A stretch of 64,000 nt of DNA from Byssochlamys sp. IMV 00236 (lineage: Eukaryota; Ascomycota; Eurotiomycetes; Eurotiales; Thermoascaceae): positions 36,525 through 100,524 of the forward strand of contig MSJH02000680.1 of NCBI GenBank assembly GCA_001931875.2, written 5' to 3'. Shown here piece after piece: positions 1 to 64,000 of this stretch (positions are counted from its first letter, which is position 1; each line of letters begins with the position of its first letter). Under the pieces are notes generated by a model, which worked only from the letters and a program-made list of their open reading frames with translations, had not been told where the DNA came from and did no database searches. The translations under genes and the position numbers were made by a program.

Positions 1-47
1 CCCCCCCGCCCCCAGATTACAGTATATAAACGCAGGGGAAATGTAGG

Positions 48-1525
48 CTATGACATACCTTTCTTTTTCTTCCATCGCATAAACATGGCCGCAAAAGGAA
101 ATAAAGCGACGGAGATACCTGCCCAGGCAAACAGAACACCAAAATCGAGACCAATCCGAGAGTGGGTATCGAACAATATCGTCCGTGAGCCTTCAACAAC
201 TGAATAACTGCTAATTGATATCACCGGGAGTTGACTGGGAAAGATGTAGATGGGAATATATACTTACTTCTATGAAGCGGCCATACATAGCCCCATGCAA
301 AGAACCCGGGGGCCAGATCTAGGGAATAAAACCCAGTAGCAACGTTGGTGATGATCCAAAAGATCAACCACAATGCATTCCAGGGTGAGCCTAGTATCAT
401 TCCCATGTTCTCAGAAGGAAATCCGAGAGCCGCCATTCCAACCCAATTCAACATCCAAAAGACGACAAATGAGCCTTTTCCATATGCATTGGGGTTCGAG
501 GCTGATTCTGTGTCCGGAGCAGGGTGGTTGCTAAAAGGAATCCGATATGCAAGAGACACGATGGAGTAGCATAGAGATAGAAAGAAATAAGCCACCACAG
601 TAGACAGAATCCGCCATACTATCATGTGGCTGATTCGGAGGGGGTATCTCTGATTGATATATATCGAATGTATGGGCATCATGAAGGGAAAGCTGAAGAA
701 TGCAATCACAATAAGATAGATCAGACCTATTGTTACAGCTGGTGTAGCGACTGGGGGGGTAAACGGCCGGAGATCAATATTCGTGAAACCTATCCCGGGG
801 TTCACAGCCTGCGGTACGCGGGATAAATCCAAAGACGAATTGGTGGCTAATTCACTGGCCCACTGCTGACCGAATGCAGTCAGGGCTGTGATCTGAAATT
901 CAAACAGCGGGGTTGAGATGTACATCGGATATGTCGTCTGATCTCGCGCGGATATAGTGATGACTTGGGCAGCTCCAAAGGGATCGTATGAGGTATTACC
1001 CAGTGCGATAGCTTGTCGTAACAGAGTTGTAGCATTAGCATTGACTATGATAGCTGCATAGGCTCTCTCATCGTAAATTGACTGTCTGACTGCGAATGGG
1101 TCGTTGCCAAAATCTGCCGGTGGTTTGATCGTAAATCCCAGGGTACCAGTAATATTCTGGATGATCTGCGTCGCGACGCTGATAATCACTGGCCCAACGA
1201 GCGGTCTGGAGCCACTTGAATGATATGGTTCAATTTGACCATCAAAGTCGACAACCCAGACCTTGAGCGCTGGTAGGTTATTCTCTTCCCGGAACAAAAT
1301 GGCCCAGTACAAGGATAAGACGCCAACAATGAATAGGCAAAGGAAAAGAACTACAGGTTGATATCAGTCTAGCTCACATAAATATGGATAGATTGAAAAC
1401 CCACTCATCAGCGCCAATTTCCGCACAACTTGGGCGCGAATGCCTCTCAAATGGGGGCTCCAGAATGGAACTGGCTCTGGCGTCTCGTCTTGGCCATCTT
1501 TGGTGATATTATCATTATCCACCAT
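48..1525 (-). CDS. DUF3533 / SNG1-like multispanning membrane protein
   Basis: Three exons (1525-1405, 1350-268, 199-48) close in phase to 451 aa. The N-terminal tail is short and polar. A first membrane segment follows at about residues 41-57, then an extracytoplasmic domain of about 170 residues with several N-glycosylation sequons. The C-terminal half carries five or so hydrophobic segments, and the family-typical ending IVEGSRTILFD followed by a last helix and a basic tail. This layout matches the fungal DUF3533 family, which contains yeast Sng1 (nitrosoguanidine resistance, plasma-membrane phospholipid flippase regulation). The substrate is unknown. The last codons before TAG include a GTATGT that could act as a donor, so the gene could extend past the window edge. 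Family call is firm; exact 3' end is less so. Confidence 0.8.
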
Positions 1526-2025
1526 TATTTGTCCGTCCTATGCAAGGACTAGTATGCATGACGAATAACGGAGATACTAATTTCAGAATATAATACAATA
1601 CATCAAGAAAAGATGGACTTTGACGTTAAAAAAACGTAGCTCGCCTACCGTTCGGTTCTAGCAACTGGTGTCTGCTGACCTTCGTCATAGCCTGGAATTC
1701 CGAGCGATGCCGACGATGATTTTTATTTGGTCTAGCCAACATTACTTCACAATCCGCCATCACGACTGAGTCTCATTATTCACTACGTTAACACCCATCC
1801 ATGTCCAATCTTCGGCGAGAGACCTGGCAGGCATGGGGAACTCAGGCAGTCTACGCGTTGTGGACGAATTCGACACATAGAACAAAGGTAACGAAAGCCC
1901 TTCAAAGACTCCATGTTCATGGTCATTCTCAACTCTATTATCGCTTCCTTAGTCATTCTACTACTACTAGGGTCAGCATTGTTCGAAACCGGCGTGAGCA
2001 GGTTAGATATCACGCGAAGGCCATC
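1526..2025. other. Gene-free upstream region
   Basis: About 500 bp upstream of the DUF3533 gene. It should hold that gene's promoter. I see no convincing reading frame or RNA gene. The short open frames here lack splice or family support. Confidence 0.4.
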
Positions 2026-2235
2026 TTTATCGAATATTGGATGGCACGGAAGCAAGGTCTGACCTGGACACCTTGAATTGCTTCTAGGTCTAGGGGGGGA
2101 CTTGATCCCATATTTATCTTTAGCATACAAAGAATCTAGATCCTAGTGATCTAGTACATCCTATATTTAGGAGCTGCAAATGGATGGTTGACAGATCACC
2201 TGGCGTTCGCTTTGTGCGCCGATAAACTTCCACTT
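2026..2235 (-). repeat. Dispersed tRNA-like repeat, copy 1
   Basis: This stretch is closely similar over about 200 bp to 50939-51165 and more distantly to 52855-53085. Shared blocks are a GGCACGGAAGCAAGGTCTGA start, a central TAGCATACAAAGAA block and a GTTGACAGATC end. On the minus strand the centre reads GGGATCAAGTCCC, which fits the RNA polymerase III B-box consensus GWTCRANNC inside a T-arm-like hairpin. That suggests a tRNA-derived SINE-type element, although no convincing A box is visible. No coding capacity was seen. Confidence 0.6.
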
Positions 2236-2307
2236 TCATGACATCAACATTACATTGAAAAAGAAGTGTCTGTCATCAAGCCTTTCGTTCTCTCCAACTG
2301 ATCAAAC

Positions 2308-2755
2308 ATGGAGTTTCCATTTAACATTACTGTTAATCAAACCATAATGACATCAGTATGTATATATTCTATTCCTTTACAATGGTATTCTGCTGACTTA
2401 AGACCTTAATCAAGATTAAACCGCCAAAAGGCTGGACCATTGACCCTGAAGAAATTGACTACGAAAACGAATGGGCTCCTCAAAATAGTGATGGCCAGTG
2501 TATGGCCATAGAATTTGGCCTGAAGGATCCTAGACCAATTATGGTTACAACTCCGGATACCGGTTCGCCTTTTGTCCTGTTTCAGTCTGGGAACAAATTT
2601 ACCAATGGAATCAGGTTGAGAACAGCGTTTGGGAGATTGTTCATAAACCGCAGGACCTGGATGCAATTCTCGAGGTAATGACGGAGAAGGGAGAAAGGGC
2701 CTTGAAAATGAAAGAGTGTCAACCACGGGCGGACGAGCCTACCGTTCATTCCTGA
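2308..2755 (+). pseudogene. Frameshifted relic of a small fungal gene
   Basis: A plausible first exon from ATG 2308 runs into an intron (GTATGT donor, TGCTGAC branch, TCAAG acceptor near 2415). A good reading frame then follows (KPPKGWTIDPEEIDYENEW) up to about position 2595. After that the coding sense moves to another frame (YQWNQVENSVWEIVHKPQDL) and continues to a stop at 2755. A one-base frameshift near 2600 is the simplest reading. The C-terminal part resembles a small domain I associate with lineage-specific fungal proteins of unknown role, but I cannot name it. Neighbouring repeats and the frameshift point to a dead gene. An unseen intron could rescue the frame. Confidence 0.45.
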
Positions 2756-2951
2756 AAAGGCGCCTCAATTAAATCAACATACTCAGTTCTTTCTAGGGGA
2801 ATCCCTAGATTGCTATCGTTGGGAGTCTATGCAAACGGGGACATGGAAGTATGTCCTTCAAAACGCGCGTTTCAATCTCATCAGTAGCGAGCCATTAAAA
2901 CTTGCTGGTTGGAGCTTCAACTACTCTCCTAATATCCGATAATGGCTTTCT

Positions 2952-2996
2952 GCCAGTCGACCAAAAAGGAGAACTCCTTGTTGGTCTACCTGGATC
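2952..2996 (-). repeat. Short 60-bp-class repeat, partial copy
   Basis: Contains the core GTCGACCAAAAAGGAGAACTC shared with copies near 4760, 5169 and 5851 (quoted part here GTCGACCAAAAAGGAGAAC), followed by a diverged GGTCTACCTGGATC tail. It looks like a truncated copy. Confidence 0.55.
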
Positions 2997-3004
2997 TTTA
3001 ATAT

Positions 3005-4331
3005 CCGACAAACAGAGAACGGAGCAAAATTTGGAACTTGCGCAGTGACTTCACTTTTAGGCCCTCTCGTGGGCTCAGCGCGGATGCCACGCATCGAACA
3101 AATGTCGTCTTTACAATGTCTTATACGCTCGCAAGGGGCTCCGGTAATGGCAGGAAAATAAGATATACAAGATAAATCTCAACAGACTAATAAGACTTGA
3201 AGTGTACAGCAATCGGAGGGTGATGGCGGTTGAGACACGCAACGCGGTGGCGCGACGATGGGGAACAACTCCATCGATGTCTCCAGTAGGATATGAAAAA
3301 CGATTGGATTGAATGCCAGACCGAACGATGTGTTGCATATGCAAACCAGGGACTAAGGATAATTAAAAAGTATTGGATTACATACTTGTGCCGCTCCTGG
3401 TGAGATCTTGACAGCCAGAAGTCTGCCTTGTTCATTATACCGCCGGTTTAGTCGCACCTCGGTATTGATCTGGCGACCTCTTGACCACTTTATAGTGAGA
3501 GAGCTCGGATATTTTCAGTAAATTGCAAATTACCTATGAAATCTCGTGATAAGCAGAATCCTCCGTGCTCCCTATATTTTACTTATGTGGCTCGTGCATA
3601 AAATTTGTAGCAATAACTAAATATCATTACCCGATGTAAATATCATTAGCTGTAAACATAGATCTTTATTCTTCATTACACGTCAAATCCGTGTCTATCT
3701 GAAAATGTCTTCGATAAGAACTTTTCGATTTCTCCATATCTCACCTGGACAAGTCGACCTCTATTATCACCAAAGGCTTCAATGCCACGTATCCCTCAGC
3801 CATCTTATCGAATCCTCCGCAGACTATGGACGTTACCCACAAAGTTTGTCGATGCTAGAGGACTATGTGGTAGAATCTGGAAGTTCCCGTCTGTATACGG
3901 TTCTTGGGTCTGTTTCAAATCCTGGGTTGGTGCCCTGCCTGATATTATTACTACCACGCTCTCAAGAACAGTATCTATGACATTCTATACCAGATTATGC
4001 ATACATTGGTTCATACGGCTGCATGAAGCATCAAAAATAACAAAAAAGATACAAACATACAACAGCAGGGATTCGCTGGTGGTCACCCACCCAACTACTA
4101 ACCTGCCGGCGTGTGGCTTAAGTACGGCTGAGCGGACGGGAAGCCCTGTTTTCCACACCCTATGGTCGTATGTACTAGATATTTATTTGAAGGGGGTAAT
4201 ATAGCTGAAATACAGTTATGAAAAAATTAAAGTTTTGCGCTTGATCAAGACAATCTTTGCCACTAATAAATATATCATCGGGCTGAGCCCGCCATTATGA
4301 TATGGTCGCATGTCCGGCCATTAAGCCATCA
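3005..4331. other. Gene-poor stretch with possible coding scraps
   Basis: On the minus strand, 3500-3170 reads as two exon-like pieces (frame containing YNEQGRLLAVKISPG) joined by a 34-nt GTATGT...TTAG gap, too short for a normal fungal intron. On the plus strand, 3705-4204 has overlapping open frames without family signal. I cannot assign either. The region is probably decayed coding DNA between repeats. Confidence 0.3.
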
Positions 4332-4550
4332 AACCCTCACCATCATTAAGTACCACATTCAGCCTTGCCCAAAGTCTTGTTCAGCCATGCAAAAATGGAT
4401 CTCAATATTTACTGCCCAGCGCCAGTCTGACAGTGATAATCAGCAATCCCAGTAAAATTATATAGAGTAGCCCTATTGCCCAGGGCCTTTGCTAACACCT
4501 CTAACTGCCCGGGCATAAGGGTGTCATACTCGCTGTTGCCGATATATACC
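4332..4550 (-). pseudogene. Mutated partial copy of the 6606-7910 hydrolase 3' end
   Basis: The sequence is a clear partial duplicate of about 6540-6785, including the last ~55 codons of the secreted hydrolase and some 3' flank. Recognisable blocks include EYDTLMPGQ, NFTG and YHCQTGAGQ, so the catalytic-histidine region is present. An in-frame stop directly follows GAGQ where the intact gene continues with EMSRAIF. Most differences from the intact gene are C-to-T or G-to-A on the plus strand, the pattern expected of repeat-induced point mutation (RIP). The copy has the same orientation as the intact gene, about 2 kb away, and lacks all upstream coding sequence. Confidence 0.85.
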
Positions 4551-4759
4551 TGCTAGGACGTGCAAATAGCACGGTCACATGCGGGAATTATTGGGGCATT
4601 CGGTGCATCAGTAAACCCTTAGACCGGCTAATATACAATCGCTGCTTAACTGGATGGTTGCATACAAAGCAATTGTTTTCCAGATTGCCGCGATAAATTC
4701 GACGATGAATATTCTGGTAACCTCGGCAAGGCACCGTATGCCATGGTATGACTTCTATC

Positions 4760-4820
4760 GGAAGTCTAGACGACTCGACCAAAAAGGAGAACTCCTCAGA
4801 GGTCTGGTCCTAGCTGGATC
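4760..4820 (-). repeat. Short 60-bp-class repeat, copy A
   Basis: Shares GGAAGTC-(N)-GACGACT, AAAAAGGAGAACTCCTCAGA and GGTCTGGTCCTAG blocks with copies B and C. It contains the palindromic core GGAGAACTCC and short GGACC/GGTCC-type ends. Same orientation as B and C. Confidence 0.7.
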
Positions 4821-4822
4821 TA

Positions 4823-5850
4823 ACACAACTTCCTTTTGCTTGTCCCGAGACAAAAGTCTCACTTGAACATATGCAAAGAGTGTATTCATTCTTCCAGTGG
4901 CAGTGGTGGTTGTTACACGGTGTAAGTCCTCAGGGTCCGGTATTATTGAAGTGAGCTCCGATAAAGGAATAGCCATCGCTGAACAGCCACTATCGTATTT
5001 TGCAGTCATCGTGTATTTTTGATTAAATGCGCCGAACAATAATATTAGGATATGGGATATATCGTCAGACCTCATACATGTGAGAACCGTTTGGGGGTCT
5101 CTCATAATATTTGGAGTTGGTAGCTCCCGTGATAGTAGCCGGAGATCCCAGTGCTGTAAGACTTTGTCGGAAGTCGACTGCACGACTAGAATAAAAAGGA
5201 GAACTCCTTAGAGGTCTGGCCCCTAGGTCTGATAATTCATAAGATTATCGACAATCGGGGGACCCTATAAAAGCTCAATTAAGAAATATACTATATGATA
5301 TAATGTAGTTTACTTACCTCGCTCCAGATCACACCACCCTTTAGATTGATCTCTGCTTTTGTAGCTTGCTTACCATCCCGAAACCAGATTGTCTGGGCTG
5401 GCACAAGATTCGTAGGGGGGAATCTAGCATGGTACTCTTTCGCTGCGCGGATATTATCTCTTGGAGCTGACGAAGATGCTTGATTGAGGAACTATCTAGG
5501 GGCTCAATCGAGCTGAACTGATCTATCTGGCTACTACTCTGCTGACTAAGCTGGCTGCTGGCGCGGGCGACCACTACTGGAGCCCCTAGGGGCACCGAAA
5601 TTATCTTTATGATGCGTCTTCTCATAATACCTGGATAGTTCATCCAACTCCGTAATGCGTTCAGCGTGTGTTAAGGGCCATTTTGGTTCGAAGTCCCAAG
5701 GAAAATCAGGCGGAAGTCTGGAACGAAGGTCATTTTTGATAGATTCTTGATGGGCTATCCTTTCGTTAGAAGACTGTTTCTGCTGTGATTGTTGCAGTTG
5801 CATCTGTTGGCTCTGGATTATCTGCAAAAGTTGATTCTATATGGAGATGA
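4823..5850 (-). pseudogene. Decayed multi-part gene of unknown family
   Basis: Minus-strand coding-like fragments lie between the short repeats. One at about 5827-5546 is Gln-rich and then reads PPDFPWDFEPKWPLTHAERI. One at about 5470-5310 contains FPPTNLVPAQTIWFRDGKQA and ends at a good GTAAGT donor (5316). One at about 5168-4866 contains MAIPLSELTSIIPDPEDLHR. The pieces lie in different frames with stops between them. The order and the splice-like borders suggest a single former gene of several exons now broken. I do not recognise the family. A retroelement gag origin was considered, but no zinc knuckle or polymerase motif is seen. Confidence 0.4.
5169..5233 (-). repeat. Short 60-bp-class repeat, copy B
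   Basis: Same blocks as copy A with a few changes (AATAAAAAGGAGAACTCC, then GGTCTGGCCCCTAG). On the minus strand it directly follows a TATCAG sequence, as does copy C, so both start right after a possible splice acceptor. Confidence 0.7.
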
Positions 5851-5918
5851 CGGAAGTCGACTAGACGACTGGACCAAAAAGGAGAACCCCTCAGAGGTCC
5901 GGTCCTAGATCTGATAGG
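5851..5918 (-). repeat. Short 60-bp-class repeat, copy C
   Basis: The longest copy: GGAAGTCGACTAGACGACT, AAAAAGGAGAACCCCTCAGA, GGTCCGGTCCTAGATCTGATA. On the minus strand it is preceded by an intron-like stretch ending GCTAAC...CTATCAG and followed by a GT...TTTTGCAG stretch. Confidence 0.7.
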
Positions 5919-6605
5919 AAATATAGACGTTAGCATATTGAATGTCATCGATGTGTAAATAACCAAGTTAATATGTACCACCTGCACCTCTTGTTCCTGC
6001 CCTACTCCCTGATGCAACTGGATAGGAACTTCAGGCGACATCTTGCAGACTGGGATATAGTTGAGGGCTGATGTACTATCTTCAATGCTTTAGAAGGGGA
6101 ACAGATCAGGATAGACCAGGGACGGGTCACGGATAATAGCGGGACAAGACTCGAGGCAGGACAAGACTTCTTGAAGACAAGGGCCAAACACAGTACGTCG
6201 TGAGAAGACTCCTCGTCGACACAGATGATTGCTTCCACGATGCTCATACCAGGGCCTCGCACATCAGTGGGGTCCCTGCGTCGGTCACCAGAAACACAAC
6301 TAGTTAGTTAACAAGTTAGATACCTAGGTATCTAGTCAGTTACCCTAGACAAGCTGATTAAGCCCAGCTCAGGCACAGCCTAGGATAGGCCGGTTGAGGG
6401 AGGATGGAATCGAATAAGATAGTTCATTAGGTGACTAGATTTAGACGGCTCGTAACTTAACCAACGCTGCAAGAACCTTTGTTTGTGGGTCAGGTGATCG
6501 AGTGGTTTTACAATGAATTGAATATTAATATTGAATAACAATCCTCACCACCGAGTCCTACTCAACTCTTGCATGCTCGGTTGCCTTGCTATTACCACGT
6601 TCAAC
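5919..6605. other. Gene-free stretch, hydrolase 3' flank
   Basis: Contains scattered short open frames and, at its right end, the 3' flank of the hydrolase. The last ~70 bp before 6606 are recognisable in the mutated copy near 4332. No gene is supported. Confidence 0.4.
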
Positions 6606-7910
6606 CTAGCCCAAAGTCTTGTTCAGCCACGCAAAAATGGCCCTCGACATCTCCTGCCCAGCGCCAGTCTGACAGTGATAACCAGCAACTCCAGTGAAAT
6701 TATGCAAGGTACCCCTATCGCCCAGGGCCTTTGCCAAAGAATCCGCCTGCCCGGGCATAAGGGTGTCGTACTCGCCGTTGCCGATAAACACGGGCATCTT
6801 GATCTGGTCGACGACATCCTTCAGTTGAAACTTCTGACTCCGGAGGAGCAGGTCGGACGGTGAATGCGTGTTGAACGTCCACAAGGCTTCGTCCAAGCCC
6901 CAGGCGGCGCCAGTGGAGAGCTTTCCAGAGGCACGCAGCGAGAGGACCTCGTGGTCGAATTGTGTGTAGTTGCCCGCCTCGAAGATGGCTACCATATCGG
7001 AGGGCAGTGCTCCCGCGAAGGACGTATAGATGTCCCAGGCGCCGTCAATGAGGACGACCGCAGACAGTCGGGGCTCGAATGCTGCGGCACGGGCAGCCAA
7101 ATAGCTGCCCATGGAGTTGCCGACAATTGCGAGTCTGTCCTTGTCCACGACCTCAGATTTTTCCGAGAGAACATAGTCCACAACAGGGGTAACGACACGC
7201 TCCCAGTCTGGGATGAAGCCGATATTCTGCTCTCGGCGCACAGTAGGTTGTCCTGGGCCTTCGTACGTGATGCAATTCCATCCTCGAGCCAGGGCAGGCA
7301 CGACATAGTTGTGGTAAGAGTCCTCCTGCGCGGCATCCAAGCCATTCCCAATGATCAAGGTAGGCAACTTGGCGTTTTCGTTCTTGGAAGCGGAGTACCA
7401 AATCGCTTCGATGGTGAAGTTACCCTTGGTAGCCGGGATCCTTACACGCTTGCCAGGGATGGGCAACGCGGCCAGCCCCTTGTTGAACGCTGCGGTCTGC
7501 TCTGCCCACAGGCTGTTTATGAGCGGGTTGCTCCAGTTTTCGTGGATGAAGCAGTCGGCACGACGGAAGTAATTGGCCGTAGAGAACCAAGTGTCCTTCA
7601 CGTTGACAGGGTCATAGGCGTTGTCCGGATTTTCAGCCTGAGCTTTGGTCTGGTTTGCGAGCTTGTAGAACACTTCGCTATAAGAGGTCATGTTTCCAGC
7701 TTGGATGTTTTTGGCAGCGCCCAGCACAGGGGCAATATCCGATCCTCCAGCGATAGCGTCGCCGAGAGCAATCAGCAGATTGAAGTGGAAGGTCTGATCC
7801 GAGCTCAGCAGGAGTATAGGGGCATTGCTGGTGGTGTTGGCCCCGGCTGCTGGGCTCCATTGCAGCAGTGCCGCCAAAAGAGAGCCAGTATAGATGGACG
7901 AGAGCTTCAT
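6606..7910 (-). CDS. Secreted alpha/beta hydrolase
   Basis: An intronless 434-aa protein. Residues 1 to about 23 form a signal peptide (KLSSIYTGSLLAALLQ, then AAGA), so it should enter the secretory pathway, and several NxT/NxS sequons follow. After a helical N-terminal region of about 150 residues comes an alpha/beta-hydrolase core: a GNGLDAAQED loop, the nucleophile elbow GNSMGSY, an acid in the GEYDTLMPGQ strand and the histidine in GYHCQTG near the C-terminus. The long N-terminal helical part plus hydrolase core resembles the fungal family that includes dihydropseudooxynicotine-hydrolase-like and Fus2-like enzymes. The substrate cannot be read from sequence. It is divergent from the Zn2Cys6 gene at 8310 and shares its promoter. 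A mutated fragment of it lies at 4332-4550. Confidence 0.85.
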   Translation of the reverse strand: MKLSSIYTGSLLAALLQWSPAAGANTTSNAPILLLSSDQTFHFNLLIALGDAIAGGSDIAPVLGAAKNIQAGNMTSYSEVFYKLANQTKAQAENPDNAYDPVNVKDTWFSTANYFRRADCFIHENWSNPLINSLWAEQTAAFNKGLAALPIPGKRVRIPATKGNFTIEAIWYSASKNENAKLPTLIIGNGLDAAQEDSYHNYVVPALARGWNCITYEGPGQPTVRREQNIGFIPDWERVVTPVVDYVLSEKSEVVDKDRLAIVGNSMGSYLAARAAAFEPRLSAVVLIDGAWDIYTSFAGALPSDMVAIFEAGNYTQFDHEVLSLRASGKLSTGAAWGLDEALWTFNTHSPSDLLLRSQKFQLKDVVDQIKMPVFIGNGEYDTLMPGQADSLAKALGDRGTLHNFTGVAGYHCQTGAGQEMSRAIFAWLNKTLG

Positions 7911-8309
7911 AGCGAGGTATACTTAAGTAAGTGAGGAGAGTATTTTCTGACTGAGCTTGTGCTTCGTGGACGATCTCTGTCTTCCACCCTGGCCGTTCCA
8001 TCTCTACTCACTTATACTTCCGCTCTGCTCTTAGAGCTACGCAGCGAGAGTATAGATAGGTAGCTATTATTATTCTTCTTCCTACTATTCCCAGAATCGG
8101 GGTATCAATTAGGTTACCAAGCTAGGCTGAATCGAGTGTATCTTTTTGCGATGGAGCCTTATCATTGGCTATCATAAAGGCGATCAACGTCCCACGCAAG
8201 TTAGTATAGATGGTATAATTATACTGGAGCCTAAAGCAAGCTTGTTTCTTATTAATATTAACCAACTCCTCGCAACAACATCGCTCTTTTTGGCATCATC
8301 ACCGCCGTT
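7911..8309. promoter_or_regulatory. Shared divergent promoter, hydrolase / Zn2Cys6 gene
   Basis: A 399-bp gap separates the two start codons, so one regulatory region serves both genes. This layout is common where a Zn2Cys6 regulator controls its adjacent enzyme gene. No single operator can be named with confidence. Confidence 0.5.
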
Positions 8310-10004
8310 ATGGTCAATCGCGGACGCTCCGGAGGCTGCGCTACGTGCAAGCAGCGACGCGTCAAATGCGATGAAGCGAAACCCGAATGCCTGCTGTGTC
8401 GGCGCCTCGGGATCCGTTGCGAAGGCTACCAGACGAACTCGACCAGGCGAAAGCTCAAGTTCAAAGACGAGAACCACAAATTCTGCATCAAAGCTGCCCA
8501 GATTCAGGACCGGGCGGCCGTGCCTCGTCCGCTGGCCGAGCCCGACACCGCCGTGCCGTTCTACCTTTGGCATTACGCCAGCATGGGCCGCGACTTTGGA
8601 TCCGCGCGCGGGTTCTTTGAGATACTAATTCCAGTATACTGCTCGCAGAAGCAGGACTCGGCGCTCTCGCTCGCGGTATCGGCCATGGCTTCCAGAATAC
8701 TTGCCCTGTGGCGGCACGACACCCGCAACTTCCTATGGCCGGAGAAGGCCTATGCCCAAGCGGTCGCGTGTCTTCGGAGGGCAGTACAGGATCAATCAGA
8801 ACGGAGTAAGCCAGCAACAATATTGGCTGTATTGATGCTGCAGCTATACGACGACATCGCCGCCGTATACGGCGTCCACTCGGCCACTCGCGTACACCAC
8901 AACGGTGCAGTATCTTTGCTCCCATTTGCGAATTCGAACGATATTAATGGGATGATCGGAGCATATATTCGAAGATTCATGATTCATACCGAAACATCAT
9001 CAGCGATGCGCCAGAAACGGCCACTGCAGAGCATTGAATCCTCATGGATTGGGAGCAAACATCTGATGGCTGCGCCAGACAACCCAAGCTCGGCACTCGA
9101 TGCTATAGGGGCGTCCGTCGCCGAGCTTCAGGCAAGCTATATGCGGCTGGAAACACAAAAGCGTTCCATACCCATGTCACAGCTAGCTCGGAGAGAGTGG
9201 AGGGCTGAGGCAAAGCGCATTGATGAACAGCTTCTGGCTTGGGCACAGAGTGTACCAGATCATTGGCGTCCACTGAAGCTCATAAGTGGACGAGACATTG
9301 ACCCGTCGATCCCCACCTATCGATCTGTCTGCGAGGTTTATCCTTCTTGCACGATTGCAAACATATGGAACCTATGGCGCTTTCAGCGCCTTTTACTCGC
9401 CAAGATTACCTTCGGCCTGTTCAATAAGACCCTTAGTCTCAGTCCGGATGAGCTTGCAAAGGACCAATATTCAGGAGAAATTGAGGGTATCCTTGAATGC
9501 AAACAGATCTTCCAAGAACTGGTGGATTTCGTGTGCTATAGCATGCCCTTTTATCTTGGCAACCGAACCAGATTATGCAGCATCGCTGACTTTGACGACC
9601 CGACGATTTTGCTTCCCAGCTGCGATTCCCTACTGCCCGGCGATGAGGGACCGGTCAACAAGCAAACTCACGACCCCAGGATGTCAAAAGACGAGCACAG
9701 GCGTCATATCATCGCCCAAGGGCCATGGCACGCCATGAGCCCGCTGAGCCGCTTATTGACCCTCTCGTCAGAAGACCAGGGCCAGCTGATAACGAGCTTA
9801 CTCAGACCTGGGCAGTACGAGTGGATCCGCGAACAGTTCCTGCGCGTCACCATCTTGCTGCATATTCCACTAACAGAGGCTAGCGGTCGCAACGAGGGGT
9901 GTCGTGTTCTAGATTCAGTGACTCAAGGTTCTAATATGTATACTAAGGCTGAGTTTCTCGCGAGAGAGGTCAGAAAAGGCGCCATCTTTATGAGTGGACC
10001 ATAA
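8310..10004 (+). CDS. Zn2Cys6 transcription factor
   Basis: An intronless 564-aa protein. The N-terminus holds a zinc binuclear cluster with cysteines at 10, 13, 20, 27, 30 and 37 (CATCKQRRVKC, then CLLCRRLGIRC), with basic residues between the second and third cysteines as in DNA-binding Gal4-type clusters. The remainder has the character of the fungal-specific regulatory region: mid-protein helices such as ALSLAVSAMASR and AVACLRRAVQDQ, typical of the C6 family that feeds fungal_trans_2-like domains. It should act in the nucleus. Position head-to-head with the secreted hydrolase makes that gene the first candidate target, which is inference. The ATG chosen places the cluster eight residues from the start, as usual. 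Confidence 0.88.
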   Translation: MVNRGRSGGCATCKQRRVKCDEAKPECLLCRRLGIRCEGYQTNSTRRKLKFKDENHKFCIKAAQIQDRAAVPRPLAEPDTAVPFYLWHYASMGRDFGSARGFFEILIPVYCSQKQDSALSLAVSAMASRILALWRHDTRNFLWPEKAYAQAVACLRRAVQDQSERSKPATILAVLMLQLYDDIAAVYGVHSATRVHHNGAVSLLPFANSNDINGMIGAYIRRFMIHTETSSAMRQKRPLQSIESSWIGSKHLMAAPDNPSSALDAIGASVAELQASYMRLETQKRSIPMSQLARREWRAEAKRIDEQLLAWAQSVPDHWRPLKLISGRDIDPSIPTYRSVCEVYPSCTIANIWNLWRFQRLLLAKITFGLFNKTLSLSPDELAKDQYSGEIEGILECKQIFQELVDFVCYSMPFYLGNRTRLCSIADFDDPTILLPSCDSLLPGDEGPVNKQTHDPRMSKDEHRRHIIAQGPWHAMSPLSRLLTLSSEDQGQLITSLLRPGQYEWIREQFLRVTILLHIPLTEASGRNEGCRVLDSVTQGSNMYTKAEFLAREVRKGAIFMSGP

Positions 10005-10390
10005 GGCTTGGTAAGTACTTGCTCGCTAAATGAGCAAACACTTGGTTGGTGACGTATGAAAGTATGCTCGTCGGCTTGCTTCCGGATTGCGAGGCGTATC
10101 CGGCATTAGACACCTAGTCTAACCTCTTGTTGAATTCTTGGATAGTTAAAACAGCGAAGGAAGTGGTGACTAACTAGCAGCAGGTGACACAGGAGACATT
10201 TATACGGACCTTTCCTCTGACACATTGGATGACGCTCGATAGTTGATAGGTTTGCTTGAAAAGCATGAAGTACGGAGGCATACTAAGAATGTCAGCCTTT
10301 TATACCTCTTAGCAGAAAAAGAAAATCGCAAATCTTATCAAAAGTATCAAACCTTCCGTCTCGGATTACTTCAAAGTGGAAGCTGGGTAA
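10005..10390. other. Gene-free stretch with possible ankyrin-gene debris
   Basis: The segment just before 10391 reads in scraps that could precede the ankyrin relic (a frame with LLAEKENRKSYQKYQ), but a stop at 10388-10390 separates it. No start codon or intact frame. Confidence 0.3.
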
Positions 10391-10888
10391 ACTGAACGCT
10401 ATGGCTTTCCGTTACTTGCAGCCCTTGCTACCAGAAGTCATAAGGTGATTCAAATGTTCATCGAGCGTCATGCAAGGAAACAGCCTTCTGGGAAAAGGTA
10501 TCATGGGATGCTGCAGGAGTACGTGATTGGAAGCAAACGCGAAGCCCTTGGAAGGACTTTCTCTTTTTCAAGAAAGAGACCCGTTCTGTTCTATATGTCG
10601 CAGTCTGGAAATGCGCCCTTGTTTTCTTGTCTTCTTGACTTGGGTAATTGGCCCCACGACGAAAAAGATGATAAAGGTCGAACCCCATTATCGTTGGCAG
10701 CTGAGAATGGCTATACAAATATCGTCAAGCTGCTGCTAGACAGCTATACTGGTAATGAATCAGATAGTCGAGCACTATCATTGACAGCAGACAATCATCA
10801 CACAGATTGTGACGGCCCTGCCCGCCTCTACAGCAGCTATCGTGCAGGAGATATCCGAGCAGGAAACAGTTGGACGGGAACCAAATGA
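10391..10888 (+). pseudogene. Ankyrin-repeat gene remnant
   Basis: The frame is open from a stop at 10388 to the stop ending at 10888. It contains GFPLLAALATRSHKVIQMF, which looks like an ankyrin helix pair, and a textbook ankyrin repeat, DDKGRTPLSLAAENGYTNIV followed by KLLLDS. There is no good ATG at the beginning, and the frame ends soon after one full repeat in sequence without repeat character. Large ankyrin proteins of fungi carry many repeats, so this is best read as a leftover of such a gene. A missed upstream intron is the alternative. Confidence 0.6.
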
Positions 10889-11289
10889 CAGAATAGAGTG
10901 AATATAACATGCCTCTGATTTGTATCCTGGAGCCTCTCCTTCTTGAGAGGTACGGTGGCCGAGGGGAGAAATCCCCTTGATCTATTGTCATGGGAACCGT
11001 ACTTAGACGGGCTCCGGGAGATGCAGACGAGGCAAGCAGCAACGAGGGGTTTGTGCCCGCATAGGGGATGGTTAATAGATAGCAATATCAGAGAATAACT
11101 AATTAAGAAATTATACGAAAGAACCTTACTGACACATGCTATTAGACAAGCTAGGCTTTTCTAGGAGTATTAGTTAACACTCCATAACCTTGTAACTTAC
11201 CTGTGAATGCCTGAGGCGCCAAACATCATCTGCCAAGGTTCCCGTCCCATCACTCCGACTTCCGCGTAACTTCCAAAGGATTCTCAGCA
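10889..11289. other. Intergenic, upstream of the Rad60-like gene
   Basis: About 400 bp with no supported gene. It should carry the promoter of the gene at 11290. Confidence 0.4.
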
Positions 11290-12600
11290 ATGAGTTCATT
11301 TTTTAACAAGCCCTCGTGGGCCAGTACTCAAGATGATGGCTCAACAGCAAATTTCTACCAGCGTTCGCAACATATCTACGCTGACATAGTTGCGGCCACG
11401 CAAAGATCGCGCTCAAAAGAGACCGATAGCACCGATGCTATCGCGGATATCGAGGACGGAGGAGCCGCTAAAAAGCCTCGCATATCGCATTCCAATGAAG
11501 ATGTACCGGCTTCCGAAATCTCCGATGGGGATAGACACTCAAGTCCTGAAGTCGCAAGCAACAGCGACGTGGTAGAATCTGCTCGAGACTCATCACCAAC
11601 CAACCTCAACTCCGATGTCCTCGAAAGTGTCCAAGTACCAGAGAGTGATCGATCATCGGAAGTGAAAGCTGCAAATATTGTTAATAATCTGGGATCTGGG
11701 CTTAACACGCCTGTCTCCGTCTCCCCAGCGGCGGAGAATGGAAGTGAGCTGAATGACCGTACAGAGGCCCGTACGCTCGAGAAATCAGAGGCTCGACGAG
11801 CCCCGGACAGGAGTTTGTCAGAAAGGGTGCAGTCACATTGCTCAGATCCGATATTGTCGCGGAAAGATACTGAAGGAAGTCCTGTACAGCCTCTAGGCCT
11901 TGTCCACGGTACTCGTGATGAGTCTCGTGCTACTGCAGGTGCTTCTCCCGGGGAGCGCGATGAAGACCCTATCATACAGATACTGATTACATCGAACATC
12001 GAGAATACGATGCCACTTATCGTCCGCCGCAAAATGTCCCAGAGGCTCAGGGATGTCCGGTTAGCGTGGTGTAAACGTCAAGGGTTCGATAAAGATATGA
12101 CTGCATCAGTGTTTCTGACCTGGAAAGGGAGACGGCTGTTCGACGTCACTACATGTAAAAGCCTTGGTATCGGTCGTCAGAACAGAGCCAGTTCTCAAGG
12201 TCTGTGGGATGTCAGTGAGCTAGGAGATAAGGAAGAAAGCATGCAGATACACGTGGAGGCAGTGACGGATCTTCCTGTAGCGCCTTCCCGCCAACAGATC
12301 CCGTCAGACTCGACTAATGAGCCTATCTCTAAAGTTGGGGTTGTATCCGACGACAGACAAGAGAGCACTGGAGGGCTTATCAGGATCATACTAAAAAGCC
12401 CAGGTTATGGTGAGCTGAGGGCGAAAGTTACTCCAAACACCCGCATCTCAAATATTATCGCATCATTCCGAGATTCACAGCACATCTCTGCAGAGAAGCA
12501 GATATACTTGCTGTTTGATGGTGAGCGGCTGAGTACTGATTCATGTGTCAGTGACTATGATATCGCTGATCTAGACATGGTAGATGTGCAGGTGAAGTGA
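11290..12600 (+). CDS. Rad60/Esc2-like protein with C-terminal SUMO-like domain
   Basis: An intronless 436-aa protein. The first ~20 residues (SSFFNKPSWAS) and a following FYQRSQHIYADIV block are conserved in this fungal group. A long acidic, Ser-rich, disordered stretch runs to about residue 225. A first ubiquitin-like region is at about 228-320 (QILITSNIENTMPLIVRRKM, then VFLTWKGRRLFD). A second is at about 363-436 (IRIILKSPGYGELRAKV, then IYLLFDGERLS), which matches the Rad60-SLD SUMO-like fold. Proteins with two tandem SUMO-like domains (S. pombe Rad60, yeast Esc2, mammalian NIP45) work in the nucleus in SUMO-guided genome stability. The C-terminal diglycine needed for conjugation is absent, as expected. 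Orthology to Rad60/Esc2 rather than another SLD protein is inferred. Confidence 0.78.
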   Translation: MSSFFNKPSWASTQDDGSTANFYQRSQHIYADIVAATQRSRSKETDSTDAIADIEDGGAAKKPRISHSNEDVPASEISDGDRHSSPEVASNSDVVESARDSSPTNLNSDVLESVQVPESDRSSEVKAANIVNNLGSGLNTPVSVSPAAENGSELNDRTEARTLEKSEARRAPDRSLSERVQSHCSDPILSRKDTEGSPVQPLGLVHGTRDESRATAGASPGERDEDPIIQILITSNIENTMPLIVRRKMSQRLRDVRLAWCKRQGFDKDMTASVFLTWKGRRLFDVTTCKSLGIGRQNRASSQGLWDVSELGDKEESMQIHVEAVTDLPVAPSRQQIPSDSTNEPISKVGVVSDDRQESTGGLIRIILKSPGYGELRAKVTPNTRISNIIASFRDSQHISAEKQIYLLFDGERLSTDSCVSDYDIADLDMVDVQVK

Positions 12601-13040
12601 GATGATACTAATAATAATTTACCTGAAGTCTAGTAATAATAATATCACTATCACTATACTATATTTGGAGAGCTAGACCAAAAGCCTACTATGTATCTAT
12701 AAGCTTAGCTTCTTACCTATGATCTCATTGACAGACTTTACAAACAAGCAGTGTTGCTACGAATAAAGTAATGAGACATGCCTTAGGGCTTAGGGCTTTT
12801 TTATTGGCTTTGGAGCCCCGCGGTGGGGGGAGCCTCGGAGATAACCTACTGTACGGGAGCGCAGTTTCTCGTCCGTCGTTTTTTCCGACATCAGTGATCT
12901 CCTCAAAAGCTCCATTATTTCGTTGTTTTAGGCCGTGACTCTGCTGAAAGGCCAAGCCGTTGCTCACTCGAACACTTCTCACCGATTACACAACCGACGG
13001 AGGTTTCCCAAAAATTAAAAAAGAAAACAGAAAAGAAAAC
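12601..13040. other. Intergenic between Rad60-like gene and TRM112
   Basis: 3' flank of the Rad60-like gene and promoter of TRM112. No gene seen. Confidence 0.45.
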
Positions 13041-13655
13041 ATGAAAGTTGTCACAGCCAACTTTATCTCTTGCGCAGTCAAGAGCTGCAAGATCTCACCA
13101 GCTGCATTCCCTCTTCATTTCCAAGATGCCGAACTCGAGCAGCAGGAACTCGATCTTCAGCCAGAATTCATTCGCAACATTCTCCCTCGTATAGACTGGG
13201 ACGCACTGCGCATCACGGCCAGCGAGGTAAGAAAAAAAGAAAAAAGCAAAGACTCTGATCTCAACCCCTTTGATCAACCTCGCCTAGAACATCTCTCTCT
13301 CCTTCCCATATTCATTCTCTCTTTTTCCAAGCCTATCGAACCAGTCCATTCCATACTGACGCCTTGATGATCTGTATTGACAGCTCGGATTCCCTACCAT
13401 CCCCGAAACGAAGCCTGAAGGCGAAGCGCTCGACGAACAGACGCTAAAAGATCTACATACGCTTCTTCTGGAGACGCGCGTTGTCGAAGGAAAACTAGTC
13501 TGTGGGAGCTGTGGCCATGAGTATAAGATAAAGGAAGGAATCGCAAACTTTCTCCTTCCCAGCCATCTAGGTGGGATTTTCCCCTACCCGGACCGGACGA
13601 GTTGTCCGATCGGTTTTTGTGCTATGCGGTTCCGCTGACTCTTATAACAGTTTGA
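13041..13655 (+). CDS. TRM112: Multifunctional methyltransferase subunit Trm112
   Basis: Three exons (13041-13226, 13384-13570, 13651-13655). The last exon contributes only the end of a Val codon plus TGA after a CTGAC branch point. The product is about 125 aa. It starts MKVVTANFISCAVKSC and has the late zinc-binding CGSCGH motif in the part that ends NFLLPSHLV, both typical of Trm112. Of the four zinc ligands, Cys13/Cys18-type residues near the N-terminus and the CxxC pair near the C-terminus are visible. Trm112 is the obligate activating partner of several methyltransferases: tRNA (Trm9, Trm11), 18S rRNA (Bud23) and release factor eRF1 (Mtq2). Tail-to-tail with SET1, 488 bp apart. Confidence 0.93.
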
Positions 13656-14143
13656 ATTTTTATTGCAGTTGGAGTTTGGCGCTGGTGTTTTCCTGGGTGT
13701 TTCTATTTCAATGAAATCGAGGTCCGCAGACGCGTGGTTTAGACGAAGGCGGGACGTTGAAAAGGGAAGCGAGATCTGGGCTTAAAAAAAGCGTATTAGG
13801 ATTGCTTTTGTATTATTTATATACCCACTGCAAGGTAGCCTACAGGAGTCGTGATCATCAATTGATGATCCAACAGACACCAGGCCGGAAATGAGACCAC
13901 CGCAGCAGATCACTACATAAGATTAAATTTTCCTTTCATATAATGTACACGTCTTCAGCTAGGGTTGCTGAAGAAGACCCTGTGATTCTAACAACACAAA
14001 ATTGCAAGCAGTGTACAATCGAGTCTGTCTTTGCTCCATTGACTGAATGCTGACCGCAAGAAGATGTCCGGACTTTGAAACGCCTTGGAATGCAATTCCA
14101 CCTTGTGCCTGCACTGAAAGGACCACATACGCGGACACTTTTC
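13656..14143. other. Tail-to-tail 3' region, TRM112 / SET1
   Basis: A convergent 3' intergenic stretch of 488 bp. It should hold both polyadenylation regions. No gene seen. Confidence 0.5.
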
Positions 14144-17100
14144 CTAGTTAAGGAAGCCCTTACAACCAGAAGAGCCACAGAGACATGGGATCCTGTCGTC
14201 ACTATCCCATTCTCTCTCGAATTTGTAGTCATAAGTGAGCTCCTCGTCTATAAAAAGAAAAATTGTCAGCTCATGCGCGACGTAATTTTGACCATAGACA
14301 AGCTTACCTCTTTCAATATCCCTTAATGCATATATAACGATTCGCTTGCTACCGTCGACTTTGATGATCTTTGCAGTGCAGTTAGGCGTGCAGCTGTGGT
14401 TGATGAACCTTGCTATACCTCCGCGTTTCGTTGCATCGATGACGGTGTTCTCATCGATTCGGAAGAGGTAGCTACTACCAATTCCGCTCTTGAGATATCT
14501 CCTTTCTCTCATGTCCGCAACTTGCTGTCTGACTTTCTCTCCCACGTACTCGATAATCATATCGTTGGCGGAAATGTTCTCTTCAGCGTACAAACCCCAG
14601 TTGTGGATAGCAGATCGAGCAAATCGCACGGGTTTCTTCCGCTTCTTCAGTTGATTGAATCGAAGAACATCTCCTTCTCCACTTTGGGTAGGGAGAGCCT
14701 GCTTTTGAGCATTGATATCGGCAATGAGGCGGCGGTTGTTCACACGCGTTGATCTTGATGTGGATTTGGAGATCGTCTTTGCGGCAGCAATCCTTGCGGC
14801 TTCAGCAGCAGCAGCCTGAGGATCATTCTTCGCTTTCGCCTCTCTTTCCTCACGTGCTTTTTGAACCTTGATCCGATGAGGCAGATATTTGGATTTCTCC
14901 GACTCCAATATCCTCTTCCTGCCCTCTGTACGAGCGGCGCCAGTGCAGTTCGGCACATAATAGCCATTAATAGTCGTTTGCTCATGCACAGGACCCTTCT
15001 CATGCGGCCGATTCAAAGCCTTGATCTCCTTCTGTCTCCACGCCCAAGCTGCTAGGTTCCCGACCACGACAGCTGGCTGATCCGCCAGGATTTCTCTGAG
15101 GAAGCGTAAATCTTCTTCATCCTTTATGATATTCTGCCACCCATCGAGATCTAAGATGATATCCTCGTCATCTTCCACGGTCGGACGTGGCATGTCATTC
15201 GAGACTCCCCATTTAATCTCCGCCCTATCGTCAGATATCAGCTCCGCAACCTCTGCATCATCCGACTCTGCCTTCTCCGGTGCCTCCTCTGGTTTCTCGA
15301 GTGCGGGCTGTGGTTCAAGAACCTCGGTCGCCAACGCTGCTGTTTCCTCGGAAATCTGTTTCTTAGACTTCTTCTTGGCCTTTGTCTTTGTGACTTTAGC
15401 CTGTGCTTCCGTAGGGCCTTCTGGATCTTCCGTCTCTGCGGGCAATGGTGCTTCGGATTCCAGAGGTTTTGTCGACAGTTCATCTGCCGTCTCTTCGACA
15501 GAGCTACTGAGGCCAAATAAATCATCATCCTCCTTCTGCCTCTTGCGCGCTTTGAGTTCTTTGCTGAGCCGCTTTCTTTTTCGCGAGGAAGGTGACAGTT
15601 CACGGATATTGGGCTGCAATTTCTCAGTGGTAGTCTCTCCATCAACTGTTTCATTGCCTTCTAAGCCGGATAGACTAGGATCATCGTTTCCGAGATCCCC
15701 GACTGTCGACGATTCACGATTGGTCTCCTGATCTTCATTTTCCGACTCTGAGGAATCAAGACTCATTCGGCTAGGAGGCCTGCTTTCGAGTTCTTCTGTA
15801 TCCCTGAGCAACGGCGTATTCGGTTCCTCGTCTGAATCTTCGTCGTCGTGGAGCTGCTGTAGACGATGGTACAGGGGTCGGATTTCCTTCCTGCGAATCG
15901 GCCGCTTGCGTCTTTCGTCAACAAAAGCTATATTTGCCCGACCCAAGCCGCTGGCTTTCCGTATTCTGGGAAGCGCAAGGACATTTAAGTTGGATGAGCC
16001 CAAAGGCCGACGCCCACTTGCTGACACTCCAGCTTGGGGATCGGGGGTTCCCGACGGAGTGTCGCCGTTGATACTGATCCGAAAAGCAGGTCGCATATTG
16101 CCTTCCGGTTCGGGAATACCCAGTTTCTGCCTTCTCGCCGCATGCATTTCTGGGTCAAGATAATCGTACAAAGCTGGTGCAGCTATGCGAGACTTAACGT
16201 CTTCCAACAGCTTATCCTTGAGTTCACACAGAACGACGCGTAGCACTTCTCGCGCAGGATCCAGATCCGCTGCCCTCTGTTTCTTTTCTTCTTCAATATC
16301 AAGTTGCGCCTCCCTCTCCAGTCTCTCTTTTTCAGCTTTCTCACGGCGTTCAGCTTCCACTCTTTCAGGACTGGGACTGCGTTCGTAGTTTGGATTTCCG
16401 TACGGTTGGCTCTCCATGTTCATAACATATGTAAAGAGAGCGGACATATGACACATCTTGTAGCAGCGTTCTGTTTCCTCCTCCCCGCGCCGAGAGTTAT
16501 CGAAAATGACATAGTAACCAGTTTTGTCACATCTGATTGCCTTCCAGTCGAACATTTTTAGTCTCTTTTTCAAGTGCGGTACGGTAGTACTTAGAACAGG
16601 AACATAGCAATGTGCAATGAAGATATAGGGGTCGCGCTTGATTTGGCTCAAGATCGGGGTTTCCTCGACCAAAGACGGTATCGCAGGCTTCATCGCAGCT
16701 CTGGGACCCTCGGGAGGTGCGATGGCAGGTCGCATAGAGGATCTTCCAGAGGGGCCCTTCGGCGCAGTCGGAGGGGGCTCGTTCTTTTTCGTTTGTTGCT
16801 CGTTCTTCTTCTCTTCCGCAAAAGGCACTCCTGCCTTCCCGTCTGGCCTCTGAGCTTCGACAGCTCTAGAAACCAGCTTAGCGGTGAGAATGCCATCACG
16901 ATCCAGGTCGACTCTGATCTTCCGTGTCCCGATGCGCTGTTCACGTTTACATTCGTAATAAGCCCGTCTGGCCGCAGCAGCAGCAGGGACGGGACCGCCG
17001 CCGCGGAAACTCCTGGCATCTTTGTATTTGATGGAACAGATCCCGAGAAATCTTCCCGTTATGGGATCAGTCCGATTGTCGATCTCCGCAATCTCCCCAA

Positions 17101-17974
17101 AGCTCGAGAAAAGGGCATTGATCGGAGCAATGGGAGTTAGTGGATCGAAACCGGTAACGACAATCTGGGTTGGCGGCCCCGGTCCTATAGACGTAGCAGC
17201 ATCATAAGGCCACTGCCGCAATACATAAGGCGCCGGGCGATATTTAGTTTTCTGCTTGCCGCCGGCGCCTCGAGTGTAGTTTGCAATTGCAAGGCGCGGG
17301 TCGGATGGTGCTGTCTCATCAACTGAAGCAATGATATCCACATACTGAACCTTCTTGCGTTTCTCTTTTGATGACTTCCTGTCGAGGTCAGGATCATATG
17401 CCACTTTATAGCCTTTGATGACGTTATTTCCAAGTACCCTTGCCTGCGATTGTGGCGTTGGAGGGGTGCGAAGAGGGGTAATAGCACGTTTGTCGTCTGC
17501 CGATGTGCCTTTTCGGAGAGCCTCTTCGGCTAAACCGGTTTGATATGCTGGTTTCGACTGGGAAGGACTGGAGATTTTGCATGGAGGTGATGACTCCGCG
17601 TTTGTTAGAGGCGTTAGGGTATAGGATGGGGGCCCATTTGCGATTCCTGTGCCGGCCTGAGAAAATGACGAACTTGAGCCAGACGAACCTCCGCCGGTCG
17701 AGCAGGCGGGCTCAGTGCCGACAAGACCAGGTGTCGCATTAGACTCTTGATCTGCTATTCCCAGTTCGCCGTCAGCCTTTGTCTCGTTGGTTGATGTGCT
17801 CATAACCCCTCCATGGGAGCTATCCGCCAGATCGGATAGTGGTTTCGCGGTTGTGTCCGTATCAAGTTTTGGTTTGGCCCGCTGCCGTTCCTGGGAGGCT
17901 TTGAACCGTTTCTTCTGGAGAACGGACGGTGCGGTGGGGAAGAAATCCGCGAAGCCCGCTGACGAGCGCGACAT
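14144..17974 (-). CDS. SET1: SET1 histone H3K4 methyltransferase (COMPASS)
   Basis: Two exons (17974-14308, 14247-14144) give 1256 aa. A first RRM-like region is at about 250-360 ([20 protein letters not shown]). A second Set1-type RRM is at about 450-540 ([14 protein letters not shown]). A long acidic/basic linker follows, then the n-SET region ([23 protein letters not shown]). The catalytic SET domain is at about 1105-1240 with HNWGLYAEE, the cofactor motif [10 protein letters not shown], and ELTYDYKF split by the intron. The post-SET zinc motif [13 protein letters not shown] ends the protein. This order is that of Set1, which methylates H3 lysine 4 within COMPASS. The 60-nt intron is a multiple of three and has no stop, so unspliced mRNA would add 20 residues inside the SET domain. 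Confidence 0.95.
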
Positions 17975-20900
17975 ATTGGATGGCTACGAGCCTGATATAG
18001 ACCGGCCGCGACAAGTAACGACCATCCTTGACACCTGCTCTAGCGGTTACCGGAGAGTCATGTAGTTGACAGAATCTCCAGAGACAAATACGTCGAGAAC
18101 AGGAGGATTCAACGCATCGATAGTGAATCGCGAGACACTCGCTTTCCCGCCAGGGGAGGTGCAGACCAACAGAGACGCGAAGAGTAGGGAATTGAGCGGG
18201 TAGAGAGGTGGCGGAGACAGGAATTCCGCAGGCCCAAGATATCCCCAGAGATAGGAGCTCTGAGATCGCTGGAATCCAAACGGTGGTACGGCGCACGCGT
18301 CAGAAGTGAAGGACAATTGTCCAGAGGCCGACAAACCGGCTTGCGAAGAGGGTGAAGAGCTGGCGGAGATCCTGTAGATGATGTTCTCTTGGGCCAGAAA
18401 AGGCTGACGGTCGTCGCGGCAGGGATGGGGAATTAGCGAGGCGGGAGCGCGCTAAGGCGGAGTAGACTACACCTTGTGCCAGAGTGGTAGGCGGTCAGCA
18501 CTTCTGCTGGATCTTTCATTTATTCCTCCTCGACTGGTAGATACAGTGCTCGCGTTACTGTCGTGATGCCCGCCGCTTCACACGCTCCTCAGAGGCAACG
18601 AAGGCATTTACTGTCGCATGGTACCGTTCTATCTTTCCCATTTCCATTCAAATATGGTGGCCCTCTCTCTCTTCGAAGATATCCTTGGATTTGGTCGCGA
18701 TCTGTAATGTCAAGCAGAGTGCAGGAGAACTATGCGTGACACCTCAATTATTAGTATTTCACGAAAAGCAGTGCCACCTGATATTAGGTAATCCAGAATA
18801 GTCTCCTAAGACCAGTATCTGAGATGGAAGTAATATAGAGAACGAGCTATGGATTCCTTAATGCTGTTCGTGGTTTAACCAACCGTGTAGCCTGTGCCTT
18901 TTGTTTTGCGGTCCCCCCCATCGTTGAGGCTTCGTGAGGCATCTGTCTGCATGGTTCGATATCCGAGGCTTTTCAATACAAGCTTGCTCTTTGTTTTTTT
19001 CTTGTTGTAATAAAGATTATTCAAACCACCACGCATTTGGTAGGGTGATAGATGATGATGTCGACGTCCAACTGGGATGGTACGTCTCCCATGTCAGCTG
19101 ACATCGCTGGGTTGAAGACATCACTAGACCTCAATCGGGGAGCCCTATGAACGGGACTTCAACAGCTTTAAGCACCTGCAAATATTGCTTTTATCCAGTG
19201 GCAGGAAATGATGTGACCGCCATCTTAGTCATTTGGCGGGGAGCAAATTTATAAGTAAATAAAAAGAGAGGGTGTTTGAATTTCCTTTTTTTTCGTATAA
19301 TATATCCCATATTACAGTTATAACTGCTGAATAGTTACACTCGACTATAACTGCAAGAACCCGTAACTCGCAGATTTCTTTTTTTCTTATCCCTCTATCT
19401 TCCTTTGCTGATTATCAGATAGTGAGTGGCTGCCACTGAGACGAGATTCCAAATTCTTCCCCAGTTGTGTGCATGATTAATATCGCTGCAAGAGTTGTTA
19501 GCTTGATGAAGAGCCGAGACAACAGCCTGGAATGCGGATACTGACATATCTAGACAGCTATTATTGCTGTAATGGGGGACCTCGCCCTTGGGAAGCAATA
19601 CTTTCCAAGTTTAACCAGGATCTTCTAGCCCATTCTTGGCGGACCAGCCACGCAGAATGTCAGAAAGACCGTTCTCCGGAGGTGTGAAGGCCGTTAAAAA
19701 ATAAAAATAATCTCCTCAAGGATAGAACGATACCGTTCGGAGTTAGTGATATACGAGCACGAGGGAAGCGAGCCACAGGTTCCGTGGGGAGCAGGTTCTA
19801 ACGGTAGAGTCGCCTCATCGTCTCGTCTCGTCGGTTCTCAGCGACCAGGGACTCCTGTTGATCCGACGCACGCCGTGGTGGACCTGGGATGTGAGACTGG
19901 CGCCAATAGCTCGATGCAAAAATAGCAACTTGCACTGCCGCAGCCGCAAACACCGGTGGACGCCCCGAATAAACTATTCTTTTGGATCGAGCGCACTTGG
20001 ATCGCTGAATAAGGAGCACAATCATGATGGGTAGTCGTAGTTAGTCCCATGGAGCCTTTGTTATTTATGGCTCTAGAGTGGGCGACTGAAGCAGAGTTTT
20101 TTCCCGCTACCAAGATTATTATTCTTATTATTATTATTAGAGAATTCATTGTTAACCCGATACAATGTACATTGTGTTCTCCGGATGAGGAAGGGCAACT
20201 GCTTGATCCGGAGAAGGTATTGACTAGTAGATAGGTATCATGACGATCATAGGGCGCCACTTCTCGAGTGGAAATAGAGTACGGAGTAAAATGATAATTA
20301 ACTAACTAGTTGCAGGCGGGAGGCTGACTTGCAGTAGTAGTAATCCTTGCTTGACATAGCAACAGTCGCTATGAAGCTATAGTAGATAGGGCAAGTTTAT
20401 GACATGCCCAAGTGGTTGTCCAGCACAAACTAGTCGACCATAGTAGTCTCTAGGGTGTTTACCTGTGGGCTGTGGCACAGGCAGAAGAGAGAGGACACGT
20501 TGTTTGCGGACACTTGGCTCGAAAGCCAAAAATCCGAGACAAGCGGCCAGAATCAGATCCATTAATTATAGTCGATTAGAGATTATTCTGGAGACGCTAC
20601 TGCAGGTGGCCGCGTTGCTGGTTTGCTGAGATCGCCTCGGTCGCTCCCACCGCTTTCTATCCCAGCCCGGGCTTGTGTGGGTCGAATCTCGCTACATAAA
20701 ACAATACAGCTCCCCCTCATCTGCATCCGTCCACTCCTCCATCCAAATCGCTCGCTCTCACCTTCCTCTGCTGCCAACCTGACTTGCCTGTGCAGTTGCT
20801 GCTTTCGTTTCTTCTCTGGGCTCTTAAGAACTTAGATAGCTCGTGGTCTGACGTCCCGCTGCTATCTCTGCCTTTTGTCCCTTCGTTGCTGCGCCCTTGA

Positions 20901-21025
20901 GCCCCTTGCGACCTGCCTGGTAAGCTGAACGGTCTGCGCTTCAGTCGAAGACAAAGCAACAGACGGCCGGTGCATCCTTTTCTTTCTTTTTCAGTACACA
21001 GTCTTTGCAGCTCCAAGAATCCATC
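17975..21025. other. 3-kb intergenic region between divergent SET1 and GFA1
   Basis: The two genes diverge, so both promoters lie here. The last ~300 bp before GFA1 are strongly pyrimidine-rich (CTTTCTTTTTC-type tracts), as is usual before highly expressed fungal start codons. The middle (18500-20600) has no supported frame, tRNA or repeat family. Small open frames at 19395-20260 lack support. A (TTA)n microsatellite is near 20120. Confidence 0.45.
20115..20139. repeat. (ATT)n microsatellite
   Basis: A trinucleotide tract of about eight units with one interruption (TTATTATTCTTATTATTATT). Confidence 0.8.
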
Positions 21026-23364
<2,339 letters not shown>

Positions 23365-23852
23365 ATCATTACCCTTGAGGTATTTGCACGTTTTGTTTTT
23401 CAGGCATTGAATGCGACAAAGATCATGGCCGGTTCGTCTCTTCTGACTTGTCTTTTGGAACGGAGCATACGGGGGGTTTTTTCTTTCTAGAGTCGGGAAG
23501 CTTCACGAAGTTTGAAACACTGGCTCTGTCGGATTAAGAGAATATAATGCAACAGCTGTGTAGTATGAATAAAGCGGGTTTCTCGTACAGTTCAGCATGG
23601 AGGCTATATATCCGTCTAGCCACCGACAGTTGATCTCACTTTCCACAGCGGGACTCCACTGTCCTTGGATACTCGTAGATTTTAAGCGACGATATCCGAT
23701 AAAGCGGAGTCATCGATTTGTACGGATTTAGACAGTCACTCGGAACCCCACCACTCTCACAACGTCAATCCGCCGCGGCATCTACTTCACAATCCTCTAT
23801 TATTACCCATTGCTCTGCACTTTCACTATTTACAACTCGATACATACAAAAG
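23365..23852. other. GFA1 3' flank and lumazine synthase promoter
   Basis: 488 bp between co-directional genes. No gene is seen. A pyrimidine-rich stretch precedes the downstream ATG. Confidence 0.45.
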
Positions 23853-24695
<843 letters not shown>

Positions 24696-25026
24696 AGGGT
24701 TTTAAAGAATGGGAAGAAGAAGAAAGGTTGCGAGAGATATTGGGAAGTTTGGAATTCTTGATTTTACCATTGGCTGCATCTGAAATGGTGCTGAGCTGCT
24801 CCCTGCCTATCCGATCGCAGGGGGGAAACTAGAAAAAATAAATACATGCACATATCAGGACCAAAGTTGGGGGACCCTGATATATTTCAGAAGAACCTCA
24901 AATTAAGACGTCAAGTACAGAGATAGAAATCCGCGCGTATTGCAGATTGCATGTCTATCTGTCTAGAACCGCATCTCACAAGTCATCATCGATTTAACTG
25001 AAGGGTCGTACAAAATGCCCAACCCT
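24696..25026. other. Tail-to-tail 3' region, RIB4 / proteasome subunit
   Basis: 331 bp between convergent genes. No gene seen. Confidence 0.5.
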
Positions 25027-26184
25027 CTACTCCTCCATTCGTTCACCGGTTCCTTCTTCCTCCTCCTCGTCTTCGCCTTCTAGCGCCTTCTTCGCTGCCT
25101 TTTCAGCTTCCTCTAGAATGTCTTTGGGGACCTCTTCGTGTCTGCCTTTCGTCGGGCCATCAGTGGAACTGATCCAAGTCATTTCCAGCTCAAACTCTTT
25201 ATCCTTGCTGTCCTCGTGCGCAATGTAGATAATCCGAGCCGCCTCCTTGACTCCATCAAGCAGACTCAGGTTCCCCGATTGAAGATCCAGCTTCTCCAGC
25301 TCGGCCTTGGCAGCTTGTCGGCCCTTTCCGGTCGCGGCACCGTAATAGCCCTGGATGCAATGTCAGTATATCATGCACTCATCACCGATAAGACTCCTAT
25401 CATACCCAATATAGACCGCTTGGTTCAATCATGTAGAGGCCGGGGCCCCCTGCCTTTGCGCCCTCGACCTTCCCACCAGAACCGCTCTGTGGTCCAGCGC
25501 CGACTTGGCCGTCAACAGACAACTCTACCTCGGAGTCCCAACCGCCCACAATAGCAGTCACACCAAATGGGCGGACACTGGAGTACAGAGTATAAGCCTG
25601 GACGTAGCCGCCCAACCGATCGGCCAAAGCTGATGTGGGGATGGGTCCCTTGTATGTCCTCCTCCATGACGAGGCCTCATCTCTGGCCCTCGACACAAAG
25701 TGACGGCCGTCGGGGATCAGCCCAGAAGAGACCTAGAGGGTCAAAGAAAGGCATTAATATATCTTTTAAGAATAACAGCCACTACTTCTTATGCTGTAAC
25801 CCTGCGGTGGAAATGGCTTTACTCACAATACCGATATTGCGGTCCACAGTCGCTATTCTCTTGTTCGCACCGGGTTTCAGGAGCTTGCTGGTGATAATCT
25901 TCTCCACAGCCAGGACGACACCATCCTTGCACTTGATTCCAATAGATGTTCCTGCATTCTCAACGGCCTTGACGGCATACTCGACCTACAATGCGCAACA
26001 AGGACTGGTCAGTCGAGGAGTGCAGGAGGTAGTGAGAGGGGGTAGCTTTACCTGGAAGTTCCTTCCATCTGGGGAGAAGACCGAGTTCGAAAGGTCATAG
26101 CCTGTACCTATGGACGTCTGTATCAAGGAAGTGGTTAGTCGGCGAAGCTATCGGAGCTCAACGAGCAGGCGAGGAACGGACCAT
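25027..26184 (-). CDS. PRE10: 20S proteasome alpha subunit (PSMA3/Pre10 type)
   Basis: Five exons (26184-26182, 26117-26052, 25985-25827, 25732-25406, 25350-25027) close in phase to 292 aa. The first exon is the ATG alone. The N-terminus [19 protein letters not shown] with [14 protein letters not shown] is the alpha-subunit signature, and the TGYDLS opening and acidic tail fit the PSMA3/Pre10 class. Further landmarks are [28 protein letters not shown] and [19 protein letters not shown]. The 20S core degrades ubiquitinated proteins in nucleus and cytosol, and alpha subunits form the outer gating ring. A 20-residue Gly/Ser-rich insert (near [13 protein letters not shown]) and a Glu-rich C-terminus make it longer than yeast Pre10. 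Confidence 0.94.
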
Positions 26185-27117
26185 GTTGACGAATAGAAGG
26201 GACTAGCGCGATTGATCGAGAGACAGACAGAGATCGATTAGAGAGGTAAACGAGAGATAGCACGGGTAAGAAGAATCGAAGAAGGGAGAGGTAGTTATGG
26301 CGTTGAGACGCATAGACAAGACAGCGACCTACGTTACTGTCTCCGCGAGCTTCAAGCGACGGGACTTAGGACCAGCTAGCGGGCCATGACAAGGCTGAGC
26401 TTCTAAGCGCGTCACGGGTGCTGCCTGTCAGTACAGGCTCGGTCACGTGACCAGGACATTGACATGTTATCCTCGTTGGTTTCATGTGTTCCTGGCACTT
26501 TTACTGTTCTGCATAGCTGTGGAATTGAATCAGATCATCCTGCCCTTTTTTTTATGTGCCTTAAACATGTCGTTGGCAGCTTGTATGCCTCCTTCGTCTA
26601 TTTTGTTGCCACGCCATGATGTATTATCTTCCTCGTCAAATGACAATTCCCATGCTCTTTGGAGCCCCTCATCTCGCGCCCAACCCACTTGAATTTGGGC
26701 AGCGAAGCCACTTCATCTTTCTTTATCGATTTGCTTTTGATTTATATCTTTATAGTATTCTAGAAAATTATACCAGGAATGGACTTTTGAGATTCTCCCT
26801 CCTTCCAGTGCAAAAACACCATTAATCGCGTCTCAGAACTTCCTAGTTTAGTTGAAATATTGGTATCTTTCTGCGAGAGATACATTACGCCTGATTCCAC
26901 GGACGTTCTGGTGTCTATAGAGATTCGACTATATTGTTTGGATTCATACTTCCCCTGTAAGTGATCTGTGGCTTGTACTCCTTCACCTTTGAGCAGCATA
27001 CAATGCTTGCATGTCTATGCTCCATCGGATTCTACTCCACATGGGCTGCTTGTAACAAACCTATCGATATTGACACTAGATCTAGCTAGGTACTGTTATC
27101 TTCGAAATACCTGAGGG
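26185..27117. other. Intergenic, divergent promoter region
   Basis: 933 bp between the proteasome gene and the orphan at 27118, which diverge. No supported gene. Small frames at 26447-26825 have no family or splice support. Confidence 0.45.
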
Positions 27118-27732
27118 ATGGAGAGCCATCTTGCAGAACTGTTTGCTAGACAGGTTACTCTAAGCAACCCGCCTCCGTCGACCAGTCCACATCGTGGTAA
27201 TAATACTACTTTCCCGCTGCATAGCACGTTTCAGTATGCCCTCCCCGGCACATCCCTCCAGAGCTTTCATGATTCCTCCTGGAAATCATTAGCATGTCTA
27301 GGTATCGGTGATGGGAGACCGATTGCACCTTCGTTCGGGGTGTTGGGTCAGCGTGATCCCGAACGCTTGTCGGTGTCTAGCTCCCAGTCCGACATGTCCG
27401 AACAACAGCAATCAAAGCCAAGTCAGACGTCGATGATGACCCAACCTGTTACACAAGAAGGGGGCTTGGGACAGAAGCACCCATCAGCCAACAAATTGAA
27501 TCTGGGAGATCGCGAAACCTTTGCTGCTGATGTGGACATGGACATTGATGATGGCGATGACTGCGATTTCACTGAAGAGGGTGCGGAACCCTATATTATG
27601 TCGGGATATGAAGCACTAGCTCGGCGCGAATATGAACTGTCTTCGATGAAGACGTCGTTGCCGGAAGAACCCACGACTGGTGCTCCGTATAACCCGGCGT
27701 ATGACCCTGTATATCAAGGTCATGGATGGTGA
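27118..27732 (+). CDS. Acidic orphan protein, 204 aa
   Basis: An intronless frame from ATG 27118 to a stop at 27732. I do not recognise it. The first half is Ser/Pro-rich and probably disordered. The middle holds a Gln/Ser stretch (SEQQQSKPSQTS). The C-terminal third has a marked acidic run, DVDMDIDDGDDCDFTEE, followed by YIMSGYEALARREYELSSMK, which could be a short helix, and a Tyr/Pro end (NPAYDPVYQGHGW). No signal peptide, membrane segment or catalytic motif is visible. Codon use and the isolated position with an own upstream gap support a real gene. The sequence features would suit a nuclear or cytosolic adaptor, which is a guess. Confidence 0.6.
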   Translation: MESHLAELFARQVTLSNPPPSTSPHRGNNTTFPLHSTFQYALPGTSLQSFHDSSWKSLACLGIGDGRPIAPSFGVLGQRDPERLSVSSSQSDMSEQQQSKPSQTSMMTQPVTQEGGLGQKHPSANKLNLGDRETFAADVDMDIDDGDDCDFTEEGAEPYIMSGYEALARREYELSSMKTSLPEEPTTGAPYNPAYDPVYQGHGW

Positions 27733-28313
27733 CAGTACAGCGCGAGGGATGATTATACATACATAATTATGCCTATCTCGAACCAGTACGTCACCTTGCT
27801 ATCCGAGGAGGTACTACGACTCATACCTTTTTGACCCTATACAGTGATTCTTAGGTGTCGAGAAGATACTCTCTTTGGAACTGGTTATGGTCGATAATGA
27901 TGCGAAATACGCCGATATGTTTACGATGATAAGATTGAGACGAGATTATTCATAGAACGAATGAATATAAATGAGCATATGTAGTCTGCGAATACACGCA
28001 GACCTGCATGGGTGCTACCCTCTGGGAAAGCAAAAGTGACCAGTTCCAGCAATGCCACAGTAGACATCTAATACAAGAAGCTCCAGGTAACAGTCCGTCG
28101 AATTAAATGGAAAAAGAGCGTAACAAAAACATAGATATTCGCTTCTATCCTTGGTCGAAGACGTTGCGTCTCTTGAAGCCAAGTCGACGTACAGTCTGCC
28201 AATCGTGAGATCGTCTTCAGCCCCTTAATTCCCCTGAAAATTGAGGATATTCCCAAATTCCGCTAAATGCTCAAATAAAGCCGAGGAGAAACTTGATGAA
28301 GAGGAAGTTGCTT
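27733..28313. other. Intergenic
   Basis: 581 bp between convergent genes (orphan at left, ppgA at right). No supported gene. Confidence 0.45.
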
Positions 28314-28692
28314 CTATCGAGCGTGACTGGCACCTTGAGATCCTCCAAGTTCACCGTCTCTATTTCCAGCTGTCAGTCCACAATCCCCTTCAACCGATAG
28401 TCAGGTCCAATGCTTACGAAACCGCAGTCGACGTTTTCCTTGAAATATGATCCATCAATGGATCAGCAGAGCTTGGAGGTCGACTGTTGAAGAGTCCAAA
28501 CGCGAGAGACTGCTTGTCTCTGGGTTCAGATGCTCCAAGCTCCGATTTCCATATCTGGACTCCACGCTTTATCCTTGCACACGGCTGACCGGGACGACGG
28601 CACCACCGATCTAGATGAAGTAGGGGACTTGCCGTCGTCTTCAGCGATATGGCCAGCAGCAGTATGACAAGAAAGATAGGAGATAACTTCAT
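28314..28692 (-). CDS. ppgA: Alpha-type mating pheromone precursor
   Basis: Two exons (28692-28418, 28359-28314) close in phase to 106 aa. The donor is GTAAGC and the acceptor AATAG, with CTGAC upstream. Residues 1 to about 22 are a signal peptide (KLSPIFLVILLLAISLK). Shortly after comes DRWCRRPGQPCARIKR. WCRRPGQPC fits the nine-residue cyclic-looking core W-C-x-x-x-G-Q-x-C of alpha-pheromones in filamentous ascomycetes, and a Lys-Arg pair downstream is a Kex2-type cleavage site. Only one core copy is present, as in Eurotiales, in contrast to the many repeats of Sordariomycetes and yeast. The rest of the precursor has no other motif. The secreted peptide would be sensed by a Ste2-type receptor (PreB). 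The gene is short and easily missed by predictors. Confidence 0.85.
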
Positions 28693-29636
28693 GACCGAAC
28701 CAGCGGTCGAGAATGCAAATCTGAACTAGAAAGAACTGGAAGTATGAAAACGTTGTTCACGATATTGTAAGTAATTATTGCACAGAGAAGACTGGAGGGT
28801 TCAAAGTAGATATGCCCGTTTGTATTTCGTTTGTATAGAAATGCTTCGCGGAAGAAAAGACATGCATGATTTAGGATATCTCCAGGCACGAGAAGGCCTC
28901 ATAGATTATTTGGGGAAGGGAAGATGTGTATATAATTCAGACAGGAGCTAATCCATCACTTCGATTAGATGCTGATTCACGGCAATAAGCGATTCATCCT
29001 GAATATCGCCGTTATTGCCAGTGGTCAGTCACTCAATAGTGGCACTCAATAAGCCCTGATACAAAAAAGAAAGAGCAACAACATCTGGGCCCACCAAGGG
29101 TAGAGAACACTTCCCAGTTCGCATGTAACCATCTACTGAAAGGTCAATAGAAGTCGCAGTATACTAAATATCGCGGTAAACACCGAATCGGATGTTCTTG
29201 GCATTCCCGATCGGAAGATTCAATAACAATAACTGAAGTAGTAAGTAGCGATATCGGCAATAAGCACCCCCGCGGAAGATAATAATAGGAAAAAGATGAT
29301 AGGGAAACGAAGAGGATATTCGAAATAGGCCAGATCCTATAATTTATTCCCTAGACTAGAATAGAATCGACAGAGAGGAGATCAGATCCATATCGGAAAG
29401 CGGACCATCGACCGGCCAGCCCGAAGCCGAAACGTGAGAAGCAAAGAAAGAAAGTCGCCCGCTGCGGCAACTTGCCCCGATCCCGTTTTTCCGGTCTTCC
29501 TTCACTTCCGCGTATCGAAGACTACTAACTAACTAACTAACTCCTCGATCTCTCTCTCTTGTAGCTTCAAGCTGCGCTCTCGACGCTTCCTTCCTCCTCG
29601 TCTCTCCCCTCCGTCATTCTCATTCTGTCGCCCATC
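28693..29636. promoter_or_regulatory. Divergent promoter region, ppgA / idh1
   Basis: 944 bp between two divergent starts. The idh1 side ends in a long pyrimidine-rich leader. A (CTAA)n tract lies at about 29524-29543. No extra gene seen. Confidence 0.45.
29524..29543. repeat. (CTAA)n tandem tract
   Basis: Five tandem units of CTAA about 95 bp upstream of the idh1 start codon. Confidence 0.8.
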
Positions 29637-31083
29637 ATGTTCTCCCTGAGAACTGCGCAGCCGGCTCAGGTTCGTTGTCCTGCCACTTTCCCGCTGTGGA
29701 TGGTTCTTTTTCGCACGGTGCCTCATGCTTTCACCTTGGCGTCACAGCTAACATTATCTTCGTGTAGTCGCTTCTGCGCGGCGCTTCCGCCGCGTCGCAC
29801 TTTGCTCGCTCTTCCGTTCCGTCTAGAAGTACGTGGTTTGAAAGGCAATTGCCTGTCCGTGCCGTCAAAACTGACCTCGAGTTCTAGCTCTTGCTACGGT
29901 CCAGTCCGACATCTTCAAGCCCACCAAGTATGGTGGTAAATACACCGTCACTCTGATTCCAGGTACGGTCTGCGCCTCCTCTTGTCCGGGTTCGCGTCCT
30001 CTGACCGACTATTTGTTTAGGTGATGGCATTGGTGCCGAAGTCGCGGAGTCCGTCAAGACCATCTTCAAGGCCGACAACGTACCAATTGAGTGGGAGCAG
30101 GTCGACGTGAGCGGTGTTGACACCGGCAACAAGCATTCCGAGGAGCTGTTCAAGGAGTCGATCGCCTCTCTGAAGCGCAACAAGCTCGGTCTCAAGGGTA
30201 TTCTGCACACCCCTGTCGAGCGTTCCGGTCACCAGTCTTTCAACGTTGCTCTGCGCCAGGAGCTCGACATCTACGCCTCGGTCGTTTTGATCAAGAACAT
30301 CCCTGGCTACAAGACGCGACACGACAATGTCGACCTCTGCATCATCCGTGAGAACACCGAGGGAGAGTACTCCGGCCTGGAGCACCAGTCCGTCCAGGGC
30401 GTCGTCGAGTCGCTGAAGATCATCACCCGCGCCAAGTCTGAGCGCATCGCCAAGTTTGCTTTCAGCTTTGCTCTGGCAAACAACCGCAAGAAGGTCACCT
30501 GTATCCACAAGGCCAACATCATGAAGCTCGCAGACGGTCTTTTCCGCAGCACCTTCAGCAAGGTCGCCGAGAATTACCCCACTCTCGAGACCAACGACAT
30601 GATCGTCGACAACGCCTCCATGCAGGCTGTCTCCCGGCCTCAGCAGTTCGACGTGATGGTCATGCCTAACCTGTACGGTGGTATCCTGTCCAACATTGGT
30701 GCCGCCCTTGTTGGTGGCCCCGGTATTGTTCCCGGATGCAACATTGGTCGCGACATCGCCGTTTTCGAGCCCGGTTGCCGTCACGTCGGTCTCGACATCA
30801 AGGGCAAGGACCAGGCTAACCCTACCGCTCTCATTCTCTCTGGCTCTATGCTTCTCCGTCACTTGGGTCTCGATGAACACGCCAACCGCATTTCCAAGGC
30901 TGTGTACGACGTGATCGCCGAAGGGTAAGTTCAGCAGCATTCATACTAAGCTCCGATCTGATTTTGTCGTGTCACTAACACTTCTGGCTCCGCAGCAAAA
31001 CGAGAACCCGCGACATGGGTGGCCAGGCTAGCACCCACGAGTTCACCCGGGCTGTCTTGGACAAGATGGAGACTGCTCTGTAG
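29637..31083 (+). CDS. idh1: NAD-dependent isocitrate dehydrogenase subunit 1, mitochondrial
   Basis: Five exons (29637-29669, 29768-29828, 29888-29962, 30021-30924, 30996-31083) close in phase to 386 aa. The first ~40 residues are a mitochondrial presequence rich in Arg/Ser/Ala (FSLRTAQPAQ, then RSSVPSRTLATV). The mature part starts near KYGGKYTVTLIPGDGIGAEV and shows the isocitrate/isopropylmalate dehydrogenase fold: SVVLIKNIPGYKTRHDN, the IIRENTEGEYSG motif, NIMKLADGLF, and the signature NLYGGILSNIGAALVGGPG. The octameric NAD-IDH of the matrix converts isocitrate to 2-oxoglutarate. The IPGYKTRHDN sequence and overall length match the Idh1 (regulatory-type) subunit rather than Idh2. Overlapping antisense frames are shadows. 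Confidence 0.95.
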
Positions 31084-34000
31084 ATGATTCCAGCCGGCAC
31101 CATCTAATCGCAATTGTTGTAGGGGTATGCATGGAGGATTCTTGGAAGCTTAATCTGTCGTAGCTATACTGCCATTTCATATATATTCTTGTTCAAGTTT
31201 CCACCTGTGGTACGTATCATCATATTAAGACTCTGTAAAGAACTATTCCAGGAAGCAAACGCCGAGTCATTGCTTCGATAGTCTCACGAATTGCGCTTAG
31301 TTCTGTGGCAGGGGTATCTTCGACAGGTTTATCCGACATTCTTGAATTGAAATTGAAATTCGAAGGTGTAGAAGCATTTAAACTCACTATCCAGGATCAT
31401 GATACGGGTCAAGGCCCCGCAATAAGGAACTGTTGCCCAGGGTTCCTTTTTCTGAGTTTATCCAAGTGGCATAACAGCCCAACGTTTGTTCCATGATAAG
31501 CGCTGTCATCTTGCAAAAGAATTGGTGGGCCAAAGTGCGCAAATCCAGGAAAAGTCTGATGTAGACTCATCAATGGATAAGGCGGCTTCTGCCGTATCGT
31601 ATTCTATTTGGTCACTGAAGCGCGTAGAAGAACTATCACTTAAACCCGCCTTGTGAGGTGAGGATACCCGTGAGTACAAGAATAGCAGAGCATAAGCTGG
31701 ATAGGATACCTACATCATGTCTAGATCATATCCGCTCGCTATAAACTCGGCTTGCTAACTGATACTGCTTTTAGTGGGAGTCCTCCCTCATGATTATTGA
31801 ACCGACTGCTTGATTTTGTGGTGTAAAGAATGCTTTAATTTCCCTAGAGACTCCTATCTCCTGCTATTTGATACACAATCTGTTGTTTATGTGCTTTCTC
31901 CTTCTAGTCCCCTCAATACAAATGCCTCCTTTCTTCGGTATCAGATGCCCTCGTCAGAACTTCCTTCTTTGTATATCTAGATCTGTAAGAGGACTTCTCT
32001 GCCGGACGCAAGAACTTAAATTTGGAGACTCCCAACTGCGGAAGCATCGCGAATCGCAATTCGTAGGTTCCCTGGTAGATAGACACAGAATCGACCTTCA
32101 ACATGGTATACAATCCGGTTCAGATCAACGGAGGAACAGCATAGATAGTACCGGTATGATCCCGTATCAGATATATCTAGACTAGCAACATATTACATCT
32201 GCATATCCCTTGAAAGACATCCCTTTTTTTTTCTTTTCCTTCGTCGTCTTGCCAATATAGAAACTGCATCACGAGCACTGAAAGGATATAATGGGGTCTT
32301 GTCTCTGTGTCAAGATAAACAACTTGAATCCTACCCCTTTCGAATACTCAATTTCCATCGCTGAACTTTTGGAGTAGCAACACCTTCTCTGCTATTTCCC
32401 TTAGACCCTGCTGCCCATAGATGCATGTTTGCGTGAAGATCAATCCAATATGACATTTCTGAAAATCCAGCAAAAGGCACAGAGAAGACTTTGAAAGGCC
32501 TATTCGATACAGCCTTTAATATAATATCCGGATATAAATAGCCACTAAGAGAACAACAATATTGACCAGAGATGTTCCATTAAACCATAGATCTCTGTCT
32601 TTGTCGGCAAGAAGTTGCGGATATAATTCAGAGTACCCGGCTTCGAAAACAATTGTTGGGAACGCAGCTCCGCGTGGCCTTAATAATATTAATAGTTTTC
32701 GAGCTCGTCCCTTGGTAGTTAGTACACAGTTTTGGGGTCCCTAATCTGGTAATATTTCATTCGTTGTAAATGATGCAGGTGTGTAAATTGATAAAAGGAG
32801 ATAAAGTCCCACTTCAGCATGTCTCGTTCTCGTAATATAAAGGTATCGTAGAAAGCCGGTTCCTTGTAAATATTCTGCCAAGGGAAACGAGAAACTGTCA
32901 AATCGTTGACTTTCATTAGTATGCTGCATTGATAGATTTTTTTTTTTTTTTTTTTGCTTCAGAGGAGATATAGCAAGATTAGAAGAAATTTGTAAGGGTT
33001 TGGTCTTACTTGAAGTAATTATATTAACAATTAACACTTCTACAAAATGTTGCAAAGCTTGAGACGTATAACTATTGTGAAAAATAGGGAGCGTAACAGA
33101 AAAACTAAATGTGTATGTGACACTGAATGCTTCAACGAAGGAGTTATTCTTCCCGAACAAATAAAAGCCATTGTATATGTGATCCAGGGTGGTAAGTAGT
33201 GGCAGGGTAAATGATTGCCTGATAAGTAGTAACTAGGCCATGATGATTCCGTAACAATCTAGATTATACGATTTTCGATTAATCTGAAGGTCAAGGAAAA
33301 GGCTTTTAGCGACCTGGTAACCGACATCAGGACGAATAGATATGTATTGTAGATAACCTGGACCAAGAGTAGCAAAGATAGGTATATCACGATCTGAACT
33401 GCGTTTACAGACCATGGCTATATCAATTAGCTTCGTCGAAAGGAAACACCGCCGAATCACCAAGAGACATACTGCCACGTTCAGGCAGGAGACACGGCAG
33501 ACAGCAGAAGGTAAAAGTGAGTATAAAAGCTCGGATTTTCGCTTATATCACTGTCAGCTCTCATTCTCTCCAACAAGGCACGTTAAAACAGCTTATTTAA
33601 CAAGAAAAGGGGCAGCGGGAAGGGGGTCCGCCTTGATTCCGAAGAACACGTTCGGGTGACGGAGACATGGTGGTTATTCGATGAAGTCAAGAGTGTAAAG
33701 AAAAAGTAGAGCAGCTGGCCGCCCGATGATTATATATACCTTTTATTGAGAGCACAGGAAGAGAGAATAGGCTGCAAGATCCCAAGCCCAAGCCGGAGCG
33801 ACTACAATAAGCGCATCCTCCGTTGGCAACAGTGTGCAGTACTGGTTTCATGGTGAAAGCAGGCATACTAGATAGTTTCAGAATGTAGAAACGATATCCG
33901 ATACCAAATGAGAAGTCACTAATATATAGAGAGGTGATAGGTAAATGGTCTCGGAATAGCGGGTTAAGGAGATGGTGGATTGAATTTTAGTGAACGCGTG

Positions 34001-35440
34001 AGCCCACATTCAATATATCGCGGAGTTGGCTTACGACAGTATGCAAAATATGGATAAAGAAAGAGATTTCGTCAGATTCTTGAAACTAGAAGCGTCAAAG
34101 TCTCTTTAATTAGAGTGGATTTGGCGAATAAGGCGTAAGCGTCAAGGGGGAAATGGAGCTGCAAAGATATATAACATAAAATCAAAAATGGTGGAAGACA
34201 CGCCACCAAATCCTATAACTTTGACTAGCTCGAATAGAATAATATGAACTACTATTCTCATCCTGGTATTGTCTCTAACCAACAAAAGAGAAGAATAATG
34301 CCCATTACCGAGGAAAGCCAGAGGGACTGAGATTTCATCTTTCTGCCAATACCAGTACTTTTATATATAGAGCTGAATTCTAGAAGCTAGATTCTTCGGC
34401 AAGATTTCAATGTAGCCTGATAATTCATTCTTCCTGAGAACCATACCACGAGTAGTTGGCTGCAAGGTGAATATCGGAGCTGGGGGGAAACGCCGTCGAC
34501 ACATGAGTCCTCCGTACCAAATTCACCGACTATTCCTCGGCTACGAACCTGCTGTACCCTCCTCCCCTAAGTTAGGTATTCACTCAAGAGCATGTCGATT
34601 GCTTGTCCGTTCTGGTGATTCTGACGGGCTATCAAACTGTGGCATACATGGCCAATAGAAACTTATGAATCCTGAAAACCGAGTAATTGTTTCACTTTTA
34701 CATAGAATGTCAACCTGGGCATTTGTATGGTTTAGTGATATAGCTCTTCTGCGGTCGAAACCGAAGGAGAAATCACCTCATGGTCGGAAGTCCCTTGAGG
34801 TCTGCTACTACTCAATTGAGTCCAATCTCCTGAGAGTCTGGGTCACCCGTTTAAAGCCAAAGAGTGATGCCAGTTCCACTCATCCTCATGTACCCGCTTA
34901 ACTCGTCAGGCTAGGTATTTACCTGACGGACTGTTTGCAATTTACAATCCCTTTCTCCTGCCGGATGCATTCATATCACCCGATTATAGATTATAGCATG
35001 ATGCTATAATCAGAGCTTCCATATCACTATTCTCCCCATACAACGCCGCAACGTAGTTCCCGACGACCAAAGAGCGGTGGAAACCCTATATCCTTACAAG
35101 GACTATTACAAGCTCTACTAAAGTCTTCTCAGTTAAAATGATCGCAATAGACCTTGAAGGTGTCGAAGAGCTGTAAATTCTTCGCCCTAGACCTTCAAAG
35201 ATAGAGGCGAGATATGCTTTAATATGATATATTCTTCTAAGACTAACGTTTTCTTATAGCTACTTCTTATTCGATTAGTAACACCTTCAATTTCTAGCAT
35301 ACTGGGCCTACTGTATAGAGAAAAGCAGAGGAAACAACTTTTAGGAACGGGATGGGATACTCAGGCTGAGCCCGGCCAAGACTTTTTAATATTTTTTTTT
35401 TAATTCCTTTAACTTATTACTTTTTAAATTAAACCTTTAC
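31084..35440. other. 4.4-kb gene-free, AT-richer region
   Basis: No frame with family signal, splice-supported gene, tRNA or rRNA was found. The sequence is AT-richer than the flanking genes, with mononucleotide runs (19 T at 32937-32955; A/T runs near 35390). It could be decayed repeat DNA. Some 3' flank of the genes on either side is included. Confidence 0.45.
32937..32955. repeat. Poly-T tract (19 nt)
   Basis: An uninterrupted run of 19 T on the plus strand, equal to poly-A on the minus strand. Confidence 0.9.
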
Positions 35441-36817
35441 CTAGACACGTAGTGCCCTTTGATTGTTCAGATTCAAGTCCTTGACCTGCATAGACACCGC
35501 TGTCCAAGTTCGGGTTGTAGGGTCATATTCACCCCGTACCTCAATTCTGCAATATCCCTTGGGCCCCTTTAGGCCGACAGGACCAGCCATGTAGAATACA
35601 CCACGCCGAGGTACTTGAGGATCTCTTTTCCATATCTCCTTTAGTCTCTTCTTAAAAGCTGCCGAAGCTTCGTGTAAATCCGACCCAGGCCCAAACTGGG
35701 GTCTGGGGAGTCGCTGTAATGTGGATATAATTGCTGATGGATGCTGTACGATTGGCTGTCCACCTTTTGAAATATCCTCCCCAAGCTCACCTTCCGTACG
35801 CATGCGCGTTTCTGCTTCGGCAGGAGGAAACTTTGTGTCCGTTGTTGTGTGCCCTGCAAGAGTCGACTGATCGAGTGGTATTGAAGGTTGAGCGATCGGC
35901 TCAGGTCTATTAAATCCTATAAATTCCTTCACGTGGTCGACCTGTTTTCTCCACAGCACTAAATACGCATCTTTCATGGCGAGAGTTACAGCAAACGGAA
36001 GTAGGCACTTCACAAGCCGAGATCCTTGTTCAGGTGCCATTGGCCTGGAGGTCCACAAGACGCCCTCGTGACCAAATTCTAATCTATACAACGTATCAAC
36101 ATCCCGAACATTGAGCGATGAAGAATATCCAACAGGTACATACCCTGATAGTTCGAACTGGGGAGGCGCTCGATACGGAAAGCGATGAACAAGCCAGGAC
36201 CCAGTCAAGGTAAGGGGGCCCCCAAGCACACGTATAATTTGATTGGACTCAGAAGCCTTCTTCCATACAATTGATACCAACTCATCTGTGTCTGTTAGAA
36301 CATGAATTGCCACGGGCGAGGCGCAGATATAGCTGGTCCTACCTCTCAGTGCAGGAAGTCGTTGCTTATCACGGGCGATCTTCACAAACTCCTTCCACTC
36401 GGGGTCTGATGGCGCATAAAGTTCGCCCGGCCGAACACTAGGCAAGGTGAGAGGGATGAAGAGTGCGTCCGCGTCGTCCATTTCGCCCGGACTCTCCTCC
36501 GTATGTTGCTTGTTGGGCTTCGGGGGTTTTCCATCTTCAGCGTCAATATCATCGGCCTCGTCGAAGCGAAGGAGGACCAAGGAACACCATATATTAAATG
36601 CAGCGCCATAGAGGAAGAACGATGTGAAGAACCTCCTTTGGAACAATTAGCTCTTGGTCACATTCGTAACAAGCGCACAGAGGGAGCCTGCATACTTAAC
36701 CCATGGTTTCTTGAGTTTTACCTGCTGAACATTCGCGAAACCTGCGCGCTGAGATAATGGCCGACTATGCCTAAGATATAAGCAGCGACGGCATAGTGGC
36801 CGCCTGAACTGTAGCAT
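35441..36817 (-). CDS. Predicted mitochondrial membrane protein, unknown role
   Basis: Two exons join in phase (exon 1 ends 36696, exon 2 starts 36635; GTATGC donor, CTAAT branch, AAAG acceptor). I place the start at 36817. It begins MLQFRRPLCRRCLYLRHSRP, an Arg-rich, acid-free presequence typical of mitochondrial import, giving 438 aa. An in-frame ATG 80 codons upstream (37057) would give 518 aa. A single transmembrane segment follows (FFTSFFLYGAAFNIWCSLVL), then a long soluble domain with an acidic linker, and a C-terminal strand-rich part (GYCRIEVRGEYDPTTRTW). One membrane pass plus a C-terminal beta-rich domain is reminiscent of Tim21/Coa1-type inner-membrane proteins, but I cannot confirm that. 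Divergent from the Vps3844-like gene. Confidence 0.7.
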
Positions 36818-37257
36818 CGGGTAACCTCGACCGTTTATCTGGTTTTCATGACCAGGAGAAAGACCAAAGTTGAGTCCGCTCTTGTGGTACAGCGATGACC
36901 GACAGAAGCGATAAACAAGGCGGGCTGTTGGGGTTTGGCCAGGCACGTTGAATTCGGCCCTCGAGATGGCCCAGGAGTTAAGTGACTTGGTTAGTGATAA
37001 CGTCCAAGTTGGACAAAGCATGGATGTTGCCCATCGGTGGTGTCGCAGGTGCTCCATGCACGTGACGCCATGCTAGCTATCCGCTCTACTCTCCGGCATC
37101 AACTCCTAACCTCAGCCGAGCAACTTGCAGGCCGTCACCTTATCTGGCCTCGAATCAAGCTGGCCGCCGGGCGGTTACCACTTTTTACTGATGAATCATT
37201 GCAGAACTTAGCATCAACTTGAATTGTTATACATCTGCGAGTCGAATAACCGACAGA
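36818..37257. promoter_or_regulatory. Divergent promoter region
   Basis: 440 bp (or 200 bp if the upstream ATG at 37057 is used) between the divergent mitochondrial-protein and Vps3844-like genes. Confidence 0.5.
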
Positions 37258-38650
37258 ATGCGGCGAACGGTGAACTTGTTCGCCCTCTCTTTGGTGGCCG
37301 CTCTCGGGGCGAATGCGTATGATGCTTCGGTGTATACCTTTGACCGGCAACCGCGAGTGTCTCCTTCTCACGGAATTACTCTACCCCAAGATGCAGCAAA
37401 ATTGATCATAGAACGACGAATGATGCTCCAGGAGTCCGTGCTGGGCTCTGCAGATGATGAAGTGGTAGAATATGTGGATCAGTTTGGAGGACAACAACAA
37501 TCACTCTTTGGCTTGTCGCACGAGCACAACGATCCGCGAAGACAGCTTCTCGTCCTTGAAGGGGTGGATGATGAACTAGGTCCGTCCAATATTGACAGAA
37601 CGTGGAACGGGAGCTGTCGCTAACAGTACTTCCTTCATAGTCTCTGCTGTCCCGAACGCGGAATCAAACAAGTTCAGCGTACACCATGTTTCAGGAGGAT
37701 TTGCCAGCGATGACTCTCTAGAAACTCTCATTGGAATGAACCAAGATAAACGAGGACCATTCGTGACATGTGCATTCGATGTGAATGGCGATGGCAATGC
37801 TGAAGTTCCTGCGGAGGCCCGCGAATGTCTCTCGACGACCACCGCCTTCCCGGAAGCATTGCAAGTTTTCGGCCAGGGATCCTCACCATCGTTCCCGGTG
37901 AGAAGGGTCGAAAGTTGGAGCAAGGAAAATGGAGCAATTTCAATCCTAAGAATTACACTCCCGGTATGTCGTTTACAGACCTGGCTATATACTACTCCCC
38001 GCTAAATGTAGTGTCCTTCAATCCAGTCTCGAATGGAACGTAAAGAGAAAGCTGCGGTGTCTAACACCCTGTCGTCTCTTTTCAACAACCTATCGTCTCT
38101 GGCAGCCAAGTCGGAACAAGAGACGACCGTCCTTCTCTTGCCCCTGACGGATGTTACAACAAAGCAAAAGCGCAATGCTCGTTATGATACAAAAGAGAGC
38201 GCTCTAAAGCCAGCCGTGTCACAAGCGGCTTCGGCAAAATCCTCCTCTCTCCACGGTTCGCGGTACGAGAGCTCAGTTCCATCGACGCTGATGCCAGTCT
38301 GCTATCTTTCGGATTCTGCATGTGTTGAAGCTACGAATAACTGCTCTGGGCATGGACACTGCTACCGCAAGTATGGTTCTAAGGATGAATCCGCTCGAAG
38401 CGACTGCTATGCATGCAAATGTGTGGAAACTGTGGAGAAAGGCAAGGATGGTAGCGTAAGAACGATCCAGTGGGGTGGTCCAGCATGCCAGAAGAAGGAT
38501 GTGAGCACGCCCTTTTTCCTGCTGGCTGGCATAACACTAGCTATCGTATTCGCGATTGCCAGTGGCATCGGTATGTTGTTCAATGTAGGGCAACAGGAGC
38601 TACCTAGTGTGATTGGTGCCGGTGTTGGAGCGCCGAGGGCGCAGAGGTAG
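37258..38650 (+). CDS. Vps3844/DUF3844-like type I membrane protein
   Basis: Three exons (37258-37579, 37641-37963, 38027-38650) give 422 aa. The first intron needs the acceptor at CATAG (37640), which sits about 20 nt after a perfect GCTAAC branch point. Residues 1-20 are a signal peptide (NLFALSLVAALGANA). A lumenal region follows with VEYVDQFGGQQQSLFG and the conserved ECLSTTTAFPEALQVFG. Near the C-terminus a Cys-rich EGF-like patch (CVEATNNCSGHGHCYRK, CYACKC) precedes one transmembrane helix (FFLLAGITLAIVFAIASG) and a short cytosolic tail. This is the layout of the fungal Vps3844 domain family, assigned to the ER/vacuolar sorting route. The molecular function is not established. Confidence 0.85.
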
Positions 38651-39449
38651 ACCATTGCGAAGCTAGCTGTATAACTACCTAACTATTCGACATGCCGCCT
38701 CATGTTTGTTTATATCACTCGTCTCGTCTCGTGTTTTCCAAACCTGAGTCTTGTTTAGCAGGAGTTGCTTATGCACGAAGGCTTCTTTTCTTTTTAAGAT
38801 ATGTTCATGTTGTGCTCCCAATGCAAACGAAGAATGATGTTGGGTAGGTCCCACTTCAATAAGTACTCTTCGTATCTGACAAAAGAAAAGAAAAGCTTCA
38901 TCTTTAACAGCCTAGCAGGTTAACTGACCTTGAGCGTGACGGTTTTAAGGAGTGATTGTATGACATACTAGAATGATGATATATATACTAGAGTTGACAA
39001 GACGCGGGAATTTCGGAATACTACTGAAGCTACGCAGGTCCAGAGCCACAAGAGGAAACAGAACCCTTCATAAGGGCATTAAACGCAAAACCAACACGCG
39101 TATCAAGGACTGATATCTAGATGAAAAGCTACGGGAACGTACTAGTCCGCCCTTAGGGTGAGAATAGTCACTGCATAAAAATTTGAAAAGTAGATAAATA
39201 GCTTTCTCATGGTATGTTCGTTAAAACGCAGATATACTCCAAAGCAATAGAGAAAAAATGGAGTGTAATGGTACATAAATCCTGCATGATGTGCAACGCA
39301 GTTGCAACATGCACAGCCACTGGATGTCAAACAGGCACTCACATTCGAATATCAACATCGATTTTATAAATGGCATATGTCCCAAGAATACAATTATAGT
39401 CATGCGCACGTAGCCTCAAGTGAGATTCTGGTCCTTTGGCTCATTTAGC
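38651..39449. other. Convergent 3' intergenic region
   Basis: 799 bp between convergent genes with no supported gene. Confidence 0.45.
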
Positions 39450-40870
39450 TCAAACGGCGGAGCCTGCCTCGAGTTGTCGAGGAGTAGGCTCCTCTCTCGA
39501 TGACCTGGTATCTGCATTTGATGACAGGCGCAATCCTCTGCGAGAATGACTGGAGATAGGCGACCTAGATGAAGAGGAAGGTAACAGCGTCGAGCGAGCG
39601 GAGGTCAATATTGATCTCCATCCTGAAGTCCTCTGTCCGTGTCCGACTGTGTCGGAAGGATCAGCAGCATTGTCTGAAGGAGCAGCGAGGCGTGTTCCAA
39701 CGGGTGATCTCCTTTCCCCTTGAGACAGAGGCCCCATAGACCGACTGGGTAATACCACTCTGGGCCGAAACAAGTTCACTCTTCCACCAACGAAAACGGC
39801 CTGTGGCTGGGTGGGCGCATTTGTACGACCATGCACACGTCGACGATGTCGTGCATCTTCTTGCCCTCCTTCAGTACCTGCAGGTCTCGGTTTGGGAACA
39901 TAGTAGTCCGCTTTGCAGAGAGGACAACAGGCACGACGACTTGTCAACCATGGGTCTACACAAGAAGCATGGAATACATGTCCACACGTGAGCCCCCGAA
40001 TCTCATCGTCGTCCTCGATTAAGTCAAGACAAATAGCACAGGAATCTCCTGGATCTGGAAGTAGCTCAGCCGCAATTGCTGTTCGAATGGGATCGTCCTC
40101 GTTGTCTTCCGAGGTACGCGGTTCTTTGTTTGCAGTGTCGTCTGCGTTGGTCTGGCGAGCGTCGGCATTGGTCGACTCAAATGATCGATCGTCATGGATG
40201 GGAGGTCCTGCCTCTCCTTTTTCATCTGATTGGACCAGTATATGCTCGTTGTGTTGGACTTGTTCAATGGTACTCGATAAGTCCGAGGAAGTAGACTCTA
40301 CACGTCGATGGGTCCCGGCTGGGGCGGATGTAGTCGCTTCGGGAGAAATGGAAATTCCAACAGTGACAGCAGATATGCCATCTTCATTCTTCAGACTCTG
40401 GGGTCTACTGCTCGGTGCCGTAATTCCTCCGGCAGTCGGAAGACCTTTGTCCGCTCTCGTTGATCGCCACACTTTATATTTGACAAGGGGGAATCGCTCA
40501 TTCACTTCATCCATCGTCATTAATTTCTTCTCTCGTCGCCTCCTATGCGGCCTAGGCACACTGATTAGGTCTATAGTTTCCCCGGCTCCTTCATTGCGCA
40601 TTTGACGGTTTCGTTGGTTATAACGAAAACAATATTTGACACCGACAATGATCCTGATCGTCCGCGAGTCGCGAGTTAGAAATGAGAGGCAGGGAATTCT
40701 CTTCGAGTATCAGAAACTGACCATAGATTTGTAAAAACAACACCAAAGCCGAGAGCGACAAAGAATAATAAGGGCGAGTTGGTCGGCCCACTGTTACCAC
40801 TACCACCTCCGTTTCCCGCGGCGGAACTCGTTGCAGCCGCGCTGGAAGTAGTCGCAGAAGCTGCTGACAT
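39450..40870 (-). CDS. Membrane-anchored RING-H2 finger protein
   Basis: Two exons (40870-40722, 40653-39450) close in phase to 450 aa. The intron (GTCAGT donor, TTCTAAC branch, ATCAG acceptor) splits a Trp codon inside the membrane segment. The N-terminus is a short Ser/Ala/Gly-rich lumenal or exoplasmic stretch. One transmembrane helix lies at about 33-58 (LLFFVALGFGVVFTNLWIIV). A long acidic disordered linker leads to a RING-H2 finger at about 255-296 (CAICLDLIEDDDEI, CGHVFHASCVDPWL, CPLC). The C-terminal ~150 residues are Arg/Ser-rich. This is the architecture of a transmembrane E3 ubiquitin ligase acting on membrane proteins, similar in layout to PA-TM-RING/Tul1-like ligases but without the PA domain. 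Substrates are unknown. Confidence 0.88.
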
Positions 40871-42396
40871 CTTGGGATCACTGATGCCAGCCGTGGCGTG
40901 AGTTAAGGGCGGAGCGTCAAGTTGTATACTATAGAGCAAACGCTCGAGAAACTACTCGCCCCGATAGACACGTCTTCTCTCGTTTAGGAGACCGATAGAA
41001 AAGAATTCTCAGGACCAGTCGCTCGCCAGTTCACCGTCGGCGCTGGGGAGGGAACTGAAGCACCAAGCCAGGCTCGCCTGGTGCTTTTTTCCTTTTCGTT
41101 TTGGCAAGCAGGGCCCAAGTTTGTCAGTAGTCGTCACAAACTCTGCATGCGCACTCATTAGAGAGCGCCTGTGGACCATTCCACTGACAGCATTCGCAAC
41201 TGACAGAGAGATATTCCGCGAAATAGATAGGGCCGCGAGCGCAAACTATGAAAGGCGATTATAGTTGCCGTGCACACTAGGTAGATTGTATCTCAAAGAC
41301 GAGGACGGGATGGAGGTCACATTAGACCTGGCCACTTGGAATTGGATATAGAGACGAATGCTGGGAGCTCCGCAACTGCGAACGCTTTCGACCGGGGCAG
41401 TTGGGATATGTCGCCCGAGATCGGGAGGGGGCCGGCCCTGGCTGGTAACACGGGATAAGGCGACAAGTGCACCGGGTTGGTAGGTAGGATGAAGCGGGTA
41501 TCAGTAATGGAGATATGCTACCTCCCCGGAGGTGCCGCGATAAGTAGGAGAGCGTTGCTGATAATGGATGGCAGTTGGCAATGACAATAATGGTAGCAGA
41601 CGGGAGGAGAGTCGAGATCTCGGGGCTGACACTGCAAGTCACGAGATTGCTCCCGCGGCCGAACCTAACTAATTAATTAATGGAGGTTTAGGAGCACACG
41701 CCCTCGTTTGATTTGAACTAGGGATCTTGACCATCTGCCCCTTAACGTAGCCCTCGTTTCAGATGTCGATCGCCTGGAATAATTGGTAGGAAAAAATGTG
41801 CTTCTTGTGCGATGAACGGGTTGTTTTTGGCCAAAGATGTCCGTGACGGCCGTTTTCGTACAAAGTACGTACAGTACATACAACTAACTACACAGACTAA
41901 CTGGATGTCGTTTCGCAGCAAGGCTCTGTCGGCCATTACCTCATTCCATTAATTAATATGTCTTTCTTCAGGCCGTTTTATAGTAGTTCTTCAGTACAAG
42001 GGACTACAAAAGTACTGTACCTAGATCGATACGTACAATGACGCAAGATAGCTATTACCCCCTTGTCAGATAGGTGCACTTGTCGTATACGAAAAGAAAT
42101 TAGAACCATCTCTACACTAAATACGAAGATTTCATGGCGCATTAAGGTTGTATAGCCGAACTATTCGATGGTGGTTGTTGGCATCCTCATGGGCGTGGGT
42201 GAAGCTTAAAGGTGTGGCAGGAAATAATCATAATCCCTACCTAAGCTAAGCTAGGGTGACGTCCGCTCTTAACATCTCCAATCTAGGAGGGGATCAAAAT
42301 TGACATTGGAGATCCCTACATTGAAGGGGCTCTATCAAGCAAACCTTACGACAATTTCCTTTCGCAGATACATTATCGTATCGCTCTAAGGACACA
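40871..42396. promoter_or_regulatory. Divergent intergenic region, RING protein / cyclophilin
   Basis: 1.5 kb between divergent genes. It contains no supported gene. A tRNA-like motif near 41700 was examined and rejected. Confidence 0.45.
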
Positions 42397-43351
42397 ATGG
42401 CAGATTCGAAGCCTCCGAATCCGGTGGTCTTTTTCGACATCGCCCTCGGTGGTAAGTGACATGCATCTCTTTCTGGATTGCCTCGAAACAACGCAGAAGG
42501 GAACACACCAGCATTCAGATCTCAGTATGATGGGCAATAGTCTTCCAGCTACAGGAGGACAAGCCTTCCCACTTCCTAATCTTGATGTTTCTTTGAAACC
42601 GTGGTATCTTTTTTTTTTCTGCATCACTTTTTTATATGTATACCTGTCCACCGGATTCATCTTCGCTACTATCAATAAAATGGGACAAGATCTAACATGA
42701 AAGCCATCACTTCAGGGCAACCACTGGGCCGCATTAAGATGGAATTATTCGCCAATGTTGTCCCTCGCACCGCGGAGAATTTCCGTCAGTTCTGTACCGG
42801 CGAGACGAAGAATCCCCAAGGACAGCCACAAGGCTACAAGGGCAGTAAATTTCATCGAGTGGTATGTTCAACAGCAACGCCTTTGAAAAAAATTTACCAC
42901 GAAAAGAACAAATTTCAGTCAGGCTAATGTTACATGCACAGATCAAAGATTTCATGATCCAAGGTGGTGACTTCATCAAGGGTGATGGTACGGGCAGTGC
43001 CACGATTTACGGTACCCAAAAATTTGCAGATGAAAATTTCATCATGAAGCACGATAGCCCAGGAGTGCTCAGTATGGCTGTAAGTCAAGGAAATATCTAC
43101 CACCACCATTCCCTGGGATGCCTCTCTCTCGCGAAAGCTGGCTAACTAACACATTTCAGAACTCTGGCCCAAATACAAATGGGTGTCAGTTCTTTATAAC
43201 TACTACGCCGACTCCCTTTCTTGACAACAAACATGTTGTCTTCGGAAAAGTCATTGACGGGATGGATGTTGTCCGTATGATAGAGAATACCAGGACAACA
43301 AGAGATAAACCAAACCAGGACGTAGTTATTGTACAGTGCGGAGAAATGTGA
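42397..43351 (+). CDS. Cyclophilin, PPIase H type
   Basis: Four exons (42397-42451, 42716-42861, 42942-43079, 43160-43351) close in phase to 176 aa. The first intron is long (264 nt). The whole protein is one cyclophilin domain with the standard order: [73 protein letters not shown], and [15 protein letters not shown]. The active-site Arg ([12 protein letters not shown]), Gln, Phe and His positions are present. The start [14 protein letters not shown] and the [12 protein letters not shown] loop resemble the spliceosome-associated PPIH/CypH branch, so cytosolic or nuclear peptidyl-prolyl isomerase activity is expected. The branch assignment is inferred. Confidence 0.92.
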
Positions 43352-43618
43352 CCTTCGCTAGCTTGTGATACCGTCGAGATCTACACAGAAAGAATAAAAG
43401 AGAGCTAAAAGAAAAAGTAGCTTTATATACTATTCGCTCTATTGTTCCTGGAAGACCATCCCTAAATGATGAGGTAGCACGATATCGTATTCTGCCGTTT
43501 TCCTAACCACTCCGTTTCTTGCAGATACTCAAAACGTGGATTCTCCCACCAAGCCATCATGCAAATTCCCGAAAGAAAAGAAAATCATGTGTCACAGAGC
43601 TAACACAATGGTCGGAGC

Positions 43619-46600
43619 TTACAACTTAAACTTCTGAAGGTATTCCGTAGCCTGAGCGATGGCTTCATCCACCTTATCGACGTTTGTGCCACTGCCAATA
43701 GCAGTAGGAGCCTTACCTCCAGCCTTACCACCAACAGCTCCAGCAACAACACCAGCCCACTCATTTGGCGAGGCGCCCTGTTCGCCCAGGTTCTATCGTC
43801 AAGAATTAGTACCAATGCTTCGAAGATCGTGCTGTTCACTGAGCTTACCTTGGGGACATAGCACCCGTGAGACACCCGGCCCTGTTCAGAATCTGCAGCC
43901 AGGACATACACAGCCTTGTCTGAAAGCTTCGACTTGACATAATTGAGAGACTCGCTAACTGCCTTGGCGTTGGCGGAAATGGGGAGTCTCACAACTAGCC
44001 AAGGCTTATCCTTGTTCTCGGGATCCTGGAAGTAAGTCGTAATTGTCTCAAGCGCCTTCTTGGACTCGAGTTTCTGCTGAGCCTTCTGGCCCTCGATAAC
44101 TTGCTTGTTGATCTGGTTAAAGCGCTCGCGCAATTTCGCCTTGTGCACTGCGGATATCGAGAGCTGGCTCAGCTCAACCTGGATCTGCTTCGCTTCTTGC
44201 TCTTTCTTGGGGCCCATTTCCAGCTTATCAAGCAAGTCTACGCGCTTTTCGAACTCTTGAGCCACCCTCTGCACCTCATGAGCTTCCTCACCGGTCACGG
44301 CGATTATACGACGGATGCCTTTCGCAATACCGCTTTCTTCCAAGATGATGAGGTCCTTGATGTCTCCAGTTTTCTGCACATGGGTTCCACCGCAGAACTC
44401 GATGCTGACTTCTTCCCACCGCGGGTCCTTGACGTTCTTCAAGATCTCCTCCAACTCAACTCCCACGGAGACAACGCGGACAGGATCTGGGTACGTCTCA
44501 CCGAAGACAGCGCGAACTCCCGCGATTTCCCGAGCTGTCGCCAACGGGACTTCTTTCGAGTAGACAGCGCAATTTTGGCGGATATACTCCGTTGACTTGT
44601 CCTCAATCTTCGCCAGATCGCTGTCGGAGATGGCCGACTTATGCGAAAAGTCAAATCGTAGCTTTTCCGCCGCAACAAGCGAGCCTCTTTGCTCGATTCC
44701 ATCGCTAAGAATCGCTCTCAGGGCGAAGTTCAGGATATGCGTTCCGGTATGGTTGTTCCTGATGGGCCACCGACGAAGCTCATCGTATTCAGCAATAACC
44801 GTATCACCGAGAGAGAAAGATCCATATTTCATAGTACCAGTGTGTAGAACGTAACCGGCGTATGATTGGACATCACCGACCTCAAGCTCGGCCTTTCCAT
44901 CGATGATAATTTTGCCTGTGTCGTTTTCCTGTCCACCTTGCTCCGCGTAGAAATTTGTGCGGTCAAGGATGATACCGAGTTGTTCCCCTTCTGGTATCTC
45001 ATCCGTGGAGGAAACGAACTTCTTGGCATGGTAGATAGCCTTGATCTGGGCGCTGATGTTGCCCCTCTCAAACTTGGCACTGTCATCGGTCTTGGGTACA
45101 TCGTTCATCTTTTCCAGCTTTCCAAGGTCGTGTACGTCCAGTTTGACAGTATCAGCCGCAGCTTTCTTCTCGCCTCTGCTTGCCTCCTTGGCTTTCAGTC
45201 TCGCTTCCTCAAACTCGGCATCATCGATGCGCAAGCCGCGTTCTTCAGCCATGATTTGAGTCAGGTCCACAGGGAAGCCGAAGGTGTCGTACAGCCTCCA
45301 AACATCAGCACCGTGCAGTTTGTCCAAGCCCTTGACCTTGGCCTGCTGTGCATAGTTCTCAAACTGTCTCTCACCGCGGTCCAGAGTCTTAGCGAAGGAG
45401 ATTTCTTCTTCATCCAAGATCTCCATAACGTCAGCCTGCTTCTTCTGCAACTCCGGAAACATGCCGCCCATCTGCTCGACAACGGTGGGCACGATCTTGG
45501 AAAAGAAGCTTCCAATCTCGACTTGGAAATACTTGCGAGCAAACCGGGCTCCTCGACGAAGGACTCGACGAATCACATAACCGCGACCTTCGTTGTTTGG
45601 AGCAGCCCCGTCCGTGATGGCGATGGTCAGCGTACGGACGTGGTCCGCGATCACACGGTATGCTGTGTCGATACCGTCTGGATCCTCGGCACCGAAACGT
45701 CCCTGGTAGTCTCGTGCGCCGGTGATTTCCTGGATCTTCTTGAACAGAGGAAGGAAGACATCTGTGTCGTAGTTCGAAGACTTGTCCTGCAGTATAGAAA
45801 CCAATCTTTCGTAGCCCATTCCTGTGTCAACGTGCTTGTTGGGAAGGGGCCGCAAAGAACGGTCGGGTTCGCGGTTGTATTGGATGAAGACGTTGTTCCA
45901 GATCTCAAGAACATCAGGATCATCCTGGTTGACCAGATGTGCAGCGTTGCGTCCGCCGATGCGGTCATAGTGAATCTCACTGCAAGGACCGCAGGGACCC
46001 TGGTCACCCATTTCCCAGAAGTTATCCTTCATGTTTCCAGGAAGGATGTGGTCCTCAGCGACACCGACCGATCTCCACAGCTCTTTGGCTTCCAGGTCTG
46101 GCTCCAGGCCACCGGCTTCACTTCCTTCAAAGTACGTAACGTAGAGGCGATCCGGGTCTAAACCGTATACTTTCGTCAACAGGTCCCAGGAATACCGGAT
46201 CGCATCCTTCTTGAAGTAGTCGCCAAAACTCCAGTTACCCAACATTTCGAAGAATGTCTAGTGATAATTCCCGGTCAGCGAGTGGTTCTTCTATCAAGCT
46301 TCCTTTGTTTAGCGGGGTAACTCACATGGTGGTAGCTATCTTTCCCGACATCGTCGAGATCCTAGAACGATCAGTAAATATAGGGCACGAGAAGACTTAG
46401 CAATAAGAAGACCTACATTATGCTTTCCACCGGCACGGATGCACTGTTATAGAGTCAGCAAGAGAAGTATAATATCGAAGGGGAAAGTGGGCGCGGGGTA
46501 CCTTCTGAGAGTTGACGGCACGCTTGAGCTGCGCAAAGTCGGACTGGGGATCGACAGTTCCTAGGAAAATCGACTTGAACTGGTTCATACCAGCATTTGT

Positions 46601-46818
46601 GAAGAGCAGAGTAGGGTCCGATAGAGGGACCACCGAAGATGAAGGCACTGTATCGATGTCGCATGTCAGCAAAAAGAAGGGCAAAAAAAAGACCAGAGCA
46701 AAGGAGGGGCGAAATTGGGCGTACCGAAAGTGTGGCCATTCTTCTTGAAATAATCCAAGAAAGTCTCCCTAACTTGCCTGGCAGTCCACTCAGGACGACG
46801 CGGCAGAGTGGAAGCCAT
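43619..46818 (-). CDS. ALA1: Alanyl-tRNA synthetase
   Basis: Six exons (46818-46725, 46647-46502, 46443-46417, 46361-46326, 46257-43849, 43792-43619) close in phase to 961 aa, the usual size. Two internal exons are tiny (27 and 36 nt) and build the motif region [21 protein letters not shown]. Catalytic landmarks are [27 protein letters not shown] and [11 protein letters not shown]. The editing domain follows with the zinc-ligand histidines in [10 protein letters not shown] and the CGGTH motif, then a coiled-coil and the C-Ala domain. It charges tRNA-Ala. The frame stays open upstream to an in-frame ATG at 46968, which would add 50 residues of Arg-rich, import-like sequence. Mitochondrial and cytosolic forms from one gene are therefore likely. 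Confidence 0.96.
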
Positions 46819-47101
46819 CCTGAACAGCGCGAAAGGAACAGTCCGGTGTTGGGTTGTGCTGTTGCGGAGAAGGTGAGGATGATGGAATGTTCTGGGAATT
46901 GGCTGGGATGGCGAGAATAGGTGAGTCAAAGCCAGTTCCCCATCCTTGAGAACCCGCAGAACTCTCATCAAGCGGACCGGCCACGAGCAGAAACTCCTGC
47001 CTCGAAACACGATTGAGCAGACGCCAGAACAGAAGAGATTAGCTGCGCTTCGCGCTCTCGTCCAAAGTTTATCGCGGTCGCTCCGATTTGGGAGTCGGTT
47101 G
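46819..47101. promoter_or_regulatory. Compact divergent promoter, ALA1 / orphan
   Basis: 283 bp separate the two start codons. If the long ALA1 form (ATG 46968) is used, only 133 bp remain. Confidence 0.5.
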
Positions 47102-47767
47102 ATGGCACCGCATTTTGATCTGGGCATTCGAACTCAAGGCCAGAAACGCCCCGCGGAGAGCGACCCCGACGGCGACCAACCTTTGACCAAGAAGTTCGGG
47201 CGCCTGCACATCGGTATTGATCTATGATTTTCTGTCTTATTGAGATATCTCTATTCTGCTTGATCTGTATTAACCATATCATCTTCCACAGGGCCTCTGC
47301 AAGATTGCAATGGGTTCGGACAGGAGCACGCGCCACCGGCAGTCCGGCAGCCATCGTTGCCAAGCGACTCGATGCTGTTAGACGACACAGAGCACACGAC
47401 CTACATCTACGATTTAGAACGCGAGTTGAAAGAGATAGAAGCACAGGAGGGCTGCATCGCCTTTCTGCCGGAAATCGAGAAGCGACTGGTTTCAGTACCA
47501 AAGGCCTTACTGGCAGATTCGAAGCCGCGAAATAACGAGCTTGTGGTCTACCAAGTACCGACGTCATTGACCGTTCCCAAGGAACAGGACAGCGTTCGAA
47601 AGGCTATTATTGAATCCAGAGCAAGGGCTAGAGAAAAGCAAGCTGAGATACAAAGAAGGAATCTTCCGGAGATCCAGCGCAACTTGGCAACCGATGTTCC
47701 AAACGGCTCCTCTGGCACTGCAGCGGATGTGCCTCGAGATCCAACCGAGACGATGGATATCGATTAG
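47102..47767 (+). CDS. Conserved-looking orphan protein, 195 aa
   Basis: Two exons (47102-47213, 47292-47767) close in phase; the intron is GTATTG...CCACAG. I do not recognise the family. The N-terminus has a basic nuclear-signal-like patch (KRPAESDPDGDQPLTKKFGR). After a Pro-rich stretch there is a helical region with a strongly charged segment (YIYDLERELKEIEAQEG) and another long charged helix (SRARAREKQAEIQRRN), both with coiled-coil character. The C-terminus is acidic (ETMDID). No enzyme motif, signal peptide or membrane helix is seen. It reads as a small nuclear helical protein, which is inference. It shares a very short promoter with ALA1. Confidence 0.75.
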
Positions 47768-47917
47768 AAGTGAGATGTCACTGGGACAGACGTCTTCATA
47801 GGTAATTTCATTAATGATAGGCTGAGAGTTGTGTCCAGCACAACCTGGACATTGCAAGTCACTTTCGAGGAGTGCTCATTATCTCCTCGAAAGGAAGTGG
47901 CCACATCTCCATGGTCT

Positions 47918-48539
47918 CTAAATCTGGGGTGCTGCCCTGGGTATATAGGCTGATGGGGGTAGCACAGGTGCGGCTCCTGCTTCGGCAGTAGGACTCGCAC
48001 CGAAGGTATCTCTTGTGTACTGCTGGTTCTGCCACGCTTCTGTCTTTTCTGGCGCTAGTTGGGGTGCACTACCGTAGTTATATGCTAATGAAAGTCAGCA
48101 ATAATGTATAGCTTTCTCCTGTTGGGCAAGGTTCAGTTCACCTGGTGGTTGTGCCCCATAAGGCATTTGGGCATAGCCAACATTGGTAGCCGTATAAGTA
48201 CGCTGGTCGCGCGGATAGAACCACTGGCGCGCATGTTAGATTCTACCGCGATTTTTGAATATATATCTGCTCATATAAACTTACTCTGTGATAGGCGAGT
48301 GGAGGAAGGCCCTTTCTCATCCGTACTCGAGCATGCAAGAAACCCGCAAGAAACCAGATCAGAAGAATCAGAGCAATACCTGCAAAGATTGCCCATCGTA
48401 TAATGAGAATGGTCTAATACATGGTGAGTATTCAATCGAACCTGAGAGGAAGCATCTTGCCGTCTGTCTGTCGGTCTATACATACATCAGCTTCGCGAGC
48501 GAATTCATTGGCCTCTTGCTGCCTTTCAGAATCCGCCAT
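47918..48539 (-). CDS. RCR-family membrane protein (Congo red resistance type)
   Basis: Four exons (48539-48486, 48413-48285, 48223-48142, 48084-47918) close in phase to 143 aa. A short acidic N-terminus (ADSERQQEANEFAREAD) precedes one transmembrane helix (WAIFAGIALILLIWFLAGF). A basic juxtamembrane motif (HARVRMRKGLPPLAYHRW) follows, and then a Tyr/Pro/Gln-rich cytosolic tail with PPAYNYG and PPSAY motifs. This is the layout of the fungal RCR family (yeast Rcr1/Rcr2), in which PPxY-like tail motifs recruit Rsp5-type ubiquitin ligases. Rcr1 tempers cell-wall chitin and Rcr2 acts in endosome-vacuole traffic. Which of these roles applies cannot be told. The gene is hidden by its small exons. 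Confidence 0.85.
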
Positions 48540-49546
48540 CTCGAGTGTGTTTGATATAGTGTAGTATAAATAAAAGTTATCCCAGATAATGCTATAATCT
48601 TAAATAAAGAACGTATAAAGTGGGTTGCCAAGCACAGCTTAAAGCAGAGTCCCTGATAGAGAAAGGAAGGTAATGCAGGTCAAAATGGTAAACAATGGAG
48701 TAAGAGAACACAGGAAACGAGATTCTAGGTGACTATGTAACATATTAGTAGTCTCCCCTTCACTGTGTTTCGGCGACGAGGCTGAGTCCCAGTCTGTTGC
48801 ACGGCTGAAACGTGTAATCCGACATGAGATGCACCGGGCAAGACCCCCTTCCATTTCTGATCTGTCCTAGAAGGCAAGTATAGCATTGTTGCTTCCCAAA
48901 GGGGACAATGCAGAGACTCTGTGGCGGTTCTTAAGTGGCATCCGACCTTTTTGTAGTCTGGCGTGTCCTCAAGTCACTGCGGCAATTGCCTCTTCCTATG
49001 GTAGATAGATAGTCTAGCTGTATATAACAGTCTGGAGAGTCTCGTGATCGACACCTGAGGCAGCCACAGAAAGTCCTAGACAGGAAGAACCCGACTGGGT
49101 GGGCCGGTACCGCATTAATTGACCCAACTTCCTTGGCGGTTATTGAGATACGCATCGAGTACTACCGACTACTGACAGCCCACCGCGGAGTAAGAAGGCT
49201 AACACTCTCCTGCTTGTCCTCTCTTCTCAATAATTGCGCTTTCTTTTCTATTGCTGTTTTTAGATCCCCCCTCAAACAGCTTGATATCCAGAACACGGTA
49301 TTGGATAACGCGATTCTGGAAGTTCTGAATCACCACGGTCCGGTTGCTTTTTTTTCTCACCGTGTCTTACGGGTCTGAGTGGTGCGTAACAGTTCGCGTC
49401 ACATTGATATCGATCGGCAAGGCCCTGTCCTTTCCGGCTTCTCTTTGCGAGTACGCGTTTCCCTGCTAATCTCTCATCGCCGTCGCACAGAATCCCGGCT
49501 CCTATCCGAATCCTGACGCCTTTCTCGTCAGATCAGATCCTAGACA
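48540..49546. promoter_or_regulatory. Divergent intergenic region, RCR gene / CKS1
   Basis: 1.0 kb between divergent genes. No other gene is supported. Confidence 0.45.
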
Positions 49547-50065
49547 ATGGCCGACATCGACATCTCCAGAAGAAACAAAAAGCCCCGTCTCTTGCTCGAG
49601 TCGGAGCGGGAGAAGCTTGAGGAATTCATCGACTCCATCCATTACTCCGCTAGGTATTGCGGTCCAGGCTTAGCGTTGGCGAAACCCCCGCTGACAAGCC
49701 GCAGATATTCCGATGATGAATACGAGTACCGACACGTGCAGTTGCCGAAGAATATGCTGAAAAAGATCCCGGCCGATTATTTTGATAGCGCTAAAGGAAC
49801 GTTGAAGCTTCTGTGGGAAGAGGAATGGCGGGGCTTGGGCATCACTCAGGTATGTCGCAAATGCAATCAAACAACCCCCCCAAAAAAGTCCATGGCAATT
49901 GACTAAGCGAGTCAGAGTCTGGGATGGGAACACTACGAAGTACACGAGCCGGAGCCACATATCTTGCTTTTCAAGTATGGAACTGCTCTTCTACCCACAT
50001 CACTGTAGCGTCTACTGACCTCTAATAGGCGTCCCATTAATTACCAACCTCCTGTTTCTCAATAA
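49547..50065 (+). CDS. CKS1: Cyclin-dependent kinase regulatory subunit Cks1
   Basis: Four exons (49547-49653, 49705-49849, 49916-49974, 50029-50065) close in phase to 115 aa. Spliced, the protein reads [20 protein letters not shown], then [28 protein letters not shown] and [12 protein letters not shown]. These are the hallmarks of the Cks/Suc1 fold, including the anion-binding residues and the HxPEPH-type hinge. Cks1 binds the Cdk1-cyclin complex and promotes multisite phosphorylation at mitotic entry and exit. Intron 1 (51 nt, GTATTG donor, CTGAC branch, CGCAG acceptor) is a multiple of three and lacks stops, so an unspliced reading inserts 17 residues into the first strand. The family sequence shows it must be removed. 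Confidence 0.95.
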
Positions 50066-50938
50066 TTGTTTACAGTTTGTTCCCATACTTTACAAGTCGT
50101 CTCGACGGTTTGTTCTCGTTGAAACGGCGACCTCATGATCATGTATCTTTGCTTCGATCATTCCTGGACAGTACTTACTTTGCCTCGCGCTGAGATCAGT
50201 TCGAGATGACCCATGAATACACCGGAATTCACTATATTCCTGATAACGTGGGCATTCACGAGGCGGACGAGTGCTCGAGCCACCTTGCCAAGTCAGAGGC
50301 GCTCTAGAGTTTTATACTCTAGATACTCATGACGTTCTCGGACTCGGTAATCAGCAAATAATTTTAATCAATATAAAATAGGAAAATATCTGTAGATAGT
50401 TCAAAAAAAATTCAAATATCAAAAAGAAATCGAAATAAAAAACTATGAAGACAAAAGATACAGTATGGTACTGTACATTGGTATTTTGCCGGCAGAAGGG
50501 CGCGGGCACTTATGCATTCTTTACCGCCCTTTGCATCCTGGGTTATCCTGGAATATTCTGCCCTCTGACTTAGACCGCCTTCTTCCCAAAGTAGCCTAGT
50601 AGACTACTTCCTACTAGGCCTTATTTGGATCTCCGGTTCTATGGCCGTCACAATTAAGTGGTCACATATATAGATCTTCACTACCATTGTTTAATATCCT
50701 TTCCACGGGCCCGAACTCTACGGGCGCGCCCGCTTGGACCATACCATCAGTTATGTGATGTACACTTGCCAACGGAGGAGTCATTAACTTATGAGGTTAG
50801 TGAAGTCGCTGCCTGGAATCTTGCCGCCTCCACAAAGGATATAGATACCTCCTTCTCTTCTTTATATCTTGCATTATCTGCACCGCTACTTCGTTCTATC
50901 TGAGCGCTATTATCATTGTTACTGATCTTCCATTTTCT
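50066..50938. other. Gene-free, AT-rich stretch
   Basis: 3' flank of CKS1 passing into AT-rich DNA (around 50350-50460) with no supported gene. Confidence 0.4.
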
Positions 50939-51165
50939 TTTTGTCGAATATTGAATGGCACGGAAGCAAGGTCTGACCTGAACACTTGAATTGCTTGCTT
51001 GCTTCTAGGTCTAGGGCGGGATTCGATCCCATATTTATCTTCAGCATACAAAGAACATATCTAGATCCTAGTGATCTAGTTGGTTCCATCCTATATTTAT
51101 GATCTGCTGCAAACAGATGATTGACAGATCGTCTGGCATTTCTTTTGTACACCGACACTACCACC
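50939..51165 (-). repeat. Dispersed tRNA-like repeat, copy 2
   Basis: Closely similar to copy 1 (2026-2235). On the minus strand the centre reads GGGATCGAATCCC, a perfect match to the pol III B-box consensus within a T-arm-like hairpin, flanked by CTAGATC/GATCTAG blocks that could form an acceptor-like stem. It contains an extra GCTT triplication (TTGCTTGCTTGCTTC) compared with copy 1. It ends directly at the start of the 107-aa gene. Confidence 0.65.
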
Positions 51166-51489
51166 ATGTCGGTGACACAGCGATATGACCTACGCAGCGA
51201 AGCCAATCCTTCCGAGAGTACCCAGACAGCCCAGCAGCTCTTCTACGAGGTAAAGAGAAGGATTCTCACCAGCAACGGTCCGGGCTATTTCCAGTACAAT
51301 GTTTCAGACCCCAGCATTGGCTTGCTGGTGTCGGAAAGCCTCGACAGCGACGGGGAGATCGAACGTCGTTCAGTCCACCTCTCATATAACTCAGTTACGC
51401 GCATTCTGTCCGTCAAAACGCCCATTGCGTTTCAGAATTCTCATATAGCTTGGGCTGTCCGCGAGTTCGCACTGAGTCTATCTAGTTAG
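51166..51489 (+). CDS. Orphan protein, 107 aa
   Basis: An intronless frame from ATG 51166. I do not recognise the family. The N-terminus is polar (SVTQRYDLRSEANPSEST). A helix (AQQLFYEVKRRILT) and several strand-like segments follow (PGYFQYNVSDPSIGLLVS, RRSVHLSYNSVTRILSVK), ending in a helix (AWAVREFALSLSS). The size and the alternation suggest a compact alpha/beta domain. No signal peptide or membrane segment. Its 5' flank is entirely the dispersed repeat, so its promoter would come from repeat DNA. It may be one member of a lineage-specific multi-copy family, which is inference. Confidence 0.6.
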   Translation: MSVTQRYDLRSEANPSESTQTAQQLFYEVKRRILTSNGPGYFQYNVSDPSIGLLVSESLDSDGEIERRSVHLSYNSVTRILSVKTPIAFQNSHIAWAVREFALSLSS

Positions 51490-51845
51490 CGGCTTCTTTA
51501 CATTACAGGAGTTCGACGCGTTTATTTTTATCTCCTAATTCTAGTAAGTTTTCTTTCTTGATTCGGATCTTGTTTATACGACGAGAGAGATAGGTATTAA
51601 TTCGAAACCCAATAGCTTTTGAAAATTTCTTGCCGCCTTATGAGAACTCTCTGAAGCAACCAGATGCCTGATTTCGTCTCCCGGGTTCAGATTATCCGAC
51701 TATTGTTTTCGAGGCGGGTTATTCGGAATCCTATCCACAGTTGATCTGTCATAGGGACATCTGGATAAACGGAACACGTCAGATGTAAATGTCGTAATCC
51801 TCATAAAGTGGTCGATACCAGCTTCGCACGCTGCTGCCAAGGCAA
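51490..51845. other. Gene-free spacer
   Basis: 3' flank of the 107-aa gene. No supported feature. Confidence 0.4.
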
Positions 51846-52295
51846 ATAACAAAACATCGAGTGAGCAGACATTGCGCATATGCTGGAACCGCGCTAAACA
51901 TAGACAGTGCCCGCAGTGACTGCAGAAGAGAATGCGCGTGCACCGACCCCCGGATCGTCTGTTTCGAGCGTGCCGTAGAAGGGTTCCTGGAAGTTTGGAG
52001 ACGGAATTCTTCAACTTGCCAACGTTTTGTAAGTATTACCGTAGTAATTGCTTTGAGGATCTATTATTCTTTCCTTTCTCTGCTGCTCACTTATCGGATA
52101 CAATTATAGGAGATATTCCCAGCCCTTCCGCCAGGGGCCCCGGCACAGGAAATCACCCTTTATAGGGGAGATCTTTACCCTTCGGGTCAGGTACCTTTTG
52201 GCAGAAATGCTAGTGATATATGGCAATGGCCGTTGGACTCCCTCCGCACTAGAGCAGCCCGGATGATCCAGGACTGCGGTTATATTCCTGCATAG
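51846..52295 (+). pseudogene. Unassigned two-exon reading frame, possibly a gene relic
   Basis: A plus-strand frame rich in cysteine and charged residues (CRRECACTDPRIVCFERAVE, GFLEVWRRNSS) runs to a good GTAAGT donor at 52029. An 81-nt intron ending TTATAG (52109) leads in phase into a second frame (PGAPAQEITLYRGDLYPSGQ, DIWQWPLDSLRTRAARMI) that stops at 52295. No convincing start ATG was found. I do not recognise a family. The splice signals and phase match suggest real coding ancestry. Its position between two copies of the dispersed repeat suggests lineage-specific or inserted DNA. Confidence 0.35.
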
Positions 52296-52328
52296 ATGTC
52301 GAAAAGACGCGGCCATCCAAAGGGGTAA

Positions 52329-52808
52329 CCTGGTGTTCCCCCCAAACCAAGGACACCAGCCCATCGCAAAGAAGGGAGTGACGTCTACCTCCGCGTCACA
52401 AGGGGCGCTCCGAAACTTTATACACACCAATTCATAGACAGACAGGGGCAGATCGTGCCCCCGGCCAACGTGGCGGAGGAGTTGGATGTCACGGACGTTA
52501 TGGTAGAACTCGCACTGGCTAACGACGATGAGGAGCTCCGTCGAGTTACGGCTCATAACCTGGAAAGGTGGGCTTACGCCGTCAGAACCAGACTTTACAT
52601 AGTAGCAGGGGGGACAAACGTGGAGGAGGACGAGTTACACTTTGTCATCCCCGATGTCAAGGCGCCAAACATGTTGACCTTCGCCCAGGCTATCTCCAGG
52701 AGATTGGACACCCGATCCGACATCCAACAGCCAACTCCCAACCGTAATAGCGCGATAGTTATAGTCGACGAGGGAAACGCGACAGGACAGGACAACGACG
52801 ATGACTAA
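52329..52808 (+). pseudogene. Unassigned open frame without start codon
   Basis: The frame is open for 159 codons from a stop at 52326 to TAA 52806-52808 but has no ATG near its start. It reads as plausible protein (SDVYLRVTRGAPKLYTHQFI, ELALANDDEELRRVTAHNLE, FVIPDVKAPNMLTFAQAISR) and ends acidic (GQDNDDD). Base composition is balanced, unlike the AT-rich flank. The family is unknown. It could be the 3' exon of the frame at 51846-52295 or a piece of an inserted element. Confidence 0.35.
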
Positions 52809-52854
52809 GGACAGGACCAACTGACCTTCAACATGACCGTGTCGCATCCTAAAG

Positions 52855-53085
52855 GACACGGAAGCAACGGTATGATTTGAACTACTTAGCTACGTTGTTA
52901 GGTTGCTGGCTTGACTCTGGATCTAGGGGGGGATTGATCCCATAGTTATCTCTTATAGCATATAAAAAATCTAGGTCCTAGTGATTTATTAGGTTCTATC
53001 CTATAACTAGGATAGGTATGAAGGAACCTATCGCAAACGGGCGATATGGCATATCACCTACACAAATCTTTATGCGACGACACGT
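52855..53085 (-). repeat. Dispersed tRNA-like repeat, copy 3 (diverged)
   Basis: Shares GGATCTAGGGGGGATTGATCC, ATAGCATATAAAAAATCTAG and TCCTAGTGATTTATTAGGTTC-type blocks with copies 1 and 2 (quoted parts: GGATCTAGGGGGGATTGATC, TAGCATATAAAAAATCTAG). On the minus strand GGGATCAATCCCC keeps the B-box consensus. Same orientation as copy 2, 1.7 kb away, so the two flank the segment 51166-52854 as direct repeats. Confidence 0.55.
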
Positions 53086-53146
53086 TTCAATATGACCCCC
53101 GAGAATTTTATCGGGAGACCTCCAGTGGATCCAGATTCGACACGTC

Positions 53147-54090
53147 TCAAATCACGTTCTCCAGAAGCCATTCTTCCCACTGAGCGGCTGTAAAACTGCT
53201 ACTGATAGCCTTCTCCTCGGCTCCCTATATTTCAAACCACAGTCAACATTCACTTCACTTCATGTATGGTAACTCAGCAGCGAGGTTATCGAACTCACAT
53301 CAAAGAATACAGTAGGAGTGACATGGACGCCCACAACACGGTTCACCTATATTTTAAATAAGCCATGCCATAAACCCAACATTGCCAATTCCCTTAGTAT
53401 ATCATGTTCTTATTTACCTTCGTCATGAATTTAATATCATTAGTGACACCATTGCCACTATTCAAGATGCCTCCTGGACCAGCCTTGTCACTGATAACCA
53501 GTAAACTAAGCACCTCGCTCTCATCCACGCCAATACTACCCGCTATCTTCGCCAATCTCCCATACGTCTTGTTCCTTGTCTCATTCACGACATTCTCATC
53601 GAAGAAGTCCTTCTGGTGCTTGAACAACGCGGCGCTAAAGTCCCAGAACTTCTCAGGCGCCACCTTCAACACAGCGGCGGCAGCCTCGTGCGTCAATGTC
53701 GACGATGGATGCCAGGGCTGGATCTGCTGGCGAAAGATTACTTGGAGCTTAGAGTGATATTTCTCCGCAACGATGGGTCTGACTGAGGTGTAAAATGTGT
53801 TAAATAGCTTTGCGGAGAACTAGTTGCCGCGCCAGGTTTTAGTATGTAAGTATCCAGTTGTTGTTGTTATTGTAGGGTAAAACGCGAACACCATACTTAC
53901 AGGACAAACATAATCGAGATCTATATGAAATCAATCAAAGAAATACAAGCATTAGCTCGAATCTATCATCAATATTCAATTAAACTACATCTAGTTCAAA
54001 CCTACATAACTCAAGCGTATGATGAGCCTGCTGCACCGTGGCTGCGGCTGCGAACAACTTCTGTCCCGCGTACTTCGGAGGGAGCGCCAT
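53147..54090 (-). CDS. DsbA-like thioredoxin-fold protein
   Basis: Five exons (54090-54006, 53920-53901, 53819-53418, 53346-53299, 53224-53147) close in phase to 210 aa. The second exon is only 20 nt. The protein begins ALPPKYAGQKLF, and the first strand and helix read LELYLDYVCPFSAKLFNTFY. This is the DsbA-type thioredoxin fold with a single cysteine (YVCPFSAK), where classical oxidoreductases have CxxC. A helical insertion follows (KFWDFSAALFKHQKDFFDE), then the cis-proline loop in GVHVTPTVFFDG. The C-terminal helix is WEEWLLENVI. With one cysteine, a glutathione-S-transferase-kappa or DSBA-like role other than disulfide exchange is likely. No signal peptide, so probably cytosolic. Confidence 0.88.
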
Positions 54091-54684
54091 GATAGATATA
54101 GCACGACGGCAGAATATCAATGTGACCTAATACCGTTCGGTGGTAAGTTGTTTAACTGTCCGAGATAGTGCGGGAAATCGAGACGAATGAAGGTCAGTGT
54201 AGAATTGTTGGATAGCCTATTGTTGCCGATGAGCGATCGGTTCTTATAAATAAATAATCAAGGTGGGGTAGAGAGAATTGCGTCATTCGTTCATGTAAGT
54301 AGTAGATAGTTACATCACGGAACGGTAGGTGAACATTATCGCCTATTACTTACTACTCATATAACTTGATAGATCTCAGAGATGTAGTTCTTTGGGTAGC
54401 GGGGCACTTGTCTATTTAGCTAATCAGGCTCTTATTCTCTGTAGTGATAATTTAAGTTTTGTTATGTATACACATGGTAGTTAAGTCATTGTTTTATTAG
54501 ATGTTTGTTTGGCAGTATCATGAAGAAAGCACATATTGGGTGGTATCCTAGCTGGGACCGTAAAGAGAATTGAGAAATAGTCTTAGGTCAGTAGCAGGGT
54601 ATACTCTTAGTTACATCGAGCTGGCATTTATCTAGCGGCAGCCGCAAAACTATATACACGACAAATGTTTCGCTCATTCAAAAG
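54091..54684. other. Intergenic
   Basis: About 590 bp between the DsbA-like gene's start and the F-box gene's stop. No supported gene. Confidence 0.45.
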
Positions 54685-57600
54685 CTATCGGAGACTCCCA
54701 TCCAGCCGAACGGCATTGCGCTCACCGAGGACGTGCGACTGCGCAAGAGAGTGATATGACTGGACCTGGCCGTCGCATACTGGCTGACGGGAGGCCTCTA
54801 TATCATAGCTGGTGTAGTCTTTGGGGATGCTCGCCTGCGCCGTTCGTTCGACGAAATACGTCCCGGAATCTCCAGGCTCTCGAGCGGCCACACGCACGGG
54901 TACGTACTCGACAGGGTTGTCGTATTGTGTTTCCACGCTTCTTGGTTCTTCAATATAGTGATAACGCCCTCGTTGGGCGGTTGTATATGCTAGCTCTTCA
55001 ACGCGACTGCGTTCATAGTACGCATCGGGAGTGTGCCCCTGATATACATCGCGAGACTGGACTTGAGGCCTGCCTTCGTCATAATAAGAGACTTCTGCAG
55101 GGACTCGGTCTCGGATGGCAGGGGACTTTGATCGTGGTCGTAGTGACCCTTGCCGTTGAGCTTCATAGCGGTCGAATCGACTGTGCGGCCGTTTAGACTC
55201 TTGGTGGCTAGCAGTCCTTCTTCCTTGTCGAGAATCCGCCTGATCGGGGGATCTTCCGTTATAGAACCTCGGCGGCGGGCCCCTACTGCTGCGTGAATCA
55301 TATCGTGCCTCGTAGTCATAGGAACCTGCAGGAGGAGTTCTTTTTCTCCTCGGCCAACCATTAGAGGCAGCGTTGCGGCCGCGGATACCTCGAGGATTCT
55401 TTTCGCCTGGTCTGTCAGCTGATGGGCCATAACGATACTGCCGCGGCTCCATTTCTGCTTGCCGCCATTGCGGTCCAGGGGATGTCTCAATCCTAGGTTG
55501 GGCTTCAGAATCGTCCGGTTGATATGTATCTGTTTCTTGCTCGGGAAAGAAACTCTCTAAGAAACGTTCCGCCGCACTCAACCTTCCAGTTGAAGCGGCC
55601 TCGTCTATCGGTCCTTTCTCAGCTTTAAGCTTGTCAACGATCTTTTCATCCTCGGGATCCTTCCCTGGAGTACGGGCCCTGACGGATCCTTGGCGATGTG
55701 CAGGAGCCAGTACTTCGCTGTCCAGGTTTCGATACTCTAGCTTAGCAGAATGCTCCCGATGCCTGGAAAGCCGCGGACTTGTCGCATCTGCCAAGATATG
55801 CCTGGAGCGGTCAACCGTCGACGTATGGGATCGAAGGTCATTCCTGTCCGGCTCTTCCATGTCCTGGTTTCTACTAGCAGGAGTCCCGCGTGAAGATTTA
55901 TCATCGTAGTCCCTGGAAGAGGAATATCCGTGAGATGGCCCATGCATGATTACTTGTCGGTGAAGCGGTGAAGCAGGTAGCCTGTTACCCATGCTCTCAT
56001 AAGCTAATCGGCTTGGCTCGATGGATGACGGCCGGCGCGGATAGTACTCATCATCCCGCGAGGGTCTGGACGGCCTGGCAGAGTCTCTGATGGGGGACTC
56101 AATACCCCTTTGTACGCGGCTTACCACTAATTCCAAGTCACGCCGCCTAGGGCTTGACAGATTCGAAGGTACCTCTCGTCGTCGCTCTTCTGAATCAGCC
56201 ACCAGATTGTCATACGTAGAAACGGAGAGACCACGGCAGTGTCGCTTTGCCTCTCGAGCATCTGTATGTGCTTTCGCACGTGGCGAAGGAGCCTGATATC
56301 TTGCATGGACTATTTCCCTCGACGCAGGACGTTTTGAAAAGACGCCCGGGAAAGCATCGGCAACAAGCTGAAGTTTCGCCCCATCCACACCGGGAGCTTG
56401 GAGAAGCAAGGCGACTGCTGATGCGTCTGGAAGTTCGATCATATCATACTTCCAGTCCGGTCTCAATACCTCAACCCCAGTTTGCGGGATAATGCTAGGC
56501 TTCGCGGCTTCTCCGTGGGAAGATTGAAAGTGACTAACCAATGCCGGCAGTGTATAGAGTCTCGCATCATTTCCGGCTTCGGGCTGCTGGAATCCACCAG
56601 AGACCTCTCCTCGAATGCAAGCTCTACATGCTAGACCGCCCAGATTTCGGATGGGTCTCATCTGTGGGTGATTGTTTAAGCAATCAGCAAAGAGCGCCAC
56701 CGGCGGATCTCCCTGAAACTGCTCTCTGAACGCGGTGATGACATGGTACATCAGAACATGCGCCCGAACACTATTTGGGAGGTCCTTGATCCCGGAGGTC
56801 CTGTTCCATACTTCACGTGCGGTTCTTGCCATTTCATCAGCTTGATCCTGATAAGGCCCGAACGAGTGAGCTGGTGAGTTGTAATGATGGAACTGGCCGT
56901 TACGCTTCGGCGGCCTGGAACTGTTCTGATAGGGCGGCACATATTGTGGCGGTGGTCCATACGGCTGTGTCGCATAAGGCGCGACGTGATGATCGGGCCT
57001 CTGATAAACAGGATAGGCGTGTCTGATATATGGAGAACCATATACTGTGGGTGGCGGCACAGGTTGTTCATAAGGAGCACCAGCAGGAAATCCTGTCTGG
57101 GGAGCAGGGTATCCATACGCTGGCGGTGAACCAGGATAATAGTGACTGATGTTGGGGGACGGTGGTCTGAACGGTCCATGGGCGTAAGGATATGGAGTAT
57201 ATGGATGAGGACCGTACGGGCCTGGGGACTGATGTGGATAGATGGAGGGGGTATCAGGGTGTATAGGATGGCCTTGATCGGTGCCAGGCACGAACATCCC
57301 GGATGGCTTTTGGTGTCCTGGAAATCCGGAATTCTGGCCCATCGCCATGAAAAGAGCCTTGGCAGCACTCGGGTTTGGATGAAAGGGAGGCTTCTCGGGC
57401 CATTCTGACCGCCAGTGCACAACAACACTGCCTAGGCTGAGAGAATTTGTATGCTTGGCAGCGTAGTGCTGTATGACGCCTTCGAACCCGTAAAATTTAG
57501 AGTTGTTCTCACATCCATTGCAGATGAACAACTCCTTCTGGAACTGCTCCGTGAAAGGTTTGACCTTAGTATCAAATATCCACTTCATGTTCTCCAGGAT

Positions 57601-59714
57601 CAGCTTGCGACGAGGGGGTGCGTTGGGTGGATCAAGCTCAACAGGCTTCCCTGAGGCGCGGGCAATGGCATCCTCTTCCTCAATGTGACCGTAGAACTTA
57701 TTGCGAACATACATCAACACATCCGCGGCAAATTTCGGGCTTTTCTCTTTAGTAACAGCGCTACCACCACGCCAACCTTCATTGATTATCTCGTCAGCAT
57801 ACATGGCCATTCGGTCCCGGATAGGTCTTTGGACATCTTCCCATTCACGGTCGAGCATCTCCTTGGCTTCCTTCAAGTGGGCCTCCTGCTGTCGACGTTC
57901 TTCGGATCGTGCCTGCAGGAGTTGGGACTGCCTCAGGCGCTGCTCTTCTTTTCGCTCAGCAGCCTCTCTCTGCGTCATCAATCGGGGCTTTAGGATCTCC
58001 CAATCTCGATCTGTGAAGGGATGGGGAATTTGTATAGCAGCTAGGAAAGATTCCATATGACTTAAAACAGACGGGGTGAGAGGAGGATCCATTTCAGCAC
58101 ACCGACGCTCGATTTCAGCCCGACGCGCAGCCTTTGCTTCGTTTATATCGCGCAGATTTCGTTCCATGCGTGGCTGGAAATGGTGACCCTGTTGAACCTG
58201 CGGACTAAAAGGCCGAGGTGGTAGTATTGAACCTGCGGGGTAATTTTCAGCGGACGAATTCAAGAACATTAGAGACCAAAAATATGGTGATCATAGTCGA
58301 TATATCGGACGAAGAAAAGCACTCTTGATACGTACCATACCTGGCCGCAGAAGCGGCAGGGCTTCGCTCGCTGGAGGTCCATTTTCCATTAGACAAACCA
58401 GTCTGCCTTGGCTCTGCGGAAGATGGGACAGTATTATCAAATTTGGCGGGAGAAGTGGTGCGTGGACGCCTTGATCCCAGGAGAGATCCGCCTTCCTGGA
58501 CTGCGCGCAAACCACCGTTGGCTTCCCATTGTTCCCACCGGGAAGAGTCAGCCAGGTGCTCCTTGCCTTCACTGTCAAGGCCCTTGATCCATTCCTCGAC
58601 CACGGCCGGCCCAAGGCTTTTGACATCCTCGAACTTGAGCTTCAGGCGATCGATATGAGGCTTGAAATAATACTTTGTGATGGCAGCAGACGGTGGAACG
58701 GGTGTTGAACGGAGAGTGACGGAGGGCACAAAATGCAATGTGGAGGTAACCAAGGCGAATGGAAGCGCAGGGATCAAGAATGTTGGGAGTGATGAGAGCA
58801 TCACATCTAGCTCCTAGGAATGGCAGCGTCAGTCACTAATAAAGCAGACAGGTCCTCGATCTAACGGAACGAACCTTTTCGGTTCTCGCAGAGAAGCAGT
58901 CTCCACACGACCGGATCCCAAAAGGCCATATGATACGGACACCATCGGGACCTGGACCGGACTCCCAGGGTGACGACTCAGGTTGAGTCGGTATCCTGGA
59001 CTTTCCACAGAACTGGCAGGAGAGTCCACGGGTCAAACGCCACATTTCAAGCTCAGTCTTGTCTATCAATGGCCGTGGCATGCCTGGGACGAAGGTTTTA
59101 CGGGAAATGGACCAGATGGAATCCTGAGTTTGGAATCTTAATAAACCAGTAGAGCGAGGAGTGTTGGAGAAATCCGTCTCACTGCAAGTGAGGTAAGAAT
59201 TGAAGGCTTTATTGACACGCAATAGGACACCAAGTGTGGCCGGAGGAAGGAAAGTAAAAATATGCTGCCATAACTCCTTGGGTAACTTGGATTTGTCGAC
59301 GGGAATAGAATTTCTTTCCGGCATTGCAACAGTTTCCCCGGTCTTTGCCCGTTTGACATTCGGCATAGAATGTAAAGTGGTAGGATCCTCGTGGTCAGCA
59401 TCCATATGGTCCGTCAAAAGTGGTTTTGCCAAGTTGTCAGTCGTTAGAGAACGTTTCCGTTTACGCTGAAGTTCTGTTCCTGGAGAAATAGAATCCTTAT
59501 GCCATGGGGGCGAAGAAGAAGAAGAAGACAATGATTGCGTATCCTGGAAATCCACGGTCGAATTTGCCTGACGGCTGTCCAGATCATTTTGTGTCCGAGG
59601 GGAGTAATCCTTGGAATCGAGTGTAGGAGTCCGGACATCCTCGATGCCGGTAGGTTTGTCTGGTTCAAAAGAAGATGGCCCTCTATTTCCAGGATCCCTG
59701 AGAGAGTCCGACAT
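54685..59714 (-). CDS. Large F-box protein with CxxC zinc-finger-like modules
   Basis: Three exons (59714-58875, 58813-58336, 58232-54685) close in phase to 1621 aa. A disordered N-terminus leads to an F-box at about 142-185 (LPKELWQHIFTFLPPATLGV). Soon after are CQFCGK and CGDCF pairs that could bind zinc. A coiled, Glu/Arg-rich region (REAAERKEEQRLRQSQLLQ) follows. A CNGC...HYAAKH finger-like block, a Pro/Tyr/Gly-rich low-complexity stretch, and a second CRAC...HFQSSH block come next. The last ~700 residues are Arg/Ser-rich and disordered. The F-box predicts binding to Skp1 and a role in an SCF ubiquitin ligase. The rest is fungus-specific. Splitting it into two genes at 58269 is possible but unnecessary because all introns join in phase. 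Confidence 0.85.
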
Positions 59715-60934
59715 AACTGCCGGTGGCACCTGTCCTAGGATGAACAGGTGCGCAGAGCAGAATAAAAAAAATATGAGAATTAGGAAACGGGAAAGTATAA
59801 TAGAAGGAAAGGAAAACTAAAGAAGCTTTCAAGCACCGGGTCCCGACACCGGTGACCGACGCTCCATTTCAGCAGAGATAGTGCAATAACACTAAAAAGC
59901 AACAGTATGGGCTGCCTCGAAGACGAGGACAAGAGTGTGGACGGGAAGACCAAGCGGGAGAAGCGTCTGAACACCGCGAAGGAGCGCACGAGATATGGAG
60001 AACTCGAGGCGGATCCTTCCCCATGCACGTTGGGAAGCTCCTGTAATGACGAAGGCAGTTCACCCAAGCTTAGACAGGAATGTATAGAAATAGAGGGCAA
60101 GCAAGCAAGTCGCAGGATGGCAGCATGGATGAAATGATACAGGGTAGATCAGGGTATCACTGTTGAGCTGACAAGGTGCGCCCGGGGCAGCTCTGAACTG
60201 TAGTAGTTCAAGGCGTGAAAAGAAATCAATCAAAAAAAGATGCTAACCCGGCTACGAAGCAGCAGGGCAGAGGCAAGATGAAGATAGTTAGATAGAGATG
60301 GTGATCAAGATGGAGCGATAGTTAGAATGACAGTCAACTTTCAAGTCAGTCTCGACTCTCTCTCGAGGGGGAAACGGAAGAGGCCAAGAGGGCAGATGCC
60401 GAGGGTGGAGAGCCGCTTCACTTTGGCTGGCCAATCACAAGCCCCGTCGACTATCATATGGTACTTTACGGTACAGAAGACTACAGAGGAATATAATAAT
60501 AATAATATCTTCGCCAGGGCATGGCACAGGCACAACCTACGGATCTTCAAATCAGACTCTATTCACTGGTGATCTTCAATTTAACAAGGCGGCCACTGAT
60601 ATATGTCGCGTCCACCAACCCTCCTGGATGATGACTAGTCGCGTAAATAATACAGGCAAACTGGGCTAGCAACGATCAATGTAAAGGGAGGAAGCCAAGG
60701 TATACCAGAAACCGTCAGCCAACATATAACAATGTATACAGTGAATGGAAGACACGGCTTGAGGTCCGGAGCTGAATCTAGCGGCCAGGAAGCTGGTTAG
60801 GACTCGAGCCTTGGAGGTTTTAAGCCCACTGCACGGTATAACTGCATTCAGTGCTCGCACGGGAGCTGGTGTTGGGAGAAAGGAGCATCGAAACGTTTTA
60901 CGACAACATTCGCAAGCCTGGGGTCCAAGCGGGC
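59715..60934. other. Intergenic, upstream of the F-box gene and 3' of ABP1
   Basis: 1.2 kb without a supported gene. A (ATA)n tract is near 60491-60509. Small frames at 59907-60137 and 60666-61004 lack support. Confidence 0.45.
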
Positions 60935-63529
60935 TCACTCGTCCAGCTGGACGTAATTCGCCGGAAACAAGCCAGTCTTTCCATTGTACTCCCCAGACCA
61001 CCAATCCTCATCGGGAAAGTCCTGAGAACAATTGTTAGTTGATGTGACCAGATGATAGATTGAGAATGCGTGGGACTTACAATATTGATGATCTTGGCGC
61101 CATCAGGAAAGCTGATTTCGTTGTCTTCCGCAGCTTCATAATCGTACAGCGCAGTCGCAGTCGGTCTTCCACCAGCAGCGGCTGCTGGGGCCGCTGGCGC
61201 TGCCGGTTCTGGCTCTGGCTCTGGCTCATGCTCTGGCTCATGTACTGGGGCTGCAGGTGCCGCCTGCTGCTCGTCTCCGGCTTCGACCACTTCGACATAG
61301 TTGCTGGGGAACAATCCACGCTCGCCGTTGATATTGACGCCCAACCACCAATCCTGGTCCACCATTTCAATCTCGCTTACATAGTCTCCTTCCCTCAGAT
61401 CAATCTCGTTGTCTTCGGCCTTCTCATAGTCGTACTGCACAAGGGCTCGAATACCGCCTCCTTGAGACACGTGTGATGCGGTAGTCTCAGCCGCCGCACG
61501 GGCGGGATCATGAGCAGGCTCTTCCAGATCCTCCTCATTAGGCACAGCCTGCTGAAGGCTCTCAACGGGCATGGCCGGGGGTGGAGAGTTGATCTCTTCA
61601 TGACCACCCGTAACTCCGCGCCCGACAGGCATGGCGACACGGATAGGAGAACTCTCACGCACTGCAGGGGGAGTGGGTGGAGTAGGAGATCGTGGCTGTG
61701 GCGGCGGAGTAGGGGCAACTTGATGAGTTTCCGCCTCGTAGTTCTCCTCCGGTTGCACCGGACCAGAAGGAAGTCCAGGCATGGGGATCCCACGTCCAGC
61801 GTTCGGCTTACTGCTGGTATCCAGCGGAGGAGGAGAAGCAGCGGCGGGGGCAGCACTAGTGGGTGCCACGTTGGCAAACCGATCGCGAAGCGAGCCGACA
61901 CCTCCAGAGGGGGTGTCCTCAGGGGTCTCCCCAGCTACAGATCCAGTGTGCTGGCCAGAAAGAGCACTGCTGGCAGATTTGCCGGTGTGGGTGGTTTGGA
62001 CGGGAGCCCACGACTTGCCAGTATATCCACTCTTCCACTCTCCTCCGCCGGTTGATTGATCTCGACTCACGGGTCGCGCGGCGCCCGCATCGGACACTGC
62101 TGGAGCTTCGCCGCGTTCCCTCGCCTTCCTCTCCGCCCACAGCTGAGCGGGCGTCTTTCCGCCTTGGTCAGCAAATGTTCTGCTGGCGGCTCCAATGGGC
62201 GCAGCAGCAGGAGGGGGTTTGGCAACGAAGCCGCCAGGAACTGGAGGTTTAGTGGCTGTGAAGGGCGAGCTTCCAGCGAACTTGTTCTCCACTTTAGGCT
62301 TGGGCAGGGAAGTTAGACGCTCAGAGGGTGTAAAGGCCGCGGACCGTTCGGCGAGGGTCTTGGGCCGGTCTTCATCTGCAGGCTCCCCCGTCACGGCAGG
62401 AGAGATCGATGAGGGTGTCTCGTCGGGCTGCCTGGCTCGTGCACGGATAGCAGCGATGTCAACTTTTCCGACCGGTTCATATGTGCCTTTGACCGGCGCT
62501 GGACGGTCATCCTGCAACTGTCCAGACTCCTGGGCCTGTCTCCTGATAGCAGCGATGTCTACCTTGCCAATGGGCTGGTAGCCTCCCTTAACGACATCAC
62601 TCCGGCCTGCGTCGTCGACCGGGGTGGATGAGGTAGTGGCCGTTTTTTGAGAGGTCAGTTCTTGTATGTTCACTTTCGTAGGCTTGTACGCGGGCTGGAC
62701 CTTCTCCAGCTGCGTTCTAGTCACCGGAGGCGCATCAGCACCCCACCCATCATCATCGACATTCTCTTCCCTGCGGGGTATCGTCCGGCGGGGAAGGCTC
62801 GCAGTGCCGGATCCAAGAGCTCCAGTCCGCACAGGCGTGAAAACTGGCTTGGTGGCCACCGGGGGCTTTGAAGCAGCACTGACGGGGGGTGGAGCAGGGG
62901 CCTCGCCAGCAGAGTACTTGGCACCAGAGGAGTCCGCAACTTTCTGGATGATGCCTTCGGGGGTCAAATCGCCCTCCGCGCGAGCGGTGATCTGGACATG
63001 GTATCCCTAACCGGCCGATATCAATTAGTCGTTGGTTGCTTCCTCCGTCGGAGAGAACGAAAGGAGAACTAACATGCAGAAACTTCGAGACGGCAGCCAG
63101 ATGGCTGGTAAAGTAACCCTTTGTCCTTTCCGGAACACCTTCACCGCACCAGGCGATGAGGACATTCTTGGGGAGACCGGTGTTCGGGTCTCTGACCTTG
63201 ACATAGGCGAACTGTATTCGTCCTTCAGAGAGTTCGTCGATCAGGTCTATCAATTCGCCCTCTGTACGTGTGTGTGTTAGCCTTGGTCTGGCGGAGAAGC
63301 CGGTCGAAGACGTCTGTCACTGACCTCCTGTGCTCTGAACCTTCAGGACACTTTCCTTATTGCCGACATCCTGGAAGGCGTTCGCCAGAGGAGCCGATAC
63401 TGAGAATACCGCCCATTGGGCGTACGTAGGAGAGGAAGCAGCAGGGCCACTGGGAGCCGGGGCATTCACGACTGATTGGTAGCTTCTGGATATCGTCGGC
63501 CCGTTCGTGGAGAGATTGAGGGTAGCCAT
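60935..63529 (-). CDS. ABP1: Actin-binding protein Abp1 (ADF-H plus two SH3 domains)
   Basis: Four exons (63529-63325, 63261-63074, 63006-61081, 61021-60935) close in phase to 801 aa. Residues 1 to about 140 form an ADF/cofilin-homology domain ([49 protein letters not shown]). The middle is Pro/Ala-rich, with two copies of a KVDIAAIR motif ([13 protein letters not shown] and [13 protein letters not shown]), as in yeast Abp1. Two SH3 domains end the protein: [20 protein letters not shown] and [20 protein letters not shown], the second completed by the last exon ([23 protein letters not shown]). Abp1 sits at cortical actin patches, binds F-actin and Arp2/3, and helps endocytosis. The last intron lies inside SH3-2. 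Confidence 0.95.
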
Positions 63530-64000
63530 GGTGGAGGAGTCGGGTCCAGACGAGGGCGACGTGCCAATGTCAAGTGAGAGTAAGGGAGAACTGACGACGT
63601 CCGATCAGGTCGAGGTTGGGGACATCAACGTCTGTACCGCGAAAGACAGTTAACCACTGAGCGACTGTTGTAGACACTGTACTGGTTACTACTGGCACTG
63701 AGGGGACGGGGTGACAGCTTGCGGGTCTTGGGCCTCTCCGGTCTCGGGACCAAGTAGACCAAAAGAAAAGAAAATAGGGGTAAGCGTCAATTCACCTTGC
63801 GCTTGTATCTTCTCCAGCAGTAGAGGACGATATGTAAATCAAAGGCGGAGAGAGTATGGATGGACGAGGGGGTTGTATTATGTATGAGAGTAACTTAGGC
63901 CAAGTTGCTGATGTTTAGTTTAGGCTGCGGTGGAGCACGGGCTGTGGCTTGGAAAACAGTACGTCAGTTGGCGATCTCTGCTATTATTCACCATTTATCT
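63530..64000. promoter_or_regulatory. Upstream region of ABP1
   Basis: 470 bp up to the window edge, expected to hold the ABP1 promoter and 5' leader. No other gene seen. Confidence 0.45.

Follow-up and report, generated by a model that had tools for sequence, protein, structure and literature searches.

A predicted PpgA-type alpha-pheromone precursor gene with a single WCRRPGQPC core in a MAT1-1 Eurotiomycete

The pheromone-like frame and its neighbourhood

The window, that is, the whole 64-kb stretch of DNA analyzed here, carries on its minus strand an open frame of 92 amino acids with its ATG at 28692 and its stop at 28414. The encoded protein starts with a hydrophobic segment, which is followed by the residues SPLLHLDR, the core WCRRPGQPC, the residues ARIKR, and a 49-residue tail. 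The features of this frame and of the surrounding region are listed below in window coordinates.

21335..23364, plus strand: gfa1, glutamine-fructose-6-phosphate aminotransferase, in two open stretches
23907..24695, plus strand: lumazine synthase (PF00885), flanked by gfa1 and the proteasome gene, in two open stretches
25027..25985, minus strand: proteasome subunit alpha type 3 (PRE10), three exons, PF00227 in all three
27115..27732, plus strand: 205-codon open frame separating the candidate from the proteasome gene, no Pfam match
28314..28359, minus strand: candidate exon 2 of 46 bp including the stop, extending the product to 106 aa (sequence signals)
28360..28417, minus strand: candidate intron of 58 bp with donor (GTAAGC), branch (CTGAC), and acceptor (TAG) signals
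28414..28692, minus strand: predicted PpgA-type alpha-pheromone precursor, unspliced frame, 92 aa; 98% match to protein P0001
28564..28569, minus strand: Lys-Arg site of the Kex2 type, residues 42-43 (from the sequence)
28579..28605, minus strand: core peptide WCRRPGQPC, residues 30-38, the sole W-C-x3-G-Q-x-C in the six frames of the window
28630..28692, minus strand: predicted signal-peptide-like N terminus MKLSPIFLVILLLAISLKTTA, residues 1-21 (from sequence and hydropathy)
29032..29039, minus strand (that of the gene): CTATTGAG site, with no other exact match in the window; it precedes the ATG by 340 bp
29045..29052, minus strand: TTATTGAG, a near-copy of the consensus site, 13 bp further upstream
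30005..30928, plus strand: main open stretch of the gene for NAD isocitrate dehydrogenase subunit 1, the divergent neighbour on the other side

Across the window, a single Rfam match reaches the gathering score: a 5S rRNA gene at 4054-4173, minus strand.

The best ten residues of the predicted signal peptide reach a mean hydropathy of 3.75, and values of 3.3 or more occur at 0.12% of the frame positions in the window. By its hydrophobicity and placement, this segment appears to correspond to the N-terminal signal peptide of PpgA/Ppg1 precursors. The core shows the two cysteines and the central G-Q of the W-C-x3-G-Q-x-C pattern, and the Lys-Arg site stands three residues (ARI) past its last cysteine; no dibasic site lies between signal peptide and core in the precursor sequence. 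The frame thus contains what the preliminary description had proposed, an alpha-pheromone precursor with a signal peptide and a single core. Most ascomycete precursors carry at least two core repeats, whereas this one carries a single copy; this is no bar to the pheromone class, since the precursors of Paracoccidioides and Histoplasma also have one core copy each according to excerpts of one report (PMC3464258).

The unspliced frame ends at a TAA that overlaps the candidate donor. A model with two exons, 28692-28418 and 28359-28314, separated by an intron at 28417-28360, would instead yield 106 amino acids. This in-phase intron had been put forward earlier, and the model indeed closes; however, two alternative acceptors likewise close the frame, giving 94 and 95 amino acids, and the intron is best treated as a candidate. 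As 15% of the window's donor-like sites (45 of 308) pass the same branch and acceptor rule, the 58-bp intron is plausible rather than proven. Splicing would be without functional consequence, because signal peptide, core, and Lys-Arg site all lie in exon 1.

The neighbouring genes point to the locus of a known pheromone gene. For the two proteasome exons that were searched, the best PDB matches are PRE10/alpha type-3 proteins; the first exon of this gene, near 26.1 kb, was identified by eye only. In Aspergillus fumigatus, AFUA_6G06350 (proteasome subunit alpha type 3) and AFUA_6G06360 (PpgA) flank one intergenic site according to excerpts of one study (PMC8227032), and excerpts of another place the same pair around one intergenic region with tags and no names (PMC7713013). 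AFUA_6G06340 is given as gfa1 in excerpts of two further papers (PMC10647056, PMC9977105). This A. fumigatus order derives from the locus tags in the papers, AFUA_6G06340 being placed next to AFUA_6G06350 by their consecutive numbers. The succession of gfa1, proteasome alpha-3, and candidate in the window matches it, which indicates that the candidate occupies the place of PpgA; the window differs in that lumazine synthase and the unnamed frame are interspersed among the syntenic genes. On the other side, the isocitrate dehydrogenase gene presumably adjoins ppgA in Aspergillus as well. Standing beside proteasome alpha-3 and near gfa1, the candidate thus appears to lie at the orthologous locus.

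The bare motif W-C-x3-G-Q-x-C is at chance level, with two matches in the 47.4-Mb assembly versus three for the reversed pattern. The second match (C782, L009) was dropped, as it belongs to a 28-codon frame and the motif stands three codons past a stop. Within the window, an in-frame Met 20-60 codons upstream combined with a similarly hydrophobic start is found at 0.12% of 127,630 frame positions, and a dibasic pair at most eight residues away at 8.3%; together with the three control matches (3 x 0.0012 x 0.083, independence assumed), about 3e-4 chance genes are expected per assembly. What is rare is the motif within a secreted, dibasic-bearing frame, unlike the motif by itself.

A search of the assembly with residues 1-43 detected no second copy of the gene, and two weak matches to the frame (L002 and L003; E 0.16 and 0.46) were set aside as chance; of L002, 400 bases were read. 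The frame has no match in Pfam, NCBIfam, or the PDB sequences; the yeast-type MF_alpha families (PF04648/PF05436) were not matched, with no Pfam family found at E up to 1 for the 92-aa form or up to 10 for the 106-aa form. A protein search with the frame returned, among four candidates, one 98% match (P0001, from the Logan assemblies), which differs at 2 of 92 residues and leaves the core unchanged at the amino-acid level. When an alignment carrying other cores was used as bait, P0001 was again the only match, among five candidates. Since the search requires shared five-residue words, the missing PpgA proteins say little. With no homologue beyond the 98% match, orthology rests on the core and the locus order and not on alignment.

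Mating genes and candidate MAT1-1-1 sites

The assembly that contains the window also encodes likely partners of the candidate. We found one STE2-family receptor (PreB; C837, 333.9 bits) that looks intact and comprises 370 amino acids after removal of one 51-bp intron, one STE3 gene (the a-factor receptor PreA; C638, two exon matches), and one MAT alpha-box gene (MAT1-1-1; C827:231626-232006); SLA2 (C827:233503-234108) lies about 1.5 kb from the latter. A Kex2-type P-domain match is present on C809 and a DPPIV/STE13-type match on C543. A search of the assembly for the HMG box gave 19 matches, and no MAT1-2 gene was recognized by eye among the higher-GC ones (L016, L018/L027, L021, L024, L026, L028). 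A putative cognate PreB and a MAT1-1 gene therefore seem to be combined in one genome.

The assembly itself seems mixed. While the mating-gene loci (L001, L004, L005, L006) have 46-49% GC, the examined loci on a set of contigs (C85, C702, C463, C564, C737, C59, C46, C456, C363, C461, C64; loci among L010-L040) have about 32-40% GC and bear many HMG-box genes, of a kind that we take to be associated with early-diverging fungi. Additional Kex2 and DPPIV matches are located on contigs of lower GC, apparently from another fungus, and come in pairs of equal score (C459/C710, 41% GC; C363/C461).

The receptor also helps to place the lineage, whereas a search of the assembly for 5.8S ribosomal RNA gave no match. 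PreB is 85% identical to its best match among those listed; further listed matches include Thermoascus thermophilus (54%), Blastomyces parvus (55%), six named Aspergillus proteins (47-54%), and four named Penicillium proteins (42-48%). In a quick tree of the query with 43 hand-picked sequences from the 89 matches, PreB clusters with its two close matches, P0002 and P0004 (SH-aLRT 100), and this trio stands beside Thermoascus, Talaromyces, and Onygenales (16 sequences, SH-aLRT 87; inner branching unsettled). A nine-member Aspergillus-Penicillium group (SH-aLRT 100) excludes it. The tree thus points to the Eurotiomycetidae outside Aspergillus and Penicillium, the two genera that had initially been suggested as kin; with 42-54% PreB identity, that suggestion was too close.

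In Penicillium chrysogenum, CTATTGAG has been reported as the MAT1-1-1 consensus, and ppg1, pre1, kex1, and kex2 as MAT1-1-1 targets (excerpts of PMC10512297). The window contains one exact CTATTGAG versus 2.4 expected by shuffling, so the count is uninformative and only the position of the site speaks. The string YTATTGAGTG occurs twice in the window, at the two promoter places, and two occurrences are reached in 4 of 100 shuffles. Both eight-letter forms together amount to seven sites in 64 kb, corresponding to a chance of 0.002 that two fall in one given 600-bp promoter. As the TTATTGAG form is post hoc, added after being seen, the promoter sites lend support and not proof.

Three TTATTGAG copies also lie about 405-530 bp ahead of the presumed PreA start (C638, L006, 924-1051, spanning at most 130 bp), possibly forming a MAT1-1-1 target cluster. 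Neither CTATTGAG nor TTATTGAG occurs in the 3.9-kb PreB locus. Sites before PreA and none at PreB would be expected of a MAT1-1 programme, again as support and not proof. The Kex2-like and DPPIV loci contain neither form, although kex2 is listed among the P. chrysogenum targets of MAT1-1-1. Of the 20 loci scanned, the MAT locus (L005/L041) and L026 contain CTATTGAG as well.

Predicted processing and alternative readings

The PpgA microsynteny, the receptor, protease, and MAT1-1 genes, and known cores only one or two positions apart jointly support a pheromone function, and we consider it very probable that the gene codes for an alpha-pheromone precursor of the PpgA type in a MAT1-1 Eurotiomycete. 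Read directly in the DNA are the frame with its core and Lys-Arg site, the order of the locus, the receptor and MAT1-1-1 genes, and the promoter sites; MAT control, splicing, secretion, processing, and receptor binding are inferred. MAT1-1-1 probably drives the gene via CTATTGAG-type promoter sites. The precursor of 92 amino acids (106 if the 3' intron is spliced) would enter the secretory pathway, where Kex2 would cleave behind the Lys-Arg that follows the single core and a carboxypeptidase would then trim the end. The released peptide, WCRRPGQPC, would have about nine residues, its two cysteines and P-G-Q turn presumably holding a loop, and would bind PreB on MAT1-2 cells, upon which mating would start.

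The precursor is odd in some respects. Ahead of the core stands only LDR, and Kex2 acting at the downstream Lys-Arg would leave ARI behind the core. Kex2 usually disfavours a proline after its dibasic site; if this aversion applies here, the Arg-Arg within the core would be shielded by the proline that follows. A tentative and somewhat doubtful proposal joins these points: the N terminus might result from signal peptidase together with dipeptidyl trimming, or from a cut after the single arginine, between LDR and W; the mature signal would perhaps be longer than nine residues; Arg-Arg-Pro would have been kept because the proline blocks Kex2; and the ligand and PreB would form a pair peculiar to a Eurotiomycete lineage that has not been studied.

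The frame lacks a family match and has only two cysteines and one core, as could also be true of a small secreted cysteine peptide of different function, be it antimicrobial, effector-like, or in signalling apart from mating, whose likeness to a pheromone is due to chance or descent. We regard this as very unlikely, because the gene sits at the PpgA locus, its core has seven or eight of its nine positions in common with published pheromones, and the assembly has PreB and no second candidate as judged by the frame's own sequence. The missing Kex2 site upstream of the core might alternatively mark a decayed relic, a former ppgA locus that is no longer expressed or processed. This is hard to credit, given that the frame is open with signal peptide and core intact, that the near-identical P0001 keeps the core at the amino-acid level, and that promoter sites are present. 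The precursor of a cyclised ribosomal peptide of the ustiloxin type, modified by UstYa/DUF3328 proteins, would also be built with a signal peptide and Kex2 sites (excerpts of PMC7329392), but we rejected this exceedingly improbable reading, since none of the at least 12 UstYa matches, among those listed, lies on the window's contig (C677), and the candidate has no repeat and a core without tyrosine.

As a separate observation, at least 12 exon-level UstYa/DUF3328 matches are distributed over C802, C806, C810, C812, C827, C654, and C663, and ustiloxin-type peptide clusters are likely present in the assembly.

Taken alone, the predicted pheromone gene is ordinary, small, and easily missed. Its value would lie in supplying both a ligand and its receptor, in defined form, for a fungal lineage beyond the moulds studied so far, which would permit a direct test of mating ability.

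Comparison with known pheromones

In the running text of the papers searched, the string PGQPC appears in PMC10569646 (three places, within other cores) and in a conotoxin paper. Apart from the conotoxin paper, the exact WCRRPGQPC is absent from this running text. The gene type is already known; the exact peptide was not encountered in the literature text searched. The initial impression of a novel-looking core accordingly stands for the exact nine letters but not for the one-copy design, which is familiar from Paracoccidioides and Histoplasma. A 2011 survey of pheromone variation by Martin and colleagues may list WCRRPGQPC for some species.

The precursors of Paracoccidioides and Histoplasma resemble the candidate in their single W-C-x-R-P-G-Q-x-C core and Lys-Arg site, excerpts on Paracoccidioides naming one KR (PMC3464258). 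The Paracoccidioides core, WCTRPGQGC, was synthesised and found active on PreB in yeast, and the gene has a 79 bp intron where the candidate has a possible 58-bp one (excerpts of PMC3464258). The two peptides differ at two positions, in a comparison of cores and not of precursors. An even closer core, WCGRPGQPC, is reported for 31 of 36 Sclerotiniaceae (excerpts of PMC10569646). It shares eight of nine positions with the candidate but stems from a different class of fungi, the Leotiomycetes, and is described there as pro-pheromone repeats, in contrast to the single core found here. The candidate's letters are thus intermediate between the W-C-T-R-P-G-Q-G-C of Paracoccidioides and Histoplasma and the W-C-G-R-P-G-Q-P-C of Sclerotiniaceae, and may help to map the positions that set specificity; R-R and P, as initially proposed, may be among them.

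The A. fumigatus PpgA gene (AFUA_6G06360) is like the candidate in its setting, as it adjoins proteasome alpha-3, with gfa1 one tag further on. Its core is presumably also of the W-C-x-x-P-G-Q-x-C kind. It is 77% identical to the Paracoccidioides core according to excerpts of one paper (PMC3464258), and PpgA is counted among repeat precursors in excerpts of another (PMC7329392), whereas the candidate has one core with other letters. More distant are the pheromones of Fusarium (WCTWRGQPCW) and Verticillium (GKPCPRPGQGCW), which share the two cysteines and the central G-Q with the candidate but differ from it in their C-terminal tryptophan and in the variable positions.
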